In this document: in pieces, positions 1 to 48,318 of the stretch
Layout: each line of letters begins with the position of its first letter
How positions within the stretch are numbered: position 1 is the stretch's first letter
Source of the DNA: Candidatus Saccharimonadota bacterium
Lineage (GTDB): Bacteria; Patescibacteriota; Saccharimonadia; Saccharimonadales; Saccharimonadaceae
Assembly (NCBI GenBank): GCA_027312225.1
Contig: DAICXK010000007.1
Location: 1 to 48,318 of the forward strand
DNA length: 48,318 nt
Reading direction: 5' to 3'
The notes under the pieces: generated by a model
The model's database searches: none
The model's input: only the letters and a program-made list of their open reading frames with translations
Told to the model about the DNA's origin: nothing
Program-made: the position numbers and the translations under genes

Positions 1-6
1 AGCCCC

Positions 7-1041
7 ATGAACTACTCGGAAAAAGAACATCAAACAGCAGTTGTTGAACTTATCGCCCCAGATGGACTAGGGTTCGGTGAAGGTGGTATTAGTGTCAAGT
101 CACAGATTGATCAAGGTATCTTGACACCTGACACGCCTCGTCATATTCATGAATTTCTCACCAACAACCCAGAGGCCTTCAAGCAGGTAGAGGTAGATGA
201 TGACGGCTGTGGTGATGGCCGTCCGTGGACCAAAATTATTCAGGAATACCGTGACGAAAACGGTCAAAAGAAAATCCAGCTTTTTGGTAAGTCAAAGCTT
301 CGGGCTAAGGTATTTGGCGGTGGCCTCGTCGCAGCGGCAAGTATGTGGCGTGCGATCCAGGGTGTACCGCAGGACGAACAAACAGTGGGCGGCGACCGCG
401 CATTCATGGCCGGCAAGCTTGCAGAGATAGGGTTCAGCCACGGTGCACACAGCGATGATCATGCTGAAGGAGAGAATTGTGGTTGCGGTGCAATTGACAA
501 ATATCCTGTTGTTACCGCGAATGCCATCAAATATCGTCCGCAAATCACAGGTGTGCTAGAAGCCTTGTACGGTGATGAGTTTGAAGACAACAAATCAGAG
601 ATCGAACAAGTATTCGGTGTGTATGAAGCACTTGCAGAGAGCAACGGCTACTTTGCCGATGCTAGTGGAAGGCGGTCGATGGAGCAGATTCTTGATTCTG
701 GAGCGGTTGTCAAAGAATTGGCGGGTCATCACATCGAAGAAACGATTGTTATTAATGACGTTGAGGGCACGACACTGGACCAGCAATTCTTTACTGAAAC
801 GGTTAAAAGTGCGGGTGGAGACGAACGACCACGAATCGTCCAGGCATTTTCTGTCGACGTGTGGCGAGGACGAGCTATTGCCGATAAGGTTGCCGAGGTG
901 GCCCAGGCGGAGGATCCGACTGCCGATGCCGACCATGCATGGAAGGTTGCCTACGCTGACTTTCTTGTTCGTACTCTTGCTGTGGCAGGAACGCTGACCG
1001 CCGGGGATTTGCCGGTCTACCGACGACGAACTGCCGAGTAG
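7..1041 (+). CDS. CDCA-like (cadmium/zinc carbonic anhydrase-fold) protein
   Basis: The 344-residue protein resembles the diatom cadmium carbonic anhydrase repeat, recalled from memory. It has a Cys followed by DGR (C68-G-D-G-R72), a glycine-rich segment (FGGGL, 103-107), a His cluster leading into CGCG (H145, H148, H152, C158, C160), and a late GHHIEETIVIN segment (240-250) like the GSHTEKVVYIN of CDCA. In CDCA the metal ligands are Cys, His and Cys. Here C68, H145 and C160 fall at comparable places, with about five extra residues before the last Cys. Whether it hydrates CO2 is inference. No signal peptide is seen, so it is probably cytosolic. The ATG at 7 lies so close to the window edge that upstream signals cannot be judged. 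Confidence 0.6.
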   Translation: MNYSEKEHQTAVVELIAPDGLGFGEGGISVKSQIDQGILTPDTPRHIHEFLTNNPEAFKQVEVDDDGCGDGRPWTKIIQEYRDENGQKKIQLFGKSKLRAKVFGGGLVAAASMWRAIQGVPQDEQTVGGDRAFMAGKLAEIGFSHGAHSDDHAEGENCGCGAIDKYPVVTANAIKYRPQITGVLEALYGDEFEDNKSEIEQVFGVYEALAESNGYFADASGRRSMEQILDSGAVVKELAGHHIEETIVINDVEGTTLDQQFFTETVKSAGGDERPRIVQAFSVDVWRGRAIADKVAEVAQAEDPTADADHAWKVAYADFLVRTLAVAGTLTAGDLPVYRRRTAE

Positions 1042-1045
1042 AGGG

Positions 1046-1060
1046 TATACTAGGGATATG
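1046..1060 (+). promoter_or_regulatory. -10 box abutting a leaderless start
   Basis: TATACT at 1046-1051 is followed by six bases and then ATG at 1058. A transcript starting about seven bases after the box would begin at the start codon. The GGG at 1053-1055 is too close to the ATG to act as a Shine-Dalgarno site. Confidence 0.6.
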
Positions 1061-1747
1061 GTAAAAAAGAAGCCATTACCACCGATTCATGCCCGTATCT
1101 CGCCGTTTACAGTGCTAGGCCTCAGTGTCGTCACGGTTGGCCTGTATTCGTATATATGGACAGCTCGCCGATATAAAGAGGTAGATGACGATGCTGGATG
1201 GGCGAGCCACTGGCTAGTTCCAGCGTGCGTGATTCTTGCTGCCGTCCTGCTCAGTGTGGGCTTTACGACCGTCATTCCGTTTGTTGCCGACCCTTACCAG
1301 GCGGCAGTCGCGTCAGTATATGGCAACTACGCGCTATTAGGTAGTGTTCTGATATTTGGAACGTGGTGGATGGTACGTTACATGAGACGAATTGACCAAG
1401 AACAGCAAGTGTTACCGCTCGTCTTCATGTCATTTTTCTTTTCGCCACTAGCAATCTATTATCTACAAATGGAACTTAACGAGCGGTCAGATGGCAGCGG
1501 CGTACTGACGCGATGGCTTGCTGTTGTTACATCGTTGGTGCTTGGAGTAGGGGTATTCACTGCAATTTATACGCGTTTTCCTATTGATCATGAAATCATG
1601 ACGCTTGAGACCGAGTACCGACTGGCAAATGACTATATTTCATGCCATGAAGACCTCAGTGCCCGCTATCCTAACGATGAGGTTGGCGCGTATCAATATC
1701 AGGCGTACCTCGACGCATATGAAGATTGCGAAGCTATCGTTGAGTAA
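1058..1747 (+). CDS. Polytopic membrane protein, DUF4234-like N-terminus
   Basis: The 229-residue protein has about five hydrophobic spans (roughly 17-35, 52-76, 91-109, 117-136 and 150-171). The first, FTVLGLSVVTVGLYSYIW, resembles the start of DUF4234 proteins, which share a 'VTLGIYxxYW' type motif. The C-terminal 60 residues are hydrophilic, acidic and tyrosine-rich with two cysteines (about 196 and 224). No enzymatic motif is visible. It begins 16 bases after the preceding gene but has its own -10 box. Its function is unknown; a role in the cell envelope is only a guess from topology. Confidence 0.75.
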   Translation: MVKKKPLPPIHARISPFTVLGLSVVTVGLYSYIWTARRYKEVDDDAGWASHWLVPACVILAAVLLSVGFTTVIPFVADPYQAAVASVYGNYALLGSVLIFGTWWMVRYMRRIDQEQQVLPLVFMSFFFSPLAIYYLQMELNERSDGSGVLTRWLAVVTSLVLGVGVFTAIYTRFPIDHEIMTLETEYRLANDYISCHEDLSARYPNDEVGAYQYQAYLDAYEDCEAIVE

Positions 1748-1750
1748 CCT

Positions 1751-2170
1751 CTAGAGGTGCTGGCAATTATGACAGGTACCTTTGACTTCAAAGTGGTGTG
1801 AAGAAGGGGCAAAAGAATGCTTCTCGGCGAGCTGATGGATGAGACGCTCCATTTCATCCGACGTGATAACGGTAACAGCATCACACTTCTCGCATAACAA
1901 GTGGTGATGATGGGGCTTGAAAGGATCAGCAAGTTCGACAAATGGCGTCCAGCCGCGAATAAGGGTTGTCGTAATTCCAAGACGATCGAAGAGGTCAAGC
2001 GAGCGGTACACACTTGCACGGTTGACCGAAGGGGTTCGGGACGCAACTTCACCGTTCTTGAGGGGTCTATCGCTTTTAAGAAGAGTTTGAAAAATAGCAA
2101 GACGCGCAGTAGTAACGCTGATGCTACTATCACGTAGTATCTGTGTAAACTTTGCTATTTCCGATGCCAT
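1751..2170 (-). CDS. Fur-family metalloregulator
   Basis: With the start at 2168-2170 the protein has 139 residues, normal for the Fur/Zur/PerR family. It has an N-terminal winged helix (about 20-65, including the NRASVYRSLDLF recognition region), the histidine run HHHH at 87-90, and two CxxC pairs (C93/C96 and C133/C136) that form the structural zinc site in this family. A longer frame runs upstream to 2242, but it would span the promoter, so the internal ATG is preferred. The -10 box TATTAT ends 10 bases from this ATG, giving a near-leaderless message. The metal sensed cannot be told from sequence. It is divergent from a decayed ATPase gene that may once have been its target. Confidence 0.88.
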   Translation of the reverse strand: MASEIAKFTQILRDSSISVTTARLAIFQTLLKSDRPLKNGEVASRTPSVNRASVYRSLDLFDRLGITTTLIRGWTPFVELADPFKPHHHHLLCEKCDAVTVITSDEMERLIHQLAEKHSFAPSSHHFEVKGTCHNCQHL

Positions 2171-2240
2171 AGTAGTTGCAATAATAGCATTGATTGCGAC
2201 ATATTTGCAATAATGTAAGTATCCCCTGATAATACACTTC
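2171..2240. promoter_or_regulatory. Divergent promoters with repeated TTGCAA operator-like motifs
   Basis: On the + strand, TTGCAA (2205-2210) and GATAAT (2228-2233) are 17 bases apart and point at the decayed gene whose first codon is at 2241. On the - strand, TTGCAA, an 18-base spacer and TATTAT precede the fur gene. The core ATTGC-N9-GCAAT is an inverted repeat, and the 10-mer ATTATTGCAA occurs twice on the - strand with a 29-base period. Fur-family proteins bind such dyads and often autoregulate. Binding here is inferred. Confidence 0.5.
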
Positions 2241-2616
2241 ACGAAAATTGCATTTGTAGGAAAAGGCGGCAGTGTTGAGGCAATTTGCGGCGCTGGCTGA
2301 GAGTGCCGGGATGGCGGGCCGCGTCAAAGTTATTGCAAACAAGGTCGAGGACAACGACGATATTACGTATATAGAGCAAGTATTGCGACAGCCCGTCATT
2401 GCCTCAACTGCATACGATAAGATTTTGCGCGAACAGCGGCGCAACGGGGGGTATCCCTCTATAGCCCATAGTGCTAAAGCAGCCATGCAAGAAATCGAAC
2501 ATGATGAACGTGGCAGTGCTATCGATGCTAGCCACCACCTCCAAAAACTTCATGATCTACACCGTGCATTTGCAAGCCAGCAGTTCCCGATTGAGAAGTA
2601 TGGGGGGATACGTTAG
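2241..2616 (+). pseudogene. Remnant of a MinD/CooC-type P-loop ATPase
   Basis: From 2244 the sequence reads KIAFVGKGGS, the start of a deviant Walker A as in CooC/MinD ATPases. The codon before it is ACG, where an ATG would be expected. The P-loop is cut before its GKTT part. Coding then resumes one frame later (from 2272) with VLRQFAALAESAGMAG and a segment VKVIANKVEDNDDITYIEQV, typical of the C-terminal half of CooC-like proteins, and ends at 2616. The middle of the protein is missing. Start loss, internal deletion and frameshift together indicate a dead gene. The 114-residue open frame alone should not be annotated as a functional protein. The intact promoter in front suggests recent decay. 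CooC inserts nickel in CO dehydrogenase; the original role here is unknown. Confidence 0.7.
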
Positions 2617-2692
2617 GCTATATTGATCCAGACTTCACCTTTGACTAAGCAGCTACCTAAGAAAGCCATTGTTGTCGCATCTGGTGTCAAGT

Positions 2693-4681
2693 TTACCGAG
2701 GCACGTCGGCGATTTGATCATATCGTTCAAATACCAGCGCTGTCCGACTAGGTAAATAGAGCAGCAGCTGCTCGTTAGACGCGCGGTATTCAAGGTCATC
2801 TGCCACCCTATCATGCCCTCCGTATTCTTTATCGTCACTGGAAAGTACGAGAGAGTAGATGCCGTCAAAGGTCGGAATAGCGTGGTCGGTATATGATCTA
2901 TCGGGTGAAACGTTAAAGACAAAAAGATAGCGGTCACGCACGAAGGAGATGAGGCGACGATCCTCATCGATGGCAACGTAATGATATGACCTATCGGCAA
3001 GCGCGCTAACTAACGTGGCAAGTCTTTTATCAAACGACTGCAGCCACTGATACTTCAGCTTTGGATTATCGGCAAGGCTCCATTGACGGCGTGCATAGTG
3101 ATACGACCAATCATTACCTTCCCGTGGAAAATCAATCCATTCGGGGTGGCCAAACTCGTTGCCCATAAAAGTGAGATATCCGCCTGCATTGGTGCTCGCG
3201 GTCAACAAGCGAATAATCTTATGAAGCGCAATGCCGCGCTCAACCGTCAGGCTCTCGTCGTTCTGCTGCATGTGATCGTACATATCTTTATCTATCAGGC
3301 GAAAAATAAGTGTCTTGTCGCCAACAAGCGCCTGGTCATGACTTTCGGCGTAGCTGATGGTCGATTCTTCTGGCCGGTGGGCGGTCAGCTCGTGAAAAAG
3401 ATGCCCGAGTTCCCAATCCTCATCGCGTTTCTCTTTTAACGTTTTTATCCAGAGATCAGGCACCCCCATACTAAGGCGGTAGTTGAATCCGATGCCACCT
3501 TCATCCGCGGGAGAAGCAAGGCCTGGAAACGCACTCGTATCTTCGGCGATGATCGTAGTTTGCAGCCGAACGGTATGCGTTAACTGCGCGGCCATCCGCA
3601 AGTAGGCTAATGCATCAAGATCAATATTGTCAGACACATAGTCGTCGTAACTACCGAATGCCCGTTCGAGGCCATGGTCGTGATAGAGCATGCTCGTAAC
3701 ACCATCGAAGCGAAAGCCATCGAAGTGATACTCATCCAGCCAAAAGCGTATGTTTGATAGCAGAAAATGAGCAACTTCCGGTTTCCCATAATCAAATACG
3801 CGTGAGTCCCATGCGTCGTGGTTACCCCTGGTTCCCTCATGAAAGTACTGCGTCAATGTCCCGTCGAAGCGACTGAGTCCTTCGTTTTCGTTCTTGACGG
3901 CATGAGAATGAACAATGTCCATAATAACGCGTAATCCCATGCCATGAGCAGTGTCAATCAGCTGTTTTAGGTCATCAGGGGTGCCGAAACGGCTGCTTGC
4001 GGCGAAAAAGTTTGAGACGTGATAACCAAAACTACCATAATACGGATGCTCTTGGATCGCCATCAGCTGCACAGTATTATAGCCAAGCTCCTTAATCCGA
4101 GGCAGTATCTTCTCCTTGAAATATTGGTAGGTTGCTACCTCGGGCTTTTCGCTGCTCATGCCGACATGTGCCTCGTAAATCAGCGGTACAGCCGGAGCCT
4201 CGGGTGTTTTATGTTTCCATTCGTAGGAAGTTTGAGGCGACCAGACAACTGCATCAAACAGGTTGGTAACTGGATCTTGGACAACATACGTCGCATAGGA
4301 AGGGATACGTTCGGCCGACCCTTCAGGCCAGTGAACACGCAACTTGTAATGATCTCCGTGAGACAAAGCATCGAGTGGCAGCTGCAATTCCCAAACACCA
4401 TGCTGAGATCGGGAAAGTCGGTAGGCACCGGTATCTTTCCAGCCATTTGCTTCGCACAGTAGGTATATGCTTGTTGCATTCGGTGCCCATTCACGGAACA
4501 CCCAATGACTGGCGGTCTTGTGAAGGCCAAAATAAAGATGCCCTAGTGCAAAATCTTCTACCCGGGTGCTCTTGCCAAGGATTCGCTTCTCGGCAGACTG
4601 AAGATAGGCCTGTTGCTGCTCTAGCTTCGCTCGGTACGGCTCGAGCCACGGGTCATGGTCTGCAATAGTCTTTATTTTCAT
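2693..4681 (-). CDS. glgB: 1,4-alpha-glucan branching enzyme, GH13_8-like (eukaryote-type)
   Basis: The 662-residue protein has an N-terminal CBM48-like beta domain (about 55-140), a GH13 barrel and a C-terminal beta domain. Catalytic residues can be placed: nucleophile D326 in DGFRFDGVTSMLYH, acid/base E380 in IIAEDTSAFPGL, and the transition-state pair H448-D449 in SYAESHDQALVGDKT. MGNEFGHPEWIDFPR (506-520) is also strongly conserved. These stretches match animal and yeast GBE1 more closely than E. coli GlgB. The enzyme cuts alpha-1,4 glucan and rejoins it as alpha-1,6 branches. No other glycogen gene is in the window. An AAAGG site lies just before the ATG, with TGATAC as a possible -10 box further upstream. 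Confidence 0.93.
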   Translation of the reverse strand: MKIKTIADHDPWLEPYRAKLEQQQAYLQSAEKRILGKSTRVEDFALGHLYFGLHKTASHWVFREWAPNATSIYLLCEANGWKDTGAYRLSRSQHGVWELQLPLDALSHGDHYKLRVHWPEGSAERIPSYATYVVQDPVTNLFDAVVWSPQTSYEWKHKTPEAPAVPLIYEAHVGMSSEKPEVATYQYFKEKILPRIKELGYNTVQLMAIQEHPYYGSFGYHVSNFFAASSRFGTPDDLKQLIDTAHGMGLRVIMDIVHSHAVKNENEGLSRFDGTLTQYFHEGTRGNHDAWDSRVFDYGKPEVAHFLLSNIRFWLDEYHFDGFRFDGVTSMLYHDHGLERAFGSYDDYVSDNIDLDALAYLRMAAQLTHTVRLQTTIIAEDTSAFPGLASPADEGGIGFNYRLSMGVPDLWIKTLKEKRDEDWELGHLFHELTAHRPEESTISYAESHDQALVGDKTLIFRLIDKDMYDHMQQNDESLTVERGIALHKIIRLLTASTNAGGYLTFMGNEFGHPEWIDFPREGNDWSYHYARRQWSLADNPKLKYQWLQSFDKRLATLVSALADRSYHYVAIDEDRRLISFVRDRYLFVFNVSPDRSYTDHAIPTFDGIYSLVLSSDDKEYGGHDRVADDLEYRASNEQLLLYLPSRTALVFERYDQIADVPR

Positions 4682-4744
4682 AACCTTTTTAGTGTATCAT
4701 GCGGGCCCCTCTGCTATCCATTGGCGACATGTCAATAAATCTGG

Positions 4745-4759
4745 TATACTACTCTTATG
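4745..4759 (+). promoter_or_regulatory. Extended -10 box abutting a leaderless start
   Basis: TGG-TATACT (box at 4745-4750) is followed by exactly six bases and the ATG at 4757. This is the same geometry as at 1046 and 6075. Confidence 0.6.
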
Positions 4760-5329
4760 AGGTCGCTTAGTCTTTCAAAACCACATCTCATCTTTATGGT
4801 GGGGGGGCCAGGAGCAGGAAAAAGCTTTTTTGCCGAGCGTTTTTCCCAGACCTTTTCGACGCCTCTTGTAAGCTGGAGAAGGATCCGCAACGAACTATTC
4901 AATGATCCCGTCTATACAAAAGATGAGGATGATATTGTCGAACGAGTCGCATTCCATATGCTCGACGAGCTGTTTAAAACAGGGGCGACGGTTCTCTATG
5001 AAAGCAACGTGCAGTCTCAAGTTCATCGGCAGGAGATGATGAAGATTGCCAAAGCAGCCGGATACGAGACACTCTTCGTCTGGTCACAGGTTGATACCGT
5101 TACTGCCAAGTCCCGCGCAGCCAAGAGCGGACTCTCGCCAAAGCAATATGATCGATACGAGAACACATTCACGCCACCAAAGCCCGCGGATGCTCCAGTT
5201 GTTATTAGCGGTAAGCATACGTACCCTTCACAGCTAAAAATCGTTCTGATGCGGTTGGTAGGTCCGCGTGCTGCCGGAGGGGCAAAGGTACGTCCCCGTC
5301 CTGCCAACCATAACATCACCGTACAGTAG
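4757..5329 (+). CDS. P-loop kinase-like ATPase (AAA_33/zeta-type)
   Basis: The 190-residue protein opens with a Walker A motif, GGPGAGKS (16-23), after a short beta strand. It has the overall length and layout of small P-loop kinases (AAA_33 and zeta-toxin relatives). LYESN, about residue 79, would be the second-strand acidic motif. The last 25 residues are basic and proline-rich and look disordered. No antitoxin-like partner is adjacent, so a toxin role is not supported. The substrate is unknown. Its stop lies 11 bases before the metallopeptidase gene, so the two are probably co-transcribed. Confidence 0.75.
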   Translation: MRSLSLSKPHLIFMVGGPGAGKSFFAERFSQTFSTPLVSWRRIRNELFNDPVYTKDEDDIVERVAFHMLDELFKTGATVLYESNVQSQVHRQEMMKIAKAAGYETLFVWSQVDTVTAKSRAAKSGLSPKQYDRYENTFTPPKPADAPVVISGKHTYPSQLKIVLMRLVGPRAAGGAKVRPRPANHNITVQ

Positions 5330-5340
5330 GCCTGAGGTAT

Positions 5341-6030
5341 ATGCCAGTTATCCATGATAACGAGCTGGGAAAGATAACGATACGCCGCAGTACGCGGTCA
5401 AAACATATCACTATGCGGGCTGCACCTGATGGGAGCCTCCGTGTTTCGGCGCCCATGTACTCGCCGCTTTTTCTGATCAAACGGTCGATTGCCTCGTCGC
5501 GTAGCGAGCTGAAAGGGCTATTGTCCCAGCACAGGCCCGAGCTACGGTACAGTGACGGCGATCAGGTAGGAAAGAGCCATAGTATTATGATGCGTGAGGG
5601 TAGCTCTATAGGAGTCGAGCGGCAAGGACTCCGTATTATTGTCACGCTGACGCCTGACAGCAATATCCAATCGCCAGAGGTGCAGTCGCTCCTGCGCGAG
5701 CAGGTTATCGCGGCCCTTAGACGAGAAGCAAAAGGATACCTCCCTAAACGGCTTCGGTACCTTGCAGATCAATATGGCTTTTCGTTTCAACGCGTACGGT
5801 TCTCGCATGCTGGTGGGCGGTGGGGAAGTTGTAGTAGCAATGGTACCATCAGCCTTAATATCGCCCTCATGAAATTGCCATTCGAGCTCATTGACTACGT
5901 ATTGGTTCACGAGCTTGCGCACACGATGCAGATGAATCACAGTGACTCCTTTTGGCAAATTGTTGCCAAGCATGACCCGCAGTATAAGATACACCGAGCC
6001 CGTCTTAAGCGTGAAGCGCCAACTGTCTAA
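5341..6030 (+). CDS. YgjP/SprT-like zinc metallopeptidase (DUF45)
   Basis: The 229-residue protein carries HELAH at 190-194 with a third ligand candidate H200 in MNHSDSFW, plus the conserved upstream GGRWGSC (158-164), where DUF45/YgjP proteins have SRWGSC. These are the hallmarks of the YgjP family, soluble zinc-dependent peptidase-like proteins of poorly known substrate. GAGG a few bases before the ATG serves as ribosome-binding site. The gene sits 11 bases downstream of the P-loop kinase. The first 90 residues form the usual beta-rich N-terminal part. No membrane segment or signal is present. Confidence 0.88.
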   Translation: MPVIHDNELGKITIRRSTRSKHITMRAAPDGSLRVSAPMYSPLFLIKRSIASSRSELKGLLSQHRPELRYSDGDQVGKSHSIMMREGSSIGVERQGLRIIVTLTPDSNIQSPEVQSLLREQVIAALRREAKGYLPKRLRYLADQYGFSFQRVRFSHAGGRWGSCSSNGTISLNIALMKLPFELIDYVLVHELAHTMQMNHSDSFWQIVAKHDPQYKIHRARLKREAPTV

Positions 6031-6071
6031 AAATAGATAGTCAATAAGCTTGCGCTTCTCTCAATGTCTCG

Positions 6072-6089
6072 TGCTATACTAAAAATATG
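6072..6089 (+). promoter_or_regulatory. Extended -10 box abutting a leaderless start
   Basis: TGC-TATACT (box 6075-6080) is followed by six bases and ATG at 6087. TTGCGC at 6050-6055 is a poor -35 candidate with a long 19-base spacer, so the extended -10 probably does most of the work. Confidence 0.6.
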
Positions 6090-7724
6090 TATATGGGTGG
6101 TACTGGCTATTCTCCTCAGATAGCACGAATTATTAGCTGTGCGGGGCTTATCATTCCCTTTATTTTAACGGGGTATGGGTACCTTCACGCGGCAAATATT
6201 ATTGCCAGTAAAAACTTTGTGAGCTTCGAGTTGCTCACCTTTATATCGGTATCATGGATGATTATTGCTGTGTGGCAGTTCCTTATACCGGGTAAGAATA
6301 AGGCGACGGTGATGTTCCGCCTTTCGCTCTATCATGTGCTGTCAGCCTTTTATCTATTGTTTGTGACGGGCATTGTCACTCCATTTGCTGCCTGCTGGAT
6401 ATTGCTTCTTATCGCTGCGAGTGTGTATTTTGGCCGCCTGGCTGTTCTTTTGAGTATCGCGGTCTTTCTTGCTACAGTCCTCGCCGATATTCTCGTATGG
6501 GGTGATGTCAACGCATCGACTGTGTTGTACGACCTGGCTGTGCTTGTCGCCGTATTGGTGTGTGCCATCGTTGTCATGAGTATGAGCCGTGCCCAGGCGG
6601 TTGATCGTAGTGAGCTGAGACGCAGCCATGAGCAAGAAGTGCTGCAGCGTGATCGTATTCTGACAATCGTCAACAACCTTACCGATGCAGTGCTCAGCAC
6701 CGATCGACGAGGCATCATCCGTGTCTACAATGCCTCCAGCCTTGACTTGCTCGATACCAATGACAGTCTGAATGGTCATCATATTGATGTCGTTCTTCCT
6801 CTTGTTGATGCCGAAGATAAGCCTGTTGAAGTGTCATCGTTGATCAAGTCCGTCACGGCCTCGCAAGTGTTCGACGACGTGTGGTATGTATTCGAGGATG
6901 GCGAGCGTACCAGGCTTGAGATGACAATTTCTCCGATTCGAAAGACGTTCCGTCATGCTTCAAGTACTGAGGACGGGCACATCATTATTCTTCGTGACGT
7001 CACCAAATCAAAGAGCCTTGAAGAAGAAAGGGACGAGTTCATTAGCGTTGTCAGTCACGAGCTTCGAACGCCGATCACTGTCGTCGAAGGATCGCTTTCT
7101 AACCTTCAGGTCATGATCGACAAGGAAAAAGCTAGCAAAGAGGTTCTTCATGATGCAGTTGGCCTCGCACACGAGCAAATACTCTATTTGGCAAAGATGG
7201 TGAATGACCTCAGCACATTATCACGTGCAGAGCGAGGCACCGCAGACACAAAAGAACGGATTAACGTACAGTCGCTCCTCAAATCGCTCTACGATACCTA
7301 CGCTCCTCACGCACACGAAAAGGGCCTTGCCTTTGACCTTGATGCCGATACGCAACTTGGTTACGTCGAGGCAAGCAGGCTGTACCTGGAAGAACTACTG
7401 CAGAACTTCATCACCAATTCGATCAAGTATACCAAGAAGGGCTCAATCAGGCTGATAGCAACCCGAAATCACGACACGATTACCTTTTCTGTCAAAGACA
7501 CGGGTATTGGTATCAGCAAGAGCGAACAGGTGAAAGTATTCGACAAGTTCTATCGTAGTGAAGACTACCGGACTCGAGAAACGGGAGGCACAGGTCTTGG
7601 TTTGTATGTCGTTACAAAACTTGCACGGAAAATGGGCACGGAGATTATTCTTAAAAGCCGGCTCAACCACGGATCGACCTTTAGCTTCACGCTTCCAATT
7701 CATACAGACAAGAATAAGGACTAA
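6087..7724 (+). CDS. Membrane sensor histidine kinase with PAS domain
   Basis: The 545-residue protein has about five or six N-terminal membrane spans (roughly 12-165), a short coiled coil, a PAS-like domain (about 187-305), a HisKA domain with phospho-acceptor H324 in FISVVSHELRTPI, and a HATPase domain. The last shows an N box (NFITNSIKYTKKG), G1 (DTGIGI) and G2 (GGTGLGLYV). It should autophosphorylate in response to an unidentified membrane or cytoplasmic signal. No response regulator is adjacent, so it is an orphan in this window. The only regulator nearby is the distant one at 34343-35014, which has its own kinase. Start chosen at the leaderless ATG 6087; ATG 6093 is an alternative. Confidence 0.92.
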   Translation: MYMGGTGYSPQIARIISCAGLIIPFILTGYGYLHAANIIASKNFVSFELLTFISVSWMIIAVWQFLIPGKNKATVMFRLSLYHVLSAFYLLFVTGIVTPFAACWILLLIAASVYFGRLAVLLSIAVFLATVLADILVWGDVNASTVLYDLAVLVAVLVCAIVVMSMSRAQAVDRSELRRSHEQEVLQRDRILTIVNNLTDAVLSTDRRGIIRVYNASSLDLLDTNDSLNGHHIDVVLPLVDAEDKPVEVSSLIKSVTASQVFDDVWYVFEDGERTRLEMTISPIRKTFRHASSTEDGHIIILRDVTKSKSLEEERDEFISVVSHELRTPITVVEGSLSNLQVMIDKEKASKEVLHDAVGLAHEQILYLAKMVNDLSTLSRAERGTADTKERINVQSLLKSLYDTYAPHAHEKGLAFDLDADTQLGYVEASRLYLEELLQNFITNSIKYTKKGSIRLIATRNHDTITFSVKDTGIGISKSEQVKVFDKFYRSEDYRTRETGGTGLGLYVVTKLARKMGTEIILKSRLNHGSTFSFTLPIHTDKNKD

Positions 7725-7753
7725 CTCTCTTCTATTAGCGTAGGCCGGAGGGG

Positions 7754-8908
7754 CTACGAAGCGTCTTCAGCGGGACGCATGACTGACTTTGCAGAACCAG
7801 TAATGGGCCGCCCCTTCCAGGTGACCGTTCGAGTTGAGTACGCGTAGACGCTTTTCGTCAAAAGGTATAACTCTTGCACAAGAACAAGCGGGAAAACAAT
7901 ACCCCCTACAAGCCATCCCTTGCGCCACACACGCGTCGTGTAGCAGGTGTAGGTGGTGATCATGGCGATTGCCCCCACAAGCGCAACGAAATGTGATGCT
8001 TGCCACCCAAAATAGAGTGCTGTTGGTGCCCAGGCAAATGGCAGTATCATGAGTGCGAGTATGAGGTATGCCATCACTACCTGAATAACTCTCCCCCCAA
8101 GCGCCGGATAGATAAGACGGATACTTGTTTCGAGCTGTGATCGCCACTTCTTTTCGTACGAGACACCAATACTCGTGGTACTAATATAAAAACGATATGC
8201 ATCCTGCCGCATTGTCTGGGCCGCGACGAGTCGTTCTGGCTCTACTGCCAGCCGCAATTTTTCAAGGTCATCAAACTGCTCTTTTAAATATTCACGACGT
8301 ACGAGCCATGCGCTACTGGCAACCGCAGGTAGTGCTGGACGGTGCAAGAGGATCGTCCAAAAATACCGTAACGTAGCAAACAAAATGCTTCCGCGCCAAA
8401 CGTCATCCCTCGTAGGCAGTACCGAGACCATGGTTGATCTCTCGGCCAGTAACAAGGCGACAAGGGTATCAATAGTCTGCGGCCGTATATGGGTATCGAC
8501 ATCGAGAAATAAGATCAGGTCGCCACTTGCCTCGCGGCATAGCTCGTGCTCGGCATACGTTTTGCCCAACCATCCATCAGGAAGCGGCGCACCTTCAACA
8601 AAACGCACACCAGAGTGAGCGAACGATTTGATAAGAATTGATGTATTATCTCTTGATGCATCATCGAGTACAATAATCTCAAGTTTTGGATACGTGCTTG
8701 CGATAACTCTCTCCAGGCACTGCGTCATGGCGTGCATTTCATCACGTGCAGGGATACATACTGACACAGTAGGTAACTCCTCATCAGTAGCTGGAAGCTG
8801 GGGAACAGAACGTGCCGTAAAGCGACGAATGAGGCGTACAATGCGTACGCCCATCGTTAGCGCAACAACGATACTCACTGACAAAAGAATACAAAGAATA
8901 AGCGTCAT
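7754..8908 (-). CDS. GT2 family glycosyltransferase (HpnB/CrtQ-like)
   Basis: The 384-residue protein has one N-terminal membrane anchor (about 3-25), then a GT-A domain: VSVCIPARDE (about 48-57), VLDDASRDN and the DxD motif FLDVDTHIRP (about 134-143). Two to three C-terminal spans (about 280-350) follow. The segment LPDGWLGKTYA resembles glycosyltransferases of the hopanoid/carotenoid-associated type. The acceptor is unknown; an envelope glycolipid is a plausible guess. The gene converges on the histidine kinase with a 29-base gap that shows no clear terminator. The -10 TACTAT ends eight bases before the ATG. Confidence 0.87.
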   Translation of the reverse strand: MTLILCILLSVSIVVALTMGVRIVRLIRRFTARSVPQLPATDEELPTVSVCIPARDEMHAMTQCLERVIASTYPKLEIIVLDDASRDNTSILIKSFAHSGVRFVEGAPLPDGWLGKTYAEHELCREASGDLILFLDVDTHIRPQTIDTLVALLLAERSTMVSVLPTRDDVWRGSILFATLRYFWTILLHRPALPAVASSAWLVRREYLKEQFDDLEKLRLAVEPERLVAAQTMRQDAYRFYISTTSIGVSYEKKWRSQLETSIRLIYPALGGRVIQVVMAYLILALMILPFAWAPTALYFGWQASHFVALVGAIAMITTYTCYTTRVWRKGWLVGGIVFPLVLVQELYLLTKSVYAYSTRTVTWKGRPITGSAKSVMRPAEDAS

Positions 8909-8934
8909 ACTCTCTTATAGTACCACGCCCGATA

Positions 8935-8963
8935 TTGACGTTTCTACCGCAGTGATATAGTAT
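8935..8963 (+). promoter_or_regulatory. Promoter of secE-nusG-rplK
   Basis: TTGACG (8935-8940), a 17-base spacer and TAGTAT (8958-8963) form a near-consensus sigma-70-type promoter. Predicted start is about 8970. The same GTGATA-type -10 context recurs upstream of the LPXTG gene. Confidence 0.75.
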
Positions 8964-8973
8964 AGGTATTGAC

Positions 8974-8997
8974 AGTCTGCCAGAGCAGACTATTTTT
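8974..8997 (+). terminator. Terminator-like hairpin in the secE leader
   Basis: AGTCTGC (8974-8980), loop CAGA and GCAGACT (8985-8991) form a seven-base-pair stem followed by ATTTTT. It starts only about four bases after the predicted transcription start. No + strand gene lies upstream, so it cannot end another operon. It may act as a 5' stabilising hairpin or an attenuator of secE-nusG. Confidence 0.5.
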
Positions 8998-9014
8998 AAT
9001 GGGAGAACACCAAC

Positions 9015-9398
9015 GTGGCACAAAAGAAGAAAGCACCCAGCCGCGCGTCAACGTCGAAAGCCGAATCGACAAAGGTAACGCGCATCACAGCAAAAGATAC
9101 AGCGCCAAAACAAAAGAAGACGAAGACGTCAGTAAAACCGACTTCAACAAAAAAGTCAGCCCCTAAAACTACTGACAAGCCAGCTAAAAAGACAGCTGAG
9201 CAAAAGCGTAGCTTCTTGGGCGCAATTGGCGACTATTTCAAAGGTTCATGGGCTGAACTGCGCCAAGTACGCTGGCCAAATCGCCGTACAACATGGAGCC
9301 TGACGTTGGCAGTGCTGGTATTTACCGCCTTCTTTGTCTTGCTTGTTACGTTACTGGACTATCTATTCCAGATGTTATTTGAAAGAATTTTAGGTTAG
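9015..9398 (+). CDS. secE: Protein translocase subunit SecE with basic N-terminal extension
   Basis: Of the 127 residues, the last 60 are the SecE domain: an amphipathic helix, AELRQVRWPNRRTTW, and one membrane span (about 94-118). SecE stabilises SecY in the membrane channel. The first 60 residues are an extra, low-complexity tail rich in Lys, Ala, Ser and Thr. The start is GTG at 9015 with GGGAG nine bases upstream. The nusG gene follows after 19 bases, the usual order in bacteria. Confidence 0.93.
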   Translation: MAQKKKAPSRASTSKAESTKVTRITAKDTAPKQKKTKTSVKPTSTKKSAPKTTDKPAKKTAEQKRSFLGAIGDYFKGSWAELRQVRWPNRRTTWSLTLAVLVFTAFFVLLVTLLDYLFQMLFERILG

Positions 9399-9417
9399 AG
9401 GAGAACGAGACACAATT

Positions 9418-9963
9418 ATGGCAACAAAACGATATGACAGTACGCGCCAATGGTATGCTATCCATACCTACAGTGGCTATGAAGAGAAAGTCGCCGATAG
9501 CATTCGTCAGCGCATCAACGCCGTCGACATGGCTGATAAGATTTTCGATGTTATGGTACCAAAGGAAAAGCAAATTCAGATCAAGAATGGCAAGCGAAAA
9601 GTAGTCGAGGCAAAGATATTCCAAGGTTATGCATTGGTTGAGATGAAATTGACCGATGAGACCTGGTATATTGTTCGCAATACCCCTGGGGTGACTGGAT
9701 TTGTTGGATCCGGCACCGAGCCAACTCCAGTCTCAGACAGTGAAATCGCCAAGATTAAGAAGCGTATGGGCGTTGAAGATCCTAAGCATCAGATTGATTT
9801 TTCTGAAGGTGAAGTCGTATCAATCGTCGACGGCCCGTTCAAGGGATTCGATGGTGCTATTTCTGAAATCGATACTGCTAAGGGCAAAATCAAGGTCATG
9901 GTCAGCATGTTCGGGCGTGACACACCGGTTGAACTTGACGCCTTGCAGGTAAAAAAGGTATAA
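9418..9963 (+). CDS. nusG: Transcription termination/antitermination factor NusG
   Basis: The 181-residue protein has the NGN domain (WYAIHTYSGYEEKV, then GYALVEMKL, NTPGVTGFVG) and a C-terminal KOW domain (VSIVDGPFKGFDGAISEID). Length and domain order are normal. NusG binds RNA polymerase and couples it to Rho or the ribosome. GAGGAG precedes the ATG. It belongs to the secE-nusG-rplK transcription unit. Confidence 0.97.
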   Translation: MATKRYDSTRQWYAIHTYSGYEEKVADSIRQRINAVDMADKIFDVMVPKEKQIQIKNGKRKVVEAKIFQGYALVEMKLTDETWYIVRNTPGVTGFVGSGTEPTPVSDSEIAKIKKRMGVEDPKHQIDFSEGEVVSIVDGPFKGFDGAISEIDTAKGKIKVMVSMFGRDTPVELDALQVKKV

Positions 9964-10030
9964 TACCACAGTTACGCACTGCGAATTGCTTCAACTATTT
10001 AGCAGTAAATCTATAAAGGAATACATAATT

Positions 10031-10456
10031 ATGGCAAAAAAGGTTATTGGTAACCTCAAACTCCGTATCCCAGCTGGTCGCGCAACGGCAGGTCCTCCTG
10101 TCGGTTCAACACTTGGTCAGTGGGGTCTTAACATGATGGATTTCATTAATCCATTTAACGACGCAACCAAGGGTGACATGGGCAAGGATGTTATTGTTCA
10201 CATCCAGGTCTTTGAAGACCGCACATTCGCATGGAAGAGTCTTGGTGAGCCAGCTGACGATATGATTCGTGCAGCTGCAGGTATCAAGAAGGGAAGCGGT
10301 AAACCACACGCTGAGAAGGTTGGTAAAATTACTCGTGCTCAGCTTGCTGAAATCGCCGAGGCAAAGAAGGATCTTCTTAACGCTAACGACGACGAAGCGC
10401 GCATGAAGATTATCGCTGGTACTGCTCGCAGTATGGGTGTTGAAATCGCTGACTAA
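10031..10456 (+). CDS. rplK: 50S ribosomal protein L11
   Basis: Starting at the ATG 10031 (AAAGGA about ten bases upstream) the product has 141 residues, the normal L11 length. A longer frame from 9986 adds an implausible leader. Family features include the proline-rich N-terminus (IPAGRATAGPPVGSTLGQWG) and the C-terminal rRNA-binding domain ending GTARSMGVEIAD. The usual PAS motif of the linker is replaced by a PADDMIRAAAGIKKGSG region. L11 forms the GTPase-associated centre with L10/L12. Its usual partner rplA does not follow: a terminator and two unrelated genes intervene. Confidence 0.97.
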   Translation: MAKKVIGNLKLRIPAGRATAGPPVGSTLGQWGLNMMDFINPFNDATKGDMGKDVIVHIQVFEDRTFAWKSLGEPADDMIRAAAGIKKGSGKPHAEKVGKITRAQLAEIAEAKKDLLNANDDEARMKIIAGTARSMGVEIAD

Positions 10457-10473
10457 TACGCATCTTCGTATTA

Positions 10474-10505
10474 AAAATACTCCTCGCATGGCGGGGAGTA
10501 TTTTA
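10474..10505. terminator. Bidirectional intrinsic terminator after rplK
   Basis: AAAATACTCCTCGC (10474-10487) pairs with GCGGGGAGTATTTT (10491-10504), a 14-bp stem with one G-T wobble around a three-base loop. T-rich tracts follow on both strands. It can end rplK on + and the CdsA-like gene on -. Confidence 0.85.
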
Positions 10506-10616
10506 ATAATACATAAGGGGTTGCCCCGACGCCATCCTTTCTTTGATAACGCCGGGGATCCACACACTTCACGGGCTGGGGCCACAGGGACCCTCTTGAT
10601 GTCGCGGGCAGTGCTC

Positions 10617-11324
10617 TCACAAGAGGAACATCGGAAGCACGACACACAGGACGAGCCACAGCGAATCGGTCTTGTCGAGAGCGCCGCCCTGTCGGCCAAA
10701 CAGCCACGACAGACTGACGATCCGAATGAACCTGGTTCCGTCTCGGGTAAGATCACTGGAGTCCTTGACGCCAACTAGCCGTTTCATCCGAGACTCGACC
10801 CAGTCGCCCAGTTCGGCCAACGGCGGTGCCACCAGCACGACGATGAGCCATACCAGCGGTGTCTCGATACTGTCGCGCCACATTGCCAGCCCCAGAAAGA
10901 TCAGACCTCCCAGGGAGCCGCATATCCAGCCATACGCCGCCCCTTCGAGCGTCTTGTTGGGCGAATATCGTGGGGCGAGTGGCCTCCGGCCGTACTTTTT
11001 GCCGAAGATTTGCGCTCCGGCATTCTCGAGATAGACGGCCGCGACAACGACCATCGTTGCCCACAGGCCGTAGCGGTCGATCACGTAGAGCGTTGCAATG
11101 ACGCCAACAGTGACGATCAATCCCTGAAGCGCCACGGCTAGGAGCGCACCCTTCTTCTGAGTGAACTCAGAGAAGAGTGTAAACGAGGCAAGCTCGACCA
11201 TGCAGGCCAAGGCAACCAGCGCCAAGAGCACGAACACCGTGGTTGGACCAGAGGCCACCGCGATGAGGAGCCCTGCCGCCAGCAGTAAGCCACGGCCAGT
11301 CTTGTTACGAAAAAAGGTCGCCAC
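10617..11324 (-). CDS. CdsA-like phosphatidate cytidylyltransferase, GC-rich and divergent
   Basis: From the GTG at 11322-11324 (preceded by GAGGAGG) the product has 235 residues with about six membrane spans. CdsA-family landmarks are visible: FGKKYGRRPLAPRYSPNKT, then LGDWVESRMKRLVGVKDS and QGGALDKTDSLW, matching the family signature around the K-D and D-R/K-x-D motifs. CdsA makes CDP-diacylglycerol. Two deviations are notable. The strand before FGKKYG reads ENAGAQ where CdsA usually has an aspartate-containing D-x-x-AY. About 15 extra residues separate KDS from the GG-LD motif. The DNA is GC-rich (37 of 60 bases GC at 10861-10920). It is inserted between rplK and rplA. Transfer from a high-GC donor is possible. 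Confidence 0.75.
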   Translation of the reverse strand: MATFFRNKTGRGLLLAAGLLIAVASGPTTVFVLLALVALACMVELASFTLFSEFTQKKGALLAVALQGLIVTVGVIATLYVIDRYGLWATMVVVAAVYLENAGAQIFGKKYGRRPLAPRYSPNKTLEGAAYGWICGSLGGLIFLGLAMWRDSIETPLVWLIVVLVAPPLAELGDWVESRMKRLVGVKDSSDLTRDGTRFIRIVSLSWLFGRQGGALDKTDSLWLVLCVVLPMFLL

Positions 11325-11362
11325 CGCGACCACCTCCTCGGGTTGTAGTGATAGGTGCAGAT

Positions 11363-11418
11363 GGATTGAAATCCAAGCATACCATAGCATGAATATGTGA
11401 TACTATGAAACCATAGCC
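11363..11418. promoter_or_regulatory. Divergent promoter region, CdsA-like gene / prepilin
   Basis: On +, TGT-GATACT (box 11399-11404) lies 14 bases before the prepilin ATG at 11419. On -, TGC-TATGGT (11381-11386 on the complement) is a candidate -10 for the CdsA-like gene. The 8-mer ACCATAGC occurs twice in direct orientation (11381-11388 and 11410-11417). GGATT-GA-AATCC (11363-11374) is a small dyad. No factor is known. Confidence 0.4.
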
Positions 11419-11949
11419 ATGATGCATCCACATAGGTATAAAGGATTTACAATTGTCGAAGTCGCGGTCGTCTTGTTCATCGTTGGGCTTTTGACTGTTG
11501 TGGGCAGCCTGTCCTATAACAACATTCAAGCGACAGCTCGTAACGCCGAAGCCAGCGAACAGCTCGCAGAGTTTGGCAGGACTCTTGTAAAGTACAAGGC
11601 CAACCACGGGGCGTATCCCTCGACAACCGATGACCTGACGGACGAATATGCCGTTACCTTCAACACTGAGCTTTTTGCGACCGGGACGCACTATAACCTC
11701 ATATACTGCAGCGCAGCGCCTCACGGCAGCTATGCACTGACTGCTATTACTCAAACGGGCAAGCGTATTTTTGTCAAAAACGCAGAATCACCAAGCGAAT
11801 ACAAAGGCTCGTTGACGTGGACGGACAGTAACGGCTCGGATATCTGTAATAGCGTCCTGCCTGGATCATCGATTGCTGGCCCTGCGGGCTGGCGTAAAAG
11901 TGGTGAGGCTCCCGTCGGATGGCGTCCTTGGGTACATGGCGATGATTGA
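11419..11949 (+). CDS. Type IV prepilin-like protein (pseudopilin)
   Basis: The 176-residue protein has a short positively charged leader (MMHPHRYKG) followed by F-T-I-V-E and a hydrophobic helix of about 20 residues. This is the class III signal cut by prepilin peptidase after Gly, leaving methylated Phe and Glu at position 5. The remainder is a globular pilin-like domain with two cysteines (about 97 and 141) that could form a disulfide. Saccharibacteria and relatives use type IV pili for motility, host contact or DNA uptake. No other pilus gene is in the window. The stop codon overlaps the -35 box of the rplA promoter. Confidence 0.85.
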   Translation: MMHPHRYKGFTIVEVAVVLFIVGLLTVVGSLSYNNIQATARNAEASEQLAEFGRTLVKYKANHGAYPSTTDDLTDEYAVTFNTELFATGTHYNLIYCSAAPHGSYALTAITQTGKRIFVKNAESPSEYKGSLTWTDSNGSDICNSVLPGSSIAGPAGWRKSGEAPVGWRPWVHGDD

Positions 11950-11974
11950 CACGCCACCTCTGGTGTGATATAAT
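11946..11974 (+). promoter_or_regulatory. Perfect consensus promoter of rplA
   Basis: TTGACA (11946-11951), 17 bases and TATAAT (11969-11974) match the sigma-70 consensus at all 12 positions. The -35 box includes the TGA stop of the prepilin. Predicted start is about 11981, leaving a leader of about 64 bases. The leader contains GTACA-GGCGCT-TGTAC and GCCT/AGGC pairings, which may be a ribosomal protein binding site. Confidence 0.85.
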
Positions 11975-12044
11975 GAAAGCATAACAAATCAATGTTGGGA
12001 GCCTTGTTAGTACAGGCGCTTGTACCACAGAAAGGGTTTATACC

Positions 12045-13067
12045 ATGGCGCGTAAAGCCGAACTGCTTGAAAAAGCATCAACTTTTGGTCTTGATCTGAC
12101 CGAGAAGAATACTATCGCAGAAATCGAAGCTGCACTGGCAAACGTCGAGAACACGACCGCTGCACCAGAACTTATCGAGGCAGAGGCTGAAGAAGTCGTT
12201 GCCGACAAAGTAGACACGTTTACTGCAAAGGCGGGTAAGCGTAGTGCAAAGGCGCTTGCAGAGGCGGAGGCTAAGGCTGACAAAGAAGCCCGTAAAGAGG
12301 CCGGCGACACGACTCCGCAAGATCCAGAAGCAGAAGCCCGCACAAAAAAGGGTCCAGCACCGATCACTCGCCCTACCATTGAACGTCGTGGCAAAAAATA
12401 CCAGGAGGCTGCAAAGCTTGTTGAAGCTCAAACTGTGTACAGCCTTGAGAACGCGCTTGATCTTGCCGTAAAGACAAATCCTGCTAAGTTTGATGCAAGC
12501 GTTGAAGTACACGTTCGCCTCGGTGTTGATCCACGTCAGGCCGACCAAAACATCCGCGCAACGGTGAGCCTGCCGAACGGTACTGGTAAGACAATCCGCG
12601 TCGCTGTCTTCGCCCCAGAAGGCGACCACGCCACTGCTAAGAAAGCTGGCGCTGATGTTATTGGCGACGAAGAATTCCTTAAGCAGCTCGACAAAGAGGT
12701 ACTTGATTTCGATACCCTTATCGCAACACCTCAGTACATGCCTCGTCTTGGCAAGTACGCACGTCTTCTTGGCCCACGCGGTCTCATGCCAAACCCTAAG
12801 GCTGGCACTGTCGCAACTGATGTTGCTAAAGCAGTAACCGAAGCCAAGGCCGGTAAGGTTGAATACCGTGTTGATAAGCAAGCGATTGTTCACCTCTCAA
12901 TTGGCAAGGTATCATTCGGCGCCGAAAAGCTACGTCAAAATGCAGATGCCTTCTTTGCAAGCCTTCAGGCACAAAAGCCAACCGGGCTTAAGGGAAGCTA
13001 CGTTAAGACAACTGCTATCTCAACGACTCAAGGCCCTGGAATCAAGGTCGAGAACGTCGTTAACTAG
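12045..13067 (+). CDS. rplA: 50S ribosomal protein L1 with a long N-terminal extension
   Basis: The 340-residue protein is about 110 residues longer than usual L1 (about 230). The canonical domain starts near [12 protein letters not shown] (about 114) and includes [41 protein letters not shown] and the late [11 protein letters not shown] region. L1 forms the stalk at the ribosomal E site and often represses its own mRNA. The extension begins with a helix pair ([26 protein letters not shown]) resembling HeH/SAP-type modules and continues as an Ala/Glu/Lys-rich, probably disordered linker. The gene is transcribed alone from its own promoter and closed by its own terminator. Confidence 0.96.
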
Positions 13068-13091
13068 TTTTTTTAGAGCTACCGACAAAAC

Positions 13092-13136
13092 AAACGTCGT
13101 CTTACCTGGTATACTTGCCGTAAGACGACGTTTTTA
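13092..13136 (+). terminator. rplA terminator with a -10 box in its loop
   Basis: AAACGTCGTCTTAC (13092-13105) pairs perfectly with GTAAGACGACGTTT (13120-13133), followed by TT. The 14-base loop contains TGG-TATACT (13107-13115), the same extended -10 used by leaderless genes here. It points toward the esterase gene at 13142. No good -35 is seen. Confidence 0.75.
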
Positions 13137-13141
13137 AATAT

Positions 13142-14119
13142 ATGAGAACTATGAAACGAAATATTGCACTGACTCTTCTGGCTGTGATGCTGGCCGTCAT
13201 ACCATTTTTTGTGATGTTCTCGCATAGCATCTCAACATCACAGCAACTAACCCAGGCGAAACAAGAAATAGCCACGTTGACGCAGGCACTCGCGGCCGAG
13301 AAGCTTCAACGCTGTGAACAGACATACCAATGGGAGAGTAACCGCGATTATCCTGCGACCATCACGAGCATGGACATGCCACGGACATACCGGGTGCATA
13401 CACCATCAGGCTATACTGCCGACAAGCGATACCCTGTCATTATCGCGTTTGACGGGCTTGACGGCACATCAGGGCGTGCCGAGCGTGAATCAGGTCTTAA
13501 TACTACACCGGCACTGACCGTCTATCCTGACGCGCTGATTGGCACTACGGGTGCTACTGCATGGCAAGGTGCTCCGTACTCGCCAGTAGGTATTAATGAC
13601 GTGCAGTTCATAGACGATATGCTGATGCAAATTACAAACGACTTCTGCATTGATACAAAAGCCGTGTATATGGTAGGAATGTCCAACGGGGCTGGCTTTG
13701 CATTCTTGGCCGCCTGTGAACTGCAAGGCAAAATTGCAGGAGTAGCCGGAATCTCAGGCGCCTACTATCAGGCATGCCCTCATGCAGGCATGCCAGCTCG
13801 GACGCTGTACATCCATAGCCTCGAAGATAGTCTTGTCCCTTATATGGGCAGCCCCCTGCGCCAGCTACCGCCGATCTACAGGCTTGCGCAGGCACAAGGT
13901 CAAGCAGCCCAGTGCCACCAAATGATAAAGGCCAGAAGCAGCATCGTCGAGCGCTTCTCGTGGCGGCAGTGCCATAACGATCGGCGCGTCACACTTCTTA
14001 TTACTCAGCGTCAGCCTCACGGGTGGCTGCATGTTGCCAATACGTCACTTGTACCAGAGGGATCACTGTCCGAGCGCACAACAAGCGCGGTGGTTTGGGA
14101 TTTTTTCACCGAAGAATAA
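13142..14119 (+). CDS. Secreted alpha/beta-hydrolase, PHB-depolymerase/feruloyl-esterase-like
   Basis: The 325-residue protein has an N-terminal hydrophobic segment (about 7-27) acting as signal or anchor, a short coiled coil, then an alpha/beta hydrolase of the LpqC/PHB depolymerase type. Markers are YPVIIAFDGLDG, LTVYPDAL, the nucleophile S181 in GMSNGAG, acid D229 in HSLEDSLVP and base H293 in RQPHGWLH. It probably cleaves an extracellular ester; the substrate is not predictable. At least six cysteines in the exported part suggest disulfides. ATG 13142 and ATG 13151 are both possible starts. Confidence 0.82.
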   Translation: MRTMKRNIALTLLAVMLAVIPFFVMFSHSISTSQQLTQAKQEIATLTQALAAEKLQRCEQTYQWESNRDYPATITSMDMPRTYRVHTPSGYTADKRYPVIIAFDGLDGTSGRAERESGLNTTPALTVYPDALIGTTGATAWQGAPYSPVGINDVQFIDDMLMQITNDFCIDTKAVYMVGMSNGAGFAFLAACELQGKIAGVAGISGAYYQACPHAGMPARTLYIHSLEDSLVPYMGSPLRQLPPIYRLAQAQGQAAQCHQMIKARSSIVERFSWRQCHNDRRVTLLITQRQPHGWLHVANTSLVPEGSLSERTTSAVVWDFFTEE

Positions 14120-14132
14120 AATGATGTATACT
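14105..14132 (+). promoter_or_regulatory. Promoter of the nucleotidyltransferase gene
   Basis: TTCACC (14105-14110), 16 bases and TATACT (14127-14132) give a likely start near 14139. The box overlaps the upstream in-frame ATGs at 14121/14124. That is the main reason for choosing ATG 14163 as the start. Confidence 0.5.
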
Positions 14133-14162
14133 AAAGAAAAGAGGAGAGTCCATAGTACCGTC

Positions 14163-14825
14163 ATGTCGTCAAAAAGTCGTATTACATCACATGTCCATAA
14201 TCCTACTGAACGCGGTATTTTTGGCGCCAATTCAAGCACCGACCAGCGCATCATCAATGACCATGACGTTTTGCTACGCAAAATTGACGCGTGCCGGGAG
14301 CTCGGCCAGAGCATCGTCATGACATCCGGGTCGTTTGATCTTGCCCATATTGGCCACGCCAGATATCTTGAAGTAGCAAAAAGCCACGGGGATATCCTGG
14401 TCGTTGGCGTTGATAGCGACGCCAAGGTTCGTAAGCGCAAAGGCGATACGCGGCCTGTCGTTCCCGAAGGCGAGCGCCAGGAGCTGCTGGCACACCTTAA
14501 GTCTGTCGACCTTGTCACTATCAAACACCCCGACGAGCCGCGGTGGGGGCTAATCAAGAGGATTAGGCCCGATACCTTGATTGTGACGGAAGAAACATAC
14601 GACACCGATACACTTGAGCAACTTGCCGAGCTATGCGGGCGGGTCGTCCGGCTGAGCCCACAGGCACGCACCTCTACCTCAGCTAAAATTCGACATCTTG
14701 AAATCACATGGGGCGCAAACATCAAAGAGCCCGTAGAAACACTGCTGCGTGACGGTGGCGTCAGTGAAGCACTCATCGCAAAGGTAAGCAGGTATCTGAC
14801 GCGTGACTATGAACCAGAAAAATAA
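14163..14825 (+). CDS. Nucleotidyltransferase with HIGH motif (RfaE C-terminal/TagD-like)
   Basis: From ATG 14163 the product has 220 residues. It shows VMTSGSFDLAHIGHARYLE with HIGH at 62-65, VVGVDSDAKVRKRKG and a late TSTSAKI, the pattern of cytidylyl/adenylyltransferases such as the RfaE C-terminal domain and glycerol-3-phosphate cytidylyltransferase. It transfers a nucleotide from NTP to a phosphorylated sugar or alcohol; which one is unknown. About 45 N-terminal residues precede the domain. GAGGAG lies somewhat far (about 16 bases) from the ATG. Its end overlaps the next gene by 17 bases, so the pair is probably translationally coupled. Confidence 0.8.
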   Translation: MSSKSRITSHVHNPTERGIFGANSSTDQRIINDHDVLLRKIDACRELGQSIVMTSGSFDLAHIGHARYLEVAKSHGDILVVGVDSDAKVRKRKGDTRPVVPEGERQELLAHLKSVDLVTIKHPDEPRWGLIKRIRPDTLIVTEETYDTDTLEQLAELCGRVVRLSPQARTSTSAKIRHLEITWGANIKEPVETLLRDGGVSEALIAKVSRYLTRDYEPEK

Positions 14826-15693
14826 CGCTGTATTTGCAGGGTATGTTCCCGTCCTCCATAGGGGCTATCTCGATGTTCTTAGGCCACACGCAGACGGAGA
14901 GATCCGTCTCTTTGACCAGACGATTACGCAAGAGTTTGACTATCTCAGAAAAGACATCCGAACCTTACAGCCCGAAGAGGCCGTTCAAGCGTTGGCTGGC
15001 CTTGGTATTGCCGCCTCTCTGATATCCAAGACTGAGCTAGAGGAACTGCTCGCCTCGCGTGAGCATCATATCACGCTTATCGACGATGATATTACGGAAA
15101 AAATTATCAATGAACATCATCCCAAAGCGACAATTTCATACGCCTCGCCGTTCCTTCGCTGGGATCGACGCAACTCGGACGCAGTATCTGACATTCGCAT
15201 CGACGCAACGATTGATAGAAACGAGGAGATAATCTCCCTTCTTTATGAAGAAGCATCCCGTAGCTCCGATTGGTGGCGCCACGTAGGCGCCGCGATTCTT
15301 GATGGCGACACCGTCATAGAAGCAGCCCATAACCACGGTGTTCCTCATGCCTATATCAACAGTATCGAAGGTGATCCGCGTAGTGCATCAAACCAGGGTG
15401 CCTCGATTGAGAACAGTCTTTTTATTCATGCCGAAGGTGACTTGATTGCCAGGTGTGCACGCGATGGTATTTCAACAAAAGGGAAAGACATATATGTAAC
15501 AACGTTCCCGTGCCCAAACTGCGCAAAATTAATTGCCGCGAGCGGTATAACGACATGCTATTTCGTTGAAGGATACGCAGCACTTGAGGGAGAGCGTACG
15601 CTGCGAGATGCAGGCGTTGCAATCATAAAGATTCATGCCAACCCTATTACCGAAGACAGTCGTCGCCTACGTCCATACCCCAAAAAGAGCTAG
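14809..15693 (+). CDS. dCMP/cytidine deaminase-like protein with extra N-terminal domain
   Basis: Starting at ATG 14809 (GTG 14803 also possible) the product has 294 residues. The C-terminal half is a zinc deaminase of the deoxycytidylate/CDA type: H207-A-E209 and FPCPNC with C235 and C238. It also has a long HNHGVPHAYINS insertion before the active site. dCMP deaminase yields dUMP, the ThyA substrate, and thyA and folA lie just downstream on the other strand. The first 130 residues are not deaminase. The opening FAGYVPVLHRGYLDVL recalls the beta-strand plus HxGH-like turn of nucleotidyltransferases, and the preceding gene is one. The product and HIT gene share the bases CTAG for their stops. 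Confidence 0.75.
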   Translation: MNQKNNAVFAGYVPVLHRGYLDVLRPHADGEIRLFDQTITQEFDYLRKDIRTLQPEEAVQALAGLGIAASLISKTELEELLASREHHITLIDDDITEKIINEHHPKATISYASPFLRWDRRNSDAVSDIRIDATIDRNEEIISLLYEEASRSSDWWRHVGAAILDGDTVIEAAHNHGVPHAYINSIEGDPRSASNQGASIENSLFIHAEGDLIARCARDGISTKGKDIYVTTFPCPNCAKLIAASGITTCYFVEGYAALEGERTLRDAGVAIIKIHANPITEDSRRLRPYPKKS

Positions 15694-16133
15694 CGGCTGA
15701 ACTTGAACTTTACCTTCTCTCCCTCTGGCAGGTCCTTGGCGGCTTGAATGATATGAACATGCAAGTGATTAACGGTTGCCCCAGTATGCGCTGTATCACC
15801 AAAACGCATCGCAAGCCCGCCGTAGGCGAGCTGGTACTTGCGGGCGAGCCACTTGACTTGGCGTCCTAGATCGGTATACGCCTCGAGTGGCAAATCAGTG
15901 ACTGTCTCGGCATGATGCTTCGCGATCAGCAAAAAGTGCGCGTCGGTATGTGCATAGGGCCACTGGTTGGTCGTCACCACCCAATGTTCACTTTCAACAA
16001 GTATGGGTTGTTTATGGTACTTGTGCAGCGCCTCGAGGCAGAAGGGGCACTCGTCGTCTTCGACGCTTTTTTGCATCACCTTGCGCTGATCATCATAGCG
16101 CGCATGCTCGAGATTGACATGTTCGTGAGCCAT
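15690..16133 (-). CDS. HIT family nucleotide hydrolase/transferase
   Basis: The 147-residue protein has the histidine triad HLHVHII (about 126-132), with a CPFC pair near residue 34 as in many HIT proteins. HIT enzymes hydrolyse or transfer nucleoside monophosphates from phosphoramidates, dinucleoside polyphosphates or related adducts. The gene starts six bases after the thyA stop, so it is likely co-transcribed with thyA. Its own TAG stop shares the palindromic bases 15690-15693 with the stop of the convergent deaminase. Confidence 0.88.
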   Translation of the reverse strand: MAHEHVNLEHARYDDQRKVMQKSVEDDECPFCLEALHKYHKQPILVESEHWVVTTNQWPYAHTDAHFLLIAKHHAETVTDLPLEAYTDLGRQVKWLARKYQLAYGGLAMRFGDTAHTGATVNHLHVHIIQAAKDLPEGEKVKFKFSR

Positions 16134-16139
16134 GAAATA

Positions 16140-17102
16140 CTATACCGCCGTACCACCCATGTTCATTGGTGGGTGTGCGTTGTAATCTTCAATCCAAAAA
16201 TGCTCGACACGAAAGTCCTCGAGCCGCTTGACACTCGGGTCAATCGTAAGGCGAGGAAAGGCCATTGGTTCACGCGCCAGCAATTCCTCGACATGCTCGT
16301 CATGCTGATCGTAGATGTGCGCGTTAGAGATCTGGAACACGAGCTCTTTTGGCGTATATCCTGTCACTTGCCCGACCATCATGAGAAGCGCGCCGTAGTG
16401 TACCATGTTGAATGGCAGGCCGATCGGTACGTCAGCACTGCGCTGCCAATGGACAAGTGAAATTTCCTTGTTTACTGTATCGATATTATAATGTTGCAAC
16501 CCGTGGCACGGAACAACCAACACTTTTTGCGTCCGACCCGGTGCGCGAGAAATGTAGGGTGGAATAAATGGCGAAATAATATGAGTTCGTAGTTCAGGAC
16601 GAGCCTTGATCTGTTCTATCATTGCCGCGTACTGGTCGAATGTTGTATCACCATCTGGAAAATCGTGAAATGCTGCGCCGTATGATCCAGGCCCAAGGTC
16701 TCCCAGTTCGAGACCGCGTTTCTTCGCCTTAGCTTCATCGGTTGTCCATGGCCGCCAAAACTTACAGCCATATGATTCAAGCTCTTCCTGGGTACGTGCT
16801 CCGTTAATAAACCCGATAATCTCAGCAAGACCCTGTTTCACTGCGCCAGCCACGGGGCGCCTTCCTGGATTTGATTCATAGTTTGCGATAATTTCTGGCG
16901 TCGTACCGCGCGTCAGATCGCGCTCGGTGATAAGAGGGAAGCCATTACGAAGATCAAACCTCATCATATGCCCAAGCAACTCGCGCGACCCCTCGTCCAT
17001 ACCTGACACGGCCGCGTGGCCCGTTTCATGCAATCTCTGCAGTAGCTCATGATATTGATAATCCGGCGCCCGGTCCTGACGGTACTCAACTAGCTCAGAC
17101 AT
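16140..17102 (-). CDS. thyA: Thymidylate synthase (ThyA type)
   Basis: The 320-residue protein carries the catalytic Cys199 in VVPCHGLQHYN and the dUMP-binding RSADVPIGLPFNMVHY segment, with the conserved HIYDQH near the C-terminus. It methylates dUMP to dTMP with methylene-tetrahydrofolate, producing dihydrofolate for the DHFR encoded just upstream on the same strand. The usual PPCH reads VPCH. It is somewhat longer than E. coli ThyA (264) because of insertions around residues 110-190. GGGGGAG precedes the ATG, and TG-TACAAT about 40 bases upstream is a candidate -10 box. Confidence 0.94.
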   Translation of the reverse strand: MSELVEYRQDRAPDYQYHELLQRLHETGHAAVSGMDEGSRELLGHMMRFDLRNGFPLITERDLTRGTTPEIIANYESNPGRRPVAGAVKQGLAEIIGFINGARTQEELESYGCKFWRPWTTDEAKAKKRGLELGDLGPGSYGAAFHDFPDGDTTFDQYAAMIEQIKARPELRTHIISPFIPPYISRAPGRTQKVLVVPCHGLQHYNIDTVNKEISLVHWQRSADVPIGLPFNMVHYGALLMMVGQVTGYTPKELVFQISNAHIYDQHDEHVEELLAREPMAFPRLTIDPSVKRLEDFRVEHFWIEDYNAHPPMNMGGTAV

Positions 17103-17171
17103 ATTTCTCCCCCTGTATTATCCTCTTACTCCTATTGTACACGAAGTAATCGGAAACAAAGCCTGGTAACG

Positions 17172-17663
17172 TTATGTATCGCGTCGCTCGTAAATAACAA
17201 AATCAAAGGCATATTTATTCTTCTCATCGGCAGGATGAGGAGCACGAGAAACCTCATACCATAGGTTCTCATCGAGTGAGGGGAAGAATACGGTTGCCTG
17301 CGGGAAGTGAGCATTGACTTCGGTTGCATATACCCGAGAGACATTGGACAGGGCTGCTGCGTAGAGTTGTCCGCCTCCAATGACCATGACGTCGAATTGC
17401 GCCATCGCATAGGCAGCTTCAAGTGATGCGCAGGTAATAACGCCTTGGACTCCTGTTGGCTGGCTGCTGACAACAATATTCTGACGATTCGGCAGCGGCC
17501 GTGATCCGATTGACTCGAACGTCCGACGACCCATCACAATGGACGTGCCCGTTGTGAGTTTTTTGAAGTGCGCAAGATCAGCAGGGAGGTCGCGCATCCA
17601 CAACAAATCGTTATCTGCACCTATTCCGCGATCCACATCATATGCAACTACAATACTCTTCAT
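17172..17663 (-). CDS. folA: Dihydrofolate reductase
   Basis: The 163-residue protein has the DHFR landmarks: IVVAYDVDRGIGADNDLLW at the N-terminus, the active-site acid region DLPADLAHFKKLT, IVMGRRTFESIG and VMVIGGGQLY. It reduces dihydrofolate to tetrahydrofolate using NADPH. It is followed after 69 bases by thyA on the same strand. TGG-TATGAT on the - strand (box at 17670-17675) ends exactly six bases before the ATG, so its mRNA is probably leaderless. Confidence 0.95.
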   Translation of the reverse strand: MKSIVVAYDVDRGIGADNDLLWMRDLPADLAHFKKLTTGTSIVMGRRTFESIGSRPLPNRQNIVVSSQPTGVQGVITCASLEAAYAMAQFDVMVIGGGQLYAAALSNVSRVYATEVNAHFPQATVFFPSLDENLWYEVSRAPHPADEKNKYAFDFVIYERRDT

Positions 17664-17692
17664 AGTTGTATCATACCACGCTGTACGAACAC

Positions 17693-18832
17693 TTAAGTGT
17701 CGTGTCCAATAAACAACATTCCACCATTCCCACTTGCAATTGTAGCTTTGGCAATTTTCTTTGCAGTCATAGTGCGCTCGTATTCACAACGAGCCTCGAA
17801 TTCTTCTCGTGGCTCGGCTGCTGCGTAAACCATTGTCGAAAGTGGAACAAGAAAGTCAGCATCGACGTCCTCCTGGATAGAGCGTTCAAAGAAATCCTGA
17901 TACATTGTTCTCTTGTTCAATTCATCAAGTGGACGACTCCAATCATTATTGGATTCGAATGGTTGACGTAGGTCGTGTGCTAGGCCTTTGGGAATGTCCT
18001 GTGATCCTTCATCAATTCGTAGCGCAGCTGACTGGCGCTCGATAATATTAACTCGACGTCCTTCGGGATTTGTGACATATCCCAGAGGGCGCTTATAGGT
18101 AGCCAAGAAGCCTTTTATACCCAAGACCTTGCCTTGCTCATCATAATACGAAAAGTTAGGCTGTAGCTGGATCTTCTGGTATGTCGAAAGTACTCGTGGC
18201 AGGACAACACCATCGTGGGCAATAATCGCCCCATCAACCGCTTTCCGTGCTTCCTTTACGTACGCCATTCGATAGCCATAGGGATGAGTCACCTTCGTAA
18301 TTTCGGCTGCCTCAAGACTTGTGTAGCGCAGAAGATTAAGAACTTCGTACGGAGTAATAGTACCAAGCAATAGCTTGTCTCTTTCGCCCCCCAGGCCGGT
18401 CGCGGCCAATTCACTAGCTATTATTCCCAAGCGAGCCTCTTCTATGTCTTTATAATCAGCAGCGACGTCATTTAGACCTTGTGCTTTGAGTAAGCTCTCA
18501 CCCCATGCTGAATATGCAAAAAGGTTTTTGGTCGAGCGATGAACTTCACCTGTGAGCCTATCGAGCGAAATCATAGCCCTAACATCATCCGGCACAGTCT
18601 CTGGTGCGTATGCATCAAAAAGTGGAGCGAGCGCACTCGCGACATTCTTTTGGTGTGCCGCAACCTGCTCAAACATAGGATTGAGTACAGCATTGCTGAT
18701 TGGTGTTGGTTCATATGGAACATACGGCTCTCTATCAGCAGGCTCAGCAAAACCTTTAGGCAACTCAGGAGACCACACGCGGCTAATTGGCGCGTTGTCA
18801 AGAACGCTCGGTAAGTGATCTTTATGACTCAT
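17693..18832 (-). CDS. Uncharacterised 379-residue protein
   Basis: I do not recognise this protein. It is soluble with no signal peptide or membrane span. The N-terminal 45 residues are proline-rich (LPKGFAEPADREPYVPYEP). A helical, Ala/Leu/Glu-rich middle (about 55-170) and a mixed alpha/beta C-terminal half with YKRPLGYVTNPEGRRVNIIE follow. It ends with a glycine-containing tail. Codon use looks like its neighbours, and a good promoter precedes it, so it is probably a real gene. It lies 29 bases upstream of folA on the same strand, but folA has its own -10 box. Confidence 0.75.
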   Translation of the reverse strand: MSHKDHLPSVLDNAPISRVWSPELPKGFAEPADREPYVPYEPTPISNAVLNPMFEQVAAHQKNVASALAPLFDAYAPETVPDDVRAMISLDRLTGEVHRSTKNLFAYSAWGESLLKAQGLNDVAADYKDIEEARLGIIASELAATGLGGERDKLLLGTITPYEVLNLLRYTSLEAAEITKVTHPYGYRMAYVKEARKAVDGAIIAHDGVVLPRVLSTYQKIQLQPNFSYYDEQGKVLGIKGFLATYKRPLGYVTNPEGRRVNIIERQSAALRIDEGSQDIPKGLAHDLRQPFESNNDWSRPLDELNKRTMYQDFFERSIQEDVDADFLVPLSTMVYAAAEPREEFEARCEYERTMTAKKIAKATIASGNGGMLFIGHDT

Positions 18833-18842
18833 AACTCTTCTA

Positions 18843-18871
18843 ATTATATCATTTATTTAAAATATTGTCCA
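18843..18871 (-). promoter_or_regulatory. Promoter of the 379-residue unknown
   Basis: On the - strand TGGACA (18866-18871), a 17-base spacer and TATAAT (18843-18848) precede the ATG at 18830-18832 by ten bases. AGAAGAG within those ten bases could be a weak ribosome-binding site. Confidence 0.7.
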
Positions 18872-18882
18872 GTGTGTTGGGC

Positions 18883-18922
18883 GGTTCCGCCCTGGCTACG
18901 ACAATGTAGCCGGGGCGGAACC
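18883..18922. repeat. 17-bp GC-rich inverted repeat
   Basis: 18883-18899 pairs with 18906-18922 over 17 bases, with one mismatch that is a G-U wobble in + strand RNA. The loop is six bases. No T-run follows on either strand. It sits just beyond the stop of the GC-rich small gene and may act as its 3' end or as an mRNA-stabilising element. Confidence 0.7.
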
Positions 18923-18930
18923 TTGGAGGG

Positions 18931-19269
18931 TCAGGGACGCGTGAGCTCCTCGAAGAGGGGTGTCACGTGGCCGCCGAGTGCGCCACTGCTGAGATCCGAC
19001 TGGAGCCGAAGACGCAGGCGCTCGACCAGCTCGAGATGCAGCGTGCTCAGCAGCCGGGTGTAGGTGATGCTCCGCGAAAGGGCCACCCCACTCAGCTCGC
19101 GCAGACGGCCGTCATCCTTGATGCCGTCCTCTCGGACGAACAGCTTGACGCCGATCTCGGCGGCCTCCATCTCCTGCAGGCTGCTGCAGCCAGCGATGGT
19201 GCCGTCCGTCATCAGCTCGACGATCATCTCATCGAACGACGGGGATACTGCCTGTACGGTTGCATTCAT
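18931..19269 (-). CDS. GC-rich small protein of unknown function
   Basis: The predicted 112-residue product is acidic in its first half (SFDEMIVELMTDGTIAG) and rich in Leu and Arg in the second (VERLRLRLQSDL). I do not recognise it. The DNA is markedly GC-rich (41 of 60 bases at 18961-19020, against 29 of 60 at 19681-19740 in rplJ). Support for a real gene: a perfect consensus promoter upstream on the same strand, AGAAAGAAG near the ATG, and a strong hairpin after the stop. Against: composition bias can create long open frames in GC-rich DNA. It divides the rplJ promoter region from the upstream genes. Confidence 0.55.
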   Translation of the reverse strand: MNATVQAVSPSFDEMIVELMTDGTIAGCSSLQEMEAAEIGVKLFVREDGIKDDGRLRELSGVALSRSITYTRLLSTLHLELVERLRLRLQSDLSSGALGGHVTPLFEELTRP

Positions 19270-19361
19270 GATGCTTCTTTCTCTGACCTGCTTACACCGG
19301 TGTTGGTATAAGACTTTCTGTCATCAAGCGAAACCCTGGAGGTCCGCGACAACGGTGTACT

Positions 19362-19390
19362 ATTATAATTTGAAAAAGCTTATATGTCAA
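19362..19390 (-). promoter_or_regulatory. Perfect consensus promoter of the GC-rich small gene
   Basis: On the - strand TTGACA (19385-19390), 17 bases and TATAAT (19362-19367) match the consensus at all 12 positions. The predicted start near 19355 leaves a leader of about 86 bases that contains the palindrome ACACCGGTGT. Confidence 0.75.
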
Positions 19391-19406
19391 TATTGCCCTG
19401 AGAGCG

Positions 19407-19435
19407 TTGACTGTTGCAGCCTAAAGGTGTATACT
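19407..19435 (+). promoter_or_regulatory. Promoter of rplJ-rplL
   Basis: TTGACT (19407-19412), a 17-base spacer and TATACT (19430-19435) predict a start near 19442, at the beginning of the L10-type leader. Confidence 0.8.
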
Positions 19436-19440
19436 TGCCC

Positions 19441-19566
19441 TAGACATTACCAGAGACAGTGGCGGTGTGACCAAAAGGAACACTTAATCAGCTACCGAGG
19501 ATGTAACAAACAGTTATAACTCATGTAAGTCTTTGGTGATGCGAGGATCAAAGACTTTTTCTTTTT
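19441..19566 (+). promoter_or_regulatory. L10-type ribosomal protein leader with attenuator
   Basis: The 5' region of rplJ contains CCAGAGACAGTGGCGG, CTTAAT and CTACCGAGG in the order known for bacterial L10 leaders, which bind the L10(L12) complex. An intrinsic terminator follows: AAGTCTTTG (19527-19535) pairs with CAAAGACTT (19549-19557), with a T-rich tract to 19566. This arrangement implies premature termination when free L10-L12 is in excess. About 70 bases remain between the terminator and rplJ. Confidence 0.75.
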
Positions 19567-19636
19567 GAAAATTCTGCCTCACATTACCACTTTAATAATT
19601 CGGTCGAATATGTAAACCAATAACGAAGGGATTTTT

Positions 19637-20161
19637 ATGGCAATTTCACGCGATAAAAAGAACGCTTTGGTTGCAGAACTTGCAGAACTTTTGGCGAGCG
19701 CTAAAGGTACTGCATTTGCATCGTATCAGGGCTTGTCAGTTGCAGACGTTCAGACACTCCGCCGCGCAGCACGCGAGGCAGGTGTCACGATCAAGGTGGT
19801 CAAGAACCGTCTTGTGCGTGTCGCACTGGCAGCGAATGACACCTACAAAGACACCGATACATCACTTTTGACTGGACAGTTAGTCTATGCAGTTAGCAGT
19901 GACGATGAGGTTGCTCCTGCGAAGGTTTTGGACGAGTTTGCAAAAACTCACCCAGCTCTCGCGCTTGTCGGTGGCTTCTCTGGCGAAGGTATCGCTCTCT
20001 CTACTGAGGAAGTTAAGGCACTTGCGGGACTACCGAGCAAGAACCAGCTTATCGCCGAGGTGGTGGCACAATTGCTTTCACCCGTACACGACGTTACGAA
20101 TGCACTTTCTGGAAATCTTCATGCACTGCTTGACGGTGTTGAAGCCAAAGCTAACGCTTAA
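19637..20161 (+). CDS. rplJ: 50S ribosomal protein L10
   Basis: The 174-residue protein matches L10 in length and motifs: the N-terminal MAISRDKKNALVAELAELL, TVKNRL-type VVKNRLVRVAL, and a C-terminal helix region that carries L12 dimers. L10 anchors the L12 stalk that recruits translational GTPases. GAAGGG precedes the ATG. It heads an rplJ-rplL unit that is separated from rplA by more than 6 kb. Confidence 0.97.
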   Translation: MAISRDKKNALVAELAELLASAKGTAFASYQGLSVADVQTLRRAAREAGVTIKVVKNRLVRVALAANDTYKDTDTSLLTGQLVYAVSSDDEVAPAKVLDEFAKTHPALALVGGFSGEGIALSTEEVKALAGLPSKNQLIAEVVAQLLSPVHDVTNALSGNLHALLDGVEAKANA

Positions 20162-20195
20162 ATTAAACTAAATTAGAATTACAAAGGAGTCTACT

Positions 20196-20573
20196 ATGGC
20201 TGATGTAAAGAAACTCGCGGAAGAGCTAACAAAGCTTACCGTACTTGAAGTAAACGAACTAAAGAATGTCCTTAAGGACGAGTATGGCATCGAGCCAGCT
20301 GCTGCTGCAGTTGCTGTTGCTGGCCCTGCTGCTGCAGATACAGGTGCAGCTGCCGACGAGAAGACTGAGTTTACCGTCACACTTAAGGATGCAGGTGCTC
20401 AGAAGGTAGCTGTTATCAAGGCTGTTAAGGAAATCACAGGTCTTGGTCTTGGTGAAGCAAAGGCTATCGTTGATGGTGCTCCAGCTCCTGTAAAGGAAAA
20501 GGCAACCAAGGACGAGGCTGAGGCTGCAAAGAAGGCTCTTGAAGAAGCTGGCGCAACTGTAGAAGTTGCCTAA
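20196..20573 (+). CDS. rplL: 50S ribosomal protein L7/L12
   Basis: The 125-residue protein has the N-terminal dimerisation and L10-binding domain (1-30), an Ala-rich hinge (about 31-52) and the C-terminal factor-binding domain ([20 protein letters not shown], then [13 protein letters not shown]). AAAGGAG lies nine bases upstream of the ATG. Multiple copies are needed per ribosome; higher expression relative to rplJ would have to come from translation since both share one transcript. Confidence 0.98.
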
Positions 20574-20618
20574 TTTCAGACTGATACTCATTAATTTCGA
20601 CCGAAGATTAAAGACAAG

Positions 20619-20650
20619 AAAGCACCGCCTATATCAGGCGGTGCTTTTGA
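20619..20650 (+). terminator. Terminator of rplJ-rplL
   Basis: AAAGCACCGCCT (20619-20630) pairs with AGGCGGTGCTTT (20636-20647) around a five-base loop, followed by T. The rest of the 223-base gap to 20797 holds the next promoter and nothing else recognisable. Confidence 0.88.
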
Positions 20651-20719
20651 TAGCAAGAACAAAATATACAACACTTTTCCCGCTTAATCTGATAGTGCTG
20701 TGGAAATCATCCAAAAAGA

Positions 20720-20748
20720 TTGACAGTAAACAGATAGATTGCTATAAC
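20720..20748 (+). promoter_or_regulatory. Promoter of the 172-residue unknown
   Basis: TTGACA (20720-20725), 17 bases and TATAAC (20743-20748) form a near-consensus promoter. Predicted start is near 20755. Confidence 0.75.
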
Positions 20749-20796
20749 TAGGGCAGTATTATTCAAAACAGAGACAAAAGGAATTGCGAGAAAACC

Positions 20797-21315
20797 ATGT
20801 CTGAACTACCAGAGAAGCAAGTAAAGCGACTTCACTCGCTTATTCAGGAAGCAGAAACCAACCTGGCCGCCGCCAAAGAACTCCTCATCAGCATTATTGG
20901 TGACGATGGCGCGGTAGTCACACCACGAAGCGGCACCCACGAGGACGTGGGAGGAAAAGTCATTGAAGGCGTCTTCGACGGCCAGAAATTTGCTGGTCCT
21001 GACGGCAAAGAATATCCTGTGCCTGCAAACTACGCCAGTAAATCAAAGCTCGTTGAAGGTGACATCCTCAAGCTCACTATTGCCGATGACGGCAGTTTTA
21101 TTTACAAGCAAATCGGCCCGATCGAGCGCAAGCAAATCATTGGAACGCTCGTACAGCACGACGGTGCCTATTTTGTCGAGGCAAACGGTCACGAGTACCG
21201 CATCCTGCTCGCCAGCGTTACCTATTTCCGTATCAATATTGGCGACCAAGTCACGATCATCGTTCCAGCCGACAATCCAGATGCTACCTGGGCAGCCGTC
21301 GAAGCGGCCCTGTAG
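20797..21315 (+). CDS. Uncharacterised 172-residue protein, helical N-terminus plus beta domains
   Basis: I do not recognise the family. The first 40 residues form an amphipathic helix (KQVKRLHSLIQEAETNLAAAKELL) that could be a coiled coil. Two beta-rich halves follow, each with a glycine/proline turn and a hydrophobic strand pattern (LKLTIADDGSFIYKQIGP and YRILLASVTYFRINIGDQVTIIV), reminiscent of small OB- or KOW-like barrels. This suggests, but does not show, nucleic-acid or ribosome binding. It has its own strong promoter and terminator, so it is a separate and probably well expressed unit between rplL and dnaX. Confidence 0.75.
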   Translation: MSELPEKQVKRLHSLIQEAETNLAAAKELLISIIGDDGAVVTPRSGTHEDVGGKVIEGVFDGQKFAGPDGKEYPVPANYASKSKLVEGDILKLTIADDGSFIYKQIGPIERKQIIGTLVQHDGAYFVEANGHEYRILLASVTYFRINIGDQVTIIVPADNPDATWAAVEAAL

Positions 21316-21337
21316 TGACGTCTGATGAGATATCTAC

Positions 21338-21388
21338 AATACGCCTCAATTCCTGGGGCGTATTTTTATGCTAGAATAAGAATATATG
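21338..21388 (+). terminator. Terminator fused to the dnaX promoter
   Basis: AATACGCC (21338-21345) pairs with GGCGTATT (21357-21364) and is followed by TTT. The -10 box TGC-TAGAAT (box 21372-21377) starts only a few bases after the T-run and ends eight bases before the dnaX ATG at 21386, another leaderless-type start. Confidence 0.75.
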
Positions 21389-22861
21389 ACTAAGGGGAAT
21401 CAGGCGCCGGACACGCGAGCGTTGTATCGAAAATATCGCAGCAAGACACTTGACGAAGTCGTAGGGCAGCGACACGTTACTGATATCCTGTCGCGATCAC
21501 TCCAGCAGGGCAACATCGCGCACGCCTATCTTCTCACTGGTCCCCGTGGAGTTGGCAAGACCTCGATTGCACGCATTCTTGCACATGAGATCAACAAACT
21601 GCCGTACAACGACGACGAAACGCATCTTGATATCATCGAGATTGACGCTGCCAGTAACAATGGCGTTGATGACGTGCGTGACCTGCGTGAAAAAGTACAG
21701 ATTGCCCCAGTTGCAGCTGAAAAGAAAGTATACATCATTGATGAGGTTCATATGTTGTCAAAGGCCGCCTTCAATGCACTGTTAAAGACGCTCGAGGAAC
21801 CGCCCGAGCATATCGTCTTTATCTTGGCGACAACCGATGTACACAAAGTACCGGATACTATCCTTAGCCGAACCCAGCGCTTTACATTCCGATCCATTAG
21901 CCCTGCAGATGCTACGCAGCATCTGCGCTCTATCGCCAGCAGTGAAGGTATCTTGATCGACGACGAGGCGCTTGCTCTTATTGCCGAACACGGAGGTGGA
22001 AGCTTTCGTGACAGTATTAGCCTACTTGATCAATTGCGTAGCCTCTCCAGCGACAAAGAAACTATCACAGCCGCTCTTGTCGAGCAAGTTGTTGGCCTCG
22101 CACCGGCTGGGCAGCTACAGTCTCTTCTCGAGGCGTACGAGGCGCATGATACCCAGAAGATCATTGAAGTACTTGATATGCTCGAACAACAAGGGGTTGA
22201 CGCGCGCCAGATTGTCAGCCAACTTATTTCGGCAGTACGCCCTAGGCTTGGTACCCATCCGCGCTGGATTGAGTTGCTCGATAAGCTGGTAGCCGTGCTT
22301 CGATCACCGCGGCCAGATGTGCTCCTCCTTACTTCTTTGCTGGCAGGATCATCCTCATCGGGTTCCCAGGACAAAAGCATCGCCACGGTCGTGACACCAG
22401 TCGCGCCTGAACTGCAGGTACTTGCAAGCGAGGCAACCAAACCTCGGCCGAGCGAAAAGCGTGTCGAGAAACATGCTCTTGAGGCCACAAAACATACTGC
22501 CACGACAGACACGCCGCCAAAGCCACCCAAAAGAAAGAACACTAAAACAGTTTCATTTGACTGGGATGCATACTTGGTCCACATGAAAGAGCATCACATC
22601 GCCCTTCATAGCATCCTCGCCAAATGCAAGCCAGAGCTTGATGGTGCTACACTAAGTATCTATACAAACACCACCTTTTGGAAGAAGAAGCTGGATGATG
22701 CTAAATACCAGCCGCTTCTTCATAAAGCACTCGACGAACTTGGTGTTGGGGAGCTAACAATCGAAACGATTCCTACCGGAGCCCCCCTAAAAGATAGTCA
22801 AGCTGCTGCTGTAGCTGCTATCATGGGAGGAGGAGAGGAAGTGGAGCTGTCTGGTGCCTAA
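21386..22861 (+). CDS. dnaX: DNA polymerase III subunit gamma/tau lacking the zinc module
   Basis: The 491-residue clamp-loader ATPase has Walker A GPRGVGKT (52-59), Walker B VYIIDEVHML (115-124), a sensor-1 region (ILATTDVHKVP) and domain III, then a tau-like C-terminal part. The zinc-binding loop between Walker A and the EIDAAS motif (four cysteines in E. coli DnaX) is replaced by EINKLPYNDDETHLDII with no cysteine. The arginine-finger SRC motif reads SRT (161-163). The protein should still load the sliding clamp. It overlaps dnaB by eight bases. Confidence 0.94.
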   Translation: MTKGNQAPDTRALYRKYRSKTLDEVVGQRHVTDILSRSLQQGNIAHAYLLTGPRGVGKTSIARILAHEINKLPYNDDETHLDIIEIDAASNNGVDDVRDLREKVQIAPVAAEKKVYIIDEVHMLSKAAFNALLKTLEEPPEHIVFILATTDVHKVPDTILSRTQRFTFRSISPADATQHLRSIASSEGILIDDEALALIAEHGGGSFRDSISLLDQLRSLSSDKETITAALVEQVVGLAPAGQLQSLLEAYEAHDTQKIIEVLDMLEQQGVDARQIVSQLISAVRPRLGTHPRWIELLDKLVAVLRSPRPDVLLLTSLLAGSSSSGSQDKSIATVVTPVAPELQVLASEATKPRPSEKRVEKHALEATKHTATTDTPPKPPKRKNTKTVSFDWDAYLVHMKEHHIALHSILAKCKPELDGATLSIYTNTTFWKKKLDDAKYQPLLHKALDELGVGELTIETIPTGAPLKDSQAAAVAAIMGGGEEVELSGA

Positions 22862-24209
22862 GAATAATGCAAAAGAAGTCGTTGCGGGTAAAATACCACC
22901 GCAGAACCTGGACGCCGAAAAAAGTCTTATCGGCGCTGTTTTGATTGACGAAGAAGTTCTAGCGGACGTTTCCGAACATGTTCGTCCTGATGATTTCTAC
23001 GAAAAGCGTCACGGCGTTATTTTTGGCGGCATGATGCGCCTGTACGAAAAACACAAACCTGTCGATCTCTTAACCCTTACTGACGAGCTAAAAAAGAAGG
23101 ATGAACTTGATATTATTGGAGGTTCAGCCTACCTTAGCGAGCTGACCAATTATGTCCCGACTGCCGCTCATGCCGAAGCCTACGCCGAGCTTGTAGCGAC
23201 TGCTGCCGTCAGACGCCGTCTTATCAAAGCAAGTGCCGAAATTTCAGAAATGGGCTTTGACGAGGATACCTCAACGCAAGAGCTGCTGGAAAAGGCGGAG
23301 GCGGAACTATTCAGCGTCAGCGACCAATCACTCAAACAAGACCTCGTCAGCCTCGAAAGCATCCTAACAGAGAGCTTTGATCGCCTTGAAGAGCTCCATC
23401 GCAACAAGGGCGCTATCCGCGGTGTTCGCACGGGGTATCGTGATCTTGATAACATGACGGCAGGATTGCAGCGCAGTGACCTTATCATCCTCGCCGCTCG
23501 CCCAGCTATGGGTAAGACAACACTGGTAACGAACCTGGCGTATAACGTCGCGACGATCGCTAAACAGTCTGTTCTGTTCTTTAGCCTCGAGATGAGCAAA
23601 GAACAGCTGGTTGATCGTATGCTGGCCGATGCCAGTGGCGTCGATAGCTGGAATATCCGCACCGGTAATTTGTCTGACGACGATTTTTCAAAACTATCCG
23701 AAGCGATGGGCGAGATGGCCGAAGCGCCAATTTATATTGACGACACGCCAGGTCTCAGTGTACTTGAAATGCGCACCAAAGCCCGTCGCCAGGCACATGA
23801 GGCACCGCTCGGGCTTATTATCGTCGACTATCTGCAGCTGATGCAGGCCAGTGGCCGCAGCGACGGCAACCGTGTTCAAGAGGTCTCAGAAATCAGTCGC
23901 GGTCTGAAATTGATTGCCAGGGAGTTGAATGTCCCAGTTATTGCGCTGAGTCAGTTGTCGCGTAGTGTCGAAAGCCGTAGCCCGCAGATCCCGCAGCTAG
24001 CTGATCTCCGCGAGTCGGGGTCGATCGAGCAAGACGCCGACATCGTCATGTTTATTTACCGCGAAGCGTATTATAATCCCGAAACTGAACGCGAAAATAT
24101 TACTGACCTGATTATCGCCAAGCACCGTAATGGCCCGACTGGCAAGGTTGAATTATACTTCCACCCAGAGCGGTTGCGCTTTATGTCTCTCGACAAGCGA
24201 CACGACTAA
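22854..24209 (+). CDS. dnaB: Replicative DNA helicase DnaB
   Basis: The 451-residue protein has the N-terminal helicase-loader interacting domain (PPQNLDAEKSLIGAVL, then DDFYEKRHGVIF) and the RecA-like motor with Walker A ARPAMGKT (215-222), Walker B LIIVDYLQLM and the arginine-finger region. It unwinds DNA ahead of the replication fork as a hexamer. The start is GTG at 22854 inside the dnaX frame, with GGAG seven bases upstream, so translation is coupled to dnaX. No intein is present at the usual P-loop insertion site. Confidence 0.97.
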   Translation: MPKNNAKEVVAGKIPPQNLDAEKSLIGAVLIDEEVLADVSEHVRPDDFYEKRHGVIFGGMMRLYEKHKPVDLLTLTDELKKKDELDIIGGSAYLSELTNYVPTAAHAEAYAELVATAAVRRRLIKASAEISEMGFDEDTSTQELLEKAEAELFSVSDQSLKQDLVSLESILTESFDRLEELHRNKGAIRGVRTGYRDLDNMTAGLQRSDLIILAARPAMGKTTLVTNLAYNVATIAKQSVLFFSLEMSKEQLVDRMLADASGVDSWNIRTGNLSDDDFSKLSEAMGEMAEAPIYIDDTPGLSVLEMRTKARRQAHEAPLGLIIVDYLQLMQASGRSDGNRVQEVSEISRGLKLIARELNVPVIALSQLSRSVESRSPQIPQLADLRESGSIEQDADIVMFIYREAYYNPETERENITDLIIAKHRNGPTGKVELYFHPERLRFMSLDKRHD

Positions 24210-24236
24210 TCGTGATACAATAGTAGGCATAGCTTT

Positions 24237-25649
24237 ATGAGCAAAATTGATATCACATCTTCGTTCTTGTACCGACGACGGTACTGGATAGGGCACTCGC
24301 TGATTGCGATTGCTCTTATTAGCCTCATTAGTGTATCGGCGTTTCTCATCCCTAGCGGCCTGACCGAGCAGGCACACGCCAGCATTGTCACGAGCAGTCA
24401 ATTAGATATATCTCAGATGTGGCGCACTGCACCACTTGATGCTCCGTTTTACCTTGCGCAGCATGCCGTATTATCAATCTTTGGTGTCAGTCTCCTTGGT
24501 GTCAAACTTCTCTCAATTATCCTTGGGCTCATTACTGCGTTTTGTATGATTCTTCTGTTGCGCCACTGGTTTAGCCACGGTATTGCCGTCCTTGCATCGC
24601 TCCTTGCTGTCACAACGGGGCAATTTCTATTCCTGACACAGCAGGGAACAGTGAGTGTTCTCTATCTGTTTTGGCCTGTTGTTCTTTTGCTGCTTGCGAC
24701 CCTTGTTGCAAAACGCACCAAGTTTCACGGTGTCTGGAAGATACTATTCTTCCTGTGTGCAGCCCTTAGCCTTTATACACCGCTGAGTATTTACGTTCTT
24801 ATCGCGCTTGGCAGTGCCATTATGCTGCACCCGCACCTACGTTACATCGTCAAAAAACTGCCGCGTGTCCGCTTGGCCGTTGCTGCTGGCATCGGTCTTG
24901 TTATCTTGACACCCTTGATTATGACTATCGTCGCTAATCCTTCGGTTGCCTTACGGCTACTTGGCATCCCGAGCGAGTGGCCACCATCACTCCTTGCTAA
25001 CCTACACGAACTCGCAGGGCACTATTTTGGCTTCTTGTCTCTTGGCAGCCAGAGTATCATGTTACCAGTGTTTGGATTTGGCTCAATGCTCATCATCTTG
25101 TATGGGCTCTACCAGTCAATTCGCACCTTTGAAACGGTACAAAGCTATGTCATCTTAGCGTGGATCGTTCTTCTTTTCCCGGTACTCGTTATTAACCCAG
25201 GCTTTACCAGTATCATGTTTGTGCCGTTGCTTCTCCTGCTCGCAACAGGGCTAGAGCGGATTCTTGGCACGTGGTATGGTATATTCCCGTACAACCCCTA
25301 CGCCCGGGTCGCAGGACTCATTCCGCTGGTTGTACTCGTTGGCGGACTAGTTCTTTTCGGCCTGGAACGCTACGGATATGGATACCGCTATGCACCAGAG
25401 ATTGTGCAGAATTTTTCACATGACGCATTGATTATCCCCAAGGTTCCAACACTTGTCGTCTCAGACGAAGAGCGACCTCTCTTTGAAGCCGTCGCACGCT
25501 TTAATGGCGACTTCAAGGTGGTAACAAGCGCCCCAGATTCTGGTTCATATGCTGTGACCGCCAAGGCGTATAATGGCAAGAAAATTCCATATCAACTCGT
25601 GACAACAAGTGCCAACAACAACGCTGCTCGCTTTTATATCTATAAATAG
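24237..25649 (+). CDS. Polytopic membrane protein, GT-C glycosyltransferase-like
   Basis: The 470-residue protein has about ten to eleven membrane spans. Near the N-terminus, after the first span, it carries a loop with LDAPFYLAQHAVLSIFG, like the catalytic first loop of PMT/ArnT-type GT-C transferases, where an acidic residue before P-x-Y is essential. The C-terminal 90 residues are soluble and extracytoplasmic. Such enzymes transfer sugars from polyprenyl-phosphate donors to proteins or lipids outside the membrane. The gene starts 27 bases after dnaB, with TACAAT just upstream as candidate -10 box. Substrate unknown. Confidence 0.7.
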   Translation: MSKIDITSSFLYRRRYWIGHSLIAIALISLISVSAFLIPSGLTEQAHASIVTSSQLDISQMWRTAPLDAPFYLAQHAVLSIFGVSLLGVKLLSIILGLITAFCMILLLRHWFSHGIAVLASLLAVTTGQFLFLTQQGTVSVLYLFWPVVLLLLATLVAKRTKFHGVWKILFFLCAALSLYTPLSIYVLIALGSAIMLHPHLRYIVKKLPRVRLAVAAGIGLVILTPLIMTIVANPSVALRLLGIPSEWPPSLLANLHELAGHYFGFLSLGSQSIMLPVFGFGSMLIILYGLYQSIRTFETVQSYVILAWIVLLFPVLVINPGFTSIMFVPLLLLLATGLERILGTWYGIFPYNPYARVAGLIPLVVLVGGLVLFGLERYGYGYRYAPEIVQNFSHDALIIPKVPTLVVSDEERPLFEAVARFNGDFKVVTSAPDSGSYAVTAKAYNGKKIPYQLVTTSANNNAARFYIYK

Positions 25650-25707
25650 ATAGGTAAAAGTGGTATAATCATTCTATTGAAATTGCACAAAATAGAGGAG
25701 AGTAGAC

Positions 25708-25998
25708 ATGGCATTCGACCAAGTAAAAATGTTGGCTAAATTACAAAAAGCTCAAAAAGATCTTAAAAAAGAAATTATCGAAGTTGTCGCTGGTGACGGG
25801 GCTGTTACCGTTCAGATTACTGGTGAGCTGAAGATTAAGAGTGTCAAGCTAGATCCTGAACTCATTGACTTTGAAGACGTCGAGGAACTCGAACACTGGA
25901 TCGAGATTGCCGTTCGCGACGGTCTTGCCAAGGCACAAGAAGTTGCTGCTGAGAAAATGAAGCCACTCATGGGTGGTCTCGGTAACCTAGGACTATAG
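25708..25998 (+). CDS. ybaB: YbaB/EbfC nucleoid-associated protein
   Basis: The 96-residue protein fits YbaB: an N-terminal helix, a central beta segment (VVAGDGAVTVQITGELKIKSVKLDPEL) and a C-terminal helix ending in GGLGNLGL. It binds DNA as a dimer and is usually encoded next to dnaX and recR; here recR follows after ten bases. GGAGAG precedes the ATG, and TGG-TATAAT about 45 bases upstream is a likely extended -10 promoter. Confidence 0.95.
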   Translation: MAFDQVKMLAKLQKAQKDLKKEIIEVVAGDGAVTVQITGELKIKSVKLDPELIDFEDVEELEHWIEIAVRDGLAKAQEVAAEKMKPLMGGLGNLGL

Positions 25999-26008
25999 GA
26001 AGCAAACC

Positions 26009-26623
26009 TTGGCCCAGTTGCTCCCCAAGGCACTTCTCAGTGCTATCGACGAGCTCGGCAAGCTGCCGGGCGTAGGAGTGCGCACCGCCGAGCGATACGC
26101 GTACTTTCTTTTGCGTGCTGGCGGTACCACTAACCAAAAACTCGCCTCGGCAATCAGTGAGTTGCAAAGCGGCGTCAGGCATTGTCCCGTCACGTTCGCT
26201 CTCATTGACGCAGACGAAGAGGTATCCTCGCTGTACAGTGACCCGACACGCGACAAATCGCTCATTGCCGTCGTTGAAGAGCCGCTCGATATCATTGCCC
26301 TCGAGAGAACAGGGCAATTTAAGGGCACCTACCACGTGCTGGGCGGAGCAATTTCGCCAATCGACGGTATTGGCCCAGAGCAACTGCACATCCCTGAATT
26401 GCTTGATCGTATCAAGAAGGATGCCGTCGAAGAGCTTATTATTGCGACAAATGCCAGTGTCGAGGGCGAATCAACAGCGCTGTTCTTGCAGCGTTATCTC
26501 AAAGACAAGAATATTGATGTCAAAATGAGTCGTCTGGCACGCGGTATCCCCGTTGGGGTCGACCTCGAATACGCCGATCAAATCACCCTCAGCCACGCGC
26601 TTGAGGGCAGGAGAACCTTATAA
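26009..26623 (+). CDS. recR: Recombination protein RecR without an intact zinc finger
   Basis: The 204-residue protein is normal in length and in its helix-hairpin-helix (LPGVGVRTAERYAYFLL) and TOPRIM parts (IAVVEEPLDIIALERTGQFKG, and LIIATNASVEGESTALFL). The zinc finger between them is degenerate: where family members have four cysteines, this one keeps a single Cys (RHCPVTFALIDADEEVSS). RecR acts with RecO/RecF in gap repair. The start is TTG at 26009 with AGGA eight bases upstream, because no other start fits the family alignment. Confidence 0.93.
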   Translation: MAQLLPKALLSAIDELGKLPGVGVRTAERYAYFLLRAGGTTNQKLASAISELQSGVRHCPVTFALIDADEEVSSLYSDPTRDKSLIAVVEEPLDIIALERTGQFKGTYHVLGGAISPIDGIGPEQLHIPELLDRIKKDAVEELIIATNASVEGESTALFLQRYLKDKNIDVKMSRLARGIPVGVDLEYADQITLSHALEGRRTL

Positions 26624-27612
26624 TGCAAGAATCTGCCCAACTTATAAACGATGCTCAGAAAATTATTGTCATCCAAGCCGAAAATCCTGATGGCGATAGC
26701 CTGGGTAGCTCGTTGGCACTTGAGGAGATTCTCGGTGATTTAGGTAAAGATGTCGTACTGTACTGCCCGGTCGAGATTCCAAAGTATATGCGGTATATCA
26801 ACGGCTGGGACAGGGTAGTTGCTGACTTTGATACTACATCCGATCTTGCCGTTATCGTGGACACGACAGCCGATGTGCTACTTTCAAAGGTACTTGAGAC
26901 ACCCAGTGTCCGTCACTTTCTAGAAAGTCACCCCGTACTCGTTATCGACCACCATACGACCGAACCAACCTTGTCGTTTGACCATACATTACTCACCGCA
27001 GATGCGGTTGCAACAAGTCATGTGGTATATGACCTTGCTATTAGCGCTGACTGGGCTATCAATACTCAGGCTGCTGAAGACATGATGATTGCCCTCATGA
27101 GTGATAGTCTGGGACTCACCACGCCAAACGTGACACCAGAAACATTCCATTTTGCTGGTAACCTCGCGGCTCTCGGTGCCAGTAATAATATCATTGAAGA
27201 GCGTCGCCGTGAATTTATGAAAAAGTCGCCAGAAATCTTGGCATACAAGGGTGAATTGATTCGAAAGATTGAATATTTATTGGACGGCAAGCTCGCACTC
27301 GTGCATGTACCATGGGATGAGATCGAGAAATACAGCGACGCGTATAACCCAGGGGCACTGATTGGCGACGAGCTCCGCCTTGTTGAGAACGTTGCGCTCA
27401 GCGTCGTCATCAAAACGTATCCCGACGGCAAGGTGACAGGGCGCCTGCGCGGCAACCTACCAATTGCCGAGGCGGTGGCTGGCTATTTTGGCGGCGGCGG
27501 ACATGCGTATGCAGCGGGCTTTCGCGTGTACGAACAATATGACACAATAGTCTCAGAACTCGTTACTGCAACTAATAAAGCACTTCAAGAATATGACTCT
27601 ACGACTTCATAA
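26623..27612 (+). CDS. DHH/DHHA1 phosphoesterase (NrnA-like) with altered motif I
   Basis: The 329-residue protein has motif I NPDGDSLGS (21-29), motif II aspartate D80 in IVDTTAD, motif III DHH (109-111) and a C-terminal DHHA1 domain with GGGGHAYAAGF (about 290-300). Relatives degrade short RNAs or cyclic dinucleotide products (NrnA, GdpP-type). The metal-binding His that normally stands three residues before the motif I Pro is Ala here (A19). Its ATG shares one base with the recR stop, and its end overlaps cysS by 20 bases, so the four genes ybaB-recR-DHH-cysS form a coupled operon. Confidence 0.88.
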   Translation: MQESAQLINDAQKIIVIQAENPDGDSLGSSLALEEILGDLGKDVVLYCPVEIPKYMRYINGWDRVVADFDTTSDLAVIVDTTADVLLSKVLETPSVRHFLESHPVLVIDHHTTEPTLSFDHTLLTADAVATSHVVYDLAISADWAINTQAAEDMMIALMSDSLGLTTPNVTPETFHFAGNLAALGASNNIIEERRREFMKKSPEILAYKGELIRKIEYLLDGKLALVHVPWDEIEKYSDAYNPGALIGDELRLVENVALSVVIKTYPDGKVTGRLRGNLPIAEAVAGYFGGGGHAYAAGFRVYEQYDTIVSELVTATNKALQEYDSTTS

Positions 27613-29041
27613 CACGCTCACAAAAAACATCGACACGCTCGTGCCCCTTGCCGGAGATGCCGTTCGTATGTACAGCTGTGGGCCAACCGTGTATGATCAT
27701 GCGCACATCGGCAATCTGAGCGCTTTTGTCATGGCCGATACCCTACGGCGAGTTGTCAGCGCAAACGGATACTCGGTGACCCATGTGATGAACTTTACAG
27801 ACATTGACGATAAGACAATCAGGCGCAGCCGTGCAGAATATCCGGAAATGGAGCCGCTGGAGGCGCTGCGCGCTTCAACACAGGTTTACACGGATATTTT
27901 TCTTGAAGACATGAAAGCAATAGGCAATGACGTCGATGCCCTGACTTTTATTCGTGCCGCTGATGATGCAACAATAGAGGGTATGCGCCAACTGATCACC
28001 ACATTGCATGATCAAGGTTTTGCCTACATTGCCGAAGACGGAATATACTTTTCTATTGAAGCCTATCAAGCGTCAGGCAAAACTTACGGCCAACTTGTTG
28101 AGATTACTGCCAACAACACCAGCGCCGCACGTATTGCCAACGATGAGTACGATAAAGAGTCTGTTCACGATTTTGCACTTTGGAAAGCAGAGAAACCAGG
28201 CGAACCAGCTTGGGATTTCGACCTTGGCGGCCATCAGCTTCGCGGACGACCCGGTTGGCACATCGAGTGCTCGGTGATGAGCCAGCAAGGCCTTGGCCTG
28301 CCATTCGATATCCACACTGGCGGCATTGATTTAGCGTTTCCTCATCACGAGAACGAGATAGCCCAAAGTACTGCCGGAAGCGACAATCCGACATATGCCT
28401 CGTTATTCGTCCATAACGAACACATCCTTGTCGATGGCAGAAAAATGAGTAAGAGCCTTGGCAACTTTTACACCCTCAAAGATCTTAGAGACAGAGGTGT
28501 TGATCCTCTTGCATTCCGATTGCTTGTCTTGCAGTCCCACTATCGCAGCCAGACTAATTTCAGCTTTGATAATGTCGAAGCTGCCACGAACCGCTTGCGC
28601 AATTGGCGTGCCGTCGCCGTCCTGAGGCATCAGATTCACGGAACGATCCGGGACAAGAAAAGTACCGACGACGATATCCACTCACCGCTCGCTGCCAAGC
28701 AAGCCATTATAGAGGCGCTGTCTGCAGACCTCGACACCCCTACGGCACTCCGTATCATTGATGAAACATTCGACGCACTTCCTCTTGGTAATATCGACCT
28801 CATCCACCATGGCTCGCTGACAAGCCTCATCGAGGCAATCGATCAGGTGCTTGGCCTCGAGCTCATCGCATCAACCCCCGACATTGACGAGGATGCCAAG
28901 CGTCTTATTATCGAACGTGAGCGCGCCAGGGACGCCAAAGACTGGCCACGATCAGATGCACTCCGAGATCAACTGCAGCGCGAATATAACATCTCCCTTC
29001 GTGACACCGCGCACGGCAGCATTTGGGCGCATAGTTCTTAA
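27593..29041 (+). CDS. cysS: Cysteinyl-tRNA synthetase
   Basis: The 482-residue class I synthetase has the signature HIGN (38-41) and KMSKS (284-288). The zinc ligands that recognise cysteine are conserved: C29, C226, H251 and E255. The anticodon-binding C-terminal region contains RERARDAKDWPRSDALRDQL. It charges tRNA-Cys in the cytosol. It overlaps the upstream phosphoesterase by 20 bases and is closed by a strong terminator. Confidence 0.97.
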   Translation: MTLRLHNTLTKNIDTLVPLAGDAVRMYSCGPTVYDHAHIGNLSAFVMADTLRRVVSANGYSVTHVMNFTDIDDKTIRRSRAEYPEMEPLEALRASTQVYTDIFLEDMKAIGNDVDALTFIRAADDATIEGMRQLITTLHDQGFAYIAEDGIYFSIEAYQASGKTYGQLVEITANNTSAARIANDEYDKESVHDFALWKAEKPGEPAWDFDLGGHQLRGRPGWHIECSVMSQQGLGLPFDIHTGGIDLAFPHHENEIAQSTAGSDNPTYASLFVHNEHILVDGRKMSKSLGNFYTLKDLRDRGVDPLAFRLLVLQSHYRSQTNFSFDNVEAATNRLRNWRAVAVLRHQIHGTIRDKKSTDDDIHSPLAAKQAIIEALSADLDTPTALRIIDETFDALPLGNIDLIHHGSLTSLIEAIDQVLGLELIASTPDIDEDAKRLIIERERARDAKDWPRSDALRDQLQREYNISLRDTAHGSIWAHSS

Positions 29042-29066
29042 AAAGAGACCTGCACGGTCTCTTTTT
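29041..29066. terminator. Bidirectional terminator between cysS and the AI-2E family gene
   Basis: AAAAGAGACC (29041-29050) pairs with GGTCTCTTTT (29056-29065) around a five-base loop. A and T tracts on both sides suit termination from either direction. Confidence 0.85.
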
Positions 29067-29083
29067 AAGAGTGTTTCCTGATG

Positions 29084-30220
29084 TTATACTTCGTCACCCT
29101 GTAATTTCTTTACGAGCTTGGCAATCGGCTTTTTACTTTGTTCACGCATATCACGTGCTTTTGCAAGATAATATTCAATCAACACGCGGACACAGCCGGC
29201 AATAGGGATGGCGATAATACCACCGACAACACCAAACACATAGATGCCAATAGTAACCGATGCAAGAACGGCAAGTGCTGAAAGATCAATCTTCTTGGCC
29301 TGGATATGAGGTGAGATGAAATTATTTTCGACCTGTTGATAGACCACAAAGTAGACGGCGTAAATAATACCGGCAGGGATGTTATTGAACAACAGCAAGA
29401 GCGTCACAATGGTACCGCCGATCATCGCACCAAACATTGGGATTAACGACAAGACGAATGTAATTGCTGCAGTTGGCATCGCGAGATTGGCGGGAACCTC
29501 AGGAATAAAGACACTTAACAAGAAAACTGCGAGTGCCGCCGCAGTCGCACCAATTGCCGACACCGTCAGCTGACCTGTCACATATCCCGTCACCACACCA
29601 TACATACGATCAACCAACATCTTGTGGCGTTTCATGCGATCGTTATCTTGGTAGATACTGAGCCACTTTCGGCGCCATGCAGGGCCCTCGACAAGCATCA
29701 AAAAGGTAAGTACTAGCACTAGAATCGAGGCCGTGACAAAACCAAAGAACGAACCGACGCCGCTAACAAACCCTTGGCCGATGCCCGCGGCCCACGACGA
29801 TGCATTCTGCTTGATTGACTCCATGGCAGTATCAACTTGCTCTTGCAGGTTATACTCCTCAATAAATCCACCGACACCTTGCCACTGCGATGTCACCGTC
29901 TCGACCATGGTCGGAATATTTTGCGCAAACTTTGCCGTCTGCTGGACGATTGGCGGGATAACAAACGCAACGACCCCTATAAGAATGGCAACGACCGCAA
30001 CATAAGAGAGAGCGGTTGCACCAACACGACTTTTACCGGGGAGCCACTTTGACAGGGCAGCTACCGGGACATTAAGTGCCATCGCCAAGAAAAATGATGT
30101 CCCCAGGATAATCAACGCGGTACGAGCACTGTAAATCGCAAGTGCAGCCAGCGCGAATCCAATCATAACTAACCAAAAGCGGACAAATGTTCGTGTATCT
30201 ATATCAATGCGTACTTTCAT
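29084..30220 (-). CDS. AI-2E family (PerM/YhhT-type) membrane permease
   Basis: The 378-residue protein has seven to eight membrane spans, with the amphipathic, Gln-rich central domain of this family (about 85-165) and the conserved PAGIIYAVYFVVYQQVENNFISPHIQ region followed by GIIAIPIAG. The family includes putative autoinducer-2 exporters and sodium/proton antiporters; substrate assignment by homology is weak. On the - strand TGC-TACAAT (box at 30227-30232) ends six bases from the ATG, so the transcript is probably leaderless. Confidence 0.9.
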   Translation of the reverse strand: MKVRIDIDTRTFVRFWLVMIGFALAALAIYSARTALIILGTSFFLAMALNVPVAALSKWLPGKSRVGATALSYVAVVAILIGVVAFVIPPIVQQTAKFAQNIPTMVETVTSQWQGVGGFIEEYNLQEQVDTAMESIKQNASSWAAGIGQGFVSGVGSFFGFVTASILVLVLTFLMLVEGPAWRRKWLSIYQDNDRMKRHKMLVDRMYGVVTGYVTGQLTVSAIGATAAALAVFLLSVFIPEVPANLAMPTAAITFVLSLIPMFGAMIGGTIVTLLLLFNNIPAGIIYAVYFVVYQQVENNFISPHIQAKKIDLSALAVLASVTIGIYVFGVVGGIIAIPIAGCVRVLIEYYLAKARDMREQSKKPIAKLVKKLQGDEV

Positions 30221-30262
30221 GTTGCCATTGTAGCATAATCATATGATATAGTAGGTGGCGAC
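30221..30262. promoter_or_regulatory. Divergent leaderless promoters
   Basis: The - strand box TACAAT lies six bases from the AI-2E permease start. On the + strand TGA-TATAGT ends ten bases before the transporter ATG at 30263. The AGGTGG between would be only a few bases from the ATG. The whole intergenic region is 42 bases. Confidence 0.55.
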
Positions 30263-30904
30263 ATGGAAAAGACATCGGCTCTACGCTACCGACATTTTGA
30301 TATTTTGCTCGCATTGTTCGTGGCATTACTACTGATTTCCAATATCGCCGCGACCAAGCTGCTCGCAATCGGTCCGTTTATTATGGATGGTGGTGCAATT
30401 CTTTTTCCGCTTACCTACATCATTGGCGATGTACTAGCTGAGGTATACGGCCTTAAGGCTGCTAAGCGGGCTATCTTTACGGCGTTTGGCGTGAGCGCAC
30501 TCGCGGCATTAACATTTCTGGCTGTTCAATACCTTCCCGGTGCACCCGAATACACTAACCAAGCAGCTTTCGAGGCAGTCCTTGGATTCGTACCACAAAT
30601 TGTCATCGCTAGCCTTGCTGCATTTTTGGCCGGTCAGTTTATTAACGCCTACGTTCTGATTAAAATCAAAGAAAAATGGGGTGAAAAACACCTCTGGGCG
30701 CGTCTCATTGGATCAACCATCGCAGGTCAATTTGTCGATACTATTATCTTTTGTACCATCGCGTTCTACGGCGTCATCACCGGCTGGTCATTTATCAACT
30801 ATGTTCTCGTTGGTGTTGCCTACAAGATTGCCGTGGAGATTATTCTTCTCCCTGTCACCTACCGGGTTGTCGCGATTATCAAGCGTCAAGAAACCGACGC
30901 GTAA
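30263..30904 (+). CDS. yhhQ: Queuosine precursor transporter (YhhQ/QPTR family)
   Basis: The 213-residue protein has six membrane spans. Its NIAATKLLAIGPFIMDGGAILFPLTYIIGDVLAEVYG region is the hallmark of the YhhQ (DUF165/VUT_1) family, and GQFVDTIIFCTIAF is a second conserved element. YhhQ proteins import preQ0, preQ1 or queuine. The next gene, convergent and overlapping by 19 bases, encodes the TGT that inserts such bases into tRNA, which supports this function. No preQ1 biosynthesis gene is in the window. Confidence 0.92.
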   Translation: MEKTSALRYRHFDILLALFVALLLISNIAATKLLAIGPFIMDGGAILFPLTYIIGDVLAEVYGLKAAKRAIFTAFGVSALAALTFLAVQYLPGAPEYTNQAAFEAVLGFVPQIVIASLAAFLAGQFINAYVLIKIKEKWGEKHLWARLIGSTIAGQFVDTIIFCTIAFYGVITGWSFINYVLVGVAYKIAVEIILLPVTYRVVAIIKRQETDA

Positions 30905-32094
30905 TACCGTTCCATCCAAGCTTTTTTGAAATCATGGAACGAGCCATCTTCGATGCTAGCACGGATACCGTCAACTAACTCAACAATAAACTGTTCGTTG
31001 TGGATGGTTGCCAAGGTGGACGCCAACATCTCCCCCGCGCGAAAGAGGTGGTGAAGGTAGGCAGCGGTATAGTTTTGGCACGTATAACACGCACATTCCT
31101 CTACAAGCGGTGCAAATTGTTCTTTATACTTGCGGTTTGTAATATTAACGCGTCCACGAGGGGTATACAGTGCACCGTTACGCGCCACGCGAGCAGGGGA
31201 AACACAGTCAAAGGTGTCAGCACCGTTCTCAATGCAATCAAATATGTCATTCGGCTCCGAGATGCCTAACATATGGCGAGGTTTATCCTCGGGCAACTCT
31301 TCGGCCATCCACCCAGTAATTGTCCCGATGTCCTCTTTTGTAAACGCCCCACCAAGACCAAAACCATCAAAGTCTTGCGCTGCCAAGAATCGCGAGCATT
31401 CACGGCGCAAATCTTCGTAGTTCGCCCCCTGCACGACGCCAAACAGTGCCTGGTAGGGCCGATGTGATCGCTCTGCGGTCAGACGCTTGTGTTCGGCAAG
31501 GCTGCGTAGCGCCCACGGATGAGTACGCCGCGTTAACGATTCTTCCTGATACGCACGCGAATGATGAAGCGTGGTCAGCTCGTCAAATGCAAAAATAATA
31601 TCCGCGCCCAATCCATGTTGGATCTGCATAGAGGTTTCGGCAGTCAAGCGGTGCGTACTGCCGTCAAGGTGTGATTTGAAATTAACGCCATCATCATCAA
31701 TCCAGGCCAATTTCTCCTTTTTACTGACGGGCGCATCGACTTCTTTGCCGACCATATCAATCACTTTCTTGAAGCCAACCCCCAGGCTCATTACCTGAAA
31801 CCCACCACTGTCGGTGAATATCGGCTTGTCCCAATTCATAAAAGCGTGTAGCCCGCCTGCGCGGTCGATAATGTCATATCCAGGGCGAAGATAGAGATGA
31901 TAAGCGTTAGCTAGCACCGCTTGCGCTCCCGTAGCCTTCAACTGCTCTGGTGTCAACGCCTTCAGGGTTGCCTGCGTACCAACGGGGATAAAGGCTGGCG
32001 TTTTAATCTCTCCATGAGGAGTGGTGATCACTCCCGTACGGGCATGAGTACCTGATAGCTTTGTGCCGACCGTAAAATAAAAAGGCTTCTTCAC
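30886..32094 (-). CDS. tgt: Queuine/preQ1 tRNA-ribosyltransferase (TGT)
   Basis: With a GTG start at 32092-32094 the product has 402 residues. It shows DSGGFQVMSL with the catalytic-site Asp, GGAFTKED, the nucleophile Asp in FDCVSPARVARNG, and the zinc site C-A-C-YTC plus HH in the C-terminal part. The usual CVMPTR reads CVSPAR. TGT swaps guanine 34 of GUN tRNAs for preQ1 or queuine. A longer frame to 32139 contains the -10 box TACACT (32102-32107 on the complement), which ends seven bases before the GTG, so the shorter leaderless start is preferred. It overlaps the transporter gene tail by 19 bases. Confidence 0.93.
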   Translation of the reverse strand: MKKPFYFTVGTKLSGTHARTGVITTPHGEIKTPAFIPVGTQATLKALTPEQLKATGAQAVLANAYHLYLRPGYDIIDRAGGLHAFMNWDKPIFTDSGGFQVMSLGVGFKKVIDMVGKEVDAPVSKKEKLAWIDDDGVNFKSHLDGSTHRLTAETSMQIQHGLGADIIFAFDELTTLHHSRAYQEESLTRRTHPWALRSLAEHKRLTAERSHRPYQALFGVVQGANYEDLRRECSRFLAAQDFDGFGLGGAFTKEDIGTITGWMAEELPEDKPRHMLGISEPNDIFDCIENGADTFDCVSPARVARNGALYTPRGRVNITNRKYKEQFAPLVEECACYTCQNYTAAYLHHLFRAGEMLASTLATIHNEQFIVELVDGIRASIEDGSFHDFKKAWMERYYASVS

Positions 32095-32146
32095 GCTACC
32101 TAGTGTATCACGAGACAAAGCATAAGAATAATATAACATAATCTTA

Positions 32147-32175
32147 TTGACTTTTTTTCATTTTTGTGATAGTAT
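32147..32175 (+). promoter_or_regulatory. Promoter of the LPXTG surface protein
   Basis: TTGACT (32147-32152), a 17-base T-rich spacer and TAGTAT (32170-32175) predict a start near 32182. GAGGAG then precedes the ATG at 32207. Confidence 0.75.
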
Positions 32176-32206
32176 TGATAGCAATTAATTGGCGAGGAGA
32201 GTTTCA

Positions 32207-33907
32207 ATGAAGAAAATCGTTATATCAGCCTTAATTGCCCTAGCAACCGTTGTCGGTGTTATGGCAATCGACCAAGCGGTAAACCCGCTATCAGCTAAAG
32301 ACTGTTCGAACAATGCGGTCGCAAAATGCGGCGTTTGGAGTGTCAAAGAGATGCGAAACGCCTACAACAACGACACGACCAAGGGTCTGCGTAACATCTA
32401 TAATGGTATGGGCATTACAACTGATACCATCAATAACGCGACCGTAAAGGAAGGATATGTTCACAAGGACGGACGTGTCACGATCGGCAATGAAGTCGTC
32501 GCTACGAATGCAATCTCGGCTGGACGCCAGATTACCAATAACCAACGCACCAAACACACCTACAATGGCACTGTATACTACACAAGCTCTACAAGCCACT
32601 TCGGCGCGAGCAAGCTTTCGGCCTTTGTCTTTCTTGATAAGAACGGCCGCTTCCTTGGTGCAGTCCTTCACGACTGTGGCAACCCAATCAAGGCAACCCC
32701 AACCAAACCTGCGCCAAAGCCATCAGTTGTTTGTGATGCACTGAAGTCAACTATCCTTAGCCGCAATACCTACCGATTCACCGCCACTGCAACCGCCAAA
32801 GATGGCGCACGCATTAGCGGGTATACCTTTAACTTTGGCGACGGCACGACAAAGAAACAAGCAAGCAATGTCATCCAACATACTTATGCCAAGCCTGGCA
32901 CTTACACAGCCACAGTTACCGTTCATTCCAATATTGCCGATGCGACAAGCGCAAAATGTAAAGTAACTGTTACCGTTGCTCCTGAACCAACCGCCACCTG
33001 TACTAACCTGACAGCAACCGTCACCAAGCGCACCAACGTCCGCCTTGATGCCAAGGCGACCGCCGCGAATAGTGCAACAATTAGCTCGTATATCTTTACG
33101 ATCGCCGACGCGACAGGCAAAGAGGTATTCAAACAGCCTGTTAGTAGCACTGCCACAAGCGCTAGTGCCTCAACAACGGTTACTGCTCCTGGAACCTACA
33201 AGGCCAAGGTAGTAGTGGTCACAAGCGTCGGTGAAAAGACAGCGACTGCCTGTACTGACACGTTTACGATTGACCGTGAAAAAGTACCTGGTATCAGCAT
33301 CATTAAGAAGGTTGATGGGCAAGACCATAAGGAAGTCGCCGTGGGTCAAACCTTTACGTATCAAATCACCGTCACCAACAAGGGTGAGACCGACCTGAAG
33401 AGTGTCAAGGTAACCGACCCAGCTCCTCAGCACGTCCAATTCTTGACCGCAGACAAGGGCACGATCGCTGACAATAGCTGGAGCCATACGATCTCAAGTC
33501 TGAAGGTTGGCGAAAGTGCAAGTTTCGCAATCACCGCCAAGGTGCTTAAAGAAGTCGAAGGACGCATTAAAAATACCGCATGCGTCGATGCACCAGCCGT
33601 ACCGGGTGCTCCTGATGATTGTGATGACGCTACCGTCGAGGTACCGCCAACACCAGAAGTACCAATTATTAAGGTATGTGACCTTGGCTCTAAGACAATC
33701 ATTTCGATCCGTGAAGACGACTTTGATGCTACCAAGCATTCGACGAACCTTGAAGATTGTAAGAAAGTCCCTACCAAGCCAGTACCAGAGGCACCGACCG
33801 AGCTCCCAACAACAGGTATCGGGGACACGCTTGTTAACCTCGTTGCCCTCGGCACGCTTGTCGGTACAACCATTGCCTACGCACTAAGCCGCCGCAATAT
33901 CGTCTAG
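32207..33907 (+). CDS. LPXTG-anchored surface protein with PKD and DUF11 domains
   Basis: The start ATG 32207 follows GAGGAG. The 566-residue protein has a signal peptide (about 1-22), an N-terminal domain of unknown type with paired cysteines (33, 41, 157), a Pro/Lys/Thr linker, a PKD-like domain (about 176-257, with YTFNFGDGT and HTYAKPGTYTATVTV), a second Ig-like domain (about 265-355), a DUF11-like repeat (about 365-460) and a C-terminal sorting signal: LPTTG (533-537), a hydrophobic span and RRNIV. Sortase should link it to the cell wall. Such proteins are candidates for host attachment in this lineage. No sortase gene is in the window. Confidence 0.92.
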   Translation: MKKIVISALIALATVVGVMAIDQAVNPLSAKDCSNNAVAKCGVWSVKEMRNAYNNDTTKGLRNIYNGMGITTDTINNATVKEGYVHKDGRVTIGNEVVATNAISAGRQITNNQRTKHTYNGTVYYTSSTSHFGASKLSAFVFLDKNGRFLGAVLHDCGNPIKATPTKPAPKPSVVCDALKSTILSRNTYRFTATATAKDGARISGYTFNFGDGTTKKQASNVIQHTYAKPGTYTATVTVHSNIADATSAKCKVTVTVAPEPTATCTNLTATVTKRTNVRLDAKATAANSATISSYIFTIADATGKEVFKQPVSSTATSASASTTVTAPGTYKAKVVVVTSVGEKTATACTDTFTIDREKVPGISIIKKVDGQDHKEVAVGQTFTYQITVTNKGETDLKSVKVTDPAPQHVQFLTADKGTIADNSWSHTISSLKVGESASFAITAKVLKEVEGRIKNTACVDAPAVPGAPDDCDDATVEVPPTPEVPIIKVCDLGSKTIISIREDDFDATKHSTNLEDCKKVPTKPVPEAPTELPTTGIGDTLVNLVALGTLVGTTIAYALSRRNIV

Positions 33908-33922
33908 TCTCATCTAAGCGTC

Positions 33923-33957
33923 AGAAAATGCACCCTCTCGAGGTGCATTTTCTTGTT
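33923..33957 (+). terminator. Terminator of the LPXTG gene
   Basis: AGAAAATGCACC (33923-33934) pairs with GGTGCATTTTCT (33942-33953), a 12-bp stem. The right arm is itself T-rich and TTGTTT follows. Confidence 0.82.
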
Positions 33958-33987
33958 TCACTAGATATTGTATAGTAATAGGTAGAC

Positions 33988-34338
33988 ATGACAGAGGTTT
34001 CAATATCCATCGGCTGCGTTGGCGCAGCAACAGAAATTCTTGGCGACAAGTGGACGCCTCATTTGTTACGATACTTTGCTAATGAAGAGACAGTGCGGTT
34101 TTGCCAGCTGCAAGACCTCGTCACCGGTATTAATCCTCGCACACTATCAGCCCGGCTTGATTCTCTCGAGGCTCACGGAATCATCATAAAAACCACGACA
34201 ACATCAAAATCACGATGCGAGTACCGTCTCACCGAGAAGGGAACCGAGCTTCTTCCGATTCTCCAGCAGATGGACCAATGGAGTGCCAGGCATGGTGATC
34301 TCGTCACAGCTGATTCTCAGGTTCGCGCTATACTATAA
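33988..34338 (+). CDS. HxlR-type winged-helix transcription regulator
   Basis: The 116-residue protein matches the HxlR family: an early Cys (C10) followed by ILGDKWTPHLLRYF, RFCQLQDLVTGINPRTLSARLDSLEAHGII and the wing EYRLTEKGTELLP, ending with a W-containing dimer helix. Several HxlR proteins sense electrophiles or disulfide stress through that Cys. It stands directly before a two-component system, whose start codon lies five bases after its stop. TATAGT upstream is a candidate -10 box. Confidence 0.9.
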   Translation: MTEVSISIGCVGAATEILGDKWTPHLLRYFANEETVRFCQLQDLVTGINPRTLSARLDSLEAHGIIIKTTTTSKSRCEYRLTEKGTELLPILQQMDQWSARHGDLVTADSQVRAIL

Positions 34339-34345
34339 GTATATG
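34329..34345 (+). promoter_or_regulatory. Internal -10 boxes for the response regulator
   Basis: Overlapping TATACT (34329-34334) and TACTAT (34331-34336) lie inside the last codons of the HxlR gene. The second ends six bases before the ATG at 34343. The two-component operon can thus be transcribed separately as a leaderless message. Confidence 0.5.
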
Positions 34346-35014
34346 AGAATATTAGTCATCGAAGATGAACACAAGATTGCCAGGGCACTCAAACGGGCCC
34401 TACAACAAGAAAAGTATGCCGTTGATGTGTCGTACGACGGTGATGACGGCTGGGCCATGGCCCATACCGAGCCCTATGACGCCATGATCATCGACCGTAT
34501 GGTCCCAGGCGAATACGACGGCCTACAGATTGTACGTGAACTACGTAAACTATCGATCCATACGCCGATTATTCTCCTGACCGCGCTCGGGTCAGTCAAA
34601 GATAAGACCGACGGGCTAGATGCCGGCGCTGACGATTACTTGGTGAAACCCTTTGCGCTTGAAGAATTGCTGGCCCGCGTGCGAGCATTAATTCGTCGAC
34701 CACGCGAACAAGACGCCACTGTCTTAACCGTAGGGGACGTCTCACTCGACACCGTCACCTTTGAGGTTAAACGGGGCGACACTGTTATCGCACTGACTCA
34801 AAAGGAATACGCACTGTTAGAATATCTGATGCGCAACCCTGGCCGTCCTTTGTCCAAAGAAATGATTATCAGTCATGTGTGGGATTATGACGCTGATATC
34901 CTGCCGAACACCGTCGAAGTCTATATTAAATATTTGCGCAACAAGATTGATAAAAAACCGTTTACGCCGATTATCCATACCATCCGCGGTTTCGGCTACA
35001 AGGTACAGGCGTGA
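34343..35014 (+). CDS. OmpR-family response regulator
   Basis: From ATG 34343 the product has 223 residues. The receiver domain shows the acidic pair in VIEDEH (residues 7-8), phospho-acceptor D51 in MIIDRMVPGEYDG, and LVKPF. The C-terminal winged helix includes LTQKEYALLEYLMRNPGRPLSK-type and NTVEVYIKYLRNKI segments. It should control genes on command of the kinase encoded next, whose GTG overlaps its TGA stop. The adjacent ABC exporter is the obvious candidate target. Confidence 0.96.
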   Translation: MRILVIEDEHKIARALKRALQQEKYAVDVSYDGDDGWAMAHTEPYDAMIIDRMVPGEYDGLQIVRELRKLSIHTPIILLTALGSVKDKTDGLDAGADDYLVKPFALEELLARVRALIRRPREQDATVLTVGDVSLDTVTFEVKRGDTVIALTQKEYALLEYLMRNPGRPLSKEMIISHVWDYDADILPNTVEVYIKYLRNKIDKKPFTPIIHTIRGFGYKVQA

Positions 35015-36030
35015 ACCGCTTATTCCATTCCGCCACAGTTCGGCTGACGACGTGGTATGTTATGATTTTGACCATCATTTGCCTGATGTTCAGTGCCATC
35101 GTCTATCAAATTACTATCAGTGAGGTCCAACACCGCCTCAGCAGCTATAACTCGCGGGCCGAAGAGTTACGGCCAATGCCACCATATGGCCAGCTATTAG
35201 GAGAGATCCGCGCCAAGGAACTTGCTGCTGCCCGCGCAAACTTAATTATCATCCTGTTTTACACCAATCTTATCGTTATTTGTAGTGGCGGTGTTGGGGC
35301 GTACTTCCTTGCCAAGCGTACCCTGCGCCCCATTGAAGATGCCCACGAACAGCAGACTCGGTTTGTCAGTGATGCCAGCCACGAGCTACGCACACCACTC
35401 GCGACCATGACCACCGAATTAGAGGCTGCCTTGCGTGATAGTAACCTCAAGAAATCTGAAATGAAAGAATTGCTAGAGAGCAACCTAGAGGAGGTACAGC
35501 GCCTCACTAAATTATCAAACATGCTCTTGGCGTTATCCGTTGGCAACGCCGATGCCCTACAGCATACCTCATTCGACCTCACGTCCAGCGTCTCATCCAT
35601 TATTAAGCGACTCGAACATGATGCAACATCGCGTATCACTCTACAAGCACCAACGACTCCAGCCGTAGTCGTAGCACACCAGCCCAGCATTGAAGAACTC
35701 GTAACGATCCTGGTTGATAATGCCCTGAAATACAGTCCGCCAAATAGTCCTATTACCGTTGCTATTCAAATAGGACAAAAAGTCGTGTTCCGTATTGCAA
35801 ATGAAGGCGAAGGCATCGCCGCAGAGCATCTGCCAAAAATCTTTGACCGCTTCTATCGGGCTGACCCAGCAAGATCGAGCGGGCAAGGGTACGGACTTGG
35901 CCTCAGTTTGGCACGGCAAATTAGCAACCTCCACAGTGCCGAGCTCGCCGCCGCCAGTATACCTGGAAAAGAGACTGTATTCTCGTTTTCTCTGCCAACT
36001 ATCAGGAAAAGTAAAGTAAAAACTCAGTAG
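35011..36030 (+). CDS. Sensor histidine kinase
   Basis: The 339-residue protein has two membrane spans (about 14-36 and 76-99) enclosing a small extracytoplasmic loop of about 40 residues, then HisKA with H124 in SDASHELRTPL and a HATPase domain with DNALKYSPPNSP, an EGEGI-type G1 box and GYGLGLSLA. Short loops like this often mean that the kinase senses through a partner, such as an adjacent ABC permease. Its GTG start overlaps the regulator stop (GTGA). The regulator, kinase, permease and ATPase genes follow in one direction. Confidence 0.95.
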   Translation: MNRLFHSATVRLTTWYVMILTIICLMFSAIVYQITISEVQHRLSSYNSRAEELRPMPPYGQLLGEIRAKELAAARANLIIILFYTNLIVICSGGVGAYFLAKRTLRPIEDAHEQQTRFVSDASHELRTPLATMTTELEAALRDSNLKKSEMKELLESNLEEVQRLTKLSNMLLALSVGNADALQHTSFDLTSSVSSIIKRLEHDATSRITLQAPTTPAVVVAHQPSIEELVTILVDNALKYSPPNSPITVAIQIGQKVVFRIANEGEGIAAEHLPKIFDRFYRADPARSSGQGYGLGLSLARQISNLHSAELAAASIPGKETVFSFSLPTIRKSKVKTQ

Positions 36031-36041
36031 CTAATCGTATA

Positions 36042-36075
36042 GTTACTCCTGTCTATTACTATAAACAGGAGTAAC
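36042..36075 (+). promoter_or_regulatory. Inverted repeat sequestering the permease Shine-Dalgarno site
   Basis: GTTACTCCTGT (36042-36052) pairs perfectly with ACAGGAGTAAC (36065-36075), leaving a 12-base loop. The right arm contains the AGGAG that serves the GTG at 36079. As RNA the hairpin would hide the ribosome-binding site; as DNA it is an 11-bp dyad that could be an operator. No T-run follows, so it is not a terminator. Confidence 0.75.
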
Positions 36076-36078
36076 AAA

Positions 36079-37449
36079 GTGAATCCAATATCTAGGGGCA
36101 TCAAGAACGCCCTTCGCAGTCCTGTCAGGGCAGGGGCAATTATCCTGATGCTGGCAGTAAGCATCACACTGCTCGTGAGTATGCTGGTGGCGCGTGCCAG
36201 CATCAATGACAAAATTAATGAAGTCAAGGCGACGGCCGGGACAAATATCACCATCACGCCTGCTGGTATCCAAGGCTTTATGGGTGGCGGTGATCCACTC
36301 ACGAGCGAACAGGTCTCGACAATCAAGGATACCGACCATGTTGCGTCCATTACCGCAACCCTAAGCGACCAACTAGGCGATGATGACACCGACCTTGAGT
36401 CAGCGCTCGAACTGGGTAGTTTTGGACAGCGCCAGCAGCGATTTGACAGCGACTCTAGCGAGACGACGCCAACACCACCAAGTGATGAAACAGGAGAGGA
36501 CGGCAGTCGCCGCATCATGGGCGGTCCCCGTACAACTGTCACGGGAACAACCACACCAGATAATAACGGCGGCCTATCATTCACGAGCGGCGAAACAATT
36601 GATGGTGGCAGTGGTGATCTTGTTGCGCTGGTCGGCGCAACCCTCGCCGAAAAGAATGAACTCTCTGTTGGCGATACTTTCACTATGTACAATAAAGAGT
36701 TCACCGTCAAAGGTATCTTTACTACCGATAACCAATTCCAAGACAGCGGACTTATCATACCGCTCGAGACGCTCCAAACGATAACCAACCAGGCCGGCGC
36801 CGTCACTTCAGTCACTGCTACTGTCGATAGTAGTGATAATGTTGCGACGGTTATCGAAAGCCTCAAGGGATCACTCGCAGACAAGGCCGACATCACCAGC
36901 CAAGTTGAACAGGCCGAGCAGAATGTCTCATCACTCGAAAGTATCGCCGGGCTCGCCCTGGTTGGTGTTATTGGCGCAGCAGGTGCGGGGGCGATTATCA
37001 TTCTGCTTGCCATGATCATGATCGTACGCGAGCGTCGTCGCGAGATTGGCGTCATCAAGGCTATCGGCGGAACCAACCGTAGTGTCATGACACAGTTCAC
37101 GAGCGAGGCACTCACTTTAACGGTCGTGGGCGGCATTGTTGGACTTGCCATCGGTATTACCGTTAGTGGCCCTATGACAAATTCTCTTGTTACTAACGGG
37201 CAAACAACCGCTTCAAGCAATCAAATGCCGGGCAGGCAAGGTGGTCCTGGCGGTATGGGTCGTCCTACGAACTTCAATAGTCCAGGTGCGCAGATCGACC
37301 AAACCTTCAAAGATATTTCTAGCACCGTAACCCCAGAGACACTGACCGCTGCAATCGGGATTATGCTGCTTATTGCTATCGTCGGTAGCGCCGTCCCCGC
37401 ATGGTTCATCGCCAATATTAAACCAGCCGAAGTGCTGAGATCGGAGTAA
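36079..37449 (+). CDS. MacB/FtsX-type ABC transporter permease
   Basis: The 456-residue protein has the MacB-type plan: a first membrane span (about 19-40), a large extracytoplasmic domain of roughly 240 residues, and three C-terminal spans (about 291-314, 345-368 and 427-448). It carries RERRREIGVIKAIGG, the coupling-helix signature of this family. The outer domain has acidic and Ser/Thr/Gly-rich low-complexity parts, and a Gly/Pro/Met-rich loop (MPGRQGGPGGMGRP) lies before the last span. It starts at GTG 36079 downstream of an RBS-masking hairpin. Substrate is unknown; export of a peptide, lipid or drug is typical. Confidence 0.92.
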   Translation: MNPISRGIKNALRSPVRAGAIILMLAVSITLLVSMLVARASINDKINEVKATAGTNITITPAGIQGFMGGGDPLTSEQVSTIKDTDHVASITATLSDQLGDDDTDLESALELGSFGQRQQRFDSDSSETTPTPPSDETGEDGSRRIMGGPRTTVTGTTTPDNNGGLSFTSGETIDGGSGDLVALVGATLAEKNELSVGDTFTMYNKEFTVKGIFTTDNQFQDSGLIIPLETLQTITNQAGAVTSVTATVDSSDNVATVIESLKGSLADKADITSQVEQAEQNVSSLESIAGLALVGVIGAAGAGAIIILLAMIMIVRERRREIGVIKAIGGTNRSVMTQFTSEALTLTVVGGIVGLAIGITVSGPMTNSLVTNGQTTASSNQMPGRQGGPGGMGRPTNFNSPGAQIDQTFKDISSTVTPETLTAAIGIMLLIAIVGSAVPAWFIANIKPAEVLRSE

Positions 37450-37454
37450 TTCGC

Positions 37455-38126
37455 ATGTTGTCAGTTAAAAATCTCACACGAACCTACAATAGTGCAGAAG
37501 GAGAACTTGTTGCGCTTGACAATGTTAGCTTTTCGGTCAAAGACGGCGAGTTTGTTAGCATTATCGGCAAAAGCGGTAGCGGCAAGAGCACTCTTCTCAG
37601 TCTCCTCGGTGCGCTTGACACGCCAACCAGCGGCAGCATCATGGTTGATGATGAGGATATCGCCAAGCTCTCCCTTGTCAAGCAAACTGCCTACCGTGCC
37701 CGCAAAATTGGCTTTGTCTTCCAACACTACAATCTCATCACCAACCTTAGCGCGCTCGAGAATGTTATGCTGGCGCTAGAGTATGGAGGTGTCCCAGCTA
37801 AGGACAGAAAAGAGCGGGCTATACAGCTTCTCGATGAAGTCGGTGTCGAGGGCGGCATGCGACTACGTAAGCCTGGTAAACTCAGTGGCGGCCAGCAACA
37901 ACGCGTCTCAATCGCCAGGGCGCTCGCCAACCAGCCAGCCATCATCTTGGCAGACGAGCCGACTGGCAATCTTGATAGCACAACGGGCAAAAAGATCTTT
38001 GATCTTCTCCACAAGCTTAGCCGTACCGAGAATACGACTATTATTGCAGTAACCCATGACCTCGACATTGCCGGCAAGACCGATCGGACTTTCAAGTTAC
38101 GCGATGGAAAATTGCAACAAGCATAG
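37455..38126 (+). CDS. ABC transporter ATP-binding protein (MacB/LolD type)
   Basis: The 223-residue ATPase has Walker A GKSGSGKST (38-46), a Q-loop (FVFQHYNL), the signature LSGGQQQR, Walker B ILADEPTGNLD and the switch histidine in VTHD. It follows the permease after five bases and energises it. Together with the regulator and kinase upstream this is a typical stress-responsive exporter module, like the Bce/Lia-type systems in Firmicutes, although the permease here has four rather than ten spans. Confidence 0.97.
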   Translation: MLSVKNLTRTYNSAEGELVALDNVSFSVKDGEFVSIIGKSGSGKSTLLSLLGALDTPTSGSIMVDDEDIAKLSLVKQTAYRARKIGFVFQHYNLITNLSALENVMLALEYGGVPAKDRKERAIQLLDEVGVEGGMRLRKPGKLSGGQQQRVSIARALANQPAIILADEPTGNLDSTTGKKIFDLLHKLSRTENTTIIAVTHDLDIAGKTDRTFKLRDGKLQQA

Positions 38127-38168
38127 CCATTCTCAGGTTGCTTTCAGCAAACACTGTCACACTACTAA

Positions 38169-38183
38169 TGGACACGTTGTCCA
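38169..38183. promoter_or_regulatory. Palindrome upstream of the Gre-like gene
   Basis: TGGACA-CGT-TGTCCA is a 6-3-6 dyad 28 bases before the ATG at 38211. It may be an operator or a leader hairpin. No convincing promoter was found around it. Confidence 0.45.
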
Positions 38184-38210
38184 AGTCAAACCGAAAGGAG
38201 AAGATGACAC

Positions 38211-38675
38211 ATGAAAAAAGATTACGTACTACTCAGCAAAAAAGGAATGAAAGAACTCCGCAGGCGCATCGCCCAACTAGAACACGAGCAAAAGGCCGCC
38301 ATTCAGGCACTGCGTGAGATGGATAAAGGAACTGCACATGAGGAGCGCCTTGAACATATCGAGCGGCTCGCGCACCTTGAATCGGTTGAAAGCGAGCTTG
38401 CCGACAAGCGCCTTCTACTATCTAGCGCCAAACTACTCCCAAGTAAACGAGCACGCCTCAAGGTTGCCATTGGCAGTGTCGTAGACTTGATTGATCAACA
38501 AGGAAGGTTGTTCCGCTATACAATTGTTGATAGTTTCGAGGCAGACCCCAGCGATGGTCGTATCTCCGTCGAGAGCCCTCTTGGTCGCAGCTTGCTCGGC
38601 AAGACAATCAAGGATACGGTTGACCTGGCAACAGGCAAGCAACAGCGCTCTTTGCAGCTTGTCCGCATTCACTAA
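38211..38675 (+). CDS. GreA/GreB-like RNA polymerase secondary-channel factor
   Basis: The 154-residue protein has the Gre plan: an N-terminal antiparallel coiled coil (about 10-75) and a C-terminal globular domain with VAIGSVVDLIDQQGRLFRYTIVDSFEADPSDGRIS and SPLGRSLLGKTIKD. At the coiled-coil tip GreA has GDLxEN, with Asp41 and Glu44 coordinating the catalytic magnesium. Here the tip reads GTAHEE (40-45), so by eye the Asp is Thr while a Glu remains. Transcript-cleavage activity may be lost and the factor could be inhibitory, like Gfh1. AGGAG lies ten bases upstream. Confidence 0.85.
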   Translation: MKKDYVLLSKKGMKELRRRIAQLEHEQKAAIQALREMDKGTAHEERLEHIERLAHLESVESELADKRLLLSSAKLLPSKRARLKVAIGSVVDLIDQQGRLFRYTIVDSFEADPSDGRISVESPLGRSLLGKTIKDTVDLATGKQQRSLQLVRIH

Positions 38676-38697
38676 CGCCTCCCGTAAAACGAGACGC

Positions 38698-38725
38698 AAA
38701 GCCCTCCTTTCATGGGGGGGCTTTT
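38698..38725 (+). terminator. Terminator of the Gre-like gene
   Basis: AAAGCCCTCC pairs with GGGGGGCTTT (one or two G-T wobbles) and a short T-run follows. Confidence 0.75.
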
Positions 38726-38795
38726 GTTGTAATATGGGTCCTCCGAGACACATCGTACGCCTGGCGAACAGGTTCGCATATCGCTCGCTTCATAG

Positions 38796-38811
38796 TACAA
38801 TGGTGCTAATG
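38796..38811 (+). promoter_or_regulatory. -10 box abutting the P-type ATPase start
   Basis: TACAAT (38796-38801) is followed by seven bases and the ATG at 38809. A much longer open frame reaches back to 38491, but it would include the Gre terminator, so the leaderless start is preferred. Confidence 0.55.
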
Positions 38812-41334
38812 CTTTATTACAACAAAACCACAACCGCAACTCTCAAAGAGTTGGAGACATCATTAAAGGGGCTTCATCCGACTGAAGTTACCAAACGGCT
38901 TGCTATCTACGGCCCGAACACGATTCGCATCAAGGGCGAGCCGCTTTGGCGCAAAATTATCGAACCATTTGCCAATATCTTCATGTTGGTGTTGTTCATC
39001 GCAGCTGCGTTGAGTATTGTTCATCACGCCGCAATTGATGCCATTATTATCATCGGTATCATGTTGATTAGCGCCATTATTTACTATGTCCAGCGTTTCT
39101 CAACCGACAAGGTACTGCGCAGCCTACAAAAACATACCGCACAATCCGTTTCTGTCGTCCGAGATGGCAAAGTGCGCACTATTGACTCTCTCAAACTAGT
39201 ACCTGGCGATATTATTGTTCTAGGTGAAGGCGAAAAAGTTCCTGCCGATGCCAGGTTAATTGACGGCAGCAATGTTCGCATTGACGAAGCATTATTGACG
39301 GGAGAGTCAGAGGCAATTACAAAAACGACCGATGCTCTGCGCGGTGAAAAACAAATCTACGAACAGTCCAACCTCTTGTTCCAAGGATCTTTTATCGTAT
39401 CAGGTGAGGCCACGGCGGTTGTCATCCGTACCGGCAACGACACCGAGTTTGGTCGCCTTGCAGCCCTGTCAGAGCAAACTGGCATCCGTAGCCCTGTCCA
39501 AAAGAAAATCGATAAACTCATTAATCAGATTATTGCTGCTATCGCTGGTATCGCAACCGTCGCACTAGTACTTTCACTACTGCGTGGCACCGACCTGATC
39601 GAGGCAATTCGCTTTGTCATGGCGCTATCCGTGAGCGCTGTACCAGAGAGTCTGCCTATTGCGATTTCCGTCATTCTCGTGCTTGGCATGCGGCGCATGG
39701 CCGCCAAGAAGGCGTTGGTCACTAATATGCGTGCTATTGAGACAGTCGGTGTTATCACGACTATCGCGACCGACAAGACGGGTACGCTAACAAAGAACAA
39801 ATTATCCGTCCAAGAGACATGGCAACCCCATTGGGTCCGGCACCACCTGCCAACCTCTATTCGCTACAGCGCGAATCATACGACCGCAAAAACGCACGAT
39901 CCCCTTGATATCGCAATGGTTGAGTACGCTGATGCGGAGAAGGTTGTAAAACTAAAGGGCCAGCCACTCCACAGCCTCCCGTTCAGCCATGAGCATGCCA
40001 TGAGCGGCAACCTATGGCATCATGGCGATCTCTATCGCCTTACCGTTAAAGGCGCGCCTGAGGCAATTATTACCAGGTCAGCCATGACCGAGGCGGAGAG
40101 GGAAGAGTCAGAACAGGCACTTGCACGCCTTACTTCACAGGGCTACCGTGTCATTGCGTTGGCGCAAACCGAACTGAAAAAACCTATTGAAACGCTGGCG
40201 GCACTACCCGCCAAGGCTCGGCTCGACTTTGTCGGGCTTATCGCCGTGGCCGATACCCTGCGCCCCGAGGCAAAACGCGCCATTCACACGGCCCTCGCAG
40301 CAGGCGTCACTGTCCGCATGGTGACTGGTGACCATTTTGAAACTGCATATCACATCGGCCGACAGCTTGGTATGGTTGAATCTCGCGATCAAGTATTTGA
40401 CAGTCGTCGGATGGACACTATGACGGATGAAGAGCTGGAGAGTGCCATCAAGAATACCCGGGTCTTTTCTCGCGTGATACCAGAGAATAAATACCGGCTC
40501 CTTTCTATTCTTAAACGCCGTAACATCACCGCTATGACAGGTGACGGGGTCAATGACGTGCCAGCGCTATCTAACTCGCACGTTGGTATTGCTATGGGGT
40601 CTGGCTCGCAAATCGCTAAAGATGCTGGTGATATCATCTTGCTGGATGATAACTTCAAAACGATTATTGATGCTATGCGCGAAGGCCGCACCATCATCAG
40701 TAATGTCCGTCGTATGCTGTATTACCTGCTTGCGACCAACGCAGGCGAGGTCATTACCATGCTAGGCGCATTAGTCATTGGCATGCCAGTGCCACTCGTC
40801 GCTGTACAAATTCTTTGGGTCAACCTCGTCACTGACACTACCATGGTCATCCCGCTTGGTCTTGAGAAGGGCGAAAAGAATAATATGACGCGCAAGCCGG
40901 AAAAGCCAAATGCGCCTATCCTGAATCGCTATCTCGTCTCGCGTATGATTATGGTTGCTATCAGCATGGCAGCAACCACCCTGACGCTGTACATCATCTT
41001 CAGCAACCTCTACGGGCATGAATACGGCCGCACCATCGCATTCTGTGCCCTCGTAGTCATGCAGTGGGCCAGCGCCTTTAACGCAAGGTCAGATTATGAA
41101 TCGGTCTTCCGTCGCCTCCTTGTCTGGAGTACGCCATTCTACGTTGGACTCACAGCCTCGGTCACACTGCAGCTGCTTGCCATCTTTGGGCCACTACAGA
41201 ACCTGCTTCATATCACACCTGTCGCGATTGGAGATCTCGTCATTACGGGTGCCATTGCCTTTGTCATTCCAATTATCCTCGTTGAGATACATAAATTCTT
41301 TGGCCGTCGAGCATTAAAGGCCCGAGAGGTGTAG
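38809..41334 (+). CDS. P2-type cation-transporting P-type ATPase (calcium-type)
   Basis: From ATG 38809 the product has 841 residues. It has the cation-ATPase N-terminal region (about 10-50), M1-M2, the actuator domain with PGD and TGES (164-167), VPESLP in M4 (278-283), the phosphorylated D322 in DKTGTLT, TGDGVND in the P domain and M5-M10 with NAGEV and ILWVNLVTDT. This layout is that of bacterial and PMR1-like P2A pumps; calcium export is the usual role. The M4 motif has Ser where SERCA-type pumps have Gly (PEGLP). It converges on a second P-type ATPase with only nine bases between stops. Confidence 0.93.
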   Translation: MLYYNKTTTATLKELETSLKGLHPTEVTKRLAIYGPNTIRIKGEPLWRKIIEPFANIFMLVLFIAAALSIVHHAAIDAIIIIGIMLISAIIYYVQRFSTDKVLRSLQKHTAQSVSVVRDGKVRTIDSLKLVPGDIIVLGEGEKVPADARLIDGSNVRIDEALLTGESEAITKTTDALRGEKQIYEQSNLLFQGSFIVSGEATAVVIRTGNDTEFGRLAALSEQTGIRSPVQKKIDKLINQIIAAIAGIATVALVLSLLRGTDLIEAIRFVMALSVSAVPESLPIAISVILVLGMRRMAAKKALVTNMRAIETVGVITTIATDKTGTLTKNKLSVQETWQPHWVRHHLPTSIRYSANHTTAKTHDPLDIAMVEYADAEKVVKLKGQPLHSLPFSHEHAMSGNLWHHGDLYRLTVKGAPEAIITRSAMTEAEREESEQALARLTSQGYRVIALAQTELKKPIETLAALPAKARLDFVGLIAVADTLRPEAKRAIHTALAAGVTVRMVTGDHFETAYHIGRQLGMVESRDQVFDSRRMDTMTDEELESAIKNTRVFSRVIPENKYRLLSILKRRNITAMTGDGVNDVPALSNSHVGIAMGSGSQIAKDAGDIILLDDNFKTIIDAMREGRTIISNVRRMLYYLLATNAGEVITMLGALVIGMPVPLVAVQILWVNLVTDTTMVIPLGLEKGEKNNMTRKPEKPNAPILNRYLVSRMIMVAISMAATTLTLYIIFSNLYGHEYGRTIAFCALVVMQWASAFNARSDYESVFRRLLVWSTPFYVGLTASVTLQLLAIFGPLQNLLHITPVAIGDLVITGAIAFVIPIILVEIHKFFGRRALKAREV

Positions 41335-41343
41335 GTAAAAAGC

Positions 41344-43641
41344 CTACCGTTTTGTCTTCGCTACGCGATCAGCAATCAGCCACTGCAGCAATATCGCAAA
41401 CACAATGAGAGGTAACAGTGGCCATGCGTCACGCCATGCTGGGGCGGTGAAGTCAAAGAAATCACGTGTCACACCAAATCCAAAGCTGACAGTGACAACG
41501 AACGCAACAGTAAGAATATAAAGCACCCTGGCTAACTTTGCGGTGCGGTTGTTGACTGCCTTGAACATCTTGCTGACCAAGAAGACAAGATAGACGCCAA
41601 AGAATGTTGCCACCAGAACCGTCGATGTCGCCACGCCATCAATATCCTCGGGGTGAAGCGCCAGCAGGCGGAGATATACAAGCGCCACGACAACACCAGA
41701 TATTGCCGCGATCGGCGCTACTGGTGCCAACGTGTCCCACCAAAAACGCTTGGGCGATATCTTATATGTCGGAATCGGTGGGAACAGTGTCCAAAGCACC
41801 GTTGGTAGCGTCACCAAGAAGATATTCATGAATGTCACGTGACGAGGCTCAAACGGGTAGACAACACCTAAGACAAGCGTTGTCATCAGCAGTACAATGC
41901 CATAGATAATCTTGTGAAAGAAAAGAGTCGCAATCATCTCGATCGCCTGCATAATGCGATTACCGAGACGCATACCGACTGGCAGGGCATTGAATGAGTT
42001 GTTCAGCAGGACAATGTCAGCGATACGACGCGTTGCCACCGCACCAGAATACATTGCAACGCCAAGGTTTGCCTTTTTAAGCGCCAGTGCATCATTGACG
42101 CCGTCACCGACCATACCAGTGAAGTTACCTTTCTTGATAAAGGTATCAATCAGGCGCTCCTTCTGCTCAGGAAGGACGCGGGCAAATATTGTCGTAGTCT
42201 CAACAGTACGGTTCCATGCGGTCTTTGATAATTTGGCAAGCTCCGCACCCGTAATGATACGATCAGCACCTTTGATACCAGCACGCTGGGCCACTGCGCG
42301 CACCGTATCCGGGCTGTCACCGCTAATAACACGGATACTGACATCATTCTGCTGCAAATATGATACCGTTTTGGTTACGCCACTACGTAATTCATTAGAG
42401 AGAATGATGATTCCCAATGGGGTTCCTGTTTTCTTTATCTTTTTCAGATTAGACGTGGTATCGTCAAATGACGCCACCAGCAACACCCGCTGTCCACTGG
42501 CAGCAAGCTCTGCAATACGCTGTTTCTGCGTCTTAGTAAGCGGTGCCAGCCCACCAAGAAATTCTGGCGCTCCAACGAATACCGTAGTAACGGTACTGCC
42601 AATTTTTACGCGGACACCACTAAACTTTCTCTCAGACGAGAATGCTAACCGATCGATAACGTCATAGTCATCCGCGAGCGGCAAGCCCGCCACCATTGCA
42701 TCACCTGTCGCGTTACCACTGCTTGTCTCGGTTGCAACAATACCCGCCAGTTCCGCAAGGTTACCGGGCGCACCCTTAAACGGTTCAATCGCCGTAAACT
42801 CTATCGTATCGCTCGTCAGCGTCCCCGTCTTATCGACACACAGTACATTAAGAAGCGCCATGGCTTCGATTGCGGCAAGTTTTTGCGGTAATACCTTTGC
42901 CTGCGCGAGGCGCAATGATCCAAATGCGAGCAGCAGCGTGCTCGCAAGCAACAACCCTTCAGGTACCACCGTGACGGCCGCTGTCGTGATTGTTTTGACA
43001 ATCTTCACCGCATCCTGGCCTGAAAGCGTATAGACGGTCGCAATCAGCGCAGCCAGCGCCAACGCACCATATGTCATAACGGCAATGATTCGGCCGATCG
43101 AACGCTGCAACGGAGTCAGCTCTGGCGTATAGCGCTTTAACTTTTCTGTCATACCACCAACTCGCGTATCAGCACCGACGGCGACAATTCTCACAAACGC
43201 CGATCCTGCCACGACTGAGCTTGAGGCGTAGACATGAGTATCCTTTTCTTTGTCAATCGAGGCGGATTCACCCGTCAACATACTTTCGTTAACCTCAAGG
43301 CCACTGCTGGAAAGTACAATGCCATCCGCGGGAACTTCGTCGCCAATACGTATGTCAATCTGATCGCCAACAATCAGCTGGTCGAAAAGAATATCCGACA
43401 CCGTTCCATCGGCATTAATACGCCGGGCATGAGGTGCCGACATAAGTTCTAGCTTCTTTAATGCGCGACGGGCTCGCAGTTCTTGAACAATTCCAAATAG
43501 CGTATTAACGATAATGACGAACGAGACAAACCATGCATCACGATGCTCGCCAAGGAGTAATAACGCAGCCGCCAGTATAAGAATCGCTATGACAATCGGT
43601 TGTTTGAAATTGCGCCAGACAATGGCAAAAAAGTCTTTCAT
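41344..43641 (-). CDS. P-type ATPase of the CtpE-like group
   Basis: The 765-residue pump has TGES (123-126), VPEGL in M4 (226-230), D270 in CVDKTGTLT, GDGVNDALALKKANLGVAM and about ten spans. LAQAKVLPQKLAAIEAMALLNVLCVDKTG is close to the mycobacterial CtpE type, which has been linked to calcium uptake. Together with the convergent P2-type pump this gives two ion pumps of perhaps opposite direction; that is inference. On the - strand TACTAT (43650-43655 on the complement) ends eight bases before the ATG, and the box overlaps that of the divergent pgl gene. Confidence 0.92.
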   Translation of the reverse strand: MKDFFAIVWRNFKQPIVIAILILAAALLLLGEHRDAWFVSFVIIVNTLFGIVQELRARRALKKLELMSAPHARRINADGTVSDILFDQLIVGDQIDIRIGDEVPADGIVLSSSGLEVNESMLTGESASIDKEKDTHVYASSSVVAGSAFVRIVAVGADTRVGGMTEKLKRYTPELTPLQRSIGRIIAVMTYGALALAALIATVYTLSGQDAVKIVKTITTAAVTVVPEGLLLASTLLLAFGSLRLAQAKVLPQKLAAIEAMALLNVLCVDKTGTLTSDTIEFTAIEPFKGAPGNLAELAGIVATETSSGNATGDAMVAGLPLADDYDVIDRLAFSSERKFSGVRVKIGSTVTTVFVGAPEFLGGLAPLTKTQKQRIAELAASGQRVLLVASFDDTTSNLKKIKKTGTPLGIIILSNELRSGVTKTVSYLQQNDVSIRVISGDSPDTVRAVAQRAGIKGADRIITGAELAKLSKTAWNRTVETTTIFARVLPEQKERLIDTFIKKGNFTGMVGDGVNDALALKKANLGVAMYSGAVATRRIADIVLLNNSFNALPVGMRLGNRIMQAIEMIATLFFHKIIYGIVLLMTTLVLGVVYPFEPRHVTFMNIFLVTLPTVLWTLFPPIPTYKISPKRFWWDTLAPVAPIAAISGVVVALVYLRLLALHPEDIDGVATSTVLVATFFGVYLVFLVSKMFKAVNNRTAKLARVLYILTVAFVVTVSFGFGVTRDFFDFTAPAWRDAWPLLPLIVFAILLQWLIADRVAKTKR

Positions 43642-43649
43642 CTCTATCT

Positions 43650-43666
43650 ATAGTACACTAGATAGT
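43650..43666. promoter_or_regulatory. Overlapping divergent -10 boxes
   Basis: The - strand box TACTAT (43650-43655) and the + strand box TACACT (43654-43659) share two bases. Each lies seven or eight bases from its own start codon (43641 on -, 43667 on +). Polymerase should not be able to open both at once, and each upstream element would lie inside the other gene. Confidence 0.55.
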
Positions 43667-44338
43667 ATGGAGTTTCGTCATACACCGCAGAGCAATGTCG
43701 CCCCATTTCTCGCCCGCCAGATTGCTGACCAACTACAAAAGGGTAGGGTGGTATTATGGCTCCTGTCTGGTGGATCCGGCGTACAAGTGTGCAATGAGAC
43801 AGCTAAGCTGCTCGCTGATAGTAATCTCTCCGGGCTCTATGTCACAATCAGTGACGAGCGATACGGGACAGTCGGTCATACTGACGAAAATATGCAGCAA
43901 TTGCTTGATGCCGGACTTTCTTTGCCGGGCGCCACGGTGTACCGACCCCTCACAGGATCGTCTACTACTAAAACAACTCGTGACTTCGACGCATGGCTGA
44001 CACTTGCCGCCAAAAAAGCTGATTACTGTATCGCGCTACTTGGTATTGGAGAAGACGGCCACACTTCGGGCATTAAACCCCATAGTATCGCCGTCAATTC
44101 TCAAGCAGCAGCTTGTTATTATACCGGTGAAGATTATCAGCGCATTACAACGACAGTCTCGTTCTTATCGCGCTTTGATGAAGCTGTCGTTCAAGCATAT
44201 GGCAAAACAAAGCGCACGGTTGTTGCTAAGCTGCTACAAGATGCCGAATCATCGATTAACGATTTTCCCGCAGGTCTCATACGGAATATTCCGCAAGTGA
44301 CGATTTTTAGTGATAGTAATAAGGAGGAAGTAACATGA
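43667..44338 (+). CDS. pgl: 6-phosphogluconolactonase
   Basis: From ATG 43667 the product has 223 residues. The Pgl/NagB fold is marked by WLLSGGSGVQV (31-41), ISDERYG followed by TDENMQQLL (61-80) and LLGIGEDGHTSGI. It hydrolyses 6-phosphogluconolactone to 6-phosphogluconate, the substrate of the enzyme encoded next. The two frames overlap by ATGA. The longer open frame from 43514 would run into the divergent ATPase gene and is rejected. TACACT ends seven bases before the ATG. Confidence 0.88.
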   Translation: MEFRHTPQSNVAPFLARQIADQLQKGRVVLWLLSGGSGVQVCNETAKLLADSNLSGLYVTISDERYGTVGHTDENMQQLLDAGLSLPGATVYRPLTGSSTTKTTRDFDAWLTLAAKKADYCIALLGIGEDGHTSGIKPHSIAVNSQAAACYYTGEDYQRITTTVSFLSRFDEAVVQAYGKTKRTVVAKLLQDAESSINDFPAGLIRNIPQVTIFSDSNKEEVT

Positions 44339-45243
44339 AAATAGCAATCAGTGGACTTGGCCGTATGGGCGCGCAAATCGCGCAAAAACTTGCCGAGGGA
44401 GGGCATGAGGTCGTCGCACATAACCGTAGCCCCGAGCCAGTTAGGGCAGCAGCAGAGTACGGGGCAACGCCGGCATTCACAAAAGAAGAAGTGGTTGCCG
44501 CTTTTGCAGGCGAAACACCCATTATCTGGCTCATGATTCCCGCGAATGTCATCGACAGCGAACTTGATGCGTGGCTTGAAATTGTACCAGAGGGTAGCGT
44601 TCTCATTGATGGCGGTAACAGCGATTACAGAGGAGACGGGGCAAGAGCAGAGCGGGCCGCCAAGAAAGGTGTCACATTACTAGATATTGGCACCAGCGGT
44701 GGCGTTTGGGGATATAAACGCGGCTTTGCCATGATGGTTGGCGGCGATAAAACAGCATATATACGGTTAGTCCCCGCATTGGATACATTGGCGGCACCAG
44801 GTGGTGCGCATGATCATTTTGGACCAACTGGTGCGGGCCACTACGTTAAAATGGTGCACAATGCCATCGAATATGGCATGATGGAGAGTCTCGCCGAAGG
44901 CTACCGCATGCTGAAGGAAGGGCCATACAAGGATATTGACCTGGCTAGCGCCGGTGACGTCTGGGAAAAGAATAGTGTCATCACCAGCTGGCTCAACGAC
45001 CTCACTCGCCAAGCCTTACACGAGAACCCGTTCATGGAAGGCATTGATGGTGTCGTCGCCGAATCAGGTGAAGCTCGTTGGACACTGGAGACTGCCGATA
45101 ATCTAGGCATTCCGCTGCCTAGCATCCAGGCATCATTTGACGTGCGCCTTGCCTCTCAAAAAGGCGAGACGACGTTCGCCACCAAATTACTGGCAGCGAT
45201 GCGTAATAAATTTGGCGGGCATGACATTCAGGGCAAGCAGTAG
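44335..45243 (+). CDS. gnd: 6-phosphogluconate dehydrogenase, decarboxylating, short NAD-type
   Basis: The 302-residue enzyme has a Rossmann start GLGRMGAQIA (7-16), IDGGNSDYRGD, DIGTSGGVWGYKRGFAMMVGG and the substrate site GAGHYVKMVHNAIEYGMM with the catalytic Lys. At about 300 residues it belongs to the short bacterial class (GndA/YqeC type), often NAD-dependent, rather than the 470-residue E. coli form. The residue after the second beta strand is Asn-Arg (AHNRSPE), which leaves cofactor preference open. It yields ribulose 5-phosphate. AGGAGG precedes the ATG. Its TAG stop directly abuts the stop of the convergent GltS-like gene. Confidence 0.95.
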   Translation: MKIAISGLGRMGAQIAQKLAEGGHEVVAHNRSPEPVRAAAEYGATPAFTKEEVVAAFAGETPIIWLMIPANVIDSELDAWLEIVPEGSVLIDGGNSDYRGDGARAERAAKKGVTLLDIGTSGGVWGYKRGFAMMVGGDKTAYIRLVPALDTLAAPGGAHDHFGPTGAGHYVKMVHNAIEYGMMESLAEGYRMLKEGPYKDIDLASAGDVWEKNSVITSWLNDLTRQALHENPFMEGIDGVVAESGEARWTLETADNLGIPLPSIQASFDVRLASQKGETTFATKLLAAMRNKFGGHDIQGKQ

Positions 45244-46608
45244 CTATTTCTTGCGGCCAAAATACAACAGCCCAACCAACAGCCAAAAGACCATAATCCC
45301 AGCACAGACTGCCGTGAACAACGGTAGCCCTACTGTCATGATAATTGGCATCGACAGGGCCGTTACGATACCACCGCCCATTAACGGCTCGAACATCAGC
45401 TGTTTATAGCCAAATGCCTCAACAACGTTCGTCTTGTTCTTAGGATCGACCATTTGCGCGAACAAGAGGCCTGTCGCAGTCATCCCCATACCCTGGCCAA
45501 AGCTGACAATGGCGTTCTGAAACCAATACCGACGAAACATGCGGCGTGCCAGTCCGAAGAAGGCGAATAGTATCCACAACACGCCAGCACCGTACAGCAA
45601 GATAAAGACGAGTCCGTCACTGACCAGGAATTCCAATGACATCGTACCAATCGCAGCCATAATAAGAAGTGTCAGCGTCAGCGTTGATATTAGTTCGACC
45701 ATCTCGCGCACCACTTTCAATCTCAACTTGTGCCATATAAATTGCGCGACCATACCGCCAAACATTGCAAAAGTGAACAGCGGCACATAGGCAAAGAACT
45801 TATGACCTTCACGCCCCCAGAGCTGCGCCTCCAACTGCAAGATTCCCTGATGCATAACCCAGCCAATGCCAACGCCCAAGCCCAAAAGGATAAGGTGGGA
45901 TGTTAGTGTACGAAACGTCACCACCCGACGGAAACTGACACCCTTCTTACGTAGCTCTGCGACAATTGTATGGTAGTAGACTTTGTTGCGCGCCACCCTG
46001 ACAGGTCCACCCGTTTTAATATGCCCGGCACGTCGGCCCCAGTTAATCAGTATCACGCCAATGACCAATGCCGAAACAAGACTAGCCGTGGCAAGTCCCG
46101 TCGCAATCTGTCGCCCAGTCTCAAAATCGAGATCATGGAAGACAGGGGTCATACCCGCCACCGTACCATGGCCACCCTCAAAACTAATCTCTAAAAGTGC
46201 CGCCGTAAACGCTGGCATTCCTAATAGCGGCGTGATAATACACAACGTAAGGATGCCGGCAATGACATACTGACCCCAGGCAACCGTCTGGCCAAACGCC
46301 ACCTGTGGCCCAGCTAGCCGCCACATCTTTTTGAATGAGAGCAGTGGCTTGCCCATAAATAGTCCCGCGAATACTAGCGTAATCATATACTTTGGCAGTA
46401 CCGACCACATTTCATAAAATTCCGTCGGAATCTGCATCTCAGGAAAGTATTTACCAGCTACCTGTGGGCCAAAGACCAGCAATAGCACGCCAGCAGCCAG
46501 GCTGGTTGGTATAAACAACCGTCGAACCAGCGGGAGGCGGGCAAGAACATAGCCGCCCACGACGGCACCGACAAGTAACAGGGTTGCGGTGATGTATGTT
46601 TCAAGCAT
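45244..46608 (-). CDS. Sodium/glutamate symporter-like (GltS/ESS family)
   Basis: From the ATG at 46606-46608 the product has 454 residues and about eleven to twelve spans. It has the two inverted-repeat signature loops of the GltS family: SFEGGHGTVAGMTPVF in the first half and VSFGQGMGMTATGLLFAQMVDP in the second. GltS proteins take up glutamate with sodium. A TTG at 46638 would extend the frame, but it lies upstream of the -10 box TG-TACAAT (46623-46628 on the complement), so the internal ATG is chosen. Confidence 0.85.
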   Translation of the reverse strand: MLETYITATLLLVGAVVGGYVLARLPLVRRLFIPTSLAAGVLLLVFGPQVAGKYFPEMQIPTEFYEMWSVLPKYMITLVFAGLFMGKPLLSFKKMWRLAGPQVAFGQTVAWGQYVIAGILTLCIITPLLGMPAFTAALLEISFEGGHGTVAGMTPVFHDLDFETGRQIATGLATASLVSALVIGVILINWGRRAGHIKTGGPVRVARNKVYYHTIVAELRKKGVSFRRVVTFRTLTSHLILLGLGVGIGWVMHQGILQLEAQLWGREGHKFFAYVPLFTFAMFGGMVAQFIWHKLRLKVVREMVELISTLTLTLLIMAAIGTMSLEFLVSDGLVFILLYGAGVLWILFAFFGLARRMFRRYWFQNAIVSFGQGMGMTATGLLFAQMVDPKNKTNVVEAFGYKQLMFEPLMGGGIVTALSMPIIMTVGLPLFTAVCAGIMVFWLLVGLLYFGRKK

Positions 46609-46622
46609 AAACGCTACTGCCA

Positions 46623-46669
46623 ATTGTACACTATGCAACCATCGGGCAACAGTGCTATACTATGTATAG
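46623..46669. promoter_or_regulatory. Divergent promoters with a dyad over the + strand -10 box
   Basis: The - strand box TACAAT (46623-46628) serves the symporter. On +, TGC-TATACT (box 46656-46661) serves the FMN reductase. CTATAC-TAT-GTATAG (46655-46669) is a perfect 6-3-6 palindrome lying exactly over that -10 box, so a bound dimer would block initiation. Confidence 0.5.
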
Positions 46670-46694
46670 TAAATCATTTGTCCAAAGGAGGGAT

Positions 46695-47228
46695 ATGACT
46701 AATATTCTAGTCGTGACGGGTAGCGTACGCCCAAACAGTGTTAACAGTAAAATCGTACCGATCGTTGAAAACAAATTAAAAGAGCAGGGAGACACCGTGA
46801 CGATCGCCGACCTTGCCGACCTTAATCTGCCATTCTTTAACGAATCAGTATCGCCAACCGATCCCAGCTTTGCACCGACTAACGAACGAGTACAGCAGTG
46901 GACACAAATGGTCGCTAACGCAGAAGCCATTGTATTTGTCACCCCAGAATATAATCACAATATGAGCCCCGTTCAACTGAACGCCGTTGACTGGATTGGC
47001 AAAGAGTGGAAAGACAAACCTGTCGCTCTGATTGGATACGGCTGGGGAACGGGTGGCGGCCAGGCACATGACGCTGCACGCGAAGCCCTCGCCGTTAACT
47101 TGGGTGCGAAAGTAAGTGAGATGCAGGCAAACCTTTTCTTCACCAAAGACATCGCGCCTGACGGTAGCATTATCGACGAGGTTACCGTTAACGAAAAGGT
47201 CGGTGCTGCACTTGGAGGCATAAAATAG
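46695..47228 (+). CDS. NADPH-dependent FMN reductase-like flavoprotein
   Basis: From ATG 46695 (AAAGGAGGG just upstream) the product has 177 residues. It has the FMN-binding start VVTGSVRPNSVNSKI, FVTPEYNHNMSPVQLNAVDW and GYGWGTGGGQAHDAAREAL, characteristic of the NADPH-dependent FMN reductase/chromate reductase family. It probably reduces quinones or other electron acceptors with NAD(P)H. It is a single-gene unit closed by a long hairpin. Confidence 0.92.
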   Translation: MTNILVVTGSVRPNSVNSKIVPIVENKLKEQGDTVTIADLADLNLPFFNESVSPTDPSFAPTNERVQQWTQMVANAEAIVFVTPEYNHNMSPVQLNAVDWIGKEWKDKPVALIGYGWGTGGGQAHDAAREALAVNLGAKVSEMQANLFFTKDIAPDGSIIDEVTVNEKVGAALGGIK

Positions 47229-47538
47229 AATAGCTGTATGTCAGGCTATCAACATAGAAAATACCGTTCTATAACTAGAACGGTATTTTCTATGGCTGGG
47301 GTTAGTGGATGTATTCCAGAAGGATAATACTATAAATTATTCAAAACTTCTTTTGCATATAGTTCAGTTTTGACGCTATATATATGAATCTGTGGTTTTG
47401 CTTAATAATAGACTAGCGTAAGTATAAAGCACCTGACAACAACAAGGACCAGCATTTATGCTATTATCGGTACATGATTATATACATACTTATGGGTCAA
47501 CCTAACTACTGTTCTTTGTCGGACAGGGAGAGGCTAGC
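47229..47538 (+). other. Intergenic region with long hairpin, otherwise unassigned
   Basis: This 310-base gap holds an 18-bp terminator-like hairpin (47253-47294) near its start. The remaining 240 bases are AT-rich, with several TATA-like strings (for example TATATA at 47380-47387 and TATATAC around 47471). No convincing promoter pair, tRNA or known riboswitch was recognised. GGGAGAGG before 47539 is the ribosome-binding site of the next gene. Confidence 0.5.
47253..47294 (+). terminator. 17-18-bp perfect hairpin after the FMN reductase
   Basis: CATAGAAAATACCGTTC (47253-47269) pairs perfectly with GAACGGTATTTTCTATG (47278-47294), with an additional T-A pair closing a six-base loop. The only T-run is within the right arm. 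It is unusually long for a terminator here. Confidence 0.65.
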
Positions 47539-48138
47539 GTGCTAGGCGTATTCATCCTCCAAGCCATCGGGTTGTTCATCGCTACAAATATCGATGATAT
47601 CATCGTGCTGTCGCTATTCTTTGCTCGTGGCGCGGGCCGCTCCGGCACAACCGCCAAAATCATTGCCGGGCAATATCTCGGTTTTGGCGCAATTCTGGCC
47701 GCAGCGATTATCCTGGCACTAGGAGCCCGCAGCTTTCTGCCAGAGAGCTTCATTCCTTACTTTGGCCTCATTCCACTAGCCCTTGGGCTCCGAGCCGCTT
47801 GGCAGAGCTGGCGTGGCCAAGATGACGACGATGACGACGAACAGGCCACCGGCAAGCCGATCAGCGTAATGACGGTTGCTGCAGTCACTTTCGCCAACGG
47901 TGGCGATAACATCGGTGTCTACGTGCCAATCTTCATCACTGTTGGGACTATGGGCATTATCGCTTACTCAGGTGTATTTCTACTACTAGTGGTTGGCCTG
48001 GTACTTGTCGCCCGTTACGTCGCCACACGTAAGTCAATAGCAGCCATACTCGAGCGCTGGGAGCACGTGCTCTTCCCACTCGTTCTTATTAGCCTTGGCA
48101 CCTTCATCCTCGTTGAGGGTGGTGCCTTCGGGTTGTAA
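47539..48138 (+). CDS. CadD-family cadmium resistance/cation transporter
   Basis: The 199-residue protein has about five to six spans and the CadD signature pair: ATNIDDIIVLSLFFARG near the N-terminus and TFANGGDNIGVYVPIFI after a central hydrophilic loop. The loop carries a striking acidic run (DDDDDDE, about 94-100). CadD proteins confer cadmium resistance in staphylococci; the natural cargo is uncertain. The start is GTG at 47539 with GGGAGAGG upstream. Confidence 0.88.
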   Translation: MLGVFILQAIGLFIATNIDDIIVLSLFFARGAGRSGTTAKIIAGQYLGFGAILAAAIILALGARSFLPESFIPYFGLIPLALGLRAAWQSWRGQDDDDDDEQATGKPISVMTVAAVTFANGGDNIGVYVPIFITVGTMGIIAYSGVFLLLVVGLVLVARYVATRKSIAAILERWEHVLFPLVLISLGTFILVEGGAFGL

Positions 48139-48164
48139 AAAAGCACTTTACGGTATAGGCAAAA

Positions 48165-48216
48165 AGAGTTTTACGTTAATAGAACATACCTAGTATTTGG
48201 AATCAAGTAAAACTCT
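48165..48216. repeat. Inverted repeat AGAGTTTTAC with 32-base spacer
   Basis: AGAGTTTTAC (48165-48174) and GTAAAACTCT (48207-48216) are perfect 10-base arms. The spacer holds a smaller dyad, ATAC-CTA-GTAT. Read on the - strand, the structure is followed by TTTTTG, so it could terminate a transcript coming from beyond the window. Nothing else was recognised between 48139 and 48318. Confidence 0.55.
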
Positions 48217-48318
48217 AGATCTCATGAATTCAAGGATACTTACTGCTGTTATTTGATGACATGGTCTAGCTTAGGTATTATGATATTAATAAGCTATTTA
48301 TTAGTTTTCCATAGATAT

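Follow-up and report, generated by a model that had tools for sequence, protein, structure and literature searches.

The window analysed here, a stretch of 48,318 nucleotides, derives from a Candidatus Saccharimonadota genome of 760 kb that is 97% complete, and the nearest named relatives of its sequence are Candidatus Saccharibacteria MAGs, at 88% identity. At the very edge of the contig lies a gene of the CDCA (zeta-carbonic-anhydrase) family (Table 1), the open-frame translation of which, from the ATG at position 7 to the stop at 1041, yields a protein of 344 amino acids (P0001). In both congeners (loci L025 and L026) a putative ATG start lies 24 nt upstream of the position that aligns with the ATG of the window, with a purine-rich AAGGA stretch ahead of it; since the frame in the window is also open at the contig edge, the true start probably lies about 18 nt upstream of that edge, and some six N-terminal codons are likely to be missing from the window. 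Relative to the two congeners, dN is ~0.07-0.08 and dS ~0.8-1.7, the latter being near saturation, and this low dN against dS indicates that the gene is under strong purifying selection.

The immediate neighbours in the window are a downstream membrane protein gene and a convergent gene for a Fur-family regulator. The latter was considered as a fixed partner and rejected, as it adjoins the CDCA-like gene only in the window and in one congener and is absent in L025. At positions 2272-2616 there is a 114-aa ParA/MinD-like remnant, the counterpart of which in the congener L026 has 318 aa, pointing to an apparent internal loss. A CadD-family gene is found at the opposite end of the window.

Table 1. 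Genes of the window and motifs of the CDCA-like protein, with residue numbering from the ATG at position 7.
Feature	Position	Strand	Observation
CDCA-family (zeta-carbonic-anhydrase-like) gene	1..1041	+	frame open from contig base 1; first window ATG at 7
C68-G-D70-G-R72, predicted first metal ligand and Asp-Arg dyad (CDCA1 C263, D265, R267; CVDGR)	208..222	+	alignments
G104-G105, conserved Gly pair (CDCA1 MPGG)	316..321	+	69/71 each
H145, ligand named by the sequence-only reading	439..441	+	column not conserved
H148, predicted His ligand (CDCA1 H315)	448..450	+	71/71
C158, partly conserved	478-480	+	Cys in 25/71
C160, predicted second Cys ligand (CDCA1 C325)	484..486	+	71/71
H241-H242-x-E244...N250, second-lobe motif (CDCA1 GSHxEKVVYIN)	727..756	+	H242 66/71
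F281-x-x-D284-x-W286 (CDCA1 FIVDGW)	847..864	+	invariant in 21-row alignment
Membrane protein, weak DUF4234 similarity, downstream neighbour	1058..1747	+	adjoins CDCA-like gene in one congener only
Fur-family regulator, convergent	1751..2242	-	PF01475, E 2.3e-15
CadD-family gene	47539-48138		PF03596, E 9.8e-29

Against Pfam, P0001 has a single match above the curated cut-off, to PF18484 (CDCA; 33.1 versus 29.2 bits, E 5.6e-8), which spans profile positions 53-154 of 184 and leaves the C68 motif outside. Each of the first 21 homologues also matches PF18484, at E<=1; several distant homologues in the ATP-synthase gene slot described below fall under the cut-off or have no match. A phmmer search of the PDB with the single P0001 sequence gave no match. 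The profile built from the 21 homologues (A1) retrieved the three CDCA1 repeat sequences from the PDB at E values between 1.8e-6 and 3.4e-5; besides CDCA1 there was no match below E 0.5, the next, unrelated one standing at E 0.56. Likewise, an AlphaFold2 model of P0001 computed with A1 (pLDDT 91.2, pTM 0.91) matched six CDCA1 chains in the PDB by Foldseek (probability 1.00, E 4e-6 to 1e-4), with no other confident match (next E 0.27, probability 0.10), and a viral structure library gave no fold match for the CDCA-like protein. The sequence-only reading had proposed that a CPR bacterium, here a member of the Saccharibacteria, encodes an enzyme with one repeat of the CDCA fold, and had suggested a CDCA-family profile search and a comparison of the predicted structure with CDCA1; the single-repeat fold is now backed by the Pfam, PDB-profile and fold searches alike, and with the ligands and the Asp-Arg dyad kept the protein is a putative enzyme.

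The predicted fold of P0001 is shared with CDCA1, the zeta-carbonic anhydrase of Thalassiosira weissflogii (PDB 3BOB, 3BOH, 3UK8, 7BEZ), at a sequence identity of only ~14-17%. The TM-score of the superposition is ~0.55 by CDCA1 length and 0.35 by query, with an rmsd of ~10 Å and large gaps, so that much of the 344-aa protein lies outside the shared CDCA core. Whereas CDCA1 comprises three repeats of ~210 aa each, P0001 is a single domain without the tandem repeats, a CDCA1 feature that is not required by the PF18484 repeat model; P0001 is furthermore bacterial, from an organism without photosynthesis. With the beta-carbonic anhydrases (PF00484) it has in common a C-x-D-x-R motif and a predicted His/Cys metal-site chemistry, but the PF00484 profile matches neither P0001 nor, at E<=0.001, anything else in its own genome (~97% complete), and no beta-carbonic anhydrase appears among the Foldseek results for the model.

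The metal ligands of CDCA1 are C263, H315 and C325 (x, x+52, x+62), and its Asp-Arg dyad starts from D265 (PMC6158936). Counterparts of the C-H-C ligands and of the dyad are aligned in P0001 as putative site residues, in the same motif order as in CDCA1: C-x-D-G-R, Gly-Gly, His, Cys, His-x-Glu, Asn and F-x-x-D-x-W. Among 71 homologues C68 is kept in all 71, D70 in 69 and R72 in 70, and H242, E244 and N250 are conserved in the A1 alignment. H148 aligns with the His of CDCA1 SVHGD, and C160 falls on the GCG of CDCA1, in both the profile and the phmmer alignments, from which the His correspondence was taken; when MAFFT added CDCA1-R2 automatically to the large alignment, it put the GHLP histidine in the His position, and this placement was rejected. 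The order of motifs given in the sequence-only reading (C68-G-D70-G-R72, H145, C158-G-C160-G and GHHIEETIVIN at 240-250) is present as described, but the conserved His is H148 and not, as claimed there, H145, the column of which holds F, P, I, Y or V in homologues; the predicted metal site must therefore be read from H148. Within the CGCG segment (158-161) conservation extends to C160 and not to C158. The spacing change proposed before the last Cys is real, although it had been counted from the wrong His: the distance from His to Cys is +12 versus +10 in CDCA1, and that from the first Cys to the His differs as well (+80 versus +52), which places the putative ligands of P0001 at x, x+80 and x+92.

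Across the family the His-to-Cys offset ranges from 3 to 25, and 45 of the 71 homologues share the value of 12. The exact CDCA1 spacing is found in L021, a distant 210-aa homologue from another patescibacterial family (C32, H84, C94; x, x+52, x+62), the model of which is less confident (pLDDT 69) and is matched by Foldseek to CDCA1 alone (TM ~0.57). Because the spacing varies in this way, x, x+52, x+62 is probably a feature of CDCA1 and not family-defining. The L021 gene (L187:5211-5843) is flanked by genes for an M50 peptidase and a nucleoside deoxyribosyltransferase-like protein. Two distant homologues in the ATP-synthase slot (L162:2646-3536 and L179:3055-3924), which match A1 and no Pfam family, combine C-x-D-E-R with H-x2-C, the ligand pattern of beta-carbonic anhydrases.

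The A1 profile has matches in 97 of 295 genomes of the order of the window; in a sample of 380 genomes spanning the phylum it matches 10, which mostly belong to the order. A further profile (A2) matches 14 of 280 genomes in the class of genome G294. None was found in 14 control genomes outside Patescibacteria, in viral contigs, or by tblastn in phages and plasmids, and a phage or plasmid origin was rejected on the absence of these matches and of any viral fold match.

In the relatives, the CDCA-like gene lies on the same strand as, and downstream of, atpA-atpG-atpD-atpC, with atpC within 3 kb upstream in 51 of the 68 loci analysed. When only loci picked by homology are counted, 49 of 66 have the gene directly downstream of atpC on the same strand, with gaps down to 8 bp; L158 and L162, found only via the atpC locus, were left out of this count to avoid bias, and three of the loci without an upstream atpC are cut by contig ends. 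A MIP/aquaporin-family gene (PF00230) directly follows the CDCA-like gene in 30 loci and is followed in turn by genes that, from a reading of the sequences, we take to encode a UvrD-like helicase and a dihydrouridine synthase (Dus). Most Saccharimonadales genomes with a CDCA-like gene have it in the slot between atpC and the Dus/UvrD pair, a fixed position that recurs in L064-L083, L114-L153 and others, and in genomes lacking the gene the order atpC-Dus-UvrD is kept, with the slot empty or occupied by an acyltransferase gene. Among 61 relatives the gene is present in 23 of the 47 with atpC and in 0 of the 14 without (Fisher p 5e-4, uncorrected for relatedness). Some loci carry further features: in L077, L081, L131 and L141 atpC is followed by two tandem CDCA-family genes, an arrangement that recalls the CDCA1 repeats, and in L069, L070, L083 and others opposite-strand ORFs of 108-145 aa separate atpC from the CDCA-like gene, three of these ORFs forming one family and the one that was checked having no Pfam match.

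In the genus of the window, the ATP-synthase locus is found elsewhere (G000:C16), its slot holding an acyltransferase gene, and the CDCA gene is surrounded by different genes. In the tree, the three-member clade of the window is nested in a set of mostly atp-linked genes, and hence the CDCA gene of this genus has probably moved. The linkage to the ATP-synthase genes is a strong positional fact, and it may be functional; but in genomes without the CDCA-like gene the slot often holds an acyltransferase gene or nothing, so that the linkage may instead be positional only.

In addition to beta-carbonic anhydrases, the searches of the own genome (~97% complete) found no alpha-carbonic anhydrase, no CPSase/biotin carboxylase and no PEP carboxylase, the same carbonic anhydrase and carboxylase searches giving matches in control genomes. 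The provision of bicarbonate to the searched carboxylases is thus an unlikely job for P0001, and, with the family usually found behind F1-ATPase genes, a role in proton/CO2 exchange becomes the likelier one. One clear beta-carbonic anhydrase was seen among the 61 relatives (G013:C29:6166-6582), in a genome that has neither atpC nor a CDCA-like gene. On balance, P0001 is probably a carbonic anhydrase of the CDCA type (zeta-class-like), made of a single domain and located in the cytosol. In such an enzyme a divalent metal, most likely Zn2+ (with Cd2+ possible), would be held by C68, H148, C160 and a water molecule, the D70-R72 dyad would position the water or hydroxide, and the conserved His-x-Glu/Asn lobe would shape the CO2 pocket for the reaction CO2 + H2O <-> HCO3- + H+. 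It would most likely help to balance protons and CO2 at the ATP synthase or ATPase, as opposed to supplying bicarbonate for biosynthesis, although this physiological role is the weakest step of the explanation and, taken by itself, is only tentative.

The main rival to a carbonic anhydrase is a CDCA-fold metalloprotein with a lost or changed reaction, its Zn site being used for a different hydration or a lyase step, to buffer metal or to regulate the ATP synthase. The highly variable His-to-Cys spacing, the D-G-R to D-E-R variants and the large family-specific additions are in keeping with such a change, as are the lack of the usual bicarbonate users in the own genome and the fact that most relatives live without any carbonic anhydrase of the searched families. 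Inactive carbonic anhydrase homologues usually lose their ligands. Here, however, the three predicted ligands and the Asp-Arg dyad, on which catalysis by zeta- and beta-carbonic anhydrases is known to depend, hardly vary among the 71 divergent sequences, and this retention counts against a changed reaction, which is accordingly judged a serious though improbable alternative.

Far less probable is a cadmium-handling or cadmium-resistance protein partnered with the CadD-like transporter, an idea suggested by the CadD-family gene in the same window and by the use of Cd by CDCA1. CDCA1 works with Zn too (PMC4413181). The two genes are >46 kb apart, the neighbourhoods of the relatives containing ATP-synthase and aquaporin genes instead; a CadD link was therefore rejected, in line with the sequence-only reading, which had mentioned the CadD-like gene without showing a link. 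That short motifs in an unrelated protein merely resemble CDCA by chance is the least credible of the alternatives: the empty single-protein phmmer search of the PDB and the reliance of the earlier reading on short motifs would allow for it, but it is already contradicted by a score above the curated cut-off and by the agreement of the profile with two independent fold searches.

Membership of the window protein in this family is already covered by Pfam automatic annotation. A search of the open-access literature found reviews that confine zeta-carbonic anhydrases to diatoms or marine phytoplankton, and no paper on bacterial members. What is new, and had escaped the sequence-only reading, is the observation that the CDCA-like gene usually stands behind the ATP-synthase operon in Saccharimonadales, often with an aquaporin gene next to it. 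A bolder extension, which is rather unlikely as a whole, is that these genes form a zeta-type carbonic anhydrase family that is old, mostly patescibacterial and proper to the ATP-synthase locus (atpC - CDCA - aquaporin), and that serves proton/CO2 exchange at the F1Fo complex of episymbionts. If this were true, diatom CDCA would descend from a prokaryotic family as its eukaryotic branch, and the H-x2-C members could be used to test a shared origin of zeta- and beta-carbonic anhydrases. The Cd-using enzyme has so far been a marine biochemical curiosity; a bacterial branch that keeps all of the predicted metal ligands, and that is placed next to the ATP synthase in very small bacteria that depend on a host and otherwise lack the searched carbonic anhydrases, offers a place to test both the origin of zeta-carbonic anhydrases and the use of CO2 and protons by Saccharibacteria.
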